A stretch of 64,000 nucleotides of DNA from a candidate division SR1 bacterium Aalborg_AAW-1 (lineage in GTDB: Bacteria > Patescibacteriota > Gracilibacteria > Absconditabacterales > Absconditicoccaceae). Location of the stretch: contig CP011268.1 of NCBI GenBank assembly GCA_001007975.1, positions 930,001 to 994,000 on the forward strand, read 5' to 3'. This document shows, piece after piece, positions 1 to 64,000 of this stretch. Numbering within the stretch: position 1 is the stretch's first letter; the number at the start of each line of letters is the position of its first letter. The notes under the pieces are model-generated. The model was given only the letters and a program-made list of their open reading frames with translations, was not told the origin of the DNA and made no database searches. A program made the position numbers and the translations under genes.

Positions 1-1564
1 AGAAATAGAATGAGCTACACATAAAGGTATCGAGAGTATCGCATTCACGGAGATATGTTTTACCATCTTTCTCATAATACTTGAATGTCGGATGATCTTC
101 GAGTGGAGATTTTCCTTTGGGTTTAAAATCAGTGACATCGAGTGGTAAGACTACTGGAAGTTCTGATTCTGGTATGGGCTGTGGAATATTATTTTCATCA
201 TAGTAGACGGGTATCGGACTTCCTCGGTATCTCTGACGTGAGACAGATCGATCACGAAGTCTATAGGTAATTTTTTTCTTACCACATCAGAGAGATTCGA
301 GATGAGCGATGATGGCAGACTTTGCTTCTGTAGAGTCCATACCATCAAATTGTGCTGAATTGATGAGTACTCCTGTTCAAGTATAGGATTCTTTGGTATA
401 TATAAATCACCATATATCATTTCATATATTGGTATAGATTGCTGGTCATTCAGAAATATCTTCTCAACTTTTTTTTCATATATTGAAACGTATTGGAGAT
501 TGTTCGTTGTTTTCTGTATCAATTTGTGCAATTACCTGTTTTACTGGAATATTAAATTTCTGAGCAAATTCTCGATCTCTCTCATCATGAGCTGGGACCA
601 TCATTACTGCACCTGATCCATAATCCATGAGTACGTAATCAGCAAACCAAACTGGAACAGAATCTCCAGTAAGAGGATGAAGGGCATATAATCCTGAAAA
701 TACTCCTGTCTTTTTTTCACCAGCATCTTGTTGTCTTTGGACGGCAGTTTTTGCTATAGTAGTTTCTCTGTAGGATTGTACTTCTATTTTTTTGTCATTA
801 CTGAGGAGATCATCGATGAGGGTATTTTCTGGAGCGAGGACGACAGCAGTCACTCCGTATAAGGTATCTGGACGAGTCGTGAAGACTGTCAGAATAGTAT
901 CGCTATTTGGTATTGTAAAATCTATTTCACAACCTTCACTGCGTCAAATCCAGTTTTTTTGCGTTATTTTTGTCTCTTCTGGTCGGTCTAGAGAATCCAA
1001 ATCTTCGATAAGTCTATCAGCATAATCCGTAATTTTAATAAACCATTGCATATGTTTTTTTTGGAAGGTTTCAGATTTACATCTTTCACATTTACCATCC
1101 ACAACTTGATCGTTCGCCAATACCGTTTGACAATCCGGACATCGATTGACGAATTTTTCATCACGATACACTAATCCAGCTTCCATGAGTTTCACAAAAA
1201 TCCATTGCGTCCATTTGTAATAATCAGGCATACTCGTATCGATAACTCTTTCATAATCAAACGATATATTCAGAGCTTTGACTTGATCTAAGAACATCGC
1301 CTTGTTCGTATCAGTCACTTCACGAGCGAGTTTGTTCTCTTGGAGAGCATAATTTTCTGTCGGTAATCCAAATGCATCAAATCCAAAAGGATTTAAAACA
1401 GTATATCCTGACATAGTTTTATATCTAGCGATGACATCATTGATAGTGAATACTGATGCATGTCCTGCATGGAGACCTACTCCAGATGGATATGGAAACA
1501 TTGTCAATGCATAAAAAATCTTCTCAGCTGGTGCAGATAGTAAATCAGGAGAAAAAGTACTCAT
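1..1564 (-). CDS. leuS: Leucyl-tRNA synthetase (3' end outside window)
   Basis: Charges tRNA-Leu in the cytoplasm. About 520 codons are present and the C-terminal part lies beyond the left edge. Seen in order: TMFPYPSG followed by HAGH (the HIGH motif) near residue 30, a zinc ribbon with two CxxC pairs near 140-165, the editing-domain segment GSGAVMMVPAHDERD, then RQRY-W-GSPIP of the catalytic core and a DTLDTFMCSSFYF-like stretch at the edge. The W in RQRYWG is a CGA codon (224-226), and several in-frame TGA codons (944-946, 476-478 and others) fall on glycines. The start at 1564 follows an in-frame TAA 8 codons upstream. The N-terminus is 20-30 residues shorter than usual. Identification is secure. 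Confidence 0.95.
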
Positions 1565-1631
1565 CGTATTTGAGAAAATATAAAGTTATACTAAACTATA
1601 GCTATTTACTCTTTCGTTTCAAGATAACTAT

Positions 1632-1656
1632 AAAAAAAAGAGCTCAATGCTCTTTT
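1632..1656 (-). terminator. Rho-independent terminator after the LRR pilin
   Basis: Eight-bp stem (AAAAGAGC/GCTCTTTT) with a 5-base loop between the pilin stop (1666) and the leuS start. On the minus strand it is followed by T-rich sequence, so it should end the pilin transcript. Confidence 0.7.
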
Positions 1657-1665
1657 ATTTTATTT

Positions 1666-2847
1666 TTATGGACATAATGTAGTCGTTCATCACTGTTGAG
1701 GGGCATCAGTATATGGTCCACTTGTAGATGGTGATGTCCATCACTTAGATGCTAAGTAACTACAAAACTGTCATGGTAAGCTTGTTAAAGCATTGTTTGA
1801 TAGATTTAATGTTTGGAGATTGGTTGCAGATGGGTTTGCTATGCTAAATGATGTGAGATTATTATTTTGTAATAAAATCCAAGCTATATTAGGCATATGA
1901 GTTGGTAGTTGTATTGATGTAATATCATTATTTTGAAGGTCTATTTGAATAAGATTAGGCATTGTACTTGGAAGTGAAACACTAACAATATTATTATTTG
2001 AAAATCAAAGTGTTGTAAGTTGTGAAAAATTTGATGGCATAGATATTGATGTAAGATTACTATTCATAATATATAATGAATTCAAATTGGTGAGTTTCCA
2101 TATCCCACTAGGTATTTCTGTTATTGATTTTCACATCCAAAATATTCGATTTTGACTACACCAAGAATTGATAGTTCATCATGGATTTCAATCAATAGTA
2201 TTTAATTCTTGCACTTCTTGTGCTGTAAGATTTTCTTGACACCACGTAGTAGGATTTCCTGTACCATCTCGTCAATTTGATACGCTAATGCTTGTGTTAA
2301 TAGACCATTTTAGTCCTTGACCTACCTTTTCGAAAGCACCATCTTTGTTTTTATCAATAGTATCGCCACAAGCACTTGCATTACCTTTTTTAGATTCTTT
2401 GGTAGAAGTGATAGCATACAGAGAGCCAGCAAGATCGGTATAGTAGGCATAAGAATTGCCAGCCGTGATACATTCACCTGAAGGTGATGACTTTATACCA
2501 GATCAATTTGGATCCTGAGGTAAAGAAGTCAGATATGATGATATCAACGTTGATATATCATTCAATGAACTACCAACTGTTTGAGCAAAAGTTGTAGGAA
2601 TTACTATGTCAGTAAGTCTTCGAGGTGATGATGTAGAAGCATATACAGCAATAGGATAAGTATTATTATCAATTTTGTATGATTCAAGAGCTGTAGAAAC
2701 GTTACGCATATCAGCAGTACGAGCAGTATCACGAGCACGAGCTTGCATACCAGTAAGTCTAGGAATAAGAGCAGCTGCAAGTATTCCGATAATGACAATG
2801 ACGATCAGCATTTCTACAAGGGTGAAAGCTCAAGTTTTTTTAATCAT
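1666..2847 (-). CDS. Type IV pilin/pseudopilin with C-terminal leucine-rich repeats
   Basis: A 393-residue protein. The N-terminus MIKKT-G-AFTLVE followed by a hydrophobic helix (MLIVIVIIGILAAALIP) is a classic class III prepilin signal. The glycine before the cleavage site is a TGA codon (2830-2832), so standard translation misses the signal. A pilin-like globular region runs to about residue 200. Then come at least five leucine-rich repeats (LxxLxxxNNxLTSxxLP pattern, about residues 260-375) and a short Cys-containing tail. Prepilins are cleaved and methylated by PilD and built into pili or secretion pseudopili. The LRR cap suggests a binding tip or shaft adhesin (inference). It is monocistronic with its own terminator and divergent from the P-type ATPase. 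Confidence 0.85.
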
Positions 2848-3095
2848 GATATTAATAGCATATATAAAAATATAATATCAAACAGTAGGGAATGTCTTTT
2901 TGTAATACAACTCAAAACAACTTATTGCTACTTGCGATAATGTAAAAAGAATATATAACAATCGATAAACAATAGTTATATCATCTATTTGTAAAAAGAT
3001 ACTAACCAATAACTCCTACAGAGTCAAGAAAGTTGTATCAAGAGTATATTATAGTATACTTAATTGTTATTTTATACTGCATTCTATTAGAAGAT
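2848..3095. promoter_or_regulatory. Divergent intergenic region (pilin / P-type ATPase)
   Basis: A 248-bp AT-rich spacer between two divergent genes must hold both promoters. TATAGTATACTT and TATACT stretches just before 3096 could be -10 elements for the ATPase. I see no clear operator or palindrome. Confidence 0.4.
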
Positions 3096-5719
<2,624 letters not shown>

Positions 5720-5723
<4 letters not shown>

Positions 5724-6052
5724 GAGTTCATAAACATCATCACCATATTTACAATTCAACTTACAACTACCATAGCAGAAATAGTTCCGAAGATATATAA
5801 CCAAATTTTACTCCCCATAAAGAAGAACGTATTGTTTTTACAATGGACAAATTCCTGTCATGTTGCTTTATCAATCATTTCTTGCCCTGGTTGTGATTCT
5901 CGATACTGGTGGAGTTTACACATGGCAAAGAATCAAGCGAGAACACCGATGACTATTCCTAATTGTATAAAATATGGATTTTGTTTTTCCCCAGTCAAAA
6001 GTCAAAATAATCAAAAACATAAACCCAACGAAATCACATATACTAAGGGCAT
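5720..6052 (-). CDS. Small three-helix membrane protein, unknown function
   Basis: A 110-residue ORF visible only when TGA is read as Gly (at least six in-frame TGA). It has three hydrophobic segments: about residues 1-22, 30-50 and 80-108. A polar middle region contains CKLHQY, and the next CGA would read W. ATG 6052 is the first start. The TAA at 5720-5722 overlaps the ATPase TAA (5721-5723) on the other strand. No family recognised. Regular TGA glycines in helices support it as a real gene of this genome. Confidence 0.65.
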
Positions 6053-6180
6053 AAGAATTCACCAACCTGATCGAATAATTATAATATAAAACTTATATAA
6101 TAAAACCTATATGATATAGTTATACTTATCATCACTATCAAGATTATTATAGTAAGAAAATGTATAATTTTATCTACATA

Positions 6181-6477
6181 TTATAGTGAAGTATATTTTT
6201 TGCTTATAGTAGTAATTGTAGTTTGTACTATTTCCTCTGTGTTTTTATTTACTATGATGAAGACTTCCTGGGCAGTCGATCATTTGCAGAGTTTGTATTT
6301 GAGTCCTGTGGATGTAAGATACGAAAAATTGATTCTCAACTCAGACCTACCACTTTGTTCACGGACAATACGTCAGGGTATGATTCTTTGTATTTCGGCT
6401 ATTTTTTCGATTTCTCTTAAAAAGGGGTGAAACTCTTTAAGAATATGATGTTCTGTTTTGACTTTGAGAAATGTCAT
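6181..6477 (-). CDS. DUF2103-like putative metal-binding protein
   Basis: A 98-residue protein hidden from standard ORF calling by two TGA codons. It opens MTFLKVKTEHHILKEFHPFL and contains the signature EIQRIIPGRIVREQSG, then LTSTGLKYKLCKGSTAQEVFIIV. This matches my recollection of DUF2103, described as predicted metal-binding; its function is not established. It starts 5 bases after the msrBA stop, so it is very likely the last gene of a creA-msrBA-DUF2103 operon. Confidence 0.65.
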
Positions 6478-6481
6478 AGAT

Positions 6482-7387
6482 TTATTTGAGTAATGATTGG
6501 ATTTTTTCTATTTTAGGTTTGATTACTAACTGACAATAAGGCTTATCTGGATTATTAGTATAGAAATTTTGATGATAAGATTCTGCGAGATAGAAATTTT
6601 CAACAGGTCTGATCTCTGTTACAATCGGTTTTAGATACTGTCATGATTGATTGAGTATGTTGATAGTACGTTGTGCTTGCAGTGATTGCTCATCAGAATA
6701 AGTAAATATTGCTGATCTGTATTGAGAACCTTTATCATTACCTTGTTGATCTTGACTCGTAGGATCATGTATGGCGAAAAAGTGTCCTAATAATTGCTCA
6801 TAACTGAGAAGAGTAGGATCAAAAAATATTTGTACGACTTCAATATACCCACTGACACCGGTACAAACTCTCTCATAGGTCGGAAATGGTCTCTTGCCTC
6901 ACATATATCCACTTCTTATCTCTATACTACCTGGAAGTTGTTGTAATGCTCACTCTATACACCAAAAACACCCTCCAGCGAGTATCGCTACTTCATATGA
7001 AGGGAGCTGAGATATGATTTCGTCAGAGATATTGTCTTTTTGTATAAAACGCATACTGAGAGAATTGACACAATGTCTGGTATTCTTTTCTGTTTGTTGT
7101 TCACCGACGAAGATGTGTCATAGATGTCCGTGACAGGTTTTGCAGACGATCTCTGTTCTAATGTGATCTGTATCTGGTTGCATCAGGACTCTCCCAGGGA
7201 TCGCATCATCAAAACTCGGCCAGCCACAGTGACTATCAAATTTATTCTCTGACCGGTAGAGAGGACTGTTACATTGACGACAGATATAGATGCCATCTGC
7301 ATGGAGATCTCGGTATTCACCTGTATACGGTCTCTCTGTTCATTTTTCTATGATGATATGATGTTCTTCAGGAGTAAGAATATTCAT
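6482..7387 (-). CDS. msrBA: Methionine sulfoxide reductase, MsrB-MsrA fusion
   Basis: A 301-residue bifunctional enzyme reducing both R- and S-methionine sulfoxide in oxidised proteins. The N-terminal MsrB domain (about 1-135) has two zinc CxxC pairs (CRQC, CKTC), GWPSFDDA, and the catalytic Cys in [11 protein letters not shown]. The C-terminal MsrA domain (about 150-301) has the catalytic GGCFWC, a GYMGG-like loop made with TGA codons, and YHQNFY. The MsrB motif TGEY-W-D has CGA (7310-7312) at the conserved Trp, good evidence that CGA is Trp here. B-then-A order is one of the known fusion types. Downstream of creA by 7 bases. Confidence 0.95.
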
Positions 7388-7394
7388 AGCTGTA

Positions 7395-7928
7395 TTATTG
7401 TAAAAGAGGTTGAACAGTATCAAGCGCAATCGCTGAAATAGCGTTTTTTGGAGAACCATCTATCAATTTGTCGGAATAGACCATATAGATAAGACTATTC
7501 GTAGCCTTATCATAGAATCTTACAATTCTTAATTTTTTGAAGAGTAGACTAGTGCTTTCATTCCATATTTCTTCAGATGATTTTATTGCTTGTTTGAAAG
7601 TAATGGGTCAAGTTTGACGACATGCAACTGATGCATCAGAAGTGTCCTCAGCAATACCCAGACCTCATTTCACACCACCGCTTTTTGCACGAGAATAAAA
7701 ACAAGTAATACCTTCTATTTTTGGATCTGGTACTCCTCCTACTTCTATTTTGTGGTCTGGTCCAATTCGTTGAAAAGCGGTATCTACTGACCCGATCGTG
7801 TATGGTTTGGTAGGTGGATTAAGAGGAGAGTAATCCGTAGTACGCATACCTGTTCCTTTGATAACTGCATAGACCACCATAATCATAAGAAGTAATACTC
7901 CAATACTTCGTAGTATTTTTTTGAACAT
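7395..7928 (-). CDS. creA: CreA family protein
   Basis: A 177-residue protein with an N-terminal membrane/signal helix (residues 7-25) and a CreA domain: [19 protein letters not shown], then [38 protein letters not shown]-like and [16 protein letters not shown]. One glycine of KGGLG is a TGA (7665-7667). CreA is a widespread periplasmic protein of poorly known function near respiratory and stress genes. It heads the operon with msrBA and DUF2103, which suggests envelope oxidative stress (inference). Confidence 0.92.
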
Positions 7929-7997
7929 GAGTTGGTTAGAGAAAAAAGATAAAGATAGTGTAAGTATAGAAGAGAGGAATGCTATTGCAAGTAATCT

Positions 7998-9368
7998 TTA
8001 TTGTTTATAGATTTCTTTGGCTTTCTTCGACCATTCATAATGATCAATGATAGGTCTGACGTATCCGTAGGCTGAAAGATCATTTTTGAGTAGCTCGTGA
8101 ATCTTGTCAGGATGGATATTTTCAAGTTCTGGTATATATATCTTAATATACTTACATTCTGGATCAAATCTCTGTGACTGTAACATCGGAGAGAAGATTC
8201 TCATCGGTTTGGGATCAGCTCAGACTGAAGCAGATCGTTGTCGGTTACCGATATTCACATTCGCATCATAGTCAAGGAGATGTTGTGCAAAAAACTCTTC
8301 ACCTCGTCTTCGATCGATCAGCAGGTCTTTGGTGAGAAATGAAGCAACAACCATACGCATACGATTGTGCATTCGTTTTTCAGTGACAAGTTGTCTCATC
8401 CCAGCATCGACCATTGGATATCCAGTACGACCTTCGCATCGCGCTTTAAAAAAAATCTTGTTATTATCTCGAGCTATTTTTCTCTTTTTTTCTTGAAATT
8501 CCATGATTCTACTCTCTGGGAAATGATGAGCGATATGTTGCCAAAATTCACGTCGAGCGAGTTCTGATAGATAGGTAGCGGTTTGAGTAGGATTATTTTT
8601 GCTGAGCAGTTCTCTATATAATTCTCTGATACTGATGAGTCCGAATCTCGTGTAGGGAGAAAGTTTGCTACTTCCATCGATACTCGGAGTATTTCTCGTA
8701 TTATCATAACGAGTAAAATCAAACGTCATCATACGTTGAAATCAGAGATCTAGTGGTCGTAATGCTGTATCGTGTCAAAATGATTTTTTTGTAATTTTTT
8801 CTGGTATGAGATTATCTCATCTATAGAGAGGGAAAGAATAATTTTCCTGACGCCAAGTCGGAGTAGTGATCTTGTCGATCGTATATGGTTTGCTATAGGC
8901 TTTGGTCTCGAGCTCTTTGAGCCAGCGATTTTTGAAGGGAGTGAAGACTTTCATAGGGATGACTTCTTCTGGTTCGACGAGGAGATAGTCGTTGTATGAT
9001 TTGCTCGTAATTCACTGTGTATTTGCTCGATCAATAATAGCTTGATCTCTGGTGAGACTATTGTCTCCATAGCTACGATTTCGTGCGATGGTATCGACCT
9101 TGAGTGAGATCGCGAGTGATTGTATGATCTGGACACTATCTCCATAACAGACGGTGAGATACGATCCTACCTTCTTCAACTCTTGGTCGAGCTGTCTGAG
9201 AGCTTCAGCTAAAAATCATAGTCTTGGATCTTGTTCTGGAAATTTCTTCAGTATATTCGTATCAAAAATAAACACAGGAAAAATTTCCTGACTGGAGTTA
9301 ATGGTTTGCCAGAGTCAGTGATTGTCGTGGAGACGAAGATCTTGACGGAAGATGAAGAGGGAACGCAA
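7998..9368 (-). CDS. phr: Deoxyribodipyrimidine photolyase (class I CPD)
   Basis: A 456-residue light-driven repair enzyme for UV pyrimidine dimers. The N-terminal antenna domain starts RSLFIFRQDLRLHDN, and the C-terminal FAD domain spans about 200-456 (SKLSPYTRFG, REFWQHIAHHFP, RTGYPMVDAGMRQL). CGA occupies eight family-invariant tryptophans: A-W-N, ELA-W-REF, KA-W-CEG, EK-W-MHNRMRM, D-W-R-W-GEE (8304-8312) and N-W-Q-W-SASVGADPKP (8235-8243). Standard translation would lose the tryptophans that hold FAD and the lesion. The start is TTG 9368, the first start after an in-frame TAA. Family assignment is secure. Confidence 0.96.
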
Positions 9369-9498
9369 GATACTGAAGAGTTATACGTTAAAAGTTTGCA
9401 TGAGTAAGGTAGAATATATTACATATTCAACGTATGAGAACCTATCTAGAGATAAGGTTTTGTTATGTACGTTTATAGTATGAGAAATGTTGTTATCG
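9369..9498. other. Short intergenic spacer
   Basis: 130 bp between two minus-strand genes. An imperfect inverted repeat (AACCTATC ... GATAAGGTT, about 9443-9463) has no T-tract on the coding strand. A promoter for the photolyase is expected here but not clear. Confidence 0.3.
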
Positions 9499-10341
9499 TT
9501 ACTTGTTGTGATCATGATGAAGATTTCTGATTTTTATGATATCATCATAGGTATAAAATTTGGGTGTAGTTTGGATGTCTTTGATGGCAGTAATAAGTGA
9601 AAATTCATTATTCTGTATTCCTGTATCTACGATATAGTCGACAATGTCTTGAGGATAAAGGAATGATCTTCCTGCAAATGATGTATAGGGTATATTGATA
9701 TTGATACTTTGTAATCACTGATAGATGAGTTGCGCACAGTAGATGCGAGAGGTATCATTGATATCAAAATCATAATTATATTCTTTTCAGAGTTGTTGAA
9801 GAATAGTATAGATCATCTGTTCATTATTATCACTAGAAGTCTTTGTACGAGCAACCAATACATCATTGAGATAAGTCAGTTCATCCATTGATCTGATGGA
9901 TACACCATGATCAGTACTATCAATAATAAGCATATCACTATTATTCTCTTGAATATGGTATTGTTCAAGAATGTCTTTGGGAATATTGTACTTTTCGATG
10001 AGCTGTATGAGATTTTCTCTTTTCCCAATATAGATAGAAGAGTGCTTTCGTTTACCATCAATAAGTTCATTTGTAAGAAATCATTCTCTATAGCTAAAAA
10101 TAATATCTCCAGGTAGGAGTTTTGCTTCCAGATATTTAAAAATATTGTAGGTATTGAGATTGTCACTTTCTTGAGTATTGGGATAACGTATCGCACTGAT
10201 AGAAGAAAAAAATGTCTGTTGTCACTCTATTCTAATAGCGTCAACTTGTGGTAATAATCAAGGAAAAAATCATGATATCACAACAAGAGAAATACTAAAG
10301 ATAACAGATAATCATAAGGATTTTTTTATTATAGCAAACAT
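9499..10341 (-). CDS. YiiX/BtrH-type papain-like hydrolase (permuted NlpC/P60), membrane anchored
   Basis: A 280-residue protein with an N-terminal hydrophobic segment (about 10-35). It then has the permuted NlpC/P60 pattern: LPGDIIFSYREG, a catalytic His in KHSSIYIGK (the codon before KHSS is CGA, so W), a later acidic region, and a Cys in SRIYCAQLIYQGL. Families with this fold cleave amide bonds in peptidoglycan peptides or lipids. Outward location is inferred from the N-terminal helix. Several glycines are TGA. The substrate is unknown. It is preceded by the terminator of the TspO-like gene, so probably its own unit. Confidence 0.7.
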
Positions 10342-10410
10342 TATGTGAATTAGAGTGATCATAAATATGTTTTATATTATAATGATATTGAACACTATTG
10401 CGAGCAGAAA

Positions 10411-10440
10411 AATAAAAAAATCTTCTCGTAATGAGAAGAT
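10411..10440 (-). terminator. Terminator after the TspO-like gene
   Basis: Eight-bp stem (ATCTTCTC/GAGAAGAT, 10420-10440) with a 5-base loop, followed on the minus strand by seven T. It lies 16 bases after the stop of the gene at 10456. Confidence 0.8.
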
Positions 10441-10455
10441 AATGAATTTGTGTAA

Positions 10456-11181
10456 CTATTTTTTTAGTAATTTTCTTCATTCATGCCATATCACTGCAGC
10501 TATCAATAATCCTATCATGACTTGTGCAGTGAGGATGATCTGAGGATCGGTCTGTCAGGAGATGATACCGTACAATGCTCGAAGAGCTACCAAAGCAGTA
10601 AAACTGACACGTTCTCTACAGATCACGAGTAGATTTAGACATCCAGCGAGAATAATTGAAATCAGTGCAGCAGTATGTTCATATCATCCTAATCGTTCAA
10701 GCTGATATTGCAGATACATCATTAGCATCACCAGACTAGCAATATTTACCCATCCGATATAGATCAAAATGGATGCTCTGACTCGATTGTATGATGCGAT
10801 ACGGTCACGATACGAGAGCATATCACGATCCATGATGATTAAACTCACGAGTAAGACCAGCATCAGTATCATCGAGAGATGTAAGTTTTGATAATGTCGA
10901 GCGACGATTCGTAGACCGTTTGCTAAAGCTGATATGATATAGGCGATCATCGTCTTGTCAGAAAGTTTCACTTTTCACCATACTATAGCACCTGTAAGGA
11001 TAATAATTCATATATAAATTACAGACCAGATACCAAAGGTAAATCCAGCTGGTGTGATGAGAGTAGAGAGTCCGTCTGAGAGAGCTTTTGTACTCATCCC
11101 ATTCAGAGGGAGTGATGTAGCGAGATAATTCATCACAAGAGTAAAGACTGTGACGATAAGCCAAGAGATACGAAGTGCCAT
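10456..11181 (-). CDS. TspO/MBR-like tryptophan-rich membrane protein
   Basis: A 241-residue protein with about seven hydrophobic helices. Opens with LVMNYLATSLPLNGMSTKALSDG then TPAGFTFGIWSVIYIGI, the signature of the long TspO-like family. Reading CGA as Trp gives NGL-W-IVA-W-HYQNL and VAL-W-ALYGII, the aromatic motifs of that family; standard code would give arginines inside helices. TspO relatives bind tetrapyrroles or lipids; the function of this branch is not known. A strong terminator follows. Four TGA glycines break the standard ORF. Confidence 0.72.
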
Positions 11182-11241
11182 GATAAAGAGAGTGTGGATA
11201 AAATACTATAATTATAGTATCAACTATAGATAGAAATGCAA

Positions 11242-11267
11242 TAAAAAATCTTCCTGATGAGGAAGAT
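11242..11267 (-). terminator. Terminator after the 76-aa gene
   Basis: Eight-bp stem ATCTTCCT/AGGAAGAT with a 4-base loop (11248-11267), followed on the minus strand by six T. It sits 15 bases past the stop at 11282. Confidence 0.8.
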
Positions 11268-11281
11268 AATGGAATGAAGAA

Positions 11282-11512
11282 TTATTTGGCTGTAAGTATG
11301 TTTTCTAATTTTTCATGTTGTTCTGTTGTGAGTTTTGGTAAATTGGTATTTACATCAGTTTCTCATTGAGTTAATTTTTTCATTTTTATAGCTTCAAAGA
11401 GAGCTCATGATGTACAGGAGAGTATCTGCAAATGACTTTCATCTAACGAAACAGGTGGCTTATTTATAAATGCTATGGTTTCATCAGTAGTTTTATCAGT
11501 TGTGTTGTTCAT
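11282..11512 (-). CDS. Hypothetical small soluble protein
   Basis: A 76-residue acidic protein (MNNTTDKTTDETIAFINK...), with two TGA glycines (CTSG, TQG) and no recognised family. It has its own terminator, and upstream lies a four-copy tandem repeat carrying a TATAAT-like box in each copy. This suggests strong or tunable expression (inference). Confidence 0.55.
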
Positions 11513-11521
11513 CGAGAAAAT

Positions 11522-11613
11522 ATTATACTAGTGAATTAAAAAACATTATACTAGTGAATTAAAAAACATTATACTAGTGAATTAAAAAACATTATACTAG
11601 TGAATTAAAAAAC
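11522..11613. repeat. Four perfect tandem copies of a 23-bp unit
   Basis: Units at 11522-11544, 11545-11567, 11568-11590 and 11591-11613 are identical (ATTATACTAGTG + AATTAAAAAAC). Read on the minus strand every unit contains TAGTATAATG, a perfect TATAAT hexamer. The array ends 9 bases before the start codon of the gene at 11512, so it is probably its promoter region or an iterated protein-binding site. The 23-bp period is near two helical turns. Confidence 0.95.
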
Positions 11614-11664
11614 ATTATTTTATAATATCTAAAAGAATATAAAAATTCAATATAATGTAATTCC

Positions 11665-11856
11665 TTATTTGTCAGATTCTTGAGAGGTTTTCTTAAACAT
11701 CAAGTAAACTAAAACCATGAAGGTAATAAGATATAGCAAACCTAATGCTGTTTTCTTAAAAGTAAAAGTCTGAAAGTTAAATTCTTTGAGTAATGCTAAA
11801 CCGATTGGAAAAGCAAGTAATGCAAAAATAATATTAAAGGTAAATGGTTTTTTCAT
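11665..11856 (-). CDS. Small two-helix membrane protein, import-like (no TGA)
   Basis: 63 residues beginning MKKPFTFNIIFALLAFPIG, with two hydrophobic helices (about 8-25 and 37-55) and a charged C-terminus. The upstream ATG at 11877 is possible but adds an unlikely leader; ATG 11856 gives a typical N-terminus. It uses no TGA, and its sequence style resembles small flavobacterial membrane proteins. Function unknown. Confidence 0.5.
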   Translation of the reverse strand: MKKPFTFNIIFALLAFPIGLALLKEFNFQTFTFKKTALGLLYLITFMVLVYLMFKKTSQESDK

Positions 11857-11903
11857 GTAGATTATATAAACTTTCAAATAAAAATCTTTATTACTCTTAA
11901 TTT

Positions 11904-12656
11904 CTAGTCAAATATTTGTTTATTAATATATCTTATTTGTTTTATGATTAATGGAGTAATTATTAATGATAGTAATATACTAGAGATAGCTGTAACAATT
12001 ATATTTCAATATTGTTTTATTGTTACTTCTTGTATTCATAATCTTATTAAAAAAATAATTAAGGCTAATAATGATAATGTGAACCAATAATCTAGATTGA
12101 TTATGCTTTTAATTACTTTTTTATTGGGGAGCTTATAAATTATATAAACAATTATAGATCAACCTACTATAGTAGATAAATGTTGTAATATTTTAAATAT
12201 AGGAATCTCTAAATTGTATATATTTATTATTTTTGTTAAGAAAGGAATCGTTTGAACAAGATAAGCATCTTGATGTGTAAAATTATCCCATAAGATATGA
12301 GAAACTATTCAGATAATCATAGACAATATTACTATGCACCAATTTTCTTTAAAATATTTATTCCATGAAAAAGATCTAAAATCTCAAAATCTTGATTTCA
12401 AAAAAGTTGGTAAATTTTTATATAGATCATTCCGAATAATGTTATGAAATAAGAAAGCAATCAATAGTCAAAGCGGTAAATCAAATCGTAAAATTCAATG
12501 AATTGTATGACTATAGGTACTTTGTATTTTCATTCTTAAAAAATATTCAAAATCTGGAGTCAAACTACCTATAACTATTCCTGTTAATGAAATCCATTTT
12601 TTTGGTAGATAAGTTAATGGTAAAACTATAGATGGATGTGAGAATGTGAATGGCAT
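11904..12656 (-). CDS. DUF4184 family membrane protein
   Basis: A 250-residue integral membrane protein. It starts MPFTFSHPSIVLPLTYLPKK, then LTGIVIGSLTPDFEYFLRM and later SHILWDNFTHQDAY, the histidine/aspartate-rich pattern of DUF4184, a family related to membrane-bound metal-dependent hydrolases (YdjM/LexA-regulated type). Function unproven. Eight or more TGA glycines show it is read in the recoded system, although the family is common in Bacteroidetes. One CGG (FHNII-CGG-ND) falls where relatives usually have Arg. Confidence 0.75.
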
Positions 12657-12754
12657 TTTATTTTTAAATTAAATAATATATTTTATTTTCAGTTATTAGA
12701 CAAAACTCACTGATACTTATATAATATTTTATTTTCATATTACTATTCTATTTG

Positions 12755-14239
12755 TTATTTAACCTTCTCTTCAATTCTCTCCTTCACCAACATCGCACTG
12801 ACGATGACCATCGGTACTCCGATACCAGGATTGGTATTGTGTCCGACATAGAAGAGATTGGAGAGTTTCTTGCTATAATTATTTGGACGGAAGGAAGCGG
12901 TCTGCATCATGGTGTGTCCGAGTCCGAGAGCAGTACCTTTCCAGGCGTTATATCTGTCTTTAAAATCTTGAATTTCGAAAATACGTTCATATTCGATATG
13001 ATCGATCAGATTTTCCCCAGTCATCTCTTCAACGATCTTTCGGATCTTATCACGATAGGATAATTTCTCTTCTTCACTGATATCGATACCATTCGTAATC
13101 GGGACGAGGATGAAGAGATTTTCTTTGCCGACTGGAGCGACGTTAGGGTCAGTTTTTCCAGGTGCACAGATATAGATCGATGGATCATCAGCGAGGACAT
13201 GATGGTCATAGATAGCACCGAAGCTCTCATCTCGATTATCGTTAAAATAGAGATTGTGATGTTCGAGAGCATCAAGTTTTTTATCAATCCCAGCATAGAT
13301 GATAAATCCTGATGGTGCAAATGTTTTTTTATTCCAAAACTTCTTCGTATAGGTCTGTAATTCGAGCGGTAACATCTCCGTCTCAAATCGTGCTTGGTCT
13401 GCATTGACGATGAAGAGGTCAGAAGTGATTGTTGTTCAATCTTTCAAGATCATATTTTTTACTATTCATTGTTCATTATTCACTGTAACTACTTCACTAT
13501 CCGTATAGTAGTGTACACCATATTTCTTCCCAATCTTGACCAAAGCAGTAGCGATCGCATGGAGTCATCCTTGTGGATATCGTACTCCCATCGCAAAATC
13601 GACATGCGACATGATATTATAAAATGCTGGAGTCTGACTTGGAGCAGTCCCAAGAAACACAGTCGTGTATTGCATGATCTTTTGGATGATCGGTGTCTTG
13701 AAAAATCTCGCGACGTATTTGTCGATGGTAGTGATAATATTTAATTTCATCCCTTTGATCGCTACATCTCGTCTGAGAAAATCCATGAGACTATCATAGT
13801 TTCTGAGTGCAAATTCCATACCGATACCATATTGTTCACCAGAAGTCTTGAGAAAATCACGAAATTTCTGACCAGATCACGCTTCCATCTGTTCAAATTG
13901 GTCTGCCATACGATCGATGTCAGCATAGACATTGATATTTTTGAGCGTGTTATCTTCAGGATAAAATACCTTATAACTCGGACTGAGTTGTGCAAGATCG
14001 AGATGATCGTGGATGTTTTCTCCGATTTCATTAAAGAATTTCTCAAAAAGATCAGGCATGAGATATCGACTTGGTCCCATATCAAAGGTATAACCCTTTT
14101 CAGAAAATATCGATGCACGGCCTCAGAGACATTCGTTCTTTTCGTAGACAGAGACATCATGACCATCTTTGGCCATCAAGACTGCTGTAGCTAATCATCC
14201 GATACCTCATCAGATGATAGAGATTGATTTTTTTTGCAT
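12755..14239 (-). CDS. crtI: Phytoene desaturase CrtI
   Basis: A 494-residue FAD enzyme that desaturates phytoene to lycopene (or further). The N-terminal dinucleotide-binding motif SIIGGGIGGLATA uses three TGA glycines. The C-terminal FAD signature is FYVGHNTNPGIGVPMVIVSA. Family positions GPS-W-YLMPDLFEKFF, GV-W-YPQGG and DQA-W-FETE all have CGA, read as Trp. Normal length. Last gene of the operon idi-crtB-cruF-crtI, 58 bases after cruF. The substrate range cannot be told from sequence; a second desaturase (CrtD) was not seen, so this enzyme may also do 3,4-desaturation. Confidence 0.95.
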
Positions 14240-14297
14240 GGTAGGTTATAAGGTTGATAAAGTTTGTAAAGTCTATAAGCTTATAATGATTAATGTC

Positions 14298-14951
14298 TTA
14301 ATGATTAATGATCAACTTCCATATCATATATCATACAAAGAAGGTGATATTCAACCACAATCATCGACGATAATTACCATTGGGATTATATGTTTTGTGG
14401 AGGGTGTTATCAATAAGAAGTGTAGCAATCGTACCAGACACAATCCATCCTAGAAAATTACTCAAAGGTACTCCAAACCAAAATCAACCTCATGGATATG
14501 ATCGTAGTCCCATCTCTAGGGCTATAGGATCGAGAATCAGATCGACAAGCATAAGTCCGACTCATCATGAAATTCGTAATAGGGGTCAGGAGAAATTATA
14601 TCTTTTTATATACTGGTAGATTCAGAGGACGAGAGGAGGATAGGTTAACAGAAGAAGTCGAGGTGCTCATCAGAGGATTTTTGGTCAGAGTTGCTCGCTA
14701 TAGGAGAAACAACCGTAGGGAATACATGTCGTGATACCGATCGTCTCGATGATGATGCCCCAAAGAGCAACGAGTCATAGTGCAACTCGTCATGCTTTGT
14801 TATGTTTGATCCAAGGAATATAACTAGCTAATGCAAAGGCGATCGTAAACAGATATCCAACCCAAGCATGTTCTGGTTGGTATCACATATAGGCAGGAAA
14901 AAATGCACTCAGTGCTAATCCTATCAATACTAGTGAATATCGTCGTTTCAT
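14298..14951 (-). CDS. cruF: CruF/DUF422 carotenoid hydratase-like membrane protein
   Basis: A 217-residue polytopic membrane protein. Hallmarks: IETIGITTCIPYGCFSY, LGPKILGGAP, LMLVDLILDPIALEMGL, then SYPGGGFWFGVPLSNFLGW, which is the DUF422 pattern. CruF adds water across the terminal double bond of acyclic carotenoid ends (C-1 or C-1'), including the last steps of bacterioruberin synthesis in haloarchaea. More than a dozen TGA glycines, and CGA = Trp in GL-W-SYPGGG. It starts inside the crtB 3' end (22-base overlap), so translation is probably coupled. Confidence 0.85.
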
Positions 14952-15856
14952 GAGTTTTTCTTATAACGATAAAGTGTTCTCAATTTATCACGTAGTGTTG
15001 TCCTACAACTTTTGGTAAAGACATCATAGTTGTTATGTTCTATCTTATCTAAGATGGATTCATACAAAAGAGCAGCAAGTCTGACCGCTTTTCTCCCTTC
15101 TGGTTGGAGATATTGGACTCCGTCGAGACTATGAGCGTACATAGTCCTACAATGAGCTATCATCTCTTTCATAGCCATCGTTCGTGAGGTTTTTTTGATC
15201 TCATCCATAATATCAGCGCTTTGGGTTTCATGGATAAAACGAGGAATGTCGTTATGAGAGAGACCATATTTTTTGAGAATCTCAGAAGGTATGTAGATCC
15301 TCCCCAATTGTTCATAATCTTCTCTCACATCACGAAGAAAATTCGTCAATTGCATTGCATTTCCCAATTCAGTCGCATAGATTTTTGCTTTTTTCTCGTG
15401 TTTAGGATCAGTAAATCCTATAATATGACACATCATGAGTCCTACTACACTTGCAGATCCGTACATATATCACTCCAGCTGTTCGTAGGTCTTGTATCTA
15501 TGGAGTGTACAATCATCGATCATCGCTTTATAAAAATCCAGACTATACTGAAACGGTATATCGTTATCTTGAAAAAGGGCGACATACTTACCTCGTATAG
15601 GGTCTGATCTGTCATTGTTCGTATAGGCTTGAGTTCGTTCATCTCTGAGAGCGAGGAGTTTGGTTTTTGAATCAACATAGTGTTGACCTCACCCCAACCC
15701 CTCTCCTGACAGAGAGGGGCTATCGACAATATTATCAGGGATTCTGACGAACGAGTAGAGGAGCAGAACTTTCTTCGCCATCTCTTTTGGAAAAAACCCA
15801 GTAGCAATAGCGTAACTGGTACCGTAGTTGAGGATGCGGAAGAGGTGAGTAAGCAA
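14930..15856 (-). CDS. crtB: Phytoene synthase CrtB, with an in-frame repeat insertion
   Basis: A 308-residue enzyme joining two GGPP to phytoene. It has both Mg-binding aspartate motifs: DNIVD (residues 41-45) and NFLRDVREDY. CGA at RDE-W-TQAY fits the conserved Trp. Directly after DNIVD the protein has an extra SPSLSGEGLGGG encoded by a palindromic repeat (15686-15719). The start is TTG 15856, the first start after an in-frame TAG. The apparent stop at 14948 is a TGA glycine, and the frame runs to TAG at 14930. Second gene of the operon, 16 bases after idi. Confidence 0.92.
15686..15719. repeat. Palindromic REP-like element inside crtB
   Basis: CCTCACCCCAACCCCTCTCC then CAGAGAGGGG: a GC-rich inverted repeat (CCCCTCTC/GAGAGGGG) typical of dispersed bacterial intergenic repeats, here lying in frame inside a coding gene. 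Its composition (over 60% GC) stands out sharply from the AT-rich surroundings. Confidence 0.75.
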
Positions 15857-15872
15857 AGTGTATAGCTAAAAA

Positions 15873-16403
15873 TTAAAAGTTTACAGTTATGTGTTGTAGT
15901 ATAGCATTTTTCAGACGGAGTCGAGTAATCTTCGTCCATGGAGCGATACTTGGATCATCTGCTTGTATACGATGGGTAAACTCATGGATATCGACTCGTT
16001 CAGTCGCCATGACTTCTGATGGGTCAGGATTGATCTTTTCTCCTTCGTAACGACCGACGAAGACATGGAGATATTCGTGTTCGATGAGATTTGGTGGAAC
16101 TGGTGTCCTATAGATAAATTCAGTGAGGTAAGTGATAGTATTGTGAAATCAGAGTTCTTCTTCTAGTCTTCTCTGTGCTGCATTGAGGTTTAATTCGTCA
16201 GGAAAGGAATGAGAACAGCAGGTATTCGCTCGTAATCAGGGAGCATGGTACTTAGTCATTGCTCTGCGTTGGAGTAAAATGCGTCACTGATCGTCAAACA
16301 AATAGATCGAAAAAGCACGATGAAGCAGACCCAATTCGTGAGTTTTGAGTTTCTCTTCATATCAGATGATCTGATCGTGTTCGTCTACGAGGATTAAGTT
16401 CAT
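15873..16403 (-). CDS. idi: Isopentenyl-diphosphate isomerase, type I
   Basis: A 176-residue Nudix-fold enzyme converting IPP to DMAPP, the primer for prenyl chains. Seen: KLKTHELGLLHRAFSIYLFD, LLQRRAMTKYHAPG, then the catalytic-Cys motif L-W-ANTCCSH with CGA (16230-16232) for Trp, a Nudix-like RRLEEELG, EHEYLHVF, and E-W-VDIHEF with a second CGA at the conserved Trp. First gene of the operon idi-crtB-cruF-crtI. No upstream IPP pathway gene was seen in the window. Confidence 0.95.
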
Positions 16404-16575
16404 TAAGCATGAAGACATTAAGCATTAAATATTAATGAATCAACAGTATAGAAAATATCAGCTTAAAAGCAATGGTAATAATAAAAACATAAAATGTCTT
16501 GCAATCATATATATATTATTCATAGTATGGTGTATACTGTCCGACAAAAAATTTAATACTGGACAGAAAATAAAA

Positions 16576-17142
16576 ATGAAAAAAACAATTTTTTTCGCAA
16601 GTGTATTGTTAGTGAGTAGTATGTGTACTATTATGTCATGTTCTAGAGAAGATGATGTCAGTGAACCACAATCTATGAGTGTTGAAAAATTGGAAAAACA
16701 AAGAGATACTGATCGTACCAATTATGTTAATTCAATTAAAATAAATCCGATTATTAATACAAATATTAATGCAAGGACAACTCAAAACTTTTCTGGGACA
16801 TTACCAAATGGCAATGACAAACAAAATGTACAATTAGGATCTACAAGTTGGATTGGCTCTTTTACATTTGGTTATTCAGTGAAAGTAACAAACTCTTCGT
16901 CCTCAAAAGCCCAATTAAACTTTGCTTTGTATGGAGTAACGAGTGGTGGTAGTAAATCTGTTATTGGCTCTTGGAAAAATGATATTCCAGCAGGAGGATC
17001 AAAACAGATTGATATTTCCAATACTACTGCTATTTTACAAAAAACTCAGTATAGTTCATTATTGGTTGTTGTGGAAAACGATGGTTGGTGGTTTAATAGT
17101 AATATACCAGTATATTATACTGTAACCTATACTAAGAATTAA
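16576..17142 (+). CDS. Secreted lipoprotein, Bacteroidetes-like (no TGA)
   Basis: A 188-residue predicted lipoprotein. The signal MKKTIFFASVLLVSSMCTIM is followed by lipobox Cys and SREDD, the acidic +2/+3 context common in Bacteroidetes surface lipoproteins. The rest is rich in Ser/Thr/Asn with beta-like segments (WIGSFTFGYSVKVTN, SLLVVVENDGWWF). All glycines are GGN, none TGA, unlike its neighbours. The upstream in-frame ATG at 16435 is unlikely because it would bury the signal. It stands alone, divergent from idi, between the two carotenoid operons. No family recognised. Confidence 0.7.
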   Translation: MKKTIFFASVLLVSSMCTIMSCSREDDVSEPQSMSVEKLEKQRDTDRTNYVNSIKINPIINTNINARTTQNFSGTLPNGNDKQNVQLGSTSWIGSFTFGYSVKVTNSSSSKAQLNFALYGVTSGGSKSVIGSWKNDIPAGGSKQIDISNTTAILQKTQYSSLLVVVENDGWWFNSNIPVYYTVTYTKN

Positions 17143-17155
17143 CTAATACCTTGTG

Positions 17156-17184
17156 ATAGAAGAGTTGTAATTCAACTCTTCTAT
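17156..17184 (+). terminator. Strong hairpin after the lipoprotein gene
   Basis: Perfect 12-bp stem (ATAGAAGAGTTG pairing with CAACTCTTCTAT) and 5-base loop, 14 bases after the stop. The following TCCTTT is only moderately T-rich. Confidence 0.65.
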
Positions 17185-17209
17185 TCCTTTAACTCAATAT
17201 AATTATAAG

Positions 17210-17578
17210 ATGTTTATACAATCACATAAAAAACCTATTATTATTATTTTATTATGTTTGTTCTGTTGAATATGATCATATCTATGATACAAACAACGAC
17301 TTCATAGTACTCTGTCAGAAAGATATCCAGCATGTTATGAAAAAATGACTACTATGTTTGAAAAACTCTATAACTGTGAACTTATACAAGATAATAATGC
17401 AAAAAATGATTGTTTGAAGTCTATCCCAGATGATGAACTTGTGACATTAGAACCATCATGTACTGATTTTTTGGATGAAATTAATATCAATGATTGTGCA
17501 GAAAAATATACTAATGATTCTAGTGGTTTAAGATCATATAAATGTGTACTTGATAAAGTTTGATACCAACCTAACTAA
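17210..17578 (+). CDS. Small secreted or anchored Cys-rich protein
   Basis: 122 residues. N-terminal membrane segment (about 9-27, with three TGA glycines), then a soluble part with six cysteines (PACYEK, YNCEL, NDCLKS, PSCTDF, NDCAEK, YKCVLD) in a regular spacing that suggests two or three disulfides. Outward location inferred. No family recognised. The recoded codons show it is native, in contrast to the lipoprotein just upstream. Confidence 0.6.
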
Positions 17579-17645
17579 TAATGACAAAAAATTTCTTAAA
17601 AAAATGACTGTATATGCTTTATATACTGTATGAATTATTTGTTTT

Positions 17646-17674
17646 CCCGTTAGGAAGTCCTATTGGGATTTTTT
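17646..17674 (+). terminator. Terminator after the Cys-rich protein gene
   Basis: Imperfect hairpin CCCGTTAGGA/TCCTATTGGG (17646-17667) followed by six T. It lies 67 bases past the stop; a short ORF starting at 17581 overlaps it and is not called. Confidence 0.65.
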
Positions 17675-17771
17675 GTAGTTAAAAAAAGACGTAATAAATT
17701 ACATCTCTACAATATGATAACTAATCTTCATATTTCATGATTAATGCTTCATGATTTTCATGATTAATAAT

Positions 17772-18827
17772 TTAAAACTCTCTCTTCATCAAATATTCAA
17801 TAAGACTTGCGAAGAGTGACTTCCAATGATCCGAGTACGGAAGCAGATCGAGACTATGGCGACAACGCTCTGCGTAATCAGCGAGAAACTCTTTGGTTTG
17901 TACGAGTCCGTAGTCGGTCACTAACTGTTTGATACGAATGATCTCGGTGTCAGTCAGATTATCTTTTCATAATCTTTCATTGAGCCAGTGTTGTTCTTCA
18001 ACAGGCGCATGAGTATAGGTCATGTACATAGGGATTGTTTTTTTACCTTGGATAATGTCGCCATCAGCTGATTTACCAGTCACAGCAGGATCACCAAACA
18101 GTCCGATAATATCATCACCAGTCTGGAAGAGGATACCGAGATTGTTTGCAAATTCGCGAAGTTCTGGACTGATTTGAACATCACCTGTTGCGATTGCTTG
18201 CCCAAATTGGAGAGGAAAGAGAAAACTATAACTACTCGTCACTTCGATAAGATTATGTTGGATGATATAGTCCAATGATATTTCGGAAAGAGAAAGATAA
18301 TCTGACAGAAATTGTTTGTACCATCATCGAGCCACGTCTTGGAGTGTTGTTGAAAGTATTTTGATAAGCGTGATTTTGCGAGACGATTTGATATCACTAT
18401 CGAGGATCATATCTTGAGCAAGTGCATACATGACATCTCCTCCTATGATCGCTTGTGCATGTCCAAAATGATGACGATCTTTGATGAGTGATCCTGGAAG
18501 ATTCTTTTGTAGTGCGATATGAAGAGTATCATTACCTCGTCTAATCGTATCTTGGTCGATAATATCGTCATGACTTAAGATAAAATCATGAAAAATTTCT
18601 AATGAAGAAAATATCTGAGGAGATTCACTTGCTTGGTATCAGAGTTCATCGGCCATCATCATCGCGAGAGCTGGTCTGAGTCTTTTCCCTCCTTGTAATA
18701 TAAAAGAATGGATTTGTGATTTTCGCATATCTTCTCCATAGTGTTCAAGTGTCTGTGGAATGGTATAACTTAGTGATGATTCTATGAGAGAAGCATAACG
18801 AGAAAGTTCTGAAGTGAAGAGTGTCAT
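17772..18827 (-). CDS. crtE: Polyprenyl (geranylgeranyl) diphosphate synthase
   Basis: A 351-residue trans-prenyltransferase making the C20 (or similar) diphosphate for CrtB. Seen: QGGKRLRPALAMM, first aspartate-rich motif SHDDIIDQDTIRRG, and second motif FQTGDDIIGLFGDP followed by GKSADGDIIQGKKT. Chain length cannot be fixed from sequence, but the carotenoid context favours GGPP. It starts 6 bases after the prenyltransferase stop, in the same operon. TGA glycines at 18639 and 17967 break the standard ORF. Confidence 0.92.
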
Positions 18828-18833
18828 ACAAAC

Positions 18834-19841
18834 TTAGAGATATAAAATAATGTATCGAAAGAGAAGAAATCAGATAATCAGATTGATATAAGGGAAAAGT
18901 TTATATAATGCAAACAAATCTTTCTTAACCATGGAGAGAATCATCACGCTTATATAGATTATTCATCCTACGATACTAAACCATCACAGAGTAGGAAAAG
19001 AAAGAAAAGCTGACAAAGCATAGAGTGTAGCACAGTAGATGAGTGAGTTCTGCTTACCGAGATAGACCGCAGTAGTAGTGAGTCACGCTTGACGATCTGG
19101 TTCGATATCAGGAATAGCTGAGTAACAATGCATCGCCATACATCGCAAGAGTGCGGCGAAGAAATTATAAGTTATAAGTTCTATATTAAATCCAATCTCA
19201 TATCTATTGATCAATGCTGATAGTATTGTGACTCCTATAATACTAAATGGTACAGCAATATAGAGAACATTCATAATGCCATCAATAAATGGTTTCGCTT
19301 TTGCTCTCAGGGGTTTGCAGCTATAGAGGTAGGAAGTGAGAAGAAATGGAAGCAACCCAATAAGAATTGATCACATAATCCATCTAAAGAATATATGTAA
19401 TGATCAAAATATAATATCTTGAGGATTACATGGTACGGTATACAGTCCACAATCCATTAATAATGTACATACAACAGCTCATAATCATCCTATAATTATA
19501 TATCAAATATTCCGACCTATAATTTGTTTTTTTAGTTTATTTTTCATTGTTTTGGAATTATCTATCTTAGCCTCATAAGTTCATTTTTTTGTATTGAATT
19601 TATCGGTATCTCCATCTGCGATATCATTCCAACCATAGATCCAGAGATTTGCTGGGAGAGTAAAATATCCTAAGATAATGATGAGTATGATCAGTTGAAA
19701 AATCCAATCTGTTCATCAGCTTGACCACGAACTATAGATTTCATCCAAATATCAACTACCGGCAAAATAGATCAGCATAGGTCAGAGGACATAATGCCAA
19801 AATCTAGGACGGGAGATACGGATTAGAGTAGAGAAATTCAT
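18834..19841 (-). CDS. UbiA-family prenyltransferase, lycopene elongase-like
   Basis: A 335-residue membrane prenyltransferase with about eight helices. N-terminus IRISRPRFWHYVLGPMLIYFAG, first aspartate motif YGWNDIADGDTDKFNTKKG, and second motif YSAIPDIEPDRQAG. This SRPRFW..GP plus NDxxDxDTD..NxKK arrangement is like lycopene elongase LyeJ/CrtEb, which adds C5 units to lycopene. Its place directly before crtE supports that over a quinone role, but substrate specificity is inferred. An insert of about 50 residues with C..C lies between the two motifs. Many TGA glycines. Confidence 0.8.
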
Positions 19842-19862
19842 AATATCATAGAGTTTATAAAG

Positions 19863-20237
19863 TTAGGTTTGAGTGGATTTTTTATTATGATTATAGAGTT
19901 GTGATTCTATTTTGGGTGTATTGATAAATTTCTTTTTGGTTTGTTTGATAGGAGCTAACAGTAATGAAGAGAGAAGATATCACATGGTGATGAATAAGGG
20001 GAGTCAAATTAATGCATAAAACATAACTACTATTTTTCACATGATAGTATAGGGTACAATATCTCCATAACCAATACTGGCAAGAGTAATTATACTAAAA
20101 TATATTGCATCAAAATATGATAATCATTCGACGATATGAAGAATATATGATCCTATAATAACGATACATGCAAAAAGTATAAGCTCTGCCTCTAGTTTTT
20201 GAGTTGTGTTAAGATTATTGATATGTCATATTCTCAT
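19863..20237 (-). CDS. Two-helix potassium-channel-like protein
   Basis: A 124-residue protein with the ion channel (Ion_trans_2) plan: TM1 (about 18-36), pore loop with the selectivity filter TLASIGYGDIVP (usually TVGYGD), TM2 (about 70-93), and a basic cytoplasmic tail. TGA glycines at four positions. Predicted K+ channel. It sits in an operon between sufD (19 bases) and the prenyltransferase (21 bases), an unusual partner set. Confidence 0.82.
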
Positions 20238-20256
20238 AGTGGGTTAGTGATATGAT

Positions 20257-20883
20257 TTAAGAATGTACAAGTTCTTTAATGTCTTGAATTACCTTCTCTT
20301 GTCCTTCAAATCATTCAAAAAGACTATGGAGATAACCATCCAAAATAAGTGACTGAGATTCGTTTTGAGATAAACCTCTACTCTGCATATAGAATAATCT
20401 TTTTGGATCTAGTCTTTCGATCTTACATCCATGAGAAGCGCTCACGTCACTACTTCTTACATCTAAAATAGGCGCAGTTCTTATTTTTACTTTTTCACCC
20501 AGTATAAGATTTTCTTCTGAGAGGTGCCCAGATACTTTTACTACATCAGGTGCGAGGATAATACTTCCATGGACATTGAGATCAGAGCCATCTTTTAATA
20601 AAGAGAGAATAGTCACATTAGCTTGTGCATGATTTCATATTAAGGAGGTGACGATATTGCTGTGGATACTATGTCCTTGTTGTCCTATACAGAGGACTTT
20701 AAGATGTAGAGATGAATTCTCTTCTCCATCAATGATAATGTCCATATGAGCGTCATCATGTAATACAACCAGGTAGTTCAACTCTACACTTGGTCAGACC
20801 GTTATTTTTTTGTTATTTTGGGTATCTGTAATAATTTCTACAAGTGTTTGTGAGTGAGTGATATTCATAGACACAAATTTCAT
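20257..20883 (-). CDS. sufD: SufD-like Fe-S cluster assembly protein (short)
   Basis: A 208-residue SufB/SufD-family protein, about half the usual SufD length. It keeps the C-terminal core: RTAPILDVRSSDVSASHGCKIERLDPKRLFYMQSRGL and the closing DGYLHSLFEG. The N-terminal part is a short beta-helix. SufBD proteins with SufC form the scaffold that builds Fe-S clusters; sufC and sufB were not seen in this window. First gene of the operon with the K+ channel, prenyltransferase and crtE. Confidence 0.85.
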
Positions 20884-21007
20884 AAAACAAAAGAGTGATT
20901 TCAGTATAGGAATGTTCTTTGTTATAACAAGATATAATTTTCATATTGATATTGGTTATTCTTTTCGTAGGCTTAGAATGTTATTTATTCGTTATACCAT
21001 AATCACT

Positions 21008-21370
21008 ATGTATAAAAATCTCTTATGATTCATTATTTTCTTATCAAGTACAATAATTATAAGTGGATGTAGTCCTATTCTAGAGCCTATAACAATAGAT
21101 ACTAATACTGCTCCAGTACCAGGACAAAAAATGTCACAAGAAGAACTTAGTGCTATGTTAAGCGGTACTATTAAAGTTACTGATCCTGAAAAACTTCTTG
21201 AACTTCAATATCTCAGAGAACAATGATTACTCTCTGAACAAGCCTATCAGGTTATCATTCGTTTAGATCAGAACTCAGCAGATTATTTTCAATGTCCAGA
21301 GCCATTATGTTCAGGCAAAATTGATAGAGTATCACTCCAACAGAACATGAAAAAGTATTTTAATAAATAA
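21008..21370 (+). CDS. Predicted lipoprotein, unknown function
   Basis: 120 residues. Signal with lipobox STIIISGC (Cys about residue 21) followed by SPILEP. The mature part includes KMSQEELSAMLSGTIKVTDPEKLLELQYLREQGLLSEQAYQ, resembling short-coiled SHOCT-like helices (LLELQYLREQGLLSEQ). Two TGA glycines. It precedes murI by 9 bases, so probably co-transcribed. Confidence 0.65.
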
Positions 21371-21379
21371 ATTATAGTT

Positions 21380-22096
21380 ATGATAGGTATATTTGATTCG
21401 GGAAGAGGAGGATATTATACGATGCAAGAGATAAGAAAACAGCTTCCGTGTTATGATTATCTGTTGTATGGAGATACGGCTCATATGCCCTATGGTGAAA
21501 AAACACCTGATGAAATAAGAAGATATACATTTGAATGACTCAACCGATTATTTGATCAAGGATGCAACATTGTCATTATAGCTTGTAATACAGCAGCGGC
21601 TTACTCTATTAGAATACGACAAGCAACCTATCCTGACAAAAAAGCGCTTTCCGTCACAATTCCTTGAGTGGAAGCTCTCATTGATTCTAAAACATCCTCT
21701 GTATTGTTCCTTTCCACGGTAGCTACGGGTGAAAGCGGTATACTTCCTGATCTTGCTTTGAGATATGGTTATGAAGGCTCTCTTCGCATACAACCCTGTT
21801 CATGATTGGCAGAATATATTGAAGAAGATATGAAAACTCCTTTTACAGAAGATAAAAAGAGAGAACTTATCTGACAGTATGTGGGAGAACAGTGACGCAA
21901 TGCTGAAAGTATCGTCTTGGCTTGTACACATTACGGTGTCTGGTATGATACGTTTGTTGCTCTTTATCCAGATAAACGTATTATTGATCCTAGCCAGGAG
22001 ACCGCGAAGAAAACCGTTGCATATCTCTCTAGACATCCAGAATTAGAGATGAAACTCACGAGAGGAGGAACTGTGAGAGAATATTGGACGAAATAA
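21380..22096 (+). CDS. murI: Glutamate racemase
   Basis: A 238-residue enzyme converting L- to D-glutamate for peptidoglycan. Seen: GIFDSGRGGYYTMQEI, DTAHMPYGEKTPDEI, catalytic Cys1 in VIIACNTAAAYSI, VTIPGVEALID, and catalytic Cys2 in IVLACTHYGVWY. CGA reads W in RI-W-QATYPDKK, matching relatives. TGA glycines occur at PGVEA, CSGLAEY and others. Normal size. Shows that this cell makes or remodels peptidoglycan precursors. Confidence 0.95.
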
Positions 22097-22119
22097 GGAT
22101 TTAATTATAATAAAGTACA

Positions 22120-22866
22120 ATGAAACATAACTGGACAAGTATTATATATGACATTTATACTTATGTATATTGGGAACCACAAACGATAGATTGTCTGCGT
22201 AAAGGTAATAAAAAGTATAATAATGAATCAGAAATGATAGAAGCATTACATAAACGTGAAGTAGTATTTAATCATATATGCAATGTCTTTTTGACATCTT
22301 TAAATACAGATCAAATTACTCACTTTTTCAATCGAATAGTTGATTGAAAAAAATATATGGAAGATTTCTATAGAATATATGTAAGAGATTTAAGTGATGT
22401 TGTTGCTTTTGATAATGTCTCTAATCCTACACAACCAGATATTTTTTTAATATGAGATAATAATACTATTTCTATAGAATTAAAAATTTGAGCAAAAAGT
22501 GATCAGCAACAAATATTAAAATATGCTTTTCTTCACTCTCAAGAATATAAAAAAAGTTGAATCAAAAAAAATCATAATCTTATTTTGTTGTGAAAATGAT
22601 GACGATCAAACTTTTGGAAAGAAAAGTATGATTCAGTCATCGACTTAAAAATAAAATGTATAAACGACATTGATCAATTACAAACAAAATATTTACCATA
22701 CAAAGATGATATCATAAAGATGATGCATGAATTAGATATTCATTATATTTCTTATAATGATTGGTATCATTATCTTCAAGAATACGCTATATGAATTTGA
22801 GATAAAAAAATTCAAAAAAATTATAATGACTTTATGAAAGAAATTAAAATAAGAAATTTATTATAA
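22120..22866 (+). CDS. PD-(D/E)XK nuclease-like protein
   Basis: A 248-residue protein with a likely restriction-endonuclease-type core: QPDIFLIGDNNTISIELKIGAKSDQQQILKYAF has the D...ExK spacing (about residues 108-122). The rest is helical, including LHKREVVFNHICNVF near the N-terminus. The exact subfamily is not recognised. Nine TGA codons. The next gene (22879) follows after 12 bases and may be a partner. No methylase is adjacent, so a classical restriction-modification system is not supported. Confidence 0.55.
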
Positions 22867-22878
22867 CTGATTATTGAA

Positions 22879-23187
22879 ATGACGAAAGAACAAATTATCG
22901 AAAAGATTACTAATCCCACAACCAAATGAGGAGAATATTTTCAAAGATTTTATGAAAATCAACCAGATTTGTTTTGGAAATTTTATGAACTGAATACTGA
23001 TAATGAAGTTGATACATCCACTGGGTCAGAATTTCAAATTCTTGGAAAACAAGTAGAAATGCAAATGTTTAACTTAGAAAATATCCTAACTTCTCGTCAG
23101 ACGGGTAGCAAGAGTACTGAAAAAACAGTAACGGCCTTCTATGATCTGGTAGAAAGTTATTTCCCGTTGTATGGAAAGATAGAGTAG
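22879..23187 (+). CDS. Hypothetical protein downstream of the nuclease-like gene
   Basis: A 102-residue soluble protein. N-terminal half EYFQRFYENQPDLFWKFYELN is aromatic-rich, then ILGKQVEMQMFNLENILTSRQ and a helix TVTAFYDLVESYFPLYGKIE. Its only TGA is in TKGGEYF. No family recognised; operon position suggests a link to the PD-(D/E)XK protein. Confidence 0.5.
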
Positions 23188-23196
23188 ATTGAACAA

Positions 23197-24354
23197 TTAT
23201 TGTTGATTGATGAGATTATTGAATCTCTTTTCTTGATCTAGAGCTCTACCTTGTATACCTGTAAGTCTTGGAATGAGCGCATTGAGTAATTGATATCCTA
23301 TGATATTTTTTCTTGTAATGGGATGTCAGGAAGGTCGATAGCGATCGATTATATTATCATCGTTTCATTCTGAGTCTGGAATATAGGGATCAGTAATTTC
23401 TTTATAGTAGAGTGATCTTGCAAGGCGAAGTGTCTCTGGTATATCAAATAACCATTTGATAGGTATTCTTAGTGTTTTAAGGATTGAGATTACTAATCAG
23501 GTTGGATCTCGTTCATCGTTTGAATTCACTACCGATATAAGATCATATGCTTCTAGTAAATTCATTGGCATTCTATGGATTTCATTTTTTGCTATAAGAT
23601 ATTCAGAGATAAAGACATTATGAAATGACTTTTCAGCATTTATATATGGTTGTCACTGAAGCATAGTAATAAGAAATTGGTATTGTGTTGGATTCGATTG
23701 ATAAAGATATTCGATATGATTCATAACAATTCATTCTTCAACAATTCCAATCAAAAGACTTACTAGGCTTCAAGCATTTTTCATCTGTTGAGAAAATTGG
23801 AAGAGAGTACTGAAATTATCATGACATTCTTTTTGTTTACCTTCATAACAAAGGAGTGCCGTATACAGACTTCCAACTCTAAATATCGATTGATGATTAG
23901 TAAAACGTGGTATCGCAGTAGTAAAATCTAATTGTGGTGGATAAAGTTCATATCAACTCATATATCTAGCAAAATTATTGATGTGATATTGTATAACTTC
24001 TTTGTTATCTCAACTATTAAATAAAGTTGTAAGATTGTCAAAATATAATTCTTCGATTATTCAACCAGTAGTTGTTTTACTATATGTATAATTGGGTTCT
24101 CAATTTTGACGATGATATTGTTGTAGAATTTCATCAAGTTTGAAAAGTTTTTCGTCGATTGTTGTTGGCTCATGATCTGTGCTTGAATCTTGCTCAGCTA
24201 TCTTCCAACTTGATGGTAGGGTTCTCTCTGGAAGAACAAAATATTCTTCTCATGGATCAGTAAGTCAGTGTGTATGGAGAGGACGATTATAATAGAAAAA
24301 TCAGATTACAAATAAGATAATAATTGTAATATAGAGATAATATTCTTTTCTCAT
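23197..24354 (-). CDS. Membrane-anchored protein with pilin-like C-terminal segment
   Basis: A 385-residue protein with one N-terminal helix (YLYITIIILFVIGFFYY) and a large, mostly helical outer part. It carries a region like a helical repeat (SIFRVGSLYTALLCYEGKQKECHDNFSTLFQFSQQ). Near the C-terminus, LLNALIPRLTGIQGRALDQEKR closely resembles the segment after the pilin transmembrane start in the gene at 1666 (AALIPRLTGMQARARD). No family recognised. Many TGA glycines. Possibly linked to pilus assembly (inference). Confidence 0.55.
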
Positions 24355-24412
24355 GATATATGGTTATTCATAAAAAATATATTTATATTATAATATTATT
24401 TTCTATTATGTC

Positions 24413-24439
24413 AAAAAAAATGAGAACAAAACTCTCACT
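24413..24439 (-). terminator. Terminator after the DciA-like gene
   Basis: ATGAGA/TCTCAC stem around ACAAAAC, followed by eight T on the minus strand, directly after the stop at 24442. Confidence 0.6.
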
Positions 24440-24441
24440 TT

Positions 24442-24756
24442 CTAGTTAAATCCATCACCATTTCAGTCAGATTTTTTGAGTTTTTTGTGTCTGATATCTT
24501 TGATGGTGAGTTTAGGATTGTATTCTTGTACGATCGTATTGATATGAGTAAGTCGTTCTGGTTTTTTAGCGAAAAGAGTTATGATATCAGACTGTTCTGG
24601 AAGTTCGACATAGAGAATGGAATAACGAAGATAGCCTTCAAGTTGTGAATAGTTGAGCAAAACAGCCAATTCGTTCAAAGCAAGTCTTGCTACCATATGA
24701 GGAGTGAACTGTTTGCGAGCGAGGGTAGACTTGAGGGAGGAGAAAATATGTTGCAT
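24442..24756 (-). CDS. DUF721/DciA-like small protein
   Basis: 104 residues. Helical N-terminus (IFSSLKSTLARKQFTPHMVARLALNELAVLL) then a beta-rich half (YSILYVELPEQSDIITLFAKKPERLTHINTIV). This order and spacing resemble DUF721/DciA, the loader of the replicative helicase, but the similarity is weak and from memory. One TGA before a short GNGDGFN tail. It lies 7 bases downstream of the lipoprotein gene at 24764. Confidence 0.45.
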
Positions 24757-24763
24757 GAGGTTG

Positions 24764-25555
24764 TTATTGGTAAATATCGATTATCGTTCCTATATCTTTT
24801 TCAAATTGTTGTGAACCACCTTGATAAGAGAGATTATTATCTAAAATAAGTGATTTATAGGTAATGCCTAATTTTTCATAAATATATGATTTCATTCTTG
24901 ATTTGCTGAGAAGAAGTTTAACTGCTATGCCATTTTGTGATTTGATGTGAGATCTTATTTCATCTATAATTGTATAAATTTCTTGTTGTTCTGCAAGAGA
25001 AGGAGGTAGGAAGATGACTGTATTCTGTTGTATACTAAAACGCTTTGCAAAAATATCAAATACTTTTGATCTGATTATATCTTGATTGAATTGTATGCTT
25101 TTTGATGGTTGTATGATATCTGTAAGTATTCTTTTCCATGATCATGACAAAGAAAATGGTTCTTCGATGATATCTACCGTATAATCAATAATTTTTACAT
25201 GTTGTTGATTTGGTTGTATGTTTTGAGAGAGAGAAGTATCTGATAGTGATGTTCTATTTATTATTCATCATAGAGAATCTGATGTTTTGGTTTGTTGACT
25301 TGAATCAGAAGACTGTATTGTATCATTATAATGATGAGATTGTTCTAGTATTGGAGATTGTTTCTGCTGAAATATTGTAGAGATTTCATCTTGTGTATGA
25401 GATTGATTATTTGCTTGTTGATATTGCTGTGTTTTTGTATTGTGAAGACTATCAAGTGTCTGATACATTTCGGCAGTAAGTGGCTTATCTTGTTTTATAC
25501 ATGCTGTACTTGATAACATAAGAGCAGTGGTTGCCAATCAAGTTTTTAAATTCAT
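24764..25555 (-). CDS. Predicted lipoprotein with OmpA-like helix/strand end
   Basis: A 263-residue protein. Signal MNLKTGLATTALMLSSTAC with lipobox Cys 19. A Gln/Ser-rich linker (about 25-120) is followed by a folded C-terminal region: VDIIEEPFSLSGSWKRIL, then VIFLPPSLAEQQEIYTIIDEIRSH and GIAVKLLLSKSRMKSYIYEKLGI. The last part has the rhythm of an OmpA-like or substrate-binding domain, but I do not recognise it. Native (several TGA). Confidence 0.55.
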
Positions 25556-25625
25556 ATCTGTATTTATTAAATAAATTATTTAAGATATGTAAATATAGTG
25601 AATTGCTGATTTTTTGCAAGCAAAT

Positions 25626-26411
25626 CTATTTGCGAAAATATTCTATACTATGTTGTCAGATCCCACATGGCCCTGGAGCACAGCCATCAGCAAAAATCGA
25701 TTTGATATAATAATAATTTTTATTAGCATGATAGAATATTTCTTTGCTCACCAATCTTCCGGTTTCTGTGTGAATTGGTCTATAATAAGCTCCATTAGAA
25801 ATGAATTCGTCATTTGATTTGTGAAACTCTAATCAGTCATACATAAAACTTTCTGGAAGACGATCTATCAGTATGAGAGGTATATCATCTTGTGAATGCT
25901 CCATATATTCGATCATAAATGAACTAGAACTACCTTTTTCAAGAATACTATTTCATGAAATAATGAATGGAAAATCAATCGATGCTTTGATCATATAATT
26001 GTCACTAAAGTATGGTAAAACATTATCAAAAGCTATAATTTTCATACCCCATTCAGGAATATCGTATTGATGATAATATCAAGGAACTTGTTCACATCAT
26101 AATGCTCCACCTCATATTCCATATCCACCGCCACCTTCTCACAAACCACAGGTATATCCTTGTTCTTTTAGCTCCTCAAAACGGGACATATCTTGCTCAT
26201 TGTCTTGGTAAAATCGTATCTCATCATAGATTTTCGTACCAGTGGTATAGATAATCTGTGGAGGAGTTGAGATTACCTTATCTTTGGTAGTAGTACAAAA
26301 ATTGATCTTCTGACACAGTCGTGTAGAGAGAGTAGTATTATAGTCTGCAGTGAAGATCGTGATGATAGCTAGACTGATCACTATGATACAGGTTCGTAAG
26401 AATGTTCTCAT
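25626..26411 (-). CDS. Secreted protein of unknown function, Gly-rich loop
   Basis: A 261-residue protein. The signal or anchor MRTFLRTCIIVISLAIITIF is followed by an extracellular region with paired cysteines (LCQKINFC; TCGLGEGGGGYGIGGGALGC; GCAPGPCG). The glycine loop mixes GGN and TGA codons. ATG 26411 is preferred over 26450 because the signal then begins at residue 1. No family recognised; probably disulfide-bonded and surface located. Confidence 0.55.
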
Positions 26412-26543
26412 ATTTAAAAATATAATAATGAAATAACTCAATATATTCAATTATAATATTAAAAGCAAACTAAATCATTCCATTGTGTTTCAATCTCTTT
26501 TTTCTTATACTAATTATAAAATTTTAACTTTGCACTCACTACT

Positions 26544-27665
26544 ATGCTCATCATTTCTTGTCCTCCGGGACTTGCTCAAATAACCAAAAAAGAACTTACC
26601 TATTTGGGTTACAAAAGTCAGGTCAATGGACCAGCAACACTCTTTGTCGAAGATACGACGGAATCTGATATTGCTAAACTTAATATCTGGCTCAGAACTG
26701 CTAATAAAATCTCGCTTGTCGTTGATAGCGGTCAGACAACAACTTTTGATGAATTATTTGATCTGGTCTATGAACAACCTTGGGATAAAATTATCGGTGA
26801 TAAACAAGTCGTACTCGTCGAAGCTTCCAGTTATCTTTCTCAGCTTGCGAGTGTCCCAGCGATCCAAAAGATCGTCAAGAAAGCTATCACGAAGAAACTG
26901 ATGAACGGAACCAATGATATGCGAGAAGAAGATAAAGAAAAGGGGATCATCTATATCAATGCTATGCTCCATCACAATAAGGTAATACTTTCTCTCAACA
27001 GTAGCGGAGATTCTCTTCATCGCCGTGGTTATCGTATGAGCACTGGTGACGCTCCGATCAAGGAGACGATTGCAGCATGACTTATTATTTCTTCAGGTTG
27101 GAAATTTCATGAACAGTTTCTTGATCCGTGCTGTGGAAGTGGAACAATAGCTATCGAAGCAGCTATGATTGCCAAAAATATTGCTCCCTGACTTCAGAGA
27201 AGGTTTGCGTTTGAGGATTGGTTTTGGTATCCTAGTAAGTATCTGGTCGATGAAAAAGCAACTGCGAAAGGTCGTCAAGTTCACAAACCTCACGCTATCT
27301 TTGCATCAGATATTGATCCAGAGATGATCGAAAAAGCGAAAAAAAATGCTAAAAAACTCTGATTAGCAGAAGATACTATTCAGTGGAGTGTACAACCATG
27401 TCAGAATTATCTTTCATCTGAAAATCCTTTCAAAGGAGCAATGGTTACGAATCCTCCTTATGGTATTAGAATGTTGCCAGATGATATTGCTGATATTCAT
27501 ACGAGTTTGTTTGCTCTTGCTGAGAACTATGACTTGAGTGGTGGGATTGTAACTGCCTATGAACATGCTGATCGTTATTGCAAGAATCCTCATCGTCGAG
27601 CTCCCATGATCATTAAAAATGGAGCTGAGGATACGACGTTTTGGAAGAAGAAAGAAGAGAAATAA
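26544..27665 (+). CDS. rlmL: 23S rRNA guanine-N2 methyltransferase (RlmL/YpsC type)
   Basis: A 373-residue RNA methyltransferase. N-terminal THUMP domain (about 1-150), then a Rossmann methyltransferase: [19 protein letters not shown] (SAM motif I), [17 protein letters not shown], and the catalytic TNPPYGIRM motif. It methylates guanine N2 of large-subunit rRNA. It lacks the C-terminal RlmK fusion of E. coli. Few but clear TGA glycines (AAG-LIISSG, APG-LQRRF, KKLGLA). Confidence 0.9.
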
Positions 27666-27670
27666 TCTTG

Positions 27671-28597
27671 TTATGGTAATATAAATTTAATAGATTTTCC
27701 TCATTTAGAATATGGTTTGCTATCTATACCATTAGCAACTCATCCTGCATATTTGGTACGTCATGGAGTTATAATATAACTTACTTTTCATCATCATATA
27801 CCTATCGCTCATGCATGAACTGCTGCTTTGCAGAGTTTGGAGCTTGCTCGATATTCACCAACTCATCGAATATTACCTCCTGCCTGTGTATCAGAAGCAC
27901 TACAGTTACATGATTCTGTTGTTCATATGGATCAGCCATTTGCATTTGGTTGACAATCTGATAGTGTTACAGGTGGTGGTGTGATTGATCATGTATCTTG
28001 ATTTCCACTATTGATTATAATGGTGTAATTCTGATTTTGCTTAATTTGTTCATCATACTCTTTATAAATTTCTCCATTATAAAGCATATATCCATAGTCC
28101 AAAACTGTTCCCCAATCATATCAAGGACATTTTGCAAATGGATACGCTACAGCTGATTCTAGCTGGGTAACTCATATGATTGCATAATTTGAAAATTTAC
28201 AATCGTAAATACTATTAAGATTAGAACCAGTATAATTATAATATGCATACATTTTAGCTATTCTTTCTGCTCACATGATCCAAGGATTACCTCCAAAAGT
28301 ATTTTTAGGATCTATAGGAATTTGTTTGAGATATCATCACAGATTATGTAACCAATTTGTGTCTGTACTTACTTCTCGATTTGCTGCATCAGGATTTGGT
28401 TCATGAAGAGGATATATATGATTATCTAAGTAATACATGGTGAGTCCTACTCATAGCTCTCTTATATTGCTAATTCTTTGTGTATCTAAAGCTCTTTCTT
28501 TCATAGAACTAATTTTTGGTGCTATAGAAACTCACAATATTCATAATATTGTTGTTACAATAAGTATTTCTATCAGTGTGAATCCTTTATAAGTCAT
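27671..28597 (-). CDS. Type IV prepilin-like protein with C-terminal LCCL domain
   Basis: 308 residues. MTYK-G-FTLIEILIVTTILGILG is a prepilin signal (cleavage after Gly 5). The middle (about 30-215) is a pilin-like domain with YPL and repeated GxxxxxY segments. The C-terminal ~85 residues match an LCCL domain: C-N-C-SASDTQAGG, then I-W-GVGEY-W-ASSKLCKAAVHAG (both W are CGA), then GGGKVSYIITPGR and YAGGVANGIDS. LCCL domains bind lipids or other ligands and are best known from eukaryotic proteins such as factor C and cochlin. I infer a surface adhesin. Confidence 0.85.
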
Positions 28598-28726
28598 ATA
28601 GCTATAATTACTAAACAATTAATAAATGCTTGATAAAGTAACTATATATAATTATCTTCATAAAAGAAATAAACTCTTCAATCATTAATAATAATAATTG
28701 TCTTTTTGCTATAATAATTATATAAT
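28598..28726. promoter_or_regulatory. Divergent intergenic region (LCCL pilin / pgeF)
   Basis: 129 bp, very AT-rich. For pgeF, TTGTCT (28698-28703), a 17-base spacer and TATAAT (28721-28726) form a near-consensus promoter, but the -10 box touches the annotated ATG. Either translation starts further in, or this match is by chance. Confidence 0.35.
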
Positions 28727-29344
28727 ATGTATCTCAACAATCCACGAGAAGAGCAATTCCCTTGATTACAATCGTATGTAACGAGTGATTTTATAGAACC
28801 TGCACAACCCAGGATGATACAAACACATAGCAATAGGGTCGTTATTGTGACAGATAAGAATCAAATAATAGGTGAGGCAGATGGAATGGTGACAAGTTTG
28901 AAGAATCTTGAATTACAGGTTCGTGTGGCTGATTGTGGTAATATCTATGCTTATGATCCACTAGCTTCAGTAATTGGAGTCTGTCATAGTGGCTGGAAAG
29001 GCGCTCAGGGTAATATTACATCACGTATGATAGAAGCTATGAAATCTCTCTGATCTGATCCTCATAATATTCGTATCCGAACTGGTCCTTGTATTTCTTG
29101 AAAAAATTATGAATTCTGACCAGAAGTGAAAGAGCTCTTTGACAATAAATATTACGCATTGATAGGCAGTAAATATTACCTTGATCTTCCAAAACTTCAT
29201 CGTGATCAACTTATTGTATCTTGAATACTCACTGATCATATTATTCAATCAGATATCTGTACGTTTGATACTAATAATCTTCCTTCATATAGAAGAAATG
29301 GTCCAGATGCAGGAAGAATTACAGGATCTATTATGATACAATAA
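28727..29344 (+). CDS. pgeF: PgeF/YfiH-type polyphenol oxidase family protein
   Basis: A 205-residue protein of the DUF152 family, which corrects misincorporated residues in peptidoglycan (E. coli PgeF) or acts on purine nucleosides (human FAMIN relative). Zinc ligands: His in MIQTHSNRV, Cys in VRVADCGNI, His in VGVCHSGWKGAQ; plus GPCISGKNYEFGPEV and SYRRNGPDAGR. Length is slightly short (usual 230-260), missing N-terminal residues. TGA glycines at GLQS, SLGSD, ISGKNYEFG. Confidence 0.88.
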
Positions 29345-29406
29345 TTTTCTATTGCATATAACAATTGACATTTATATATTTGTTGTGTTTATATACTTCA
29401 TATGCT

Positions 29407-30636
29407 ATGAATTCAAATAAATTCCATGAATCATATACACCACCAGAATATATATTATCAAAATATGCTGATATATTAGTAAATTTTGCTCTGCATGGAT
29501 GAAAATGACTTCAACTATGAGAAAGTGTATGATTGAGAATTATGCAACCTGCATTGCCACTATTGCCTCATCTTCAACAAGCTATTGTAAAAGCATGATG
29601 ACATATGTATCTGAATTTTGTACCTCAGTATTGATTTGATAAACAATTTTATACCTATGCAAATAATGAGCAATTAAAACATCATTATTCTTGAATTGCT
29701 CATGCTATATTAGAGGCAATTGATCATGAAATGGTAATTTATTCACCAAGTGATCTCAAAGAACTACAAAATATTGATATACAAAAAATAAATCTTCGTT
29801 CTAGCACAAATCCTTATTTTAAGGAAAGATCTAAACTTTTTGATGAATGAAAATTATGATATACTCTAGCATATTATCCTACTGATTCAATGGCACAAGA
29901 GGCATGAATGACATTAGAAGAATATTGGCAACAAGTAATTAATGCATGCTATCTTGATGAAGAGAATCCAGTAAAATCATGGAAGAATACTTTTACAATG
30001 ATTCATGAGACAAGAGATAAACTTACAGATCTTAAAATTCAATATCTTCATATCAAGTGAGCTGATGTAGATCTAAAAGTAAAAATTTGATCTGATAGAA
30101 AATGGTTATGAGGTACAGGCCGTAATATACCTTCTTATGAAACATTTGTATCTCCAGATTGGAGATGAACACAATGACGAGCTCTGTTTTCTGAACCATT
30201 GTACACAAAAGGCACACTCATTTCATGAATTAAATTAGAATTTAAAGATTGAATTGTAATAAATGCTACAGCAGAACAATGACAAGAGGTATTGTTACAG
30301 CTTTTGCAAGAAGAAAACTTCAATAAAATATGAGAATTTAGTCTTACAGATAAAAGAATTTCTCGTATTGATCGTTTTATGGCAGAAACATTATTTGATG
30401 AAAACAGATGATGAGAATTTGGTAATTTTCATATTGCTTTAGGTGATGCATATAAAGATAGTTTAAATCGAGATCAAGATCACTCTCCAACAAATCAAGA
30501 TTTTGAACAAAGAGGATTTAATACTTCTTTATTACATAGTGATATTGTATCTACTACTGATAGGAGAGTAGTAGCAATATTAGAAAATTGAGAGGAAAAA
30601 GTTATTTATGAAAAAGGACAATTTACTTTAGATTAA
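29407..30636 (+). CDS. M29 family aminopeptidase (AmpS/PepS)
   Basis: A 409-residue metal-dependent aminopeptidase that trims N-terminal residues from peptides. Family features: NFALHGGKGLQLGESVGL at the N-terminus, GRNIPSYETFVSPDW, a metal site glutamate region (SEPLYTKGTLISGIKLEFKDG), and FGNFHIALGDAYKDS near the C-terminus. More than 20 TGA codons at glycines, so it is invisible to standard ORF prediction. Closely followed (10 bases) by the SufU-like gene. Confidence 0.88.
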
Positions 30637-30646
30637 GATTATTATT

Positions 30647-31051
30647 ATGTCACAAGAATCTTCTCTCCTTATTCAAGAATATTATAAGTCTAATCAGTTT
30701 CAGCGTGAGATGGAAAATTTTACCGTAATGAAAAAAATAGGAAATACCGTCTGTGGCGATACGATACAAGTATTTTTAAAGATAGAACATGATACTATAA
30801 CCGATTATTCCTATAGTGGTGAACCATCACAGATTACGAAAGCTGCTGCGGAGTTTTTTGGAGAATACGTGATAGGGATGAAAATCTGAGAAGTTCTGAC
30901 ACTTGACGCGAATTGGGTCAGAGCTGAAGGGTTTGAAGTCTCTCATCGTCGTATCAGATCCAGTATATCGGCGATATTAGCTACAAGAAATGCTATCCAT
31001 GAATATTTGGATGATGGATGCATTGATGAATATGAGGATCTTATGAGTTAA
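30647..31051 (+). CDS. SufU/IscU-like scaffold protein lacking two of three cysteines
   Basis: A 134-residue protein with the U-type Fe-S scaffold fold. It keeps the first ligand region NTVCGDTIQVFLKIE, but the second (usually GxxCxxS) is GEPSQITKAAAEFF and the third is SHRRIRSSISAIL, without Cys. So it probably cannot hold a normal cluster; a sulfur-acceptor or regulatory role is possible (inference). Only one TGA. Co-directional with the M29 peptidase. A SufD-like gene is elsewhere in the window (20257). Confidence 0.65.
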
Positions 31052-31098
31052 GCAAATATCTATGGACAGGTAGATGTAGAAGGTAATTTTTCATAATT

Positions 31099-31130
31099 AA
31101 AAAAAGAGACAATCGCATTACGATCATCTC
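31099..31130 (-). terminator. Terminator after the M57 protease gene
   Basis: Hairpin GAGATGATCG/CGATTGTCTC with a 5-base loop and two mismatches, followed by seven T on the minus strand. Confidence 0.6.
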
Positions 31131-31172
31131 AATGTGTGTTAATTATTCTCTTTTAAATTTTTAAGCTAGTAA

Positions 31173-32111
31173 TCAATAACCCCAATAGTAGTTTAAATTT
31201 TCTTTATCACAAGATGTAAAATCAGAGAAAGTTGTGGTCGAAGACATTCCTGAATACATAAAAGAATTAAAATTAAACCATTCATTACATGTAGAACCTG
31301 TATTAAATATAGTTGTACTATTCACAGAACTATCTGTATGCATAAAACCAACAGCATGTCCTATTTCATGAATTAATGCGTATTTTTTTGCATTAACATC
31401 AGCAGCTGGATTAGCACTATTGTTAATTACAATTTTCTCAGAAAAGTATCCCGGAGATTTAATTGGCTCTGTCCATGCAAAAGCAAAAGAATCATTAAGA
31501 TTCGCCATATATACATTAATATAACCACCAACAATGTTAGTATTGGTAGCATCTACTATTTTGAACTTTACTTTTAAACCTCGAGCATTCCATACTGCTA
31601 ATGCTTGTTTTAAAGCATTCTTCCACTCTGTATTTAATCCTGCAGTACCACTAGTGATGACTCTACATGTAATAGTTCCTCCAGAAGAATCATACATATG
31701 CGCTTGTCGCTTCATACGAGATTGTGCATTTGGATTTGATTCTATTAGTTTTTGAAGATCAGTTCTACTAATGCTTTCATAGTCATATGATGAATTCGTA
31801 TGTTTATAAGGTGGTATCATATAGTATTCTTCATGATTAGTATTTGTTATTTCAGGATTTTCCTGAAAGAAAATACGATCTTTACTATACTGCAACCACC
31901 TTTTATACGTACTGTCAGAGATTATTTTATTATCTCTCATATAATCAATTTCTTTTTTAATTTGAGGATCAGAAATAGCTAACTCTTGATTTGTTATTAT
32001 TTCCTCTAATTGTCTATTGTTTTCATCATCATTGTAACATGATGTAACTAGAGATAGAGGAAGAACGAATAAGAGTATAATAATAGCTGTTCGTAGAAAA
32101 GTTTTTTTCAT
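31173..32111 (-). CDS. M57-type zinc metalloprotease lipoprotein, imported-looking, TGA-terminated
   Basis: 312 residues to the TGA. A lipoprotein signal ends LVTSC followed by YNDDENN. The C-terminal domain has the zincin motif HEIGHAVGFMHTD and NSFMYSG, as in the Bacteroidetes dual-action HEIGH peptidases (M57). No in-frame TGA interrupts the gene, but the natural end is TGA (31173-31175) after YYWGY. If TGA is Gly here, reading runs on through Leu-Leu-Ala to TAA at 31161. The start ATG 32111 follows AAAATTT. CGA codons (WNA-CGA-GLK) read well as Arg. Probably acquired from a Bacteroidetes donor. Confidence 0.82.
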   Translation of the reverse strand: MKKTFLRTAIIILLFVLPLSLVTSCYNDDENNRQLEEIITNQELAISDPQIKKEIDYMRDNKIISDSTYKRWLQYSKDRIFFQENPEITNTNHEEYYMIPPYKHTNSSYDYESISRTDLQKLIESNPNAQSRMKRQAHMYDSSGGTITCRVITSGTAGLNTEWKNALKQALAVWNARGLKVKFKIVDATNTNIVGGYINVYMANLNDSFAFAWTEPIKSPGYFSEKIVINNSANPAADVNAKKYALIHEIGHAVGFMHTDSSVNSTTIFNTGSTCNEWFNFNSFMYSGMSSTTTFSDFTSCDKENLNYYWGY

Positions 32112-32396
32112 AAATTTTGTTTTTGAGTTGTTAATAAATTTGTTGTTTGTTCGTGTGTTTTTCATACTAAGAGAAATGTTTAAATGTTGTTTAATGAATA
32201 ATAAGAATGTTGATTAAGAAATAAAAGAGAATTTTTGACACAAGAGCTAGTATACGAAAATCGAAAAAAAAAAAAGCAAGTCAATTTCTATAAGATAAGT
32301 TATTGATATCTTTTTTCAAAAATTATCCTTTGAAATCTCATGTTTGATCAGTATAGATAAAAGAGATGATTTATTTTGTGTATAGTGAATAAGAGA
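32112..32396. other. Intergenic region between divergent M57 and LCP genes
   Basis: 285 bp, AT-rich, including a run of 12 A (32265-32276) and a small hairpin AAGATA ... TATCTT followed by T (about 32291-32316). No gene or RNA recognised. Promoters for both flanking genes must lie here. Confidence 0.4.
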
Positions 32397-33839
32397 ATGT
32401 TTAGAAAAACCCAATTTGCTCGTAAACCTCTTCAGTCAGTCAAGGTCAGTAAGCCAAAAACTTCTCGTAGAGAAAAAATTGTACGATGGGGATTACTTGG
32501 AACTTTTTTGATAATATCATATTTTGCCTGATGGATGCAGACATGGGCGAAACAAATTGCTAATACTGTCGCTTATATTGCATGATCAACTATTGGAAAC
32601 TCTGTACAAAAAGATGAATCTAAAAATATCAATGTACTGCTTGTATGATATGGATGAGGAAAACATGGTTGAGCTCAGCTTGCCGATACTATTATAGTAG
32701 CTTCTTATAATACTAATCAACATTCTGTATCTATGATTTCTCTTCCTAGAGATCTGCTTGTGTTGAATTGATCTGGAGATGTGGTGAAAATTAATTCAAT
32801 TCTCTCTCGTGCATATAATAATAACGGTTGAGATATTAGATCTGCTGCACAAACTCTTATGAAGAGTGTTGAAAAAATAACAGGTCTGACTATACCATAT
32901 TATGCGATGATAGATTTTGATGGATTTATACAAGTCGTTGATTCAGTTGGCGGTATTGATATTTATGTTCCACAACATTTTTTAGATAGAGAATATCCAG
33001 TTGATTGGAATGGTACTTATGAAATATTTGAACTCTTTGAATGATGGAATCATCTTTCAGGACCAAATACATTAAAATATGCCAGATCAAGACATAGTAC
33101 ATCAGATTTCTCTCGTTCAAAAAGACAGCAACAAATTATAGAAGCTGTTGCTAAAAAAATACTCAGTAGAGATAATCTCTCTATAAGTAAATTAGGAGAA
33201 TTGTATAATTATTATACAACAATTGTTAAAACTAATTTACAGTTAGATGATATGGTGTGATTAGCTAAAAATGGAACTAATATTCCTCAAATGTTTGCGT
33301 TTGGTTATACTACGCAATGTGCTAACACGATATGGAGAACAATGGTAGCATGATGTGTTTTAAGAGATGCTTCTGGAGGATTATTACCTGAAAATAGTAG
33401 TGGTGGAGTTATTGAAGCCTATCGTGATACGAAAACATTCGCTAAAATTGTATCAAGCAATCCTGCATTTTTGGCTGAAGATGCTCAGATTACTATCTAT
33501 AACGCCAGTGATAAAGAACAATCAAAATTACTTCCATTTGGAGATGGTATAGCCTCCAAAACTGCTGCAAAAATGAGAAGATATGCCCTTGATGTACAAG
33601 AAGTCACGAATACAGATCTCATAAGTACATGAACTTTTGTAGAAATCTATGGTACAGGAACATATGACAACACTATAGAATTGATGAAACAATTTGTTCC
33701 TATCCAACAAGTTATTACCTACCCTGATAGAATTAATACTCAGGGAGTAATGAAAACGTGAGAAGTCTATCTCTATCTTGGTGAAGACTATATACAAAAT
33801 ATTGGTCAGAAAGAATTTGATTTTTATAGTATTATATAA
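32397..33839 (+). CDS. LytR-CpsA-Psr (LCP) family cell-wall ligase
   Basis: 480 residues. Basic cytoplasmic tail (1-40), one membrane helix (about 44-62), then an LCP domain: NVLLVGYGGGKHGGAQLADTI, MISLPRDLLV, VVDSVGGIDIYVP, LKYARSRH and SDFSRSKRQQQII. The arginines that bind pyrophosphate are AGA or CGT. A C-terminal LytR_C domain (AQITIYNASD...) follows. LCP enzymes attach polymers such as teichoic acid or capsule to peptidoglycan. Numerous TGA glycines. The mutY GTG start lies 3 bases after the stop, so they are likely coupled. Confidence 0.92.
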
Positions 33840-33841
33840 AG

Positions 33842-34645
33842 GTGAATATACAACACATTCAGCAATTTCAATCTTATATTCGAAAACGACGAGCGGAGAA
33901 TCGTAGAGACTTGCCATGGCGTAAAACTACTGATCCTTATAAAATTTGGATCTCTGAAACAATGTTATGTCAGACTCAGGTGAGTAGGGTGATTACGTAT
34001 TATAATGATTGGTTAAGAAAATTTCCAACAGTAGAAAAATTAGCACAAGCAACTACCAGTGATGTGCTTTCTGCATGGTCTGGTTTAGGCTATAATAGTA
34101 GAGGATTGAGAGTATTGCAAGCAGCGAAAGATATTGTAGCACGTTGATCTTTTCCTACTACCTATGTAGACCTTGTTACTTTGCCTGGAGTAGGGGATTA
34201 TGTAGCGAGTGCAATCTTAGCATTTGCTTATGGTCAAAATGTAGCCGTTATTGATACGAATATTAGGAGGATCTTGATTCATCAGTTTTCTCTTGATGAA
34301 AAAATATCATTACAAGAACTCAAAGAAATCGCTCTTAAGGTACTGCCACACTGATATGCTACCGAATGGTATAATGCCCTGATGGATTATGGAGCATTAG
34401 AACTTACAGCAAAAAAAACTGGTATCAGACCCCTTACACGTCAAGGTAAGTTCGAAGGTTCGAGAAGACAAGTGAGAGCATGGATAGTGAAGACAATTAT
34501 TAATTCGCAATGAGGAATTATCAATTATGAAGATATTCAACAAAGATTTCCTGATCGTGATGATCTTCAGAGTATTGTAGATGATCTAGTCAATGAAAAG
34601 ATTATTGAAATTAATGACTGAAAATTATTTATATGTAATATGTAA
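33842..34645 (+). CDS. mutY: MutY-like A/G-specific DNA glycosylase without Fe-S cluster
   Basis: A 267-residue HhH-GPD glycosylase removing adenine opposite 8-oxoG. Catalytic Glu in ISETMLCQTQV, helix-hairpin-helix LPGVGDYVASAI, and catalytic Asp in AVIDTNIRRIL. CGA-CGA before AENRRDLPWR reads WW, matching the usual W-Y/W-F there. The four-cysteine Fe-S loop and the Nudix-like C-terminal domain are absent; instead a short winged-helix-like tail follows (YEDIQQRFPDRDDLQSIVDDL). Start GTG 33842. Confidence 0.85.
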
Positions 34646-34650
34646 AAAAA

Positions 34651-34684
34651 ACTATCAACCATGTCAGGAAGATAGTGTTTTTTC
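34651..34684. terminator. Bidirectional terminator between mutY and the secreted-protein gene
   Basis: Stem ACTATC/GATAGT with an inner CC/GG pair, seven A before (34644-34650) and a T-tract after, so it can serve both convergent genes. Confidence 0.65.
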
Positions 34685-34694
34685 TTTTATGAGA

Positions 34695-36344
34695 TTAGAG
34701 ATCAAATGATGAGAATAATCTGTTACCACTGATAGCTCATTTTGGTCTGATAAATTTATAGTTTTCTTGGATGCTATAGGATTCATTTCCTGATACTTTC
34801 AAGAGGAACGAACTTGGCTCATACCATGATGAAGTATCGATCACAGAAAGATCTAGTGCATAGTGTAGAGTATTGTTGTGTGATTGAAGAGATGTGGAAA
34901 ATTTCGTTGTGGTAGATGATTTGTCTCCATCTCCATAATCTTCACTTTGTTTAAGTTCTCCTGATATCCTGAACGTGTTGTTATTGATCGAAAGAGAACT
35001 GTTGAGAGGAAAATCTTCTGTTGCTTTTGTAGTAAGTTGCAATGTAGGTGAGTCTGTTGTTGATAATGTTCCTTGCACAGGAAGAGAGTTAAGAAATGAC
35101 TTAAATTCTTGTTTTACAGTTTCTGGATTATAATGTTCTTCTACATATTCATTCCAATCTTTTTGATGAGCTAAGAAATCTTTTTTGTTATCTATATCAT
35201 AGGTATCTGAAAGGAAAGTGTCATAGCTCATTTTTTCGAATTTAGATTGAGTTGGTATCACAATTGCTGAAAGAATATCATCATAATACCATACTTCTTC
35301 CAAAGTATATGTTTTAAATTCTTCTGTATAATATTCTTTGAGATATTGAATAACTGATTCATCAGCAAGATCTTCATCTGTTGCGATATAATCTGGAGGG
35401 AAAATCATTTTTACTAAAGAGACAAATTCTTTAGAATTGGTATCAAATGCTTTCATCAGTTCTCTCTGTTGTTTGAATGTGAGTATAAGTGATCATGCAT
35501 GAATTTGTTTAAACAGGTTGATATATTCAGGATATGTCAAAACGTTGAATTCTGAATCAGACTTGAATGTGTCAGGATAATTATTTTTTTGTTCTTGTAG
35601 GTATTCTTCGTAACTTTGTTGATCAAGCATAGATTTATACTCTTCTTCGCTACCGATCAGATCATATTTCTCCAGAAGTTCCATAATATGGTCAGTATCG
35701 AGTTGGACTGAGAACGCATTATTTTTATATCCAGCATTTTTTACTAATGGATATTGTTTAAGAAGAGTAATAATTGCCTGAGGTGAGAATTCTTGTCCAG
35801 ATTTGAGTTCGTCTCTCAACTCTTTTGGAAGTAGTATTCTGATCCATTGGTTTTGTGCTTTGCTTAAAAAGGCTGCTATCATAGTATCCACATCACTCTT
35901 TATGTCTGCTGGAAGTGCACTAGTATTGAATGATAATGAATTGATCTTTAGAAATGCTGTAGTTGGAGTAAGTTTGAAATCGATATTTCCTTGGATTTTG
36001 AGATCTCTGATGCTAAGCTCATCAAATAAAGAAATACTTAGATTTGTATCAAGATTGATATTTCCTTCAGCATAAGTTCCAGATTCTTTTTGCTGTATGA
36101 TTTGATTATATCATACTTGAGCCCAAAGAGACATAGTAGTGTCACCATTGCTGCTTATAGATAGTGTTGTACTTCATTGTGATGCAAGAGCATCAGTAGG
36201 TTTGGTAGGTGTAAGTGTAGATTCGCTTACTACATGCTCAATAAGATTATTATAGGTTGTATTAAAATCAACTGATTGTGCTAATCCTGATGAAGAAAGA
36301 CTTGTAAGAAAAGCTATCCCCGTAATAATAGATTTTTTGAACAT
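34695..36344 (-). CDS. Large secreted protein, unknown function
   Basis: 549 residues. Signal peptide MFKKSIITGIAFLTSLSSSG ending LAQS. The mature protein has an N-terminal beta-rich half (NINLDTNLSISLFDELSIRDLKIQG), a helical acidic middle (EEEYKSMLDQQSYEEYLQEQ) and a beta-rich C-terminus (TLHYALDLSVIDTSSWY). This layout of repeated LKxxxF / KLTPTTAFLKI elements resembles lipoprotein-carrier-like domains, but I do not recognise a family. Only a few TGA codons, at GSTTLS, IHAGS, PKGAIS. Confidence 0.6.
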
Positions 36345-36485
36345 TGAGGAAGAAAAATAAAATAAATAATACTTGTATCATATACATTACAATACTATAT
36401 TACAAGAGATAAGCTGAACAATATTCTTTTGCTTTTTTTCTTGTGATAGATATAGTAGTCGTAATTATTAATTTTTAATGACTAA

Positions 36486-37733
36486 TTGCTCATTATTTTG
36501 GCTTACTCTCACTCACAACTCAAGACTTTCGATGAATGTGCATTACGCTTTCGCTATAAATATATCGACAAGATACCAGAACCACAGGTAGCGGAATCAC
36601 CAGCTCTCAAGTTTGGAAGTATCATCCATGATTGTATGGAAGTGCTCTATAAGAGAATCCAAACTAGTGGGAAGGCACCAGTACAAGATGAGCTCAAGAC
36701 CTACTTCCGTGATGAGATGACCAGGTATCGTGATCAGTACGATGCTGTGTCAGAATTGCCCTTTTCACCTCAAAATTTTGACGAGAGAATTTCGTTAGGT
36801 GAGCAAATGATAGACTGGTATTATGAGACCTATGCGCCGTTTGATCAAGCGAAAGTGAATGGATTGGAGCAAATGATCAACTTTGAATTACCGAATAAGT
36901 CCAAGTTTAGAGGAATTATCGATAGACTGGATATTAAAGATGGTCATGCTACGATTGTAGATTATAAAACAGATAAGACGATTGCGCCTTTTGCACAGTT
37001 TGAAGAGACATATCAACAGCAGTTAACCAGTTATGCTGTCTGGGTGATGAATAATTACTCTCACGTGGTGAATTCTGTGACGGGAAAACTGATTTATCTT
37101 CGTCTTCAAGAAGAGGTGAGTTGGGAAATTACGAGTGACATGTTAGAGAATGCTATTGCCAAGATTACGGACAAAATTACGTTCATCCAAGAGACACTTT
37201 TCCGTTATAATATGGGTGAAAAGGATGCATTCTGACCCACTGAGTGATACCAGTGTCGCCGATGTGCGTACCAAGTGATGTGTCCATTGTGGAAACATAA
37301 ATTTCAAGATGATGAAGTAGTGATTGCTACCGAAATTGGTGAGACTACTATCAAAAAACTTGTTGATAAATTTTATCATCTCAATAATCAGAAGAAAGAG
37401 CTTGAAGATCAACTGAAGGGAATTAAAGAATTCCTCGAAGAATATGTTCACAACCATCGTGATGAGGAACGAAAGAAACTCTATGGAGAACAAGGTCAAC
37501 TGGATGTCAGACATACGAATGAATATAAACCACAAAATGCTGAAAAAAATGATATCCTTAAACAATTTCTCCTTGAACACGACCTCATCGATTTACTCAC
37601 TCTCCAAGTCAATACGGGAAAACTTACCAAATACCTCAAAGAACATCCTGACCAGATGTTTAATTTTGCCGACCTTATAGAGTTACAAGATAAAGTAACC
37701 GTAGGTTGGGCAAAGGAAAAGAAAGAGAAATAA
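36486..37733 (+). CDS. RecB/Cas4-like PD-(D/E)XK nuclease
   Basis: A 415-residue protein. YSHSQLKTFDECALRFRYKYI (start of RecB-like nuclease domain), GSIIHDCMEVLY, GIIDRLDIKDGHATIVDYKT (metal-binding D...DYKT), QQQLTSYAVWV, then YQC-R-W-C-AYQVMC with CGA as the Trp, the Cys cluster of Cas4/AddB-type nucleases. A C-terminal coiled extension follows (about 265-415). TTG 36486 is the first start after TAA; TTG 36498 is an alternative. Only three TGA, all at F-G-PTE-G-Y region. No cas genes nearby, so a repair role is likelier. Confidence 0.82.
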
Positions 37734-37759
37734 TATTTTACTCTTATTAATATCTATTA

Positions 37760-38089
37760 ATGTTGTTATATAATTTATGAAAACCTGTAGAACAACTTTC
37801 TTATTCTGATCTCGATCATATAATCCAGGCATATCAATCATTGGGATTGTCGTGTGTTTCTAATCTCTATGATACATTGTCATTAGATACTATTAAAAAA
37901 GAATCTGTTTCTCCCTATGGTTTGAGTTGTGAAATTACTCCACATCCATTTGAGGCAGATAATAAACTGATCTTTACTACACGTAATGGTGATGCTGTAG
38001 TACAAGTTATACCAAATACTCAACAAGAACACATCTCTGAGGAATATTTCCAAGAAGTATTTGATAATTATTTTATGCATTCGAAATAA
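37760..38089 (+). CDS. Hypothetical small protein
   Basis: 109 residues from ATG 37760 (MLLYN-L-G-KPVEQL, with a TGA glycine), extending the TTG-started frame at 37841. Acidic, with PYGLSCEITPHPFEAD and VVQVIPNTQQEH. No family recognised. Follows the nuclease gene by 26 bases. Confidence 0.5.
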
Positions 38090-38134
38090 TTTTTTCTCTT
38101 GTAGTTGCTCTAAAGATTTCTATACTTAGATGTT

Positions 38135-39067
38135 ATGTTTAAAAAAATACTCGTCGAGTCACTCAAACAAGTAGCAGAATATCCACTCTTGGTCAGGATT
38201 GCTTTTTTGACAGGATTTGTAGAAACGCTCGGTGCATTCTGGAGATTTGGTAATACCTTCTATGTAATACTAAAACATAATATCGATATATCCAGTTTAC
38301 AGGGTAGTTTATGAGAATATCTGAGAGCTATTTTTGATGTAGCTATGGATAATATAAGCTTTGGGACAGGATTTTTTTTATTACTCATGGGAGTGATTGG
38401 ATACATGTTTCTCTATCCGATTGGTCATGGTATGATGATTGCCTATTCAGAGTATAAATCTGGAGTGAAAGCTTTTAATATAGCCTGGAAAAGATATTTT
38501 ACGATCACGATAGCACAAGCAACTCTTTCTGTGATTACGATATGATCTTGGCATCTTCTTGCGTTTCGTTACTTTTACGATTGGGGTATCTTGAGTAATG
38601 TATTAATTCAGATCTTTGTTGTGCTCGTGGGAACATTTCTCTTAGTTACTTCATTTCTCTATGCCTTTGCAAATGTAAGTACTGTAGCAGATGATTTTAG
38701 TTCATCCAAACCTGTACAACAAGCCCAAGAAGCTCTAAAAAATAGTGCAAAAATAGCTATGGATCATCCTTTTGTAACGATTAAGTTTTTACTCCTTTCG
38801 TTAGTTTTGCAAATAAGATTTTTCCTGACCACAGTATTCGTGATTGGGATTCCTGCTGTTTTGATTCGATTTTTGATGCAGATCGGATTGATCAGTGAAG
38901 ATAGTGCTGTCGATATTGTACTTGTTACAGCTGGAATTTTGCTCTTAGCTTCTATGTATATCAACTCAATCGTTGATGCGTTCTTCGCTGTTTATCGATA
39001 TAAACTTTACAAAGAACTCAGAGATTGACCAAGTGATATAATAGTACCAGAATCATCAGCTCAATAA
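38135..39067 (+). CDS. Polytopic membrane protein
   Basis: A 310-residue protein with about six hydrophobic segments (residues ~24-45, 78-100, 120-145, 160-185, 215-245, 260-285). Ends with ELRDGPSDIIVPESSAQ. Two helices flank a loop ANVSTVADDFSSSKPVQQAQEALKNSA. Resembles the long multi-pass DUF proteins common in CPR genomes, but no family can be named. Native (TGA at SLGEYL, TIGSW, RDGPS). Confidence 0.6.
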
Positions 39068-39139
39068 CATATACTTGACATTAAATATATAAATAATTAT
39101 AATTTATTCTAAAATAAAATAATAAAAATCTTAAAAATT

Positions 39140-39517
39140 ATGAAAATAAAAAATTTTTATCCAGTTTCAAAAAAACTCCTTGTAGATATAATTCAATTTA
39201 TAGCTACAGCAGAATTAGCTCATTCTACACAATCAGTAGGATGGAAAATTTGTCTGTTTAGTAGAGATGAACAATTTCATACATTATGGAATCAAGTAAA
39301 AAAATCATCTGATAGTGATTTGTTAAGACAAATAGTGCAGTTTATTGCTTGGAAATTTCAAGAGTATGAACAAAAAATTTATAGTTTTGAAGAAATTGGG
39401 AACGCTACCTTAGAATTTTGTTCAAGAGATGGTTTTGAGCAGTTGTGCTTTGAAGTTACAGGTCAGAATCCTGAAGAACTAATCAATACATGCATCTTGT
39501 ATGATGATGAAAAATAA
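39140..39517 (+). CDS. Hypothetical soluble protein, import-like (no TGA)
   Basis: 125 residues (MKIKNFYPVSKKLLVDIIQF...), helical with TAELAHSTQSVGWKICLF. No TGA; leader AAAAATTATG. First of three consecutive TGA-free genes (39140, 39543, 39973), each preceded by an A-rich AAAATT-type leader and closely spaced, so they form one block. No family recognised. Confidence 0.55.
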   Translation: MKIKNFYPVSKKLLVDIIQFIATAELAHSTQSVGWKICLFSRDEQFHTLWNQVKKSSDSDLLRQIVQFIAWKFQEYEQKIYSFEEIGNATLEFCSRDGFEQLCFEVTGQNPEELINTCILYDDEK

Positions 39518-39542
39518 ATACAAAAATTAAAAAATTAAAATT

Positions 39543-39962
39543 ATGAAAAAAATCTTATTGATGTTACTTCTAGTGACGCTTATGGTCCTTTATTCTTGTG
39601 ATCGAAATGAGGATTGTATAACGACAACAGTTGCACCGCTTTTCTATAAAGCGATGCCAGGATCATCAGAGCGATTTGGTGGTCAACTCTCTATCTATGG
39701 ATTAGATTATGTAGATCCACTTGATATAGATGTAAATTATTATCGTATTGATTTTAAAAATGCCGATGTAATTTATATCCCGTGGAATGAATTTATGATC
39801 CTACGTGATCCTACATTCAAGGATAGGCTTGCATTTGAAATCGTTGGACCACCTGTTACTACCTATACAGGAAGACCAGTATCTCACATTCGTACTATTA
39901 CAGTACAGTGTAAGATTAAATCACATGACTATTTGACTCAAAAAATTACAAAAAACTTTTAA
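39543..39962 (+). CDS. Bacteroidetes-like lipoprotein (no TGA)
   Basis: 139 residues. Signal MKKILLMLLLVTLMVLYSC with lipobox Cys 19 followed by DRNEDC. The mature part is beta-rich (ERFGGQLSIYGLDYVDP, VIYIPWNEFMIL). CGA codes the residue in SC-D-CGA-NED, where Arg is natural. All glycines are GGN. Looks like a flavobacterial surface lipoprotein; function unknown. Confidence 0.6.
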   Translation: MKKILLMLLLVTLMVLYSCDRNEDCITTTVAPLFYKAMPGSSERFGGQLSIYGLDYVDPLDIDVNYYRIDFKNADVIYIPWNEFMILRDPTFKDRLAFEIVGPPVTTYTGRPVSHIRTITVQCKIKSHDYLTQKITKNF

Positions 39963-39972
39963 AACAAAAATT

Positions 39973-40263
39973 ATGAAGAAAAAAACTTTTTTAGATGCAG
40001 TGAATGATAGTACTGCAAATATGTATTGGCAGATAGCTAAACCATATATAGTACTTATTGGAATGATATTATGGATTATAAGTGTTTTTGTCTCTGCATT
40101 ATTAAAGAATCCTCTACTTTTAATAGGTACCTGTATGGTTGGATTGATTGCAGCAATAACATTAGCACTAAATTATGTAAATAATATTTCTACAAAGATT
40201 GAACCTGAGAAAATTGAATCTGATGAATATGATCATTTCTATCCTGATCGGGATGGAATATAA
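39973..40263 (+). CDS. Two-helix membrane protein (no TGA)
   Basis: 96 residues: helices about 25-42 and 47-68, then an acidic tail TKIEPEKIESDEYDHFYPD. Starts 10 bases after the lipoprotein stop. It contains CGG in PD-CGG-DGI near its end. No family recognised. The last gene of the TGA-free block and followed by a strong terminator. Confidence 0.5.
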   Translation: MKKKTFLDAVNDSTANMYWQIAKPYIVLIGMILWIISVFVSALLKNPLLLIGTCMVGLIAAITLALNYVNNISTKIEPEKIESDEYDHFYPDRDGI

Positions 40264-40269
40264 CAAGTT

Positions 40270-40298
40270 AAGCTGGTAGTAATTCTATCAGCTTTTTT
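40270..40298 (+). terminator. Terminator of the TGA-free block
   Basis: Ten-bp stem AAGCTGGTAG/CTATCAGCTT (one G-T pair) with a 5-base loop and six T. It ends the block at 39140-40263. Confidence 0.85.
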
Positions 40299-40302
40299 CG
40301 TA

Positions 40303-40327
40303 AGAAAAAATCCCAAAGATTTGGGAC
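40303..40327 (-). terminator. Terminator after the CCA-adding enzyme gene
   Basis: TCCCAAA/TTTGGGA stem (40311-40326) with a two-base loop, followed by seven T on the minus strand. Faces the previous terminator. Confidence 0.8.
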
Positions 40328-41952
40328 TATTCTTTCATCCATCACTGGATAACGGTGAGAAGGGTTTCTTTATCATTTCTACTCAGATCTTCGAGTACTC
40401 GTTCGTAAGACTTTTTGAGTAATACGCCTAGTTGAGGTCATGGTGTGAGTTTAAGTTCCTTCATCAGTAAGTCGCCATTGATAGCGAGTTCTTTCATTGA
40501 GAATCTTCCCTCTTCTTCCATGATGATATCAATCAGATCTATTAAACCATATACATCATCGACTGCAGGAGCCTGAATAGGATTATACTGCCCAAGACGA
40601 TCAGCTACTGTCAGAAGACACAAGTTTTTTACCATATCTGGACCGACTTGGGCTATCATTGGTCTGAGCTTCTTTTTATAGTGAGATTCATCTCCCATAA
40701 GTATTTCACCTATTTTCATATGTCGACGCACATATCGAGCGATAGTATCTATTTCTTTGGTGCTAGCATTGAGATTTTTGAAGTCTTCTCTGACGAAATC
40801 TTCTCCACAGATCACATGATTCAGCCAAGAGCTAAACATACTTCTTACTCCTTCTTCATCAAGTTTCATATTATAAGATGAATATTGTTCTACTTTCCCT
40901 ACATCGTGATAGAGAGCAGCGTAACGGAGAAGTTTGTCAGTACTGAGTTGTTGTGCATGGTAGAGTACCATGAGCGTATGCGTATACACATCAAAGGGAT
41001 GATATCTGAGAGGTTGTTCAACTCCTTTGTTATCGTAGACTTTGGGGAAAATCCATTTTAAGAGATTGGCTGCATCCAGAAGTGCAACAAATCCGAAAGG
41101 ATTATTACCAGCGAAAACCTTATCACATTCTTGTTTGATACGTTCTTTGGCGATATGGCGGATGAGATGAGCATTCTTCTGGAGCGCAGTCCAGGTATGT
41201 TTTTCAAAATCACATTCGAGAGCTACAGAAAATCTCAATCCTCTGACGACTCTGAGAGCATCTTCTTGAAATCTACGATCAGGAGCTCCGACTGCTTTAA
41301 TTTTTTTGTGGACGAGATCCTGTATTCCTCCGTGAGGGTCAAGAATGACGTGAACAGCGTCAGAAAGTATATTGTTTTCTAATGTATTATTTTGAAAATT
41401 ACTAATGAGTTGGTGATCTTGGAGGATTAGTGTTTGAGAAGTTTCATCGTAATATCGCCCCTGTCTGTCTAAGAGTGAAAGAAATTTAGGGTCGGTGGTT
41501 GGCTGTTGATTAGTATCACGTACTATTGCGTTTGTTTTGTAGTAGTATAGACAGTTGATGGTAAAATCTCTTCTCTGACTATCATCCAGGAGTGAATCAG
41601 ATCGTACGACTTCATCAGGATGACGTCCATCACTATAGGTTGTCTCTGTGCGAAAGGGAGTTATTTCGTATTGGGTAGTATTTCATTCTGACTTGGGTAT
41701 AATCGTCATCGTTCCGTATTTTTCGGTATCGAAAAACGAAAATTCTTTATCATAACTAGTAATAATATTTTTGTTTTCTGTATGTGTTCCCGAGAGGGTA
41801 ATATCCACATCATCCATATTGGTCTCTCTATTAAGTAAGAGATCTCTAATCATTCCACCTACGAAAAAAAAATGTTTCTGACCGAAAATGGCGGACAGAT
41901 AGTTGTGATGATCAGATAGACGATTAAGATTATGAAATAACAACATGATCAT
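40327..41952 (-). CDS. cca: CCA-adding tRNA nucleotidyltransferase with HD domain
   Basis: A 541-residue enzyme that adds or repairs the CCA tail of tRNAs. Nucleotidyltransferase core: FFVGGMIRDLLLN, then DVDITLSG, SQRRDFTINCLYY, and DRRFQEDALRVVRGLRFS. A C-terminal HD domain has the HD pair in LRYAALYHDVGKVEQY. All the conserved arginines use AGA or CGT. Start 41952 (ATG ATC ATG; 41946 also possible). The end passes a TGA glycine to TAG at 40327. A shared region with the facing terminator is just past the stop. Confidence 0.92.
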
Positions 41953-42052
41953 AGTATAAGAAAAAAGAGAAAAAAAACAAGTTTTTGGCTTGCAAAAATT
42001 TTATATAAAATTATATATCAGATTATATCTTTATACATTTATCAACATCATT

Positions 42053-42379
42053 ATGGTACATATCATAGAATCTCGTGAAGAATTTGAACTGAAAGTATTG
42101 TGATCTGACACAGGTGTCGTATTAGTAGATTTTTTTGCAGATTGGTGTGGGCCTTGTAAGGTGATCGCTCCTGTGATTGAAGAATTATCCGTAGAAAATA
42201 CAGACAAGGCTACTATCTACAAAGTTGATGTTGATGAGTTACCTGAATTAGCATCACAATATGATATTTTTTCTATACCTACTGTTCTTATATTTCATAA
42301 TGGTGTATTGAGTTGAGAACCCTTTACAGGTGTGTTTGAACAACACGACTATCAACAAGTGATAGATACACTTGTATAA
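42053..42379 (+). CDS. trxA: Thioredoxin
   Basis: 108 residues. Active site WCGPCK in VDFFADWCGPCKVIAPV, then the cis-Pro motif SIPTVLIFHNG. Reduces disulfides and supplies electrons to, for instance, MsrBA. Two TGA glycines (LG-SDTG, LSG-EPF). Monocistronic. Confidence 0.95.
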
Positions 42380-42413
42380 ACACATAAAGAACGAAAGAGT
42401 AAAAATATATTTC

Positions 42414-42444
42414 AAAAAAAGCTATCAAAATTCCTGATAGCTTT
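42414..42444 (-). terminator. Terminator after the 116-aa gene
   Basis: Stem AAAGCTATC/GATAGCTTT (9 bp) with a 9-base loop, followed by T-tract on the minus strand. May serve trxA as well on the plus strand. Confidence 0.7.
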
Positions 42445-42451
42445 ACTTAAA

Positions 42452-42802
42452 TTAGGCAACTGCTTGAGAAACATTTTCAATAGCTTGATAGAGTGACTTG
42501 AATTTAGGGTCATATGAGTAAAACTCAATAGGTTTTTTCAAGAGACATTTTTTTATGATGTCTTGTAAAAGAACAAACTCTTCTTTTTCTAGTTCTCCAT
42601 CTTGTATTGACACAAACTTATTAATTTCTTCTTTTTTAAATATCATTAGATAAAAAACTGTTTTGAGTTCTTTTGATGAATGAAGATTTTTGATATGAAG
42701 TTCATAATAAGGAATGTTTTTATCAACGCTTTTGACTGATGTAAGTAAATCAATCAGGACGTTAATTAATTGTGCAGCTAAAGGTATAACATCTTGTTTC
42801 AT
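42452..42802 (-). CDS. Hypothetical protein (no TGA)
   Basis: 116 residues: MKQDVIPLAAQLINVLIDLL, then VFYLMIFKKEEINKFVSIQDGELEKEEF and YSYDPKFKSLYQAIENV. Helix-rich. Without TGA, and with an AAAATTATTATG leader like the block at 59390. One glycine only, so absence of TGA is weak evidence. No family recognised. Confidence 0.45.
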   Translation of the reverse strand: MKQDVIPLAAQLINVLIDLLTSVKSVDKNIPYYELHIKNLHSSKELKTVFYLMIFKKEEINKFVSIQDGELEKEEFVLLQDIIKKCLLKKPIEFYSYDPKFKSLYQAIENVSQAVA

Positions 42803-42945
42803 AATAATTTTATTTTTTATTTTAACGTAGCTTTGATAGTAGCTATTTAAACATATAAAATCAAGGAGAAATAAGATGATCTCTTGATTTTTTCTCTTAT
42901 ATATCTATAAACTTTATAAACTTTATAAACCTTATAACTATTGTG

Positions 42946-44238
42946 ATGCTTCCACTCAAACAAGAACTTGAACAAAGAGGACTTCTCAACCAATATACTG
43001 ATGAATCACTGTTTGATCTCTACGACCAAGGTGGTCAGAAATTCTATTTTGGGATGGATCCAACGGCTGATAGTTTACACTTGGGCAATTTTGTAAACTT
43101 TATGAATGCTGTTCACCTGATGAGAAGGGGAAATGTCTGTATTCCTCTGGTTGGTGGAGCGACAGGAATGATCGGTGATCCAGGAGGGAAAGATAGTGAG
43201 AGAAGTTTCTTATCTGAAGACGTGCTTGCTCATAATGTGACTTCTATCCAAAACCAAATACAGTATCTGATCAACAATATCAAAGATATCCTTGGCGAAG
43301 ACCTTCAAACAGATCCAGTCTTTAATAATAAAGATTTTTATAAGGATATGACATTCTTAGATTTCCTTCGTGAAGCAGGAAAATATATCACGGTGAACAG
43401 TATGATGTCACGTGAAACGGTGAAAAAAAGAATTGAAGATCCTGACAAAAGTATCTCGTATACCGAGTTTAGTTATATGCTGATCCAGGGGTATGATTTC
43501 TATAAGTTTTATACAGAACACGATTGTAAACTTCAGATCGCTGGCTCTGATCAATGGGGGAATCTTACCGTAGGTACGGAACTTATCCGTAAAAAAGCTA
43601 ATGGGACTGCCTATGGATTTACTTGTCCTCTGATTTTGGATAGTAATGGAAAGAAATTTGGTAAATCTGAGTGAAATGCAATTTTCTTGGATACCAATAA
43701 ATCAAGTCCATACTTTATCTATCAGTATTTCTTGAATATTGCGGATGACGATGTGGAGAGATTCTTGAAGTTGTTCACGTTCTATACTTTCGATGAGATT
43801 TCTGCTATCGTAGCAGAACATAATACCAATCCTGCAGCTCGCTATGGTCAGATGAAATTAGCAAGTTATATCGTATCGCTGATCGCTGGACCTGAAGCAG
43901 CAGAACAAGCAAAAAAGATGACAACAATTCTGTTCTGACAGGGTGATATTCTCGAACTCGTGAAGTGATTGTCTGCAGATGATATCCGTGCTCTCAACTC
44001 TGAAACTGGAGGAAGTACACGAGATGGGTCAGACATCTCTGTGATCGAATTATTGGTATCATCAGGATATGCCTCATCGAATGGAGAAGCCAAAAAACTC
44101 ATCCAAGGTGGAGGAGTATCGCTGAATGAGGTGAAAGTCACTGACTTAGGACAGAAAGTAACACAAGATGATATCATTAATGGAGTAGTTCTTCTTAGAA
44201 AAGGAAAGAAAGGGTTTAAGGTAGTAAAAGTAGTGTAA
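42946..44238 (+). CDS. tyrS: Tyrosyl-tRNA synthetase
   Basis: A 430-residue class I aaRS. HIGH-like SLHLGNF after FGMDPTAD, catalytic GSDQWGNLTVGTELI, KMSKS motif as KKFGKSEG (G is TGA), and a C-terminal S4 RNA-binding domain (SNGEAKKLIQGGGVSLNEV). Conserved Arg in AARYGQMKLA uses CGC. The GTG at 42943 is another possible start. Four TGA in total. Confidence 0.96.
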
Positions 44239-44261
44239 ATTTATTAGTTCAGAGTTTTATT

Positions 44262-44279
44262 GTCATTGCGAGGGACGAA
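44262..44279. repeat. REP-like GTCATTGCGAGG element
   Basis: GTCATTGCGAGGGACGAA downstream of tyrS; shares its first 12 bases and GACGAA/CACGAA end with the copy at 52032-52056. This is the widespread dispersed repeat family GTCATTGCGAGG..CGAAGCAATC. Here the element is truncated. Confidence 0.7.
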
Positions 44280-44363
44280 AAATATCTTGATAAAGAGGTA
44301 AAAATACTTAAAAATTGAATATAGATTTATTGAAAGCTTTTATTTTTATTAAAGTATATATAA

Positions 44364-45128
44364 ATGAAGAAACTTTTATTACTTATAATATTTTTATTGT
44401 CATTTGGTTATTCTTTTGCTGCATATACTGTTTTAGAGGTTATAGATTGAGACACAGTAAAATTGCAAAAAGAAAACAGTACAAAAACTATTACAGTCAG
44501 AATGATAGGTATAGATGCACCTGAAAGTACATCATTAAGGTTATGATATACACAATGTTTTTGAGATGAAGCTACTAATCACTTAAAATCTTTATTAGAT
44601 TGAAAGAAAGTTAATATATTGTTTGATGCAACGCAATGAACAAAAGATAAATATGATAGAACTTTAGCTTATATTATATGAGAAGATAAAATAGACTATA
44701 ACCGTCAAATGATTGTAGATTGATTTGCTTATGAATATACTTATAATATTAAATATAAAAGACAATGAATATACAAACAAGCACAAAAGACTGCATCAAA
44801 AAAGAATAATGGTTTGCGATCTAATTGAACCTGTGGAATGAATAATATAACTACTACAATTCAATCTACTAAACCCACAGAACCTGTCGTAACTACTCCA
44901 ACTATTAAAGCATGATATTATAATGACAATAGTGGTTGTTACTATATGGATAGTAATGGTATTAAATCTTATGGAGTTTCTTCAAGTATGTGTTGATGAT
45001 CTTCAAGTTATTCATCAAACTCATCATATACCTATAAAACCTACATAACTTGACCAAGATGATGATGTTATTATATAACAGAAAAATGAAATAAAGAATA
45101 TGTTGATAAATCATATTGTAGTTCATAA
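44364..45128 (+). CDS. Secreted thermonuclease-like (SNase) protein
   Basis: 254 residues. Signal peptide MKKLLLLIIFLLSFGYSFA. SNase domain: VLEVIDGDTVKL, VRMIGIDAPES, KKVNILFDATQGTKDKYDRTLAYII and a helical end QGIYKQAQKTASKKNNGLRS. Catalytic Asp, Arg and Glu are in place. A linker and Cys-rich tail (GCYYMDSNG, MCGGSSS, GCYYITEKGN) follow. Probably degrades external nucleic acids for nutrition. Very TGA-rich. Confidence 0.85.
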
Positions 45129-45140
45129 ATATATTTATAT

Positions 45141-45198
45141 AAAAAATCTGATCTCTTTCCATTATCTTTACCTGGAATTTGATTCAGATTTTTTTTGT
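45141..45198. terminator. Convergent terminator (nuclease / DEAD helicase)
   Basis: AAAAAATCTGA and TCAGATTTTTT form an 11-bp stem around a 32-base loop between two convergent stops; T-tracts on both strands. Confidence 0.5.
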
Positions 45199-46437
45199 TT
45201 ACCTCTTTCTCGGATAATATTTTTTCTTTTTCTTAGGAGTGGATGAAGATTTTTTAACAGGGATATAATGCGTAAGTTCAGTATGGAAAGGGTGATTGGT
45301 CTCGAGAGGTATTTCTTTACCGATGAGTTTCACGATTTGTCTGCATTGAGGAATCTCGCTGGCATCACAAAACATAATCGACTGACCAGCAAGTCCAGCT
45401 CTTCCCGTACGACCGATACGATGGACATAACTCTCTGGTTCGAGTGGTACATCATAGATGATCACGTGGCTCAGTTCATCGATATCGATACCTCTCGCTG
45501 CTACATCAGTAGCGACCAATACACGAATTTCTCCAGATTTTAGACGAGAAAGCGCATGTTGTCTAGCAGATTGTGACTTGTTTCCATGGATGGCAGCACT
45601 TGGTATTTTTGCTTGAGCAAGGATTTTTTCTACTTTGTTAGCTCCATGTTTGGTCTTCGTAAAGACTACGGCATTCTTGATTTCTGAGTTTTCAAGAAGA
45701 TGTAAGAGAAGATTTTTTTTATCTTCAAAACGAACGGTATACAACGATTGAGTAATCGTATCGACAGTGGAAGAAGCTGGAGTTACGGTAATATGGATAG
45801 GATCATTTAGCATTCATTTGGAGAGTTCTACTACTTTTGGAGCTACGGTAGCTGAGAAGAACAATGATTGTCTCTGTTTACGTGGAAGATGTCAGATTAT
45901 TGTTTTTATATCATGAATAAATCACATATCGAGCATACGATCAGCTTCATCGAGGACAAAAATTTGGATATCTGACAGTCTTATGAAGTTCTGATTGACT
46001 AAATCGAGTAATCTTCCTGGTGTTGCGACGAGGATATCAACTCATTTACGCAATTGTTTAATCTGAGGGTTTTGAGATACTCCACCGTAGATAACGGTAT
46101 TGGTAAGATTCGTATATTGTGCATAATCATTGATACTTTCACCGATTTGGATAGCAAGTTCTCTAGTGGGAGTAAGGATAAGAGCACGAATTGGAGGACG
46201 TTTGTATTTTTTCTTTGGTAGGGTGGTTTGATAGACTTCTTGATCGAGGAGTTGAAGAAGCGGTAGAGAGAAAGCAGCAGTCTTACCAGTACCAGTCTGA
46301 GCACATCAGAAGACATCTTTACCTTCGAGAATATGAGGTATAGCTTGCTCTTGGATAGGACTTGGTGTGGTATATCAGAGTCAGTCTAATGCGTCGAGAA
46401 ACTTCTTATCTAATCAGAGGTCGGAAAATAATGTCAT
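45199..46437 (-). CDS. DEAD-box RNA helicase (RhlE-like)
   Basis: 412 residues. Q-motif [15 protein letters not shown], Walker [47 protein letters not shown], and C-terminal [15 protein letters not shown] short basic tail ([13 protein letters not shown]). Unwinds structured RNA in ribosome assembly or decay. TGA glycines in DALDGLGY, DVFGCAQTG, RKGVDIL, DMGFIHD and others. Confidence 0.95.
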
Positions 46438-46485
46438 AAGGTTTATTATATCATAAAGTGATAGACTATAGTAATGTGAGTATAC

Positions 46486-46508
46486 AAAAAACCTTGCAAG
46501 GTGCAAGG
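46486..46508 (-). terminator. Terminator after the nucleoside hydrolase gene
   Basis: CCTTGC/GCAAGG stem (46492-46508) with a 5-base loop, followed by six T on the minus strand; 28 bases past the stop. Confidence 0.75.
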
Positions 46509-46535
46509 AGTAATATGAGAGAACGAGAGTTGTTC

Positions 46536-47528
46536 TTACTCAAAATCAAATTCTTTTAAGTCTTCTGTCATGGCTTCTAAGATACCATTTCTATCGACAT
46601 CAGTAATGAGCAGTGTTTTGTTTATATTTGATCTGGGATGATTTCTCCGATCCACTACTGTTTGTCATTTTGTATGTTCACCCACTGTTTCTACTGCAAG
46701 ATCGACAAATGATCCTTTATACAGATGTGGATAGGCGAGAAATCAAATCGTATGAGCATCATGGACAAAGAATCCATTGTTGTAATGAGTTTCGCGGAAT
46801 TTTCTGTTAGTATTGATCGTGAATTGTGTAAGTTCTCTGATAAATTGTGCTTTCGTACTATGATTTACTTGTCCTACAATAGCTTCTGTTTCTTCTGGCG
46901 AATAAACAAAACTTGTTGTTACATCAAGAGGGATAAGAATAAGATTGTTACATGCTTTTACGACGATATCAGCACTTGGTGCATCGTACCAAATATTAAA
47001 TTCTGCTACTGGTGTAACATTACCACCAACTTGACTTGCACCACCCATAGCGATGATATACTGACACTGGGTCAGGATACCTGGTTCTTTTCTCTCTGCA
47101 GCTGCAAGATTCGTGAGTGGTCCTGTCGCAAGAATAGTGAGTCCAGGATTTTCTTTGATGGTTTTGATAATGAGATCTACACTATTGAGGGTCTCAGATG
47201 GAAGGTTGACGGGAGGAAGGAGTGAGCTTAGTCAACCAATACCGTCTTCTCCATGAATGTGACTGGCATTAGCTGAACCCATAACTGGTCTCATATCTTT
47301 TCCTACAGGAATGTCTGTTGTTCCGGTAAATTCTAACATTTTGAAGGCATTGCTATAGGTATGATCAGAAGAAACATTACCACCTACGGTAGTGATTGCT
47401 TTCAGTTGAAGAGGTGTGGCTCTTTTATTGTGGAGAACAAGAGACCAAAGCAGTGCAAAAACATCATCAGCACCAGGATCACAATCGATCAAAAAGGGAA
47501 GTGATTTTGTATCAAAAAATGTTTTCAT
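46536..47528 (-). CDS. Inosine-uridine-type nucleoside hydrolase
   Basis: A 330-residue enzyme releasing bases from nucleosides for salvage. N-terminal Ca-binding motif LIDCDPGADDVFALL, later ITTVGGN, ILATGPLTNLA, AEFNIWYDAPSADIV, and the catalytic His in FVHDAHTIGFLAYP. CGG at TVVD-CGG-RNHP is where several relatives have Trp. Supports a life on imported nucleosides together with the secreted nuclease and ThyA/DHFR. Confidence 0.92.
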
Positions 47529-47720
47529 CTGACTTGTGTGGTAGTTGTAAAAAGTTATTCATCTTGATAATACTGATAAGGGAAAGAATGCCAAATTTGA
47601 TCGCTATAAATATATTATAATGATTAGACTTTTTGCACAGTTGTGGTATTATGTAGGCCATTGTTTGCATTTTATAAAAAAATAGATATTATAATAATAA
47701 TTTATCTTACGTATAATTTT

Positions 47721-48191
47721 ATGTCACTTGAATATATACCAGAAGGAACATCTACAGATAAAGTAGAGTATAATTGTTATTCTTATGTTTTGGCTCAATT
47801 ATTAAACGATGAACATATCTATGGAAAGTGAGATGAAGCTCTTTTACCGTATAAGAAAAAGAAAATTTTATCATACACTATTGATAGAGATTCTGATCCT
47901 AGTTATGAAATTGAAGAACTACTCTCAGAACAATATACTGAATGAAATATAAAAAAATTCCCCTTAATTGGAGAATTATATGATGCTGAAACTAATAATA
48001 GCATACATGCTTTTCTTATTGATGAAGATTTTAGGATTCATCATCAAAATGGTAATAATGGTCCTATTTATGAAAAACAAACAGCTCAAACGCTTAATCA
48101 GCTATTAGATGATGATCTCTATAGAGATACCAAATCTCTGAACATCAAATTCTTTGACATCAAAGAAAATTATAATTTTTTCACCACATAA
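47721..48191 (+). CDS. Hypothetical protein with a possible Cys/His dyad
   Basis: 156 residues. KVEYNCYSYVLAQLL (Cys about 19) and later NSIHAFLIDEDFRIHHQNG (His about 93) have the order seen in papain-like hydrolases; the assignment is a guess. It overlaps the elp3 stop by 22 bases on the opposite strand. Two TGA glycines. Confidence 0.5.
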
Positions 48192-50047
48192 GTCCCATCA
48201 TTATGATATCAAAGAATATTGCGATAATATTCTTTAACACCTACTCAGGCAATCACTGAGAGACGATGATATCACGCTTGTTGTGAAATCTGTTCTGCAA
48301 TAGTCATCACAGTACGTCCCACACCAGTATGTTGTGTAGTATGAGTATTATCTTGACTATTGATCTTCGCTACTTGTCCGTAGACATGAAGTTCACGAAT
48401 CAATGCTGTACCTTCACCAAGTCAGTCATAATCTACTGTTTTTCATATATCTGGGAGTAATAATCTCGTGAATCCATAGAGATATCATTGTGATGTCTCC
48501 ATAGCGATAAAATATTCTTTCCCAACAGAACTTCTATACGCACGTATGACGATACGAATATCTTCTGGTTCATGCGATCTTCTATGACGAATTTCTCTGC
48601 TACGAGTATCAAGTGATACAAACGCTCTATCTGACTCCGCATCGATAGTTCATCCTATAATCGATGTAATACTATGACTATCAGGTAGCACTTGATTTAC
48701 AATGCTAGATAAGAAATCTTCTACCGTATCATAATAAGTAGTATGTTCATATAATCTTGAATAGATATGGCGAATGATATCAGTATTTCTCCATTGTTTG
48801 TAGAGTCACTCATGCATCAGTTGAGCGAGATTAGTAATAGATGAACCAGCAGCTATTTCTGTAGAAGGGATATCACGAATAAGTCTCTTGATACGAGTAT
48901 AAGGTGGAATAATGTCACGGAAGGTAGTAGTAATAATTCTCTGGATAGATTCAGTTTCAATAGGTTTATATTCTCCTTTTTTATACAATTCATAGAGTTC
49001 TGTATTTGGGATAACAGAAGTAGGGTAAAACTTAATCTCATCAGGACGAAATGCAGGATCTGAGTAAATATCAATGAAGGTCTGTAAGTCTTTTTCTTCA
49101 TCAGACCCGTAGAGTCCTGGCATCAAATGCACGGAAAATTTAAATCCATATTGTCTAAGCTTGTGGCAAGCTGCTTTACATTGTTCTACACTATGACCTC
49201 TCTTGTTCAAATCTAAGACAGTATCATTCGTTGATTGAATACCCATCTCTAATCTAGTAATACCAAGTTCTCTCCAAAGTTGACAATTTTCATCAGTTAC
49301 ATACTCTGGTCTTGTTTCTACGGTAAGCCCAATCATACGATGTTCAGCTGTTTCATTGATACGGATTGATTCTTCAACCGTGTCAGGAAATTCTTTTGTA
49401 TCTGTTGTGCTTTTCGCAACTAACGATTGTACGGAATCTTCAGTTTTATCCAGGGTATCTTCTATAGCAAAGAGACTTTTATTAGCATTATGAGTGAGTT
49501 TAACTGTCTTAAGAAATTCTGAAAAAGTATTACAAGCATCATACAATCATTTGATGAATTCTTTTTTGTATTCGGTAGGATAAACATCCCATGTCCCACC
49601 AAGGACAATCATTTCTATCTTATCAGTATCGTGCCCAGTCAGATGAAGAGAAAGGAGACGATTATAAACTTGTTTGACTGGATCGAAATTATTTAATAAG
49701 GCTCTCATCGCTCCAGGTTCAGTATTGATATAACTCTTTGGCATGGTAAAATCATTCGGACAGAAGATACACTCTCCTGGACACCAAAACGGTTTCGTTA
49801 GTACTTGTACTGAAACAATACCTGACTGGCTTCTGATAGCTCTTTTTTTGAGTAGTTGTTGAAAAACTTTATGTTCTGATGCTTGTCACGACTGCACTAA
49901 ATCATGGTATGTCTTGAGCATCTGCATATTACTTGGGAGTCATGATATTTTATTAATCCTTGCATATTCTCTCTTGAGTGAACTCACATGATCTTTATTC
50001 AAGTTCGGTGTCTGCAAAAGAGCAAGAACCAGTTGTTCTAATGTCAT
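48170..50047 (-). CDS. elp3: Elp3-like radical SAM / GNAT tRNA uridine-34 modifying enzyme
   Basis: A 625-residue protein. Radical SAM cluster motif CPGECIFCPND (CxxxCxxC) after RSQSGIVSVQVLTKPFWC, IEMIVLGGTWDVYP, VETRPEYVTDE, GVGRTVMTIAEQIS and a C-terminal acetyltransferase domain ending YYRNILGYHNDGTYVVKKL. In eukaryotes and archaea Elp3 starts the cm5U34 modification of wobble uridine; bacterial homologs are sporadic. The start ATG 50047 is supported by MTLEQLVLALLQTPNLN. Several TGA glycines throughout. Confidence 0.92.
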
Positions 50048-50223
50048 AAAAATAGATTTATAAGGTGTATAAAGTTATAGAAAGCTGTTTATGAAACAGA
50101 TAAAATTATAAGGAATATCATCAAGAAAGCAATGAAAATTAGAAATGTCTACTTTCTATTGATATTATATTACCTTATCAGTATAAGTGTCGCTTCAAAA
50201 ATAAAACAATAAAATAATATAAT

Positions 50224-50622
50224 ATGACAACACTCGAAAACACAATAGTTTTAGTTTACCAAAATCAGGTTAAATTAACAGAAGAGCAAAAAGAATATCT
50301 TCAAAACATTATTACTCCTATTGTAACAGGGATTAATTTAAAAGACAAAATTTTTATCAGGTATGATAATAATACAATTTCAAAAGAAATAGTAGATTAT
50401 ATAATACCTATTTTAGAAGCTGGAGTCTTTGATCATTTAATTTTAGATACAAAATTTTATGAAGAAAAAATGGATAATGAAATAGATCATTACTTATGTT
50501 CTAGATTACCAGAAGATGCTCAACAAGTGATAGTTATTTCTGAAAAAGACTTTTTCAACTCTGGACACAAAAGTTTTATAAAGCTTTATAAAAGCTATGA
50601 AAACTTAAAGCTTTACCATTAA
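50224..50622 (+). CDS. Hypothetical protein (no TGA)
   Basis: 132 residues: TTLENTIVLVYQNQVKLT, IKDKIFIRYDNN-like strands and a helix FFNSGHKSFIKLYKSYENLK. No TGA in the gene and an A/T-rich leader. Ends in a strong terminator. No family recognised; few glycines, so import is only suspected. Confidence 0.45.
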   Translation: MTTLENTIVLVYQNQVKLTEEQKEYLQNIITPIVTGINLKDKIFIRYDNNTISKEIVDYIIPILEAGVFDHLILDTKFYEEKMDNEIDHYLCSRLPEDAQQVIVISEKDFFNSGHKSFIKLYKSYENLKLYH

Positions 50623-50647
50623 GACCTTGTTATACAAGGTCTTTTTT
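50621..50647. terminator. Terminator shared by 50224 gene and HIT gene
   Basis: AAGACCTTG/CAAGGTCTT stem (9 bp), 5-base loop, then six T. It spans the convergent stops of 50622 and 50646. Confidence 0.85.
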
Positions 50648-51035
50648 ATAAAAAAGCAATAATCTTCTCTTGTATATCTTCCATCTCCTCATCACTGAAC
50701 GTTAAAGTATCTGATGTACGAATATCTCCGATATTTTCTGATGGTATGAGATGAATATGCGTATGTGGTACATCTCGACCAGCGATGATGAGTTGCGTTC
50801 TTTTACATCCTGTTGCTTGATCGAGAGCTTTGGAGATTGTTTGAGCTGCAGTCATGAGAGCTGTCGCATAGTCTGCAGGAACATCAGCAAAATAATCGAC
50901 TTCAATCTTTGGTACCACTAAGGTATGTCCACGAGTGGCTGGATGAATATCTAAGAATGCATAAACTTTCTCATTCTCATAAATTTTGTATGATGGAATT
51001 TCTCAATTGATGATTTTGGTGAAGATGGATGACAT
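50646..51035 (-). CDS. HIT family nucleotide hydrolase/transferase
   Basis: 129 residues. IFTKIINGEIPSYKIYENEKVYAFLDI, then the histidine triad region HTHIHLIPSEN. Hint/Fhit-type enzymes act on nucleoside phosphoramidates. Begins with a TGA glycine near residue 11. Convergent with the 50224 gene. Confidence 0.92.
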
Positions 51036-51059
51036 GAGGATGGTTCAAGAATAAAGATA

Positions 51060-52046
51060 TTATTGATTACAAATATTTTTATATCAATCAAACAAAGCAA
51101 TTGTATTTTCTTTATCTTTTAATATTATAGTGATTTGTTGATATGTATTTTCTTTATCTTTTGAAATAATATCTACACTCCAAAGATTTGGTCATGTTGT
51201 AAGACGGGAAGTTCTATCCAATGAAAAAGTTTTATTACAAGGGAAAAATGTTATCTCTCATTGTATAGTAATATCATTGTTGATATCATATCATAGCAAA
51301 TAACGTAGAAAAAAATCTTCAGTATCTAAGTATTGATATTCAGGGGCTATATTTTGTAGCATCAGTGCTGATCATCACGATGCTCACATCACATCACTAA
51401 CACCACTATCAAGCGATGAAGAATATGATGAGAACACAGCAGTAGGAATAAATTCAGGATTGTTTTCACTTCACTGTTTACTACTTCTCTCTATTGGATC
51501 TTTACTATTTTGTATGTTAGACTGAGGTTGCTCACTGTATTTATGTTGTTGTGACTCAACAACATCAGATGATGTAGTAACGTTATCTAGTGAGACATTG
51601 TTGTTTACTACTGGTTGAGTTTTTTTAGTACTAAATTGGGTTTCAGTTCATGAGAGAAGAGGAGTTTCTCATTGGTATTGAAGTCATGGAGTAGCTTCGT
51701 TTATTGGTATTTGTGAGGGCTGAATAACAGGATTGTATGGCAATGCCAGAAAAATAATTACACCAAGTACTACTGCAGGTAATCCATAACTAATAAGACG
51801 TGCAAGTCGATTGATATGTGGGTTTGATTGAGGAGGATTAGATTTAAGATTATTAAGATACTGTACATGATATTCTAGTCTTGACTTAAGATTGCTTTGA
51901 AAATGAGGATCAATATCTACAGATGGTGTATGTTCAGTCATACGTTCAAGTAGTCAGACAATCTCTTTTTTTTGTGATACTAAAGATGGATCCTGAGACA
52001 GGAGTTCTTGATATAATTGTTCTAGGTTACAGTCATTGCGAGGCAC
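51060..52046 (-). CDS. Putative anti-sigma factor, membrane-anchored
   Basis: A 328-residue protein. N-terminal soluble region (EQLYQELLSQDPSLVSQKKEIVGLLERM), a membrane helix (LISYGLPAVVLGVIIFLALPY, about 90-110), a Ser/Gln-rich linker and an outer domain ending with a repeated K-DKENT segment. It lies 12 bases downstream of the ECF sigma gene in the same reading frame, separated by one TAA. The GTG start at 52046 is inside a REP-like repeat (52032-52056). Function by context only. Confidence 0.6.
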
Positions 52047-52056
52047 GAAGCAATCT
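52032..52056. repeat. REP-like GTCATTGCGAGGCACGAAGCAATCT element
   Basis: A 25-bp copy of a dispersed palindromic repeat (GTCATTGCGAGGC, ACGAAGCAATCT), lying across the sigma/anti-sigma junction. Its minus strand supplies the GTG start and first codons (PRND) of the anti-sigma gene. A related copy is at 44262. Confidence 0.75.
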
Positions 52057-52058
52057 AT

Positions 52059-52622
52059 TTATAATATAAAATATATAATCATCATCAACGTTCCGAGTTC
52101 AGCACAAATGATTTTGAGCTCTTTCATAGCGTTACTAAAGTCTTTGCGAAGGGATGTCTCAGGACGACCTGTTATGGCAGAGATTTCTTCATAGCTGAGT
52201 CATTCTCGTAATCTCATAATGATAATATCTTTTTTTGTAGTCCCTAATTGGTCAAGTTCATGAAGTATCTGTTCACTGATATAACGATTATTTTCTTCTT
52301 TTGTGATATCTTCTTGAGATTCGTAGTCTAGATCTTCATCTAAACTTTCAGGATTTTGCTTTTTATAACTATCTAAAAGAGTATTGTTGGCTATCGTATA
52401 TAATCGTGAACGAAAAGAATTCTCAGTCTTATAGTGTAATTGATCAATTTTATCAAATGCTTTAAAAAAAGTATCAGAAACGATATCTTCAGTGAGAGCT
52501 TGATTCAGTGTTTTGTAATAGATGTGATTGTAAATGACTTGAAAATACCTATCATACAGTATTCAAAACGCTTGATTCTGACCCGATTGGAGTTGTGCTA
52601 TAAGTTCTTGTTCGTCTTGCAT
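52059..52622 (-). CDS. ECF-type RNA polymerase sigma factor
   Basis: 187 residues. Region 2 NQAFGILYDRYFQVIYNHIY, FFKAFDKIDQ and FRS-W-LYTIANNTLLDSYKK (CGA as the conserved Trp of W-L-Y-x-I-A). Region 4 KKDIIIMRL-W-EGLSYEEISAITG (second CGA). Ends LGTLMMIIYFIL. Operon with the anti-sigma-like gene; suggests an extracytoplasmic stress response. Confidence 0.88.
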
Positions 52623-52668
52623 ACCTATGAATGTAGGCAATGAGAGAAAGATTTCAAGACAAAATGAA

Positions 52669-52691
52669 AACCTCCTGAAAAGCAGGAGGTT
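52669..52691 (-). terminator. Terminator before the sigma gene
   Basis: AACCTCCTG/CAGGAGGTT stem (9 bp) with AAAAG loop, then TTTTCATTTT on the minus strand. It ends the transcript of the decayed gene at 52730. Confidence 0.8.
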
Positions 52692-52729
52692 ATCTTGAAA
52701 TTGATTGGTAAATATACTATTAAGTCTAT

Positions 52730-53028
52730 TTAACCAGGCGCTCGAATTCTTCGCATATTACATAGTTCTTCATTTGTGGGTGTTATTCTGACCCAGCCGG
52801 TTGATTGGAGATAATAAATAATTTTTTGTTGCTAAGCTTTTGCTCAGAGTCTCGAATGTAATTCATGTCTTTTAACTGTTTTTTGTCGCCAGTATACATG
52901 GCTCCCGGTTGTTACTGATTTTTTAAATTAATACTTTTGTTGGTTAGTGCTAAGATACCACCAACTGTGACTGCTGTTAAGACACCAAGTCCAACTTTGA
53001 ATACAGTCGTTTTTGCAAACTTTTTCAT
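52730..53028 (-). pseudogene. Decayed small exported-protein gene (no TGA, Bacteroidetes-like)
   Basis: Starts MKKFAKTTVFKVGLGVLTAVTVGG-ILALTNKSINLKNQ, then an in-frame TAA. The same frame continues QPGAMYTGDKKQLKDMNYI-RDSEQKLSNKK. A one-base shift in AACAAAAAATTA then leads to IIYYLQSTGWVRI-TPTNEELCNMRRIRAPG and TAA. So one TAA and one homopolymer frameshift separate three parts that read as one small protein. No TGA used. It may be a pseudogene or carry sequencing errors. Confidence 0.5.
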
Positions 53029-53225
53029 TTACAGAATTTGTTTTTGGGTTACTCGCCTTTTCTTTATTATGACGATTAATTAGTATATAATGAAAAAAAG
53101 TATAAAAGTCAATATATTTTTAAAGAATATATATTTTATTAAAATAATAGGTATTTACTTGATTCTTGAAAAGAAAATAACTAGAATACAAATAAATTAT
53201 ATGATTTATTATTCAAAAACTCTCT

Positions 53226-54494
53226 ATGTACATCTGCTCAAATTGCGAATACGGATCGAAAGTTAAAGTAGGGAAATGTCCAAACTGTGGAGGATTTGGT
53301 ACTTTTATCAAGTCTGAAGATTCTATAACAACCAAGTCAGGTAAATCTATCATAAAACTTCAAAAAGCATCACAGTCACAAAACAACAATCGTCTCTCTT
53401 ATCCCTTGAGTAATAAAGAAGTTAAAGGTGTCATAGGTGAAGCTTTTATTGCTGATGGATTTTATCTCCTTGCTGGAGAACCAGGGATTGGAAAGTCTAC
53501 CTTTGCTCTCCAAATCATCCATGATATTCTTAGATGAACACCAGATCTGAAGTGGTGATATTTCTCCTGAGAAGAGACAGCACAACAAGTCATGGCAAGA
53601 TATACGAGATTATACCCTGATCATCATCAGGTAGATGATTTTTTCTATGCTACGACTTTTGAATCTATCAAAGATGCTATCCAAACCTATGGATATCAGT
53701 TTATCATCGTGGATAGTATCCAGACAATCGTATCTCAGCACTATGATGGAAGTCCAGGATCAGCAGGACAAGTAAGGACTTGTGCAGAATTGCTTAATGA
53801 TCTGGCCAAAGAATATCATGTCACGGTAATCGTGATTGGACATGTAACCAAAGGAGGGGAGATTGCCTGACCAAAATATCTAGAACATATCGTCGATGTA
53901 GTATTGTATGTAGAGTGAGATCGTACAGGCGATCTGAGATTTTTACGTAATTATAAAAATAGGTTTGGGAATGCTGATGGTACAGGAATCTTTGAGATGA
54001 AATCTAATGGCTTACAGCCTATTTATGATCCTGAAAAAATGTTTGCCTGACAAGTTAGAGCACCCGGTATTGCTTGGACAATAGGATTAGATAATGGACG
54101 TCCCGTAGTAGTGTGGATAGAAACACTCCTCACGAAAGCCTATGGAAAATTCCCTGATAGAAACTATGTAGGAGTGAATAGTAAGAGAGTAGATATGATC
54201 ATCGCTATCTTAGAGAAATATATGTGATGTAAACTTGGTATGATGAATATTTTCTTAAATATTCCAGGAGAATTTCATTTGACTGATAGTGGATTAGATC
54301 TTGCCATTGCTATGGCTATTTATAGTGCCTATAATAATGAAATTCTCCCAGATAAGACCATCTGGATAGGAGAACTTGGACTCACGGGTCGTATTTCAGC
54401 AACGAGATCTCACGAGAAAAGAGTCTCAGAACTTCCAAAATGATGGACTATTGTAGATTATAAGTCACAGAACGATATCAGATGATTACAATAA
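53226..54494 (+). CDS. radA: DNA repair protein RadA (Sms)
   Basis: 422 residues. N-terminal zinc finger CSNC...CPNCGGFG, Walker A LLAGEPGIGKST, IIVDSIQTI, the RadA-specific KNRFG motif, then a Lon-like C-terminal domain LNIPGEFHLTDSGLDLAIAMA and WIGELGLTGRISATRSHEKRV. Helps branch migration in recombination. Several TGA, including SGEETAQ and GDRTGD. Followed by a cluster of tiny genes. Confidence 0.95.
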
Positions 54495-54566
54495 CATTCT
54501 ATTGACTTATATGTAATTTATGTTTATATATCTACTAAAGTATTTTTATTTTTTTCTTATGAAATA

Positions 54567-54812
54567 ATGGCAATTGATACTCTTGATTATTTCCCAGAAT
54601 CAGCCTGATGATTTGATCCCATACATTTTACAACAGCAGAAGATATTAAAAGAATTTTCTTTGCTGATAGATCAGATATTACTATATCAGACATTATTAT
54701 GAATATCACAGATAAATCATCAGGATTTATGTTAAGCCAGATGTGAATGACAGAAAAGCCATCAGAGGAGTATAAAAAATTTATTAATAACAGTGAAGAA
54801 AATGTTGAATAA
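54567..54812 (+). CDS. Small hypothetical protein, first of a tiny-gene cluster
   Basis: 81 residues (MAIDTLDYFPESAGGFDPIHFTTAEDIKRIFF...) with three TGA glycines. Soluble and acidic. No family. It overlaps the next gene by 11 bases. Confidence 0.5.
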
Positions 54813-55029
54813 ACAATGCATTACCATCGATTGAAAAACAATAGAATGTACTGGAGAAGAGATTAACCATATTATGCTTGCAGATTATTATGGCATATCA
54901 AAGGCTGTTTTTGATACTTTTGTTGCAAAAAAAATTAAAGAACAAGAAGAAAATAACAAACAAGAAGACGAACTTACACCATTCGAAAAAAACTTAGAGA
55001 TATACCAAGCTTTACAACCTTTTCTCTAA
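54802..55029 (+). CDS. Small hypothetical protein
   Basis: 75 residues: MLNKQCITIDGKTIECTGEE-INHIMLADYYGI then a highly charged helix KKIKEQEENNKQEDELTP. The TGA codes the Gly in IDGKTI. Overlaps the upstream gene, so probably translationally coupled. Confidence 0.5.
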
Positions 55030-55035
55030 TACACT

Positions 55036-55174
55036 ATGTCCTTACTATCAAGTATGAAACATTGAATATCAAATACAGGAGAATTACTTACTATTTTCAG
55101 TTTGATTGCCTACACTTGCTTTAGGAGTCACAACTTACGCAGCATGACAACTTTTACAAACACTCATGAAATAA
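55036..55174 (+). pseudogene. Tiny membrane ORF with apparent frameshift
   Basis: Frame 1 reads MSLLSSMKHGISNTGELLTI-FS; a one-base shift around 55095-55100 then gives VGLPTLALGVTTYAAGQLLQTLMK ending at TAA 55174, a coherent helix with TGA glycines. Without the shift the frame stays open but loses hydrophobicity. Could be an indel or a real frameshift. Confidence 0.35.
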
Positions 55175-55177
55175 GTA

Positions 55178-55369
55178 ATGAAATTTATTAAAAATACTAG
55201 ATGAACAATATGAGCAAAAATATACGGCATATGAGAAATTCATATCTGACATAGCACTGAAGGGAAAGACAATTTAATTAATATATTAGAACAAAAATAT
55301 AGTCAGTATTTCCCTTGAAAGCAAGTTAGCAATAAAACTAAAAAAAAACTTTTTAAATTACTATCATAA
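55178..55369 (+). CDS. Small hypothetical protein
   Basis: 63 residues: MKFIKNTRGTIGAKIYGIGEIHIGHSTEGK then a basic helix ending KKKLFKLLS. Five TGA glycines. Last of the cluster, followed by a bidirectional terminator. Function unknown. Confidence 0.45.
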
Positions 55370-55406
55370 AAAAACTCCCACCGTGTCAGGTAAAGGAGTT
55401 TTTTTT
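55367..55406. terminator. Bidirectional terminator
   Basis: AAAACTCC/GGAGTTTT stem with long A- and T-tracts on both sides, between the tiny-gene cluster and the DUF305 gene. Confidence 0.8.
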
Positions 55407-55409
55407 ATT

Positions 55410-56153
55410 TTAATGAGTTGAAACAGAAGTATATGATTCAAGAATTTGAGTTAACTCTGCTATTTCTTTAGTCTGAGCATCGATCACATTCTGAGCAAAT
55501 GCTTTAATTTCATTTCTAAACTTCATACCTTCTTCAGTAACTCTAATCACTTTATCTTCTTCTGTCATTAATTCAAGCAATTTATTCGACATATCAATAG
55601 CTCCTTGATGATGAAGAATCATATCTTCTGCATACATTTTCTTCAGTGTATCTACATCAGTAATCGTATCAGTATTTCTCATCATGTTCATATAATGAGG
55701 AATATAAGTAGAACCTGAATACTGATCAGCTATCCATGTTGTAAGTTGATTGATTTCAAGAGCCTGACCACTGACAATATTACTAGCAATAGTCTGTAGT
55801 TGATCAAGTTGATCTCATAAAAAGAGTGTTTTATTGATAAGCATAGTTGAAGAATCTACAGCTTCTTGGTGATGCGGTATCATTTCAAACAGATATGATT
55901 CAATACCTGTAATCATAGATCCATGGTCCATGGTTCCTGAATTTCCTGTTCAGAGATTATAGATCTCACAACCATCCATAGTTGGCATCATACGACAATG
56001 TTCTTCAGAAATTTCCATATGTCCAGTCTGTATATTGTTATCATGAATATCATGTCATGATTTGTCTTGAAATTTAGATACAACTGCAATAGTAAAAATA
56101 ATTAATAATACTACAATAATTCACTTTGTAATAAGATGAGCATATTTAGCCAT
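55410..56153 (-). CDS. Tandem DUF305 membrane-anchored protein
   Basis: 247 residues. N-terminal helix (LITKGIIVVLLIIFTIAVV), then two DUF305 helical domains, each with an HHQ motif: MIPHHQEAVDSS (about residue 110) and MILHHQGAIDMS (about 190). A linker with HCRMMPTMDGC precedes them. DUF305 is often found with copper-resistance genes; metal binding by the His/Met residues is an inference. Next to a Cys-containing membrane protein gene. Confidence 0.82.
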
Positions 56154-56231
56154 AAGTATAAAAAGGTAGATACTAAAAAACTGTCTTACTGACAGTATCA
56201 TGATTTGGTTTTGAATTTCAAGTGAAGAGAG

Positions 56232-56693
56232 TTATTTTATTTTACAGATGAGGAGATCTCTAATGTTCGTATATGTTGATCGAATAAGCAATACCAATCA
56301 TAAGATCTTAAGTTCTAATCATGCCCATGGCAAAAAAGCAACCACACTAGACAGTCACAGATAGGTAGCCAACGTCAGCGTACAAGAACTACATCCAGCA
56401 AAAAGCGCTGAAAACAATCATCAGAACCATCCACTATGTTGAGTCGATTGAGGTTTATTGAATGCTGTAAGCTTATAGATTACTGAACTGACAAACAATC
56501 CAAACAAAAGAATTGTCGTACCATCAACAAACCAATTAACACCAGCATAGGTAGGTCAATAATTCCCTGCAATCAGAGCTCTATCACTAAAATATGTAAT
56601 AACCGATGCTAAAAGAACTAAACCTAAGACACCTCCAATCAATGCAGGCCAAGAGCTCAACAATAATGAAAGATTTCTGAACCAAGATTTCAT
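56232..56693 (-). CDS. Four-helix membrane protein with CSSC motif
   Basis: 153 residues. About four helices (residues ~12-35, 55-75, 95-118, 122-140) and the motif SALFAGCSSCTLTLATYLG in the third. CxxC in a helix suggests metal handling or redox (inference). Upstream neighbour of the DUF305 gene (78 bases). Native: six TGA codons. No family recognised. Confidence 0.55.
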
Positions 56694-56816
56694 AGACTGT
56701 AGAGAAACTAAATAGTATAATAATAGTAAATGAGTTCGTTTTTACAATTTATTTAAGCTAAATATATAAAAATCATATACCATTTTCTTGAGATGAGATA
56801 TAATAATTAAAAATAA

Positions 56817-56858
56817 GAAAAAACACACCCTATAGTATCGTATAACGAAGGTGTGTTA
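56817..56858 (-). terminator. Terminator after the 146-aa gene
   Basis: AACACACC/GGTGTGTT stem around a 20-base loop, then six T on the minus strand. Confidence 0.7.
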
Positions 56859-56864
56859 AGGGAA

Positions 56865-57305
56865 TTATAATTCTCTTATGTCTAATGAGTGAATCATACG
56901 AAAAAAAAGATTTAATGCTTCTTGTAATGTGATTGTATCTTTATAGACACTCTTATCAACATCACTATCTTGATACCATCTTACCTGTGGTCCAAGATTA
57001 TCTATCCTTACCTTTACTTGAGCAGCAGTTTCTTTAAATGAATAGACATATTGAACTACTTTATAACTATCCAAATCCTCAATATGCTTATAAGAGATTT
57101 CTAAATATTCATATATTGATCGCCAATATTGATACTCTTTATCTCTTTTTTTATATACAAATGAGGTCTGAGAAATATTTATTTCAGTATGCCAAATAGG
57201 ATTATTGAAATGAATATTATCACTACTTTTTAATCGCTCTATCACTGTTTGAAAACTTCGAGCGGTTCTCTCATCTAGATTTTCTTTACTTTTATTGTGT
57301 TTCAT
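56865..57305 (-). CDS. Hypothetical protein (no TGA)
   Basis: 146 residues: MKHNKSKENLDERTARSFQT, then WRSIYEYLEISYKHIEDLDS and KDTITLQEALNLFFRMIHSL. No TGA, and three CGA codons (TA-CGA-SF, IE-CGA-LK, YW-CGA-SI) that read naturally as Arg. Few Gly residues, so the codon argument is modest. No family recognised. Confidence 0.45.
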   Translation of the reverse strand: MKHNKSKENLDERTARSFQTVIERLKSSDNIHFNNPIWHTEINISQTSFVYKKRDKEYQYWRSIYEYLEISYKHIEDLDSYKVVQYVYSFKETAAQVKVRIDNLGPQVRWYQDSDVDKSVYKDTITLQEALNLFFRMIHSLDIREL

Positions 57306-57373
57306 ATGAATATGTATTTTTGTTTTCAGAAGTACTATATTCTTTCTTGAATTAAAGTCAATACTTTCTCATA

Positions 57374-58894
57374 TTAGAAAAATGTTTTATTTTTTCTCAC
57401 TTTGATACCAAGATAGCCAAGCAGTTCGCGAACCACACTATTTCATGCACTTTTTGTCAGATCTTTTACGATTTTACTTTTTACTATTTTGGAAAGAAGT
57501 GATGGTCCTGATGAATCGTCTCACGATGAACTTTTTCTATCATCAGTATCTAATTTTTTGCTAAGAATTTCTGTTGCACTATCTCTATCGATGACTTGAT
57601 TGTAATATGTGACTAGCGAAGATTTTTCGAGAAATCACTGTAATTCATCCGAGCTAAGCACATCCATTCTGGAACGTGGAGTATAATTATAGACGTGAGC
57701 GAGGGGAGTAGGGATACCCTTCGGATTAAGGGTCGTGAACAGAATCTCTCATACTCATAGAGAAGTGATGAGTTCGCTCGTGGTATAAAATTCTGTAATA
57801 GGATAATTCTCTACAGCAGTTTTCATGGCTTTACGATCTCTTTCCGTGAATGCTCTCAATGCATGTTGAATCTTAGTCCCTAATTGGCTGAGAATAGGAG
57901 CTGGAATATCATCAGGAAGCTGAGTACAGAAGAAAATCCCAACACCTTTCGACCTGATAAGCTTAATCATGGTTTCTATCTGTTGTTGGAGTGCTGGAGA
58001 AGCGAGTTGAAACAGGAGATGTGCCTCATCAATAATCATGACAAGTTTGGGTTGTTTGAGATCTCCAGCTTCAGGAAGTTGTGTATAGAGTTCTGCTAAT
58101 ATTCACAGGACAGCAGTACAGAAAAGATTCGGTTTACTCTGACTATCTTCGAGTTTGAAGATAGTAATTTTTCATTCTCCCTTGCTATTCGTGGTGAGCA
58201 AATCATCAATATCTAAACTTGGTTCTCAAAAAAGCACTTTCCCTTCTTGTTGCTCGAGAGTAATTGTTTTCCTGAGGATAACACTCAAGGTTGCTGGAGA
58301 GAGAAGTCCATATTCTGCAGAAAAATCTTCATTAATCTCTTTTTGACTAAGATACTTGAGCACTGATTGCAGATCTTCAAGATCAAGTAATGCTAATCCT
58401 TCGCGATCACAATACAGAAAAATAGCTGATAATGCACTCGTCTGCGTATCATTGAGTTCTAACATCTGTGCAAGCATCAATGGTCCAAGTTCTATGATGG
58501 TTGTTCTTCGTTGATATCCAGTTTTACCGGTCAGTGACATAAACTCTGTATCAAATCAATGAGGAATATACTCTTTACCAAACTGCGAATACCTCTCTAG
58601 TATAAAATCCTTAGCCTCACCAGCGACCGCAAGTCAGGAAATATCCCCTTTCATATCCATTACTAAGGTAGGAACACCAGCGAGTGCACATCCTTCTACC
58701 AGAAGTTGAACAGTTTTCGTTTTACCAGTTCCGGTTGCTCAGGCGATGAGTCCATGTCTGTTGAGCATAGATAAAGGTATCCCTACTTGGATATCGGTCA
58801 CTTTTTCCTTATATTTGGCTTGTCAGAGTGCTACGAGTGGTGAAAAATCATATCCCTGACTGAGTTGTGAGTTGAAATTTTCTACAGAAGTCAT
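57374..58894 (-). CDS. HerA/DUF853-like P-loop ATPase
   Basis: A 506-residue protein. GLIAGATGTGKTKTVQLLVEG (Walker A, with a TGA glycine), MDMKGDISGLA, GKITIFKLEDSQ, LVMIIDEAHLLF (Walker B) and GVGIFFCTQLPDDIPAPILSQLGTKIQHALRAF. This is the DUF853 branch of HerA-FtsK ATPases, thought to move DNA or protein. A disordered acidic region (DTDDRKSSSGDDSSGP) lies near the end. TGA glycines spread over the gene. Confidence 0.85.
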
Positions 58895-58920
58895 TGCTTA
58901 TACTAATACTAAAAAATATC

Positions 58921-59240
58921 TTATTGTCACCATAATTCAGTTTTACTAGACTGATAATATTCTAATCTTTCTTGAAGAATAGTTGCATCGACATTATTTC
59001 CAGAACCAATCACGATTCCGCTATTATATAGTCCAGAAAGCTGTTGGGCAGGTGTTTGTATATAAGGAGCGAGATCACTGTTTTTATCTTCTGCATCGAG
59101 AACATCGAGAATTGCAATCCTCATCTCTTTCTTCGCTATTTCATAATAGTCAGCACCTCGAGTTGTGTACTTCACAATTCATCGTCCTATTCCAAATGCC
59201 AAAGACAAGACAATAATAATTTTTGCAAATGTTTTTTTCA
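58921..59240 (-). CDS. Small exported protein gene with a likely one-base deletion
   Basis: From ATG 59240 the frame gives MKKTFAK, then must shift by one base (GCAAAATT has four A; five would be needed) to continue IIIVLSLAFGIGRGIVKY and TTRGADYYEIAKKEMRIA to TAA at 58921. The span of 320 nt is not divisible by three. The shifted protein has a clean signal helix and mature part DLAPYIQTPAQQLSGLYNSG. The alternative is an internal GTG start at 59175 without a signal. TGA at 59179 makes it native. Confidence 0.5.
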
Positions 59241-59389
59241 TATCTCTTTTGAGATGAAAAGTAAAAATTCTGACAAGATTGTACGTATGAGTAGTAAAAT
59301 TACAAGATCATTTACATATTGACTTTATATATTAATTTGTGTATAAAATACATACAAATTCGTCGATCATTAACAAAAATAATAAACTT

Positions 59390-59590
59390 ATGAGTAAAAC
59401 AAAAAAACTTTTGAAAAAAGTAAAAAAAATGTTCCAATCAAAAAAGCATTGGAAACAAAGAGATCTGCAAGTACTAGAAAGATTTGTAAAACGTCAAAAA
59501 AAGAAACCATTGACGATAAAACAATATTTTTTTGGTAAAACTGACGCTATGGAAACAAATATAGCGAGACAAAAACACCACAAGAAATAA
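59390..59590 (+). CDS. Very basic small protein (no TGA), starts an import-like block
   Basis: 66 residues, over one third Lys/Arg (MSKTKKLLKKVKKMFQSKKHWKQR, then QYFFGKTDAMETNIARQKHHKK). Could bind nucleic acid. The longer start at 59339 is less likely. First gene of the TGA-free block up to 62290, whose genes are spaced 5-30 bases apart with A-rich leaders. Confidence 0.5.
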   Translation: MSKTKKLLKKVKKMFQSKKHWKQRDLQVLERFVKRQKKKPLTIKQYFFGKTDAMETNIARQKHHKK

Positions 59591-59620
59591 AATAAAAACC
59601 TTAAAACAACAAAAATTATT

Positions 59621-60295
59621 ATGAAGAAAATCAAAACAGAAAAACAATTCATTTATAAAACAAATGAATTGGAACAAATACTCAAAAAAAATTATGGGTA
59701 CAATGTTTTCTTACAAGAAATAGAAGTAAAAAACAAAAAAGTTTATTTCTCCATTTTATTAGAAAACGAAACCATAAAAAAAATATCATATTCATTTTCA
59801 GAATTAGAACAATTAATGAAAATACACTATGGTAACAACAGTTATAATATAAGACAAATAACAGTAATAGATCGAACAAAATTACATATAGATACTATCA
59901 AAAATAGTACTTCAATATGGAAATCAGAACATTCTTTGATTATAAAACAATTAATTAATAAAATTCAAGTAATAATCAACGATAAAAGTCGTACTGAAAA
60001 TTTACGTTTTATGATTGGTAGAATGTCTGAATGGAATGAATATACATCTTACAGATCTAAATTAAATCTTGAGATTAAAAAAAATCTCAAATCACAAAGA
60101 GATAGTACAATTAAAAATCATAAACTACAAAAAGAGTATGAACAATTACAATTACTTATCTCACTCAATAAATTAGTAAAATCAAGTAAGAAAAATATTC
60201 AAAATATTACTTACTATAATAATTTAAAATCTGATGAAACACAAACATTAATCAAAAAAATTGAAAATATTATTAATAACAAACAACTAAAATAA
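59621..60295 (+). CDS. Coiled-coil protein, unknown function (no TGA)
   Basis: 224 residues, Lys/Asn/Ile-rich. Two related N-terminal segments (FIYKTNELEQILKKNYGYN and YSFSELEQLMKIHYGNN) suggest a small repeat, then a long coiled coil (about 125-200). Very low GC. No TGA. Five bases before folA. No family recognised. Confidence 0.5.
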   Translation: MKKIKTEKQFIYKTNELEQILKKNYGYNVFLQEIEVKNKKVYFSILLENETIKKISYSFSELEQLMKIHYGNNSYNIRQITVIDRTKLHIDTIKNSTSIWKSEHSLIIKQLINKIQVIINDKSRTENLRFMIGRMSEWNEYTSYRSKLNLEIKKNLKSQRDSTIKNHKLQKEYEQLQLLISLNKLVKSSKKNIQNITYYNNLKSDETQTLIKKIENIINNKQLK

Positions 60296-60300
60296 AAATT

Positions 60301-60855
60301 ATGAACAAAAAAATTGTAGTAATCGCTGCTGTTGCAGCAGGAGATAATCTTATGGGTGGAACTAAGAATGATAAACAAATCATTCCTTGGCATTGTTCAG
60401 AAGATTTCAAGCATTTTAAAGAAACAACGATGGGAAGTGCTATGATTATGGGTCGTAAGACTCTCGAATCATTACCTGGACTACTTCCGGGAAGACCCCA
60501 TATTTATCTTTCGAGAGATACTACTCCTAGAGAGAATGTATATCGAGCAGTTTCATTAGCAGAAGCCATAGGAATTGCTGAACAGCTTTCTGAGAGAGAT
60601 ACCATCTATATTATTGGTGGTGCTGAGATTATTAATCTAGCACTACAAGAAAATATAGTAGATGAAATTATCCTCACGAAAATTTATGCAGTGATAGAAG
60701 AAGTACAATATCCTGTATATTTTCCTCTTCATGAGGAACAGTTGAAAGAACAATGGGAAATTATAGAAACGAGTGATATTAGACCATCACAAAAATCCAA
60801 ACCGGATCTTTTAAAGTATGAAATTATTAAGTACAAGAAAAAACATCAAAAATAA
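60301..60855 (+). CDS. folA: Dihydrofolate reductase
   Basis: 184 residues. [35 protein letters not shown] (substrate and M20 loop; Trp present), [25 protein letters not shown] (NADPH site), and [13 protein letters not shown]. Regenerates tetrahydrofolate, needed after ThyA. All glycines are GGN. It precedes thyA by 5 bases, a common pairing. Confidence 0.92.
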
Positions 60856-60860
60856 AAAAA

Positions 60861-61655
60861 ATGAAAAATTACTTAGATTTACTTCAACACATTTTAGATA
60901 ATGGTGTTGATAAAACAGACAGAACTGGAACTGGAACAAGAAGCGTTTTTGGATACCAGTTGCGCTATGATTTATCGAAAGGATTTCCGTTGGTTACTAC
61001 CAAAAAAGTGCATTTAAAATCTATTATTTACGAGTTATTGTGGTTTTTGAAAGGGGAGACCAATATTGCTTATTTAAAGGAAAATGGAGTTTCTATTTGG
61101 GACGAGTGGGCAGATGAAAACGGTGATTTAGGTCCTGTTTACGGTGCACAGTGGAGAAGTTGGAAAGGAGCAGATGGAAAAGTTATTGATCAGATTACAG
61201 ATGTAATCAACCAGATCAAAACGAACCCTGATTCTCGAAGACTGATCGTTTCTGCATGGAACGTTTCCGAAATTCCGAATATGGCCCTTGCTCCTTGCCA
61301 TGCTCTATTTCAGTTTTATGTAGCGGACGGAAAATTATCACTGCAGCTTTATCAGAGAAGTGCAGATGTCTTTCTGGGCGTACCGTTCAATATTGCGAGT
61401 TATGCGCTTTTATTAATGATGGTTGCACAAGTTACAGGGCTTGAAGTTGGTGACTATGTTCATACTTTTGGTGATGTACATATTTACAACAATCATTTTG
61501 AGCAGGTCAATAAACAGCTTTCAAGAGAACCAAGATCTCTTCCTGTAATGAAACTTAATCATCAGGTAAAAGATATCTTTAAGTTTAAATTCGAAGATTT
61601 TACTTTAGAAGGTTATGATCCTCATCCGGGAATTAAAGCTCCGGTAGCGGTGTAA
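60861..61655 (+). CDS. thyA: Thymidylate synthase ThyA, Bacteroidetes-like, standard code
   Basis: A 264-residue enzyme making dTMP from dUMP; its length and motifs equal E. coli Thy[40 protein letters not shown], catalytic Cys in [42 protein letters not shown]. More than 20 glycines, none TGA. Codon 126 of the [10 protein letters not shown] motif (the dUMP phosphate-binding Arg) is CGA (61236-61238); under CGA = Trp the enzyme would lose it. The high similarity to Bacteroidetes ThyA is judged from memory, not by alignment. Confidence 0.96.
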
Positions 61656-61679
61656 TATTAACAATAAAATTGATTGAAC

Positions 61680-61892
61680 ATGAAAAAAAACGAAGAAAGA
61701 ATCGAAGAGATCATAAACAATCTTTCTGAGGAACAAAAGAAAGAAATTTTGGATATGACAAAACCTCAAAAAGTTGGTGATAATCAAAATTATGACAAAA
61801 AATGTAATTTCATCATTCAATGCGGTTTCGCAATCTATGAATTTGATGAAGTAAAAAAAGCTCTCCAACAACAGAGAGATGAACCAAAATAA
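61680..61892 (+). CDS. Small charged hypothetical protein (no TGA)
   Basis: 70 residues: MKKNEERIEEIINNLSEEQK then CNFIIQCGFAIYEFDEVKKA. Two cysteines seven apart. Two bases upstream is a possible TTG start (61674). Linked to the thyA block. No family recognised. Confidence 0.45.
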   Translation: MKKNEERIEEIINNLSEEQKKEILDMTKPQKVGDNQNYDKKCNFIIQCGFAIYEFDEVKKALQQQRDEPK

Positions 61893-61909
61893 TTCAAAAA
61901 TTGAATAAA

Positions 61910-62290
61910 ATGAATAAAAATCTAGAAACATTAACGCGAATAATTAGAGAACATTTGCCCAAACTCATGCAACTTGAGGATGGATGTCAGGTTGAAGCAG
62001 ACGGTATTGATAAAGAAATTACTATTGGGAAAGAGGCTTATGAAGCTTCACCGGATGGTTATTTAATAGATTTACAAGCTCCAGCAGAGGCACGACATAA
62101 ATATCGTAAAATTACGAAAATTATTGGTAAAGAGCCACAACTGAATCATGTATTATCATGGTTTAAACAAACGATATCTCACAAAATATTCGATTATTGT
62201 GAGATAATAGAAAAATGGAACTTAGAGAGTATATATCTCAAGGACCAATCAGATGAGTTAATTAACTTTCTGATTAAAAAATCTCAATAA
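61910..62290 (+). CDS. Hypothetical protein (no TGA)
   Basis: 126 residues: LETLTRIIREHLPKLMQLEDGCQVEADG, ITIGKEAYEASPDGYLIDLQAP, VLSWFKQTISHKIFDYCEIIEKW. Mixed alpha/beta. Two CGA codons (LT-CGA-II, EA-CGA-HK) read naturally as Arg. Ends the TGA-free block before a terminator. Resembles phage-type small proteins in style, but none is recognised. Confidence 0.45.
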   Translation: MNKNLETLTRIIREHLPKLMQLEDGCQVEADGIDKEITIGKEAYEASPDGYLIDLQAPAEARHKYRKITKIIGKEPQLNHVLSWFKQTISHKIFDYCEIIEKWNLESIYLKDQSDELINFLIKKSQ

Positions 62291-62292
62291 AT

Positions 62293-62324
62293 AAAAAGCC
62301 ATTGGATTTTCCTTTGGCTTTTTT
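62293..62324 (+). terminator. Terminator of the folA-thyA block
   Basis: AAAAGCCA/TGGCTTTT stem with a loop of 13 bases, then TTGG; directly after the last stop (62290). Confidence 0.7.
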
Positions 62325-62336
62325 GGTAATTCAAAA

Positions 62337-63563
62337 TTATTTGATATAATACAGATAGAGATGTTCTTTTGCTAAGAGAGGAAGCAGATCATGGATTTCT
62401 TGTTTGGTTACTGCATTATACGATTTCATAATATCTTCTAGATTGTTCGTTTCGTTGTAAAGAAGGAAATCGCTTCCGATAAATTCTGCCATTTCATCAC
62501 TGCTTTCGATACCCATTTGGAGCTTACCGATGAGATATGATTTTGCATTCGCAAGTTCTTCATCTGTGATACCTTCAGAAACAAACTTCTCTATTTCTTC
62601 ATAGATTTTCTCCAATCAGAACTCAAATCTTTCTTTATCGATACCTGCACGAATCATAAACAGTCCATCATGAGTTCATGCACTATGTCTTGCTCAGATA
62701 TAATAACACAGACCTTGTTTTTCGCGGATATTTTGGAACAATCTCGATGACATATTTCCACCAAGTATCGTACTTAAGAGTCTCGCTGCATAATATCTTG
62801 GCTCTTCTTTATAAGGAAATGTAGGCGCAGCGATAATGAGATGGTTTTGTTCTGTTTTTTTGTCATAAAAAGAGGTTTGTTCTGACGGAAGTGAGCGTTC
62901 ATAGTGAGCAGCTCCTCCTGACTTCGTTGTTCCAAGTTCAGCAAACACTTCACTAATCTGTGCTTTCAATGCTGTCTGATTTTCTATTTTTCATGCTATT
63001 ACTAAGATCATGTTGTCTTTGGTGTACAGTGCTTTCTGATGTGCAAACAGATCCTCACGCGTAAATCACATCACGTTTTCTTCAGGTCACAGAATAGATC
63101 GTCCATACGCATTGTCTCCATAATATCGTTTATTCCACTGTTCTGCTACAAGTGCTTGTGGATTGTCGTCATACATCTTAATCTCTTGGACAACGACGAG
63201 TTTTTCTCTTTCCATTTCTTCTTGAGGAAATTGTGCATGAATCATCATATCTGCGAGAACATCGAGCGCACTAGAAGCATGCTGTGGAGGACATTTTACA
63301 TAATAAGAAGCGATTTCATCACCTGTATAAGCATTAAATTCACCACCAAATGACTCTACTGCTTGAGCTACATCTCCTGGAGTTGTATATTTTTTACCTC
63401 CCTTAAAAAACATATGCTCGAGAAAATGACTAATACCATTCGTTTGCTTATTTTCATAGATAGAACCTGCTTTAACAAAGAGTTGCACCGTAGTAGAGTA
63501 GGTATCATTCATAGGTAAAAAGAGAGTAGTCAGACCAGAAAGTTGTTCAGATTGAATGTTCAT
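62337..63563 (-). CDS. M16 family zinc peptidase
   Basis: 408 residues. Inverted zinc motif HFLEHM (HxxEH) with the second glutamate in EFNAYTGDEIASYYVKC. C-terminal inactive half with [32 protein letters not shown]. CGA reads W in NK-W-YYGDNAYG-W-SILG, fitting CPR relatives. No signal peptide, probably cytoplasmic. TGA at ILG-PEE, YIG-ARH and others. Confidence 0.92.
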
Positions 63564-63626
63564 TCTTATGAAAAACTTGAAGATAAAATTTCCTATTCAC
63601 TATAGGAGTTTTCATCATAAATGCAA

Positions 63627-63661
63627 CAAAAAACTCCGTTTCAAAAAGAAAACGGAGAGTT
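63627..63661 (-). terminator. Hairpin with T-tract upstream of the M16 gene
   Basis: CTCCGTTT/AAACGGAG stem followed by six T on the minus strand. No minus-strand gene is visible to its right, so it may stop antisense reading or belong to a gene outside the window. Confidence 0.45.
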
Positions 63662-63680
63662 AAAACAAAAATTATATATT

Positions 63681-64000
63681 ATGAAAAACTGAAATTTATT
63701 TTTAATATTTATTTTTAATATTTATATTATACATATTTTAATATTAAATAGCAATAGAAAAAAATCTCTTCAAAAATTTGCTTTTTGGAGAAAAGAGAAT
63801 ATACTAAGAGTAGTTTTATCTATTACTTTTCATGGTATGGGATTAGAAAATTTTGAATTTAAACAAAGTAAAGAGCAAGAACTCTCAAATATTCTAGAAG
63901 GTTTTCATAAAGAAGAAAAAAATCTTAATAATACTATTACTAATAAAGACTTAGCAAGTGAAGAAAATACAATGATAGAATCTCTTAACTATAAGTTTTT
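63681..64000 (+). CDS. Membrane-anchored protein, 3' end outside window
   Basis: At least 106 residues. The fourth codon is TGA (Gly), then hydrophobic segment LFLIFIFNIYIIHILIL, then basic and acidic helices (SNRKKSLQKFAFWRKENI, KQSKEQELSNILEGFHKEEKN). No family recognised. The right edge cuts the gene. Confidence 0.5.

Follow-up and report, generated by a model that had tools for sequence, protein, structure and literature searches.

A prepilin-LCCL fusion, putatively a modular type IV pilin, in the recoded genome of an Absconditabacterales bacterium

Modular pilins combine an N-terminal pilin motif with a C-terminal domain that is not specific to pili; PMC8179133 counts over 1,200 of them, in 264 architectures, and places IPR026906 prepilins among the 15 commonest. 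According to the main texts of PMC8179133 and PMC9934059, the vWA module of PilB and the lectin module of PilC from Streptococcus sanguinis bind host ligands, and LCCL was not found among the modules named there. A full-text literature search for 'LCCL' with 'pilin' gave a single paper, which judging from title and abstract deals with something else. The TM7x minor pilins PilX1 and PilX2 carry extra C-terminal domains, and deletion of pilX2 reduces binding to the host (PMC12206443). Attachment by type IV pili has been supposed for Vampirococcus, a predator among the Absconditabacteria (PMC8080830). As for the LCCL domain, that of Akhirin binds E. coli, and bacterial binding by the cochlin LCCL domain is cited in the same paper (PMC12839204). 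Studies of cochlin mutants showed that LCCL alone did not bind glycosaminoglycan (PMC9987951), suggesting that LCCL is not a universal binder.

In the window, i.e., the whole 64,000-nucleotide stretch of DNA that was analysed, an earlier note based on the letters alone had described a prepilin with a class III signal fused to an LCCL-like domain. Its coordinates proved correct, all sequence motifs that it quoted are present, and both Pfam families fall within one open frame, with N_methyl and TIGR02532 above their cut-offs. The gene and its parts are as follows:

27671..28597, minus strand: LCCL pilin gene, 308 aa, start ATG, stop TAA
28583..28597, minus strand: class III leader peptide MTYKG (N_methyl; TIGR02532 above cut-off)
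28028..28597, minus strand: GspG/PilA-like pilin module, about aa 1-190 (partial GspG match, ~55 bits)
27959..28027, minus strand: linker including TPPP, about aa 191-213 (drawn from sequence and low pLDDT to residue 204; boundaries approximate)
27674..27958, minus strand: LCCL domain, aa 214-308, with four cysteines (C215, C230, C232 and C256)
27866..27868, minus strand: CGA codon at W244, where 88% of 113 LCCL domains have Trp

The frame is open from ATG to TAA with table 25 and CGA/CGG read as Trp, and it contains 19 TGA (Gly) and three CGA (Trp) codons, all in-frame. The earlier note's view of the genome as recoded is supported. In Absconditabacteria, TGA encodes Gly, and CGA and CGG are assigned to Trp by computational prediction (PMC8629427). 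The table 11 list of open reading frames holds nothing of at least 60 aa at this locus, and a standard table-11 annotation would overlook the gene. The LCCL match is independent of the choice of code, because a six-frame search reading through stops also detected it (34.4 bits, E 1.8e-8); the same search of 14 control genomes gave no match. The claim that the domain is hidden unless both TGA and CGA are recoded thus stands for TGA, where read-through is required, but falls for CGA, whose recoding is unnecessary in this search. The CGA at W244, in a conserved Trp column, supports the assignment of CGA to Trp, while the second CGA within the domain (W250) is uninformative on the code, nearly all other LCCL domains having Thr there. 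Of the 18 Gly codons in the LCCL part, 10 are TGA, as are 9/18 in the remainder of the protein, suggesting that neither half is new to the recoded system and that the LCCL part is read with the organism's own code and is not fresh DNA. The gene is flanked by rRNA-methyltransferase and Cu-oxidase_4 (PgeF-type) genes, both on the opposite strand, and is solitary, lying outside any pil operon. Matches in promoter and terminator scans did not exceed the chance level, and PADLOC gave no match.

The N-terminus shows all elements of a class III prepilin signal, namely a leader ending in Gly, a following Phe, Glu at +5 and a hydrophobic helix; cleavage is predicted before F6, so that the mature protein would begin with FTLIE and continue as the FTLIEILIV helix. 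Pfam N_methyl (PF07963) matched residues 3-24 above its cut-off (25.7 bits, E 8e-6). The pilin module resembles GspG and geopilin in a PDB search (5wda, E 2.9e-9), although the GspG equivalog TIGR01710 scored 55.2 bits against a cut-off of 88.85 and the T2SSG Pfam match was below threshold. The module's helix and 'YL..IP.DP' region also align with those of the remaining prepilins in this genome. The globular pilin part was modelled by AlphaFold2 with low confidence, so we infer rather than read from the model that the protein is assembled into a pilus. Judged by its sequence, the protein is a modular pilin in the sense given above.

The C-terminal part of the product is a true LCCL domain. Pfam LCCL (PF03815) matched residues 223-299 of the recoded translation with 45.6 bits (E 8e-12; cut-off 22.6), and in the PDB sequence search cochlin 1JBI was the sole LCCL match (E 4.5e-6 for the whole protein, 5.9e-7 for the domain alone). 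The AlphaFold2 model, built from an alignment with 60 LCCL rows, has pLDDT mostly above 90 from about residue 221 to 308; among PDB structures it most resembles 1JBI, the LCCL domain of cochlin solved by NMR (Foldseek E 6.2e-6), on which residues 207-308 superimpose over 94 residues at 2.3 A (Z 11.9). The profile search and the model check that the earlier note proposed therefore both came out in favour of LCCL, and the cysteines whose loss it would have counted against the domain are all retained. A chance motif match as the source of the LCCL call was ruled out by Pfam, the read-through search and the structure match. The four cysteines fit the C...CxC...C pattern, which is typical of one class of LCCL domains in bacteria; of the 52 bacterial domains that have the last Cys, the LCCL pilin's own included, 44 have an upstream CxC and 45 have at least three upstream Cys. 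According to a conservation profile built from 58 proteins and the alignment, the core residues G245, Y249, S253, A259 and H261 are retained, and two strongly conserved positions are replaced (T250 by W, D252 by S). The next-best fold matches after cochlin are yeast SIN3/HDAC complex subunits. The Rxt3 profile also matches the LCCL domains of 47/50 bacterial LCCL proteins, which, along with the SIN3/HDAC fold likeness, hints at a common origin with LCCL.

The earlier view that LCCL domains are rare in bacteria did not hold up, since a pattern-based scan of 84,980 species genomes located relatives at no fewer than 52 loci in at least eight phyla; they are rare solely among relatives of the source genome (2/380 genomes of the phylum, 2/353 of the class and 1/49 of the order). 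The matches listed come from Pseudomonadota, Myxococcota, Spirochaetota, Verrucomicrobiota, Planctomycetota, Bacillota, Cyanobacteriota and Fermentibacterota. Apparently all of the listed proteins are secreted or surface-located, with N-termini like ordinary signal peptides or lipoproteins and frequently two or three LCCL copies, and no prepilin form was seen among them. Lectin-like, Ig, M57 peptidase and TIR domains occur among their partners, and the prepilin motif was absent among the 25 partner families listed, a list that leaves out three rarer families. TIR_2 was matched by 2/50 bacterial LCCL proteins, and two Denitromonas proteins (L052 and L053) have N-termini that are TIR-like by appearance, followed by three LCCL domains.

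Closer to the source, a full-length query of 48 genomes of the order recovered no orthologue of the fusion, and the LCCL profile found nothing beyond the source genome in the class and phylum samples except in one relative (G234), which has a non-pilin LCCL protein. The latter (locus L016) lies on a GC-rich contig in a Patescibacteria assembly, and its LCCL domain groups with a Verrucomicrobia domain, so contamination or transfer is possible. Further searches of class genomes gave no match and are of little weight. Plasmids and phages gave no match; in viral contigs, an LCCL protein that is not a pilin was encoded at four nearly identical loci. In the LCCL tree, which was used solely for the four-cysteine grouping, the domain of the LCCL pilin falls among four-cysteine bacterial domains, weakly supported and on a long branch, with too few columns.

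The genome is a single contig of 1,044,756 bases and encodes 12 prepilins above the N_methyl cut-off plus two weaker ones, T2SSE (PilB/PilT-family ATPase) matches above cut-off at four loci (two at ~E 1e-105), and one prepilin peptidase. Pilins with varied C-terminal domains, which the earlier note had proposed to look for in related genomes, were found within this same genome, where the recoded translation revealed four more prepilins ending in leucine-rich repeats (LRR):

1666..2847, minus strand: LRR modular pilin, 393 aa (LRR_4 1.7e-16, LRR_8, N_methyl 2.1e-6)
about 591.9, 607.7 and 736.2 kb on the genome's contig (G000:C1): three BspA-type LRR_5 modular pilins

The three outside the window have LRR_5 E-values of 4.7e-51, 1.5e-18 and 6.2e-43; the one in the window, modelled without an alignment, gave moderate repeats and a poor pilin part. 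A common pilin module is found in all four, from which that of the LCCL pilin is divergent. No full-length pilin-LRR fusion was found among the other 48 genomes of the order. In a related genome (G415, contigs C1, C4 and C11), about 30 clustered BspA-type LRR matches were observed, none seen fused to a prepilin. With LRRs on the other four, the cell probably displays several binding modules via one pilus system, and the five modular pilins together resemble a kit of interchangeable adhesive tips with which the cell could take hold of others. Five such proteins in a 1.04-Mb genome suggest that pili may serve as an adhesin display system in this lineage.

Three lipoprotein-like genes in the window differ from most of their neighbours in the near-absence of TGA among their Gly codons:

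31161-32165, minus strand: lipoprotein-like gene with an M57 metallopeptidase (TGA in 1/14 Gly codons)
16435-17142, plus strand: lipoprotein-like gene (TGA in 0/14 Gly codons)
39543-39962, plus strand: lipoprotein-like gene (TGA in 0/6 Gly codons)

They may have come in recently from a bacterium with the standard code, perhaps a host (Bacteroidota-like by eye). A search of plasmids with the M57 peptidase gave no match.

With little better than even confidence, we favour the LCCL pilin as a putative modular type IV pilin that displays an adhesin for the surfaces of other cells. The single prepilin peptidase would cut its leader, the protein would be built into a type IV pilus as a minor subunit at the tip or in the shaft, and the LCCL domain, held outside the cell, would bind a component on another cell's surface, likely when the cell first meets a host or prey bacterium. 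The fusion, the modelled LCCL fold and the pilus machinery genes are supported by the sequence; display as an adhesin is suggested by modular pilins, TM7x PilX1/PilX2, the pili of Vampirococcus and the LCCL domains of Akhirin and cochlin. Because animal LCCL domains bind bacteria directly, bacterial envelope material is our leading guess for the ligand. The source cell is probably host-dependent, an attached or predatory life being suggested by its clade (genetic code), and host recognition, as proposed in the earlier note, is plausible by analogy. A fuller picture, tentative and on the whole somewhat unlikely, is that of a host-dependent Patescibacteria cell with pilins of differing folds (LCCL and two kinds of LRR), of which the LCCL one recognises the envelope of bacterial prey. 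If true, this would give a bacterial LCCL domain a known role for the first time, mirroring the animal LCCL domains that bind bacteria in defence. Host choice by ultrasmall episymbiotic bacteria is still poorly understood, and a defined, separable binding domain on a pilin makes it directly testable.

Instead of binding a host receptor, the protein might, as a pilin or pseudopilin, work at the surface of its own cell or attach to a polymer, either soluble or part of a matrix (in feeding, biofilm or cell-cell stalks). This has some chance of being right but is rather unlikely in our judgement: the pilin module is nearest to GspG (55 bits; 5wda, E 2.9e-9), and bacterial LCCL proteins are common secreted proteins of free-living groups, yet the GspG score stays under the equivalog cut-off of 88.85, other pilins of the genome are GspG-like as well, and the remaining modular pilins bear typical binding repeats. 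It seems very improbable that the LCCL part has no function and is simply carried along, or that the gene is a fusion in decay. Although the fusion was seen in a single genome and has lost the conserved T250 and D252, its frame is open, the four cysteines and the five core residues listed above are retained, the LCCL fold is modelled confidently, and codon use is adapted to the organism's own code.

In ComZ, an extra module helps a competence-type pilus to hold DNA, and the LCCL domain could help such a pilus in this way, feeding nucleotides to a cell unable to make them. We regard this as improbable: we know of no DNA-binding role for LCCL, the extracellular bacterial LCCL proteins among the matches listed give no pointer to DNA, and the related fold in SIN3/HDAC complex subunits, which might be taken to favour the idea, demonstrates no function. 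In its favour, Absconditabacteria are thought to import host DNA via pili and ComEC (PMC8080830).

The LCCL pilin compares with known systems as follows. Like S. sanguinis PilB and PilC, the LCCL pilin has a class III leader, a pilin module, a short linker and a C-terminal domain that is not pilus-specific, but its module is LCCL, whereas theirs are vWA and lectin adhesion modules. Like PilX2 of Nanosynbacter lyticus TM7x, it is a Patescibacteria pilin, presumably minor, with an additional C-terminal domain; however, PilX2 carries a beta-propeller and lacks a predicted PilD signal, while the LCCL pilin has an LCCL domain and a clear class III leader. With the cochlin/Akhirin LCCL domain (1JBI) it has the fold and Pfam family in common at about 30-40% identity, but cochlin and Akhirin are innate-immune or matrix proteins of animals and not pilins. 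The nearest sequences among the matches listed are four-cysteine bacterial LCCL proteins (e.g., L049, L054, L055 and L059), with 38-51% identity and the C...CxC...C pattern in common; these are signal-peptide- or lipoprotein-like, often with two or three LCCL repeats, and none was seen with a prepilin leader. Prepilins with IPR026906, which we take to be the BspA-type LRR, follow the same idea as the three LRR_5 pilins of this genome, with a C-terminal fold that differs from LCCL. Modular pilins are already known as a kind, and the LCCL pilin fits best among them, as a new architecture.

What the first reader, a model, noticed from the sequence alone, without database searches (positions are those of the whole stretch)
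31161..32111. M57 protease whose natural stop is TGA: a gene that would be read through here
The gene has no internal TGA, and its end YYWGY is followed by TGA (31173-31175). In the host code TGA is Gly, and translation would run on as G-L-L-A to TAA at 31161, a harmless 4-residue tail. All other genes in the window end in TAA or TAG. With its Bacteroidetes-type lipoprotein signal (VTSC-YNDD) and HEIGH motif it looks like a recent transfer from a standard-code donor.
Basis: partly seen in the sequence, partly recalled or inferred. Interest (0 to 1): 0.8.

Follow-up and report, generated by a model that had tools for sequence, protein, structure and literature searches.

The report
Foreign protease gene with relic stop
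A tiny parasite-like bacterium that reads the codon TGA as glycine carries surface-protease genes, probably captured from ordinary-code Bacteroidota-type bacteria, whose old TGA stop signal is still there and is now read as a glycine plus a short, apparently harmless tail.

Summary
Observation confirmed. Window 31161-32111(-) encodes an intact M57/metzincin lipoprotein whose only TGA follows ...YYWGY. Under the host's code 25 (RF1 present, no RF2, a tRNA with anticodon UCA) it reads on as G-L-L-A to TAA. (1) The same genome carries a 51%-identical paralog with TGA at exactly the same place (tail GSTLS); a distant homolog in another Absconditabacterales genome also has TGA right at the domain end. 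(2) In all five full-length homologs found in this order, none of 88 glycine codons before the domain end is TGA, although native genes there use TGA for 33-75% of glycines. (3) Single-domain Bacteroidota homologs end at about this point, and the predicted structure is disordered from the TGA on. So the TGA is best read as a relic stop of a gene that evolved under the standard code. Codon bias argues against high expression as the cause. Limits: no close donor was found (best about 35%), the five copies cannot be shown to be separate transfers, and the window gene alone is only weakly unusual (P about 0.06). The broader lead is a set of TGA-free, Bacteroidota-type lipoproteins in these recoded bacteria.

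The parts
31161..32111 (-). M57-type metzincin lipoprotein gene (316 aa read with code 25)
   Evidence: PF12388 1.7e-9, above gathering score; model resembles MMP/karilysin catalytic domains
32037..32111 (-). signal peptide with lipobox LVTSC, Cys25, followed by acidic stretch CYNDDEN (LES-like)
   Evidence: sequence; LES as defined for Bacteroidetes in PMC5080379; host encodes Lgt and LspA
31335..31370 (-). zinc motif HEIGHAVGFMHT (residues 248-259)
31251..31265 (-). Met-turn SFMYS (residues 283-287; S283 and M285 invariant in the alignment)
31173..31175 (-). in-frame TGA: relic stop, read as Gly313 in the host
31164..31172 (-). readthrough tail Leu-Leu-Ala (residues 314-316), predicted disordered
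31161..31163 (-). TAA used as stop in the host
31098..31130 (-). 11-bp hairpin plus U-run downstream, intrinsic-terminator-like
   Evidence: z -2.5 for the 91-nt stretch

Best explanation
The gene is a Bacteroidota-type, lipid-anchored zinc protease that evolved under the standard code and entered an Absconditabacterium (TGA = Gly) by horizontal transfer. Its original TGA stop remains. Because the host has no RF2 and has a tRNA with anticodon UCA, the ribosome should insert Gly at TGA and stop at TAA three codons later, giving an unstructured GLLA tail after the last helix, which should not disturb the fold. The host's own Lgt and LspA could process the signal, leaving the protease on the cell surface, where it probably digests proteins of neighbouring or prey cells. 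Shown by computation: gene, TGA and tail, decoding machinery, domain end, paralog with the same TGA. Inferred: transfer, donor group, readthrough product, surface location and role.
For: Same TGA position in a 51% paralog in the same genome, and TGA right at the domain end in the G025 homolog. Counting Gly codons before the domain end, 0 TGA of 13, 22, 19, 18 and 16 in the five homologs, against native rates of 0.33, 0.33, 0.45, 0.38 and 0.75. Single-domain Bacteroidota homologs end 0 to about 5 residues after the conserved LY. pLDDT under 50 for residues 313-316, after a helix at 300-310. RF2 absent and RF1 present in a one-contig genome; tRNA with anticodon TCA. The gene lies between recoded host genes: LytR-CpsA-Psr (12 TGA) on one side, NifU-like (1 TGA) and M29 peptidase (23 TGA) on the other; the paralog lies beside PNPase (9 TGA), which speaks against contamination. 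Patchy distribution: full-length copies in 4 of 353 genomes of the class. The M57 genes do not share the codon bias of highly expressed host genes. In G032 the four TGA-free lipoproteins also have off-host GC3 and codon usage. A published read-coverage correlation links Absconditabacteria with Bacteroidetes in mats (PMC8406219).
Against: No close donor: best homologs outside the genome are about 35% identical over part of the domain; none in plasmids, phages or viral contigs. Non-Gly codon usage of both own-genome copies is ordinary for the host. One clade of Absconditabacterales sequences is not rejected. The window gene alone has P about 0.06 for lacking TGA.
Confidence: 0.75

Rival explanations
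1. The TGA is an ordinary native glycine codon near the C-terminus of a long-resident gene; TGA is absent elsewhere by chance or because the gene is highly expressed.
For: Genes that look highly expressed (ribosomal proteins and an S-layer-like protein, named by eye) do avoid TGA, and TGA fraction falls with expression-like codon bias (rho -0.23). Host-like codon usage otherwise. Absconditabacterales copies may be one clade.
Against: M57 genes lie in the background range of expression-like codon bias; TGA is last among 14 and 23 Gly codons, at the same position in both paralogs, just past the domain end; the same holds in G025; 0 of 97 TGA in four G032 lipoproteins where natives use 75%.
Confidence: 0.1
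2. Code-neutral gene: the family keeps circulating between standard-code and TGA=Gly bacteria, and TGA plus a nearby TAA/TAG is a stop usable in both, as reported for some phages of these lineages.
For: All five homologs are TGA-free although deeply diverged; the own-genome pair kept TGA and gained no internal TGA over 49% protein divergence, so most of it probably happened where TGA was not a sense codon (inference); short tails (4, 5 and 10 codons); precedent in phages (PMC10746230).
Against: No copy in phage, plasmid or viral collections; no near-identical copy in a standard-code genome; one-way capture explains the same data.
Confidence: 0.13
3. Assembly or binning artefact: a Bacteroidota contig joined into the genome.
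For: Bacteroidota-like gene.
Against: Single-contig genome; immediate neighbours are recoded housekeeping genes on both sides at two separate loci.
Confidence: 0.02

Closest known systems
Peptidase_M57 (PF12388) lipoproteins of Bacteroidota
   Same: HExxHxxGFxH zinc site, Met-turn, lipobox, domain end at ..D..AL..LY
   Different: At most about 35% identity over part of the domain; here the old stop is TGA, read as Gly in the host
Karilysin / matrix metalloproteinases (PDB 2xs3, 2xs4; family M10)
   Same: Metzincin catalytic fold by structure comparison; karilysin is from the Bacteroidota species Tannerella forsythia
   Different: 13-18% identity; M10 Pfam score just below its cutoff (22.2 against 24)
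Code-11-compatible phages of Gracilibacteria/Absconditabacteria (PMC10746230)
   Same: No in-frame TGA; TGA stops backed up by a nearby TAA/TAG
   Different: Chromosomal protease gene, not a phage gene; no phage copy found
Horizontally acquired genes in Absconditabacteria (126 in Vampirococcus, PMC8080830)
   Same: Foreign gene acquisition in the same lineage
   Different: Here a relic stop codon marks the code of the ancestor directly

Membership tests
Peptidase M57 (PF12388) | profile score above the curated gathering cutoff | tested here: met
   38.1 against 21 bits; paralog 39.2
Peptidase M57 (PF12388) | zinc motif HExxHxxGxxH | tested here: met
   HEIGHAVGFMH at residues 248-258; H, E, H, G, F, H invariant in 34 sequences
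Peptidase M57 (PF12388) | proteolytic activity | not testable with these tools
   needs purified protein
Metzincin fold | structural match to metzincin catalytic domains | tested here: met
   Foldseek E about 5e-6, prob 1.00, TMt about 0.6-0.7 to MMPs and karilysin; model mean pLDDT 73
Bacteroidota surface lipoprotein (LES) | lipobox Cys followed by polar then acidic residues | tested here: met
   SC-YNDDEN; compare SDDDD and SDDFE consensus in PMC5080379
Bacteroidota surface lipoprotein (LES) | outer-membrane export pathway in the host | not tested
   Only Lgt and LspA were tested, both present
Genetic code 25 host | no RF2, RF1 present, tRNA reading UGA, TGA dense in genes | tested here: met
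Relic (ghost) stop | homologs end at the TGA position | tested here: met
   in this genome the paralog has the same TGA
Relic (ghost) stop | close standard-code homolog using TGA as its stop | tested here: inconclusive
   no close homolog found; of 78 distant homologous ORFs read with code 11, 9 end in TGA, one of which (L017) is the Absconditabacterales G025 copy itself
Code-neutral phage gene | occurrence in phage or viral genomes | tested here: not met

The most novel reading that the evidence does not exclude
Absconditabacterales keep a pool of code-neutral surface lipoproteins (M57 proteases, CHAP-domain proteins and others), free of TGA and partly behind shared promoter/signal-peptide modules, that keeps being exchanged with standard-code bacteria such as hosts or prey, so that the changed genetic code is bypassed rather than acting as a barrier for this class of genes.
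Probability: 0.15. Interest if true: 0.75.

Novelty: new variant of a known kind. Interest (0 to 1): 0.5.

Why it matters
A stop codon that becomes a sense codon on arrival is a direct mark of which code a gene evolved under. It offers a simple way to find transferred genes in recoded bacteria and to ask how far a changed code blocks gene flow. If the wider pattern holds, these bacteria take surface enzymes from standard-code neighbours with little penalty: a four-residue tail instead of a failed protein.

Tried and rejected
High expression as the cause of TGA avoidance: codon bias does not fit. Contamination: neighbours are recoded core genes. Phage or plasmid vehicle: no match. Donor search in 393 Bacteroidales genomes, 149 genomes of the order of a Saprospiraceae hit and 346 Flavobacteriales-order genomes: nothing closer than about 35% over part of the domain, apart from very short matches. 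First genome-contig scan with the single protein found nothing. Initiation signals: the host itself lacks Shine-Dalgarno sites, so this does not discriminate. Codon usage as a transfer marker: not informative for the two own-genome copies, informative only in G032. Independent origins of the five copies: the tree cannot decide. The third copy (C1:593939-594316) is an N-terminal part only and carries an internal TGA, so it is not evidence for a relic stop. Anti-phage defence models: no match.

Full report
What was claimed and what is there. The gene at 31161-32111 on the minus strand reads as stated: 312 residues ending YYWGY, then TGA (31173-31175), then TTA CTA GCT TAA. All 13 other glycine codons are GGA or GGT. 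The protein is a Peptidase_M57 member above the family cutoff, with a lipobox (LVTSC), an acidic stretch after the cysteine, HEIGHAVGFMH and a Met-turn. A predicted model resembles metzincin catalytic domains, including the bacterial karilysin.

The host code. The window lies in a single-contig genome of 1,044,756 bases; relatives in the same family that bear the gene include records named Absconditabacterales. The only class-I release factor found with the RF2 model is RF1 (RF1 models pass their cutoffs, the RF2 model does not). A tRNA gene with anticodon TCA is present. TGA makes up 33% of glycine codons in 500 ORFs from 504 kb. So TGA should be read as glycine here.

How unusual is it. TGA use varies much between genes: a beta-binomial fit gives P about 0.06 for no TGA in 13 glycines and about 0.006 for none in 13 followed by TGA as the last. 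The single gene is therefore only suggestive. Among 354 sampled genes with at least nine glycines, three have all TGAs within the last ten codons, against 0.6 expected by permutation (P 0.02). They are this gene, its paralog, and a small beta-barrel-like protein.

The decisive addition. The same genome has a second full-length copy at C1:796238-797215, 51% identical, with 22 GGN glycines, no internal TGA, and TGA immediately after the same YYWGY; its tail is G-S-T-L-S, then TAA. At 51% protein identity synonymous sites should be randomised. A shared TGA at a site with no conserved tail, together with no TGA at 35 other glycines, is hard to explain unless the pair diverged where TGA was a stop (inference). 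A distant homolog in genome G025 (Absconditabacterales) also has TGA right after the domain end (...EAYYELY, then TGA SLNSFI TGA DL TAG) and none before it. Homologs in G011 and G032 have no TGA in the protein and end in TAA or TAG. Host TGA rates are 45%, 38% and 75% in G025, G011 and G032.

Where homologs end. In an alignment of 34 proteins, single-domain Bacteroidota members end 0 to about 5 residues after the conserved ...LY; the window protein continues W-G-Y and then TGA. In the model a helix spans 300-310 and residues 313-316, exactly the readthrough part, fall under pLDDT 50. This fits a tail with no structural role.

Origin. The Bacteroidota-type signal and the patchy distribution (full-length copies in 4 of 353 genomes of the class) point to transfer. 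The neighbours are recoded core genes (NifU-like, LytR-CpsA-Psr, M29 peptidase; PNPase for the paralog), so the gene is not a stray contig. A donor could not be named: searches of about 890 Bacteroidota genomes and several collections gave at most about 35% identity over part of the domain. The tree has long branches, and one Absconditabacterales clade is not rejected (p-AU 0.31), so 'several recent transfers' and 'an older family that stayed in, or kept passing through, standard-code hosts' are both open. Literature supports the general setting: Absconditabacteria gain genes by transfer (PMC8080830), correlate with Bacteroidetes in mats (PMC8406219), and some of their predicted phages avoid TGA and back TGA stops with other stops (PMC10746230).

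A native-gene rival. Genes that look highly expressed in this host do avoid TGA. The M57 genes do not share those genes' codon bias, and high expression would not place the only TGA at the domain end in both paralogs.

A broader pattern. In the own-genome sample a simple lipoprotein search finds five candidates; the three with a strongly acidic stretch after the cysteine have no internal TGA. In G032 four lipoproteins (M57, two CHAP-domain proteins and one with a weak NAGPA match) have 0 TGA in 97 glycines while surrounding genes use 75%, and their GC3 and codon usage are off-host. Three of them share upstream and signal-peptide DNA at 75-82% identity, and the M57 gene shares about 70 bp of the signal region at 90%, yet the mature parts differ. 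In G011 three TGA-free lipoproteins alternate with TGA-rich genes, with a repeated spacer. This is a lead, not yet a demonstrated system.

Mechanism as proposed. Transcription with its own terminator-like hairpin, translation with Gly at TGA and release by RF1 at TAA, export and lipidation by host Lgt and LspA, both found and themselves containing TGA, and surface proteolysis. Only the sequence elements are shown; the product, location and role are inferred.

Noticed in passing
window 59621-61655 (+): Unknown gene, dihydrofolate reductase and thymidylate synthase in a row with 0 TGA in 32 glycines; likely another foreign block.
   Followed up: partly
window 16435-17142 (+): Small lipoprotein (SC-SREDD) with 0 of 14 TGA and no Pfam match.
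   Followed up: partly
L154:8129-8587 (G000:C1:458129-458587): Small beta-barrel-like protein whose only TGA is third from the end: possible third relic stop.
   Followed up: partly
L011 and L187 (G032 contig C64): Four TGA-free lipoproteins (M57, two CHAP-domain, one other) among TGA-rich genes, with partly shared 5' DNA but different mature parts.
   Followed up: partly
L009 (G011 contig C7): TGA-free lipoproteins alternate with TGA-rich genes; a spacer of up to about 500 bp is repeated at 81-92% identity, suggesting modular shuffling.
   Followed up: partly
G000:C1:593939-594316 (L006): Stand-alone N-terminal part of the M57 lipoprotein without the catalytic domain, with one internal TGA.
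   Followed up: no
L155:3963-6779 and L160:825-3563: An S-layer-like gene (by eye) and a 912-aa gene with 0 of 69 and 0 of 74 TGA: some large native genes avoid TGA-Gly, probably through high expression.
   Followed up: partly

Follow-up and report, generated by a model that had tools for sequence, protein, structure and literature searches.

In the Absconditabacteria, CGA and CGG were inferred to have passed from arginine to tryptophan (Shulgina and Eddy, 2021; PMC8629427), and the genome described here shares with that system the same codons, the same new amino acid and the same signature of the tRNAs with UCG and CCG anticodons (G73, no A20), together with TGA as glycine. The sections of that paper on which we draw infer the code and do not treat imported genes that break it. 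Two further reports come close to the present locus. In groundwater Patescibacteria a putative thymidylate synthase gene, thyA, was likewise received by transfer (PMC12455944), in a paper whose main text does not contain the term 'genetic code'. Code-11-compatible phages of code-25 hosts (PMC10746230) likewise place TGA-less genes in a cell that reads TGA as Gly; there, however, the genes belong to phage genomes and not to a chromosome, and the main text contains no mention of 'CGA'. Unassigned codons and transfer are a subject of PMC6207430. Both the reading of CGA/CGG as Trp in Absconditabacteria (PMC8629427) and putative thyA transfer into Patescibacteria (PMC12455944) are already in print, and a limited search of the literature returned no report of such a genome in which a transferred gene has a reassigned codon at a residue essential to its product.

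We analysed a window of 64,000 nucleotides (positions 930001-994000) of a genome, G000, assembled as a single contig of 1,044,756 bases (G+C 33.3%, 98% complete), together with its family, which comprises 49 genomes, G000 included. Judged by its code, the genome is probably akin to Absconditabacteria or Gracilibacteria. The features discussed below are listed in Table 1. For the thyA gene in the window, the best reading, which we consider probable, is a redundant import, naive to the local code, in which an essential arginine is probably misread.

Table 1. The thyA block in the window and the native thyA elsewhere in the genome (window positions unless stated otherwise)
Feature	Position	Strand	Description	Basis
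Small ORF	59390..59590	+	66 aa, TGA-free, no Pfam match over cut-off; possibly same block	
ORF	59621..60295	+	224 aa, TGA-free, few Gly, no Pfam match over cut-off; possibly same block	
Second folA	60301..60855	+	Dihydrofolate reductase, just upstream of thyA; 0 TGA, 1 CGA	Pfam
Imported thyA	60861..61655	+	Thymidylate synthase, 264 aa, TAA stop, 0 TGA, standard-code spelling	ORF, Pfam, tree
Codon 126 of imported thyA	61236..61238	+	CGA at the phosphate-binding Arg126 position	Sequence and alignment
Small ORF	61680..61892	+	70 aa, TGA-free, no Pfam match over cut-off; possibly same block	
ORF	61910..62290	+	126 aa, TGA-free, 2 CGA, no Pfam match over cut-off; possibly same block	
Native thyA	genome 1019688-1020554	+	About 29 kb downstream of the import, outside the window	Genome search

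Spelling, origin and surroundings of the imported thyA

The product of the imported gene is a full-length E. coli-type ThyA with the expected motifs. Translated with CGA as Arg, it matched the Pfam family Thymidylat_synt (PF00303) over residues 2-264 (E 2e-129, 430.7 bits, cut-off 24.3), and solved thymidylate synthases align with it along the full length. The original prediction had placed a CGA at codon 126 and counted no TGA among more than 20 glycines; the sequence bears out the codon and the lack of TGA, but the glycines number 19, every one spelled GGN. At the genome rate, where 33% of Gly codons are TGA, zero TGA among 19 has a probability of about 5e-4, assuming independent sites. Codon 126, followed by AGA at codon 127 inside an 11-residue motif, is the only CGA/CGG codon of the gene. 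The phosphate-binding positions 21, 126, 127 and 166 are spelled AGA, CGA, AGA and AGA, so that the set of arginines is complete in the standard code and lacks 126 if CGA is Trp; in the local code the protein would differ from E. coli-type ThyA by a tryptophan at an otherwise conserved phosphate-binding arginine.

The closest genome contigs to the imported ThyA were those of Chryseobacterium and relatives (up to 90%), and the best match among 246 Weeksellaceae genomes reached 92% amino-acid identity. A phylogeny of ThyA had been proposed as a check, and in a tree of 154 rows built by a quick method the import fell, with a tip length of 0.052, in a clade of 15 rows (SH-aLRT 97) whose other 14 rows belong to the Chryseobacterium family (Weeksellaceae), inside or beside its named members; one unlabelled row, L011, was assigned to Weeksellaceae by a match search among the 246 genomes. 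By sequence, the donor group can be named to the family, Weeksellaceae (Chryseobacterium and kin). No near-identical donor was found among the sequences compared, the nearest having 81% DNA identity, and the import therefore cannot be dated. Codon 126 in the 39 Weeksellaceae sequences that matched best was AGA in 30, CGC in three, CGA in three, CGT in two and AGG in one. CGA being a minority spelling at this position, inheritance from the donor and a later origin are both possible, and the donor may already have had CGA there. Outside Gly, Arg and Trp, the codon usage of the import does not stand out from that of native G000 genes, among which it falls at the 78th percentile for GC3 and at the 14th for codon likelihood, so composition neither supports nor excludes recency. 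The gene is intact, with no clear sign of decay. Compared with the 39 Weeksellaceae sequences it has seven unique amino-acid changes and seven unique synonymous codons, in line with the more divergent rows L009, L010 and L012, and these counts do not support relaxed selection. Taken together, the comparisons support an import from a standard-code donor, unadapted to the local code.

Viral sources were considered and rejected. The best match to thyA on a viral contig was 77%, and the tree places the import with Weeksellaceae. Recoded viral carriers were also set aside: in 16 of 18 viral loci, going from code 11 to code 25 changed the coding density by no more than 0.04, where the values for a native locus of the family were 0.24 and 0.91. 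Two thyA-bearing viral contigs, L240 and L206, gained 0.12 and 0.08 in coding density with TGA as Gly and are possibly recoded.

The gene lies among TGA-free ORFs that possibly form one block (Table 1), with TGA-using genes on both sides. For the folA of this block, the closest relatives reached at most 47% both in 12 genomes with a close thyA and in a listing of 296 Bacteroidota, so it may have come from a source other than the thyA donor; a plasmid or phage origin was rejected, with all matches below 60%. No plasmid match was obtained for the two longer flanking ORFs (59621-60295 and 61910-62290), no pair of direct repeats convincingly brackets the block, and a Pfam search of nine proteins in and around it revealed neither an integrase nor a transposase family. 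Promoter-like sites in the block were fewer than in shuffled sequences, and terminator-like sites equalled the shuffled mean.

The local code and the native thyA

ORFs of at least 150 aa in G000 contain 1393 CGA, 80 CGG and 2290 TGG codons; CGG is rare, and CGA and CGG were evaluated jointly. ARAGORN reported one tRNA with the anticodon UCG and one with CCG, and no further tRNA with either. By the identity criteria of PMC8629427 (G73 and A20), at positions anchored on the T arm, both carry G73 and lack A20, as does tRNA-Trp(CCA), whereas the tRNA-Arg species with GCG, UCU and CCU anticodons carry A73 and A20. Profile scores rose when CGA/CGG was translated as Trp instead of Arg, in three of five intended proteins, picked among CGA-rich ones: from 836.5 to 871.7 bits for LeuRS and from 785.0 to 804.0 bits for IleRS (best NCBIfam score of each), and for CysRS from 359.9 to 374.4 bits with TIGR00435 and from 385.2 to 410.3 bits with its top match, NF011108. 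The IleRS (C1:732274-736011) has, by eye, an insert resembling a GNAT acetyltransferase at residues of about 230-370; the NCBIfam model ileS_w_GNAT scored far under its cut-off and on a different stretch. Three adjoining ORFs with similar starts at C1:811892-818598 are unusually rich in CGA and CGG.

The same signature of the UCG tRNA recurs in the family genomes examined for it. A pattern search combined with ARAGORN, which could miss an unusual tRNA, found one UCG tRNA in each of 14 family genomes, and eight further pattern-matched loci in these genomes held no UCG tRNA according to ARAGORN. All 14 carry G73 and none has A20, position 20 being less sure in G008 owing to an unusual D-loop. 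In 88 orthologue pairs between the family genomes G014 and G033, the residues opposite CGA/CGG were most often CGA/CGG again (196), then Trp (70) and Phe (13), and Arg was outside the ten commonest. With CGA also found at conserved Trp positions in G000 (in the native thyA, by the synthetase profile scores and in the family columns described below), CGA is very probably read as Trp in this genome, and the original suggestion that it seems to be Trp is well supported by tRNA identity bases, profile scores and conserved columns alike.

A search for a second thyA or a thyX had been called for by the original prediction, and it returned a thyA downstream of the import and no ThyX: PF02511 had no match in nine of nine genomes, G000 included (the control was positive in 6 of 14). 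This second copy is, by its sequence, a native thyA in local spelling. It contains four TGA codons and has CGA at alignment columns 80, 83 and 133, where Trp was found in 47/47, 46/46 and 44/47 of the readable ThyA rows; its codons at 126 and 127 are CGT and AGG. Upstream of it stands a folA with two TGA codons, separated from it by one ORF. With a correctly spelled native thyA at hand, the cell has no need to rely on the import. Of the original reading, the standard-code import, its lack of adaptation and the predicted loss of function are supported; what changes is that this copy may be dispensable.

The imported thyA is not the only gene of G000 without TGA, and the idea that it is the sole code-naive gene was rejected: TGA was absent from 46 of 774 ORFs with at least eight Gly codons. 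Taken together, the 38 genes that reach 150 aa and lack TGA do not show foreign codon usage, so some may be native. The ProRS gene (C1:745007-746536) has 26 Gly codons and no TGA, and two of its four CGA codons fall where the solved chain 1h4q has Trp; the two marks of spelling, lack of TGA and use of CGA, need not go together. Together with the set that is not foreign, it indicates that absence of TGA alone is no proof of import. In the 400 kb of G014 that were read, 15 of 269 genes with at least ten Gly codons lacked TGA (2/10 and 4/15 for the next genes after a gap), and in about 295 kb of G033 the count was 7 of 196, with two more genes at 5-6%. The code-naive genes of G014 amount to a few per cent and are foreign in codon usage as a set. 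The only TGA-free gene common to the read parts of both genomes is thyA, a comparison of partial genomes that is biased towards thyA, its loci having been fetched deliberately.

Several other TGA-free ORFs of G000 (C1:524685-525305, 575984-576745, 604300-605124, 611529-613136 and 670883-672007) look by eye like Bacteroidota lipoproteins or secreted proteins, and over 67542-67795 the DNA matches stretches of ten Weeksellaceae genomes at 66-74% identity. The Bacteroidota-like genes and the thyA donor hint at a Weeksellaceae host or neighbour.

TGA-free thyA genes across the family

Among the 49 family genomes, 28 had a ThyA match, and seven (G000, G014, G033, G035, G037, G042 and G045) carry an E. 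coli-type ThyA without TGA. We compared the placement of CGA/CGG in 36 family ThyA rows, with column majorities taken from 12 standard-code references; the over-extended ORFs from G104 and G052 were left out, as were seven rows belonging to other families. In the 19 TGA-bearing rows these codons fell on 43 Trp columns, no Arg columns and 31 others, and in the 17 TGA-free rows on one Trp column, 14 Arg columns and 12 others. The contrast between 43:0 and 1:14 at Trp and Arg columns gives a Fisher P of 1.5e-12, with the classes set by TGA presence after the data were seen and related rows treated as independent.

The 14 Arg-column cases are spread over eight genomes (G000 1, G042 2, G014 1, G033 1, G045 2, G037 3, G040 3, G032 1), and half of them hit Arg 21, 126, 127 or 166, namely 126 in G000 and G042, 127 and 166 in G037, and 21, 127 and 166 in G040. 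The TGA-free thyA of G035 has no CGA/CGG, and those of G014, G033 and G045 have it at less conserved arginines (35, 225). By sequence, four of eight TGA-free copies (those of the seven genomes and of G040) would be crippled if CGA/CGG is Trp. A native-type ThyA is also present in three of the four genomes with a predicted crippled copy (G000, G037 and G040), a small sample that we give as description; none was found in G042, whose genome is 91% complete. The remaining nine of the 17 TGA-free rows (e.g., G003, G009 and G039) show no such Arg spelling except in G032, and, apart from that one, may be of another history.

Three long ThyA-like proteins, L168 (G014b), L170 (G033b) and L183 (G026), have lost phosphate-binding arginines, with Glu or Lys at 21, Lys at 126 and Ser at 127, and are perhaps no longer dTMP synthases. 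The E. coli-type ThyA of G020 (L175) has seven TGA codons and CGA/CGG at Trp 83 and 98 and lies beside a TGA-bearing folA; judging from this spelling, it looks like an import since respelled.

In two places the TGA-free gene occupies a locus common to several genomes. G014 and G033 carry it at the same locus, where G029 has a native-type thyA; against dinucleotide shuffles, the flanks of the two are similar both upstream (z 11.0) and downstream (z 7.3), values reached by 0 of 200 shuffles, and their similarity to G029 is not clear. The two genes differ by 0.64 at synonymous positions, compared with a median of 0.60 in the 88 other orthologues. All 16 shared Gly sites lack TGA in both, although TGA makes up 70% of Gly codons in G014 (P 8e-13 at genome rates, and about 7e-5 by a two-state estimate if the ancestor lacked TGA); the six common Trp sites are all TGG, which is uninformative (P about 0.07).

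The second place is in genus g13. In G037, G045 and G040, a second thyA, free of TGA, lies between the native one and a gene that we take, from its sequence, to be acetate-kinase-like. The native ThyA proteins of G037 and G040 are 92% identical and their second copies just 40%; across the three genomes the second copies (L173, L174 and L184) are 40-69% identical and stand beside a conserved native thyA. Upstream of the second locus, the DNA of G040 resembles that of both G037 (z 6.4) and G045 (z 9.0), and G037 and G045 are not clearly alike (z 1.9 to 2.1); downstream, G037 resembles G045 (z 6.9) but not G040 (z 1.1). These scores come from dinucleotide shuffles, and at this locus earlier also from single-base shuffles. 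The pattern suggests a standing site at which the coding sequence has been exchanged. Of the 15 Gly sites that the second copies of G037 and G045 share, 13 have different codons, and none has changed to TGA.

Consequence of the predicted misreading and alternative explanations

Arg126 of the E. coli enzyme corresponds to Arg178 in L. casei and Arg175 in human thymidylate synthase (table in PMC6005164). The human variants R175C and R175A were reported to be without activity (PMC6479699), and a conservative change at Arg126 of E. coli reportedly impaired catalysis (PMC6005164). By analogy, an imported ThyA with Trp126 is most likely inactive or nearly so. That such an enzyme retains enough activity to be useful we regard as very unlikely: the adjoining position, Arg127, is reported to be permissive (PMC6005164), yet the changes described at position 126 itself were damaging.

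On the favoured reading, the cell acquired a second thyA from a Weeksellaceae-like bacterium, probably recently, and the gene is still in standard-code spelling. The single tRNA found with the UCG anticodon has Trp-type identity bases and should insert Trp at codon 126; the dUMP-phosphate pocket of four arginines would then lose Arg126, which the partner subunit contributes, and the imported enzyme would be inactive or nearly so. The downstream native thyA, spelled in the local code, would supply dTMP. With the import disabled by misreading and the native copy supplying dTMP, the import would be a redundant, code-blocked passenger, whose expected fate is loss or respelling. The sequence of the gene, its foreign placement, the native copy, the tRNA identity bases and the family pattern are observed; Trp insertion at codon 126 in vivo, inactivity, recency and fate we infer from them.

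Other explanations were weighed against this one. If CGA were decoded ambiguously, as Arg in some molecules and Trp in others, part of the imported ThyA would have Arg126 and work, in keeping with the intact ORF, with the several family genomes whose TGA-free ThyA has CGA/CGG at an invariant Arg, and with G042, which at 91% completeness has CGA at 126, CGG at 222 and no other detected ThyA or ThyX. The tRNA complement argues the other way, with one UCG tRNA in each of 14 family genomes, always with G73 and never with A20, and no additional UCG or CCG tRNA in G000 by ARAGORN, as does the absence of Arg from the ten commonest residues opposite CGA/CGG in the orthologue pairs; we consider ambiguous decoding unlikely. 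A chimeric assembly from another genome had been named at the outset as an observation that would count against the prediction. It is extremely unlikely given the single, 98% complete contig, the TGA-using genes on either side of the block and the comparable copies that other family genomes hold between TGA-using genes.

The TGA-free thyA genes at shared loci in two other genera are a poor fit with simple short-lived passengers, and a standard-code thyA could instead be kept readable over long times because it serves a different cell, or a mobile element able to cross codes. Consistent with this are the common locus and similar flanks of G014 and G033, their 16 shared Gly sites without TGA in a genome where TGA predominates among Gly codons, and the Gly codons of G037 and G045, which change without ever becoming TGA; some phages predicted for such hosts are compatible with code 11 (PMC10746230). 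Against it, the copies G014a, G033a and G042a and that of G037 are foreign in codon usage to their own genomes, as fresh imports would be (those of G035a, G045 and G040 are not, in a comparison with just 3 to 16 native genes per genome outside G014, G033 and G000), and G000 itself gives no sign of it. As an explanation of the import in G000 it is, in our estimate, highly improbable. The broader statement, that some recoded bacteria keep a standard-code thyA long-term, readable for another cell or element and not for their own carrier, appears quite unlikely; if true, one chromosome would hold two dialects. For G000 we retain the redundant, code-naive import as the probable explanation.

A change of genetic code should stand in the way of foreign genes. 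In G000, an imported enzyme gene, intact in sequence, carries the reassigned codon at a position whose alteration inactivates the human homologue, and a native copy in the local code stands on the same chromosome; other members of this one recoded family show the contrast again. The family offers a natural experiment, open to test, on the extent to which recoding keeps out horizontally transferred genes and on the imports that persist.
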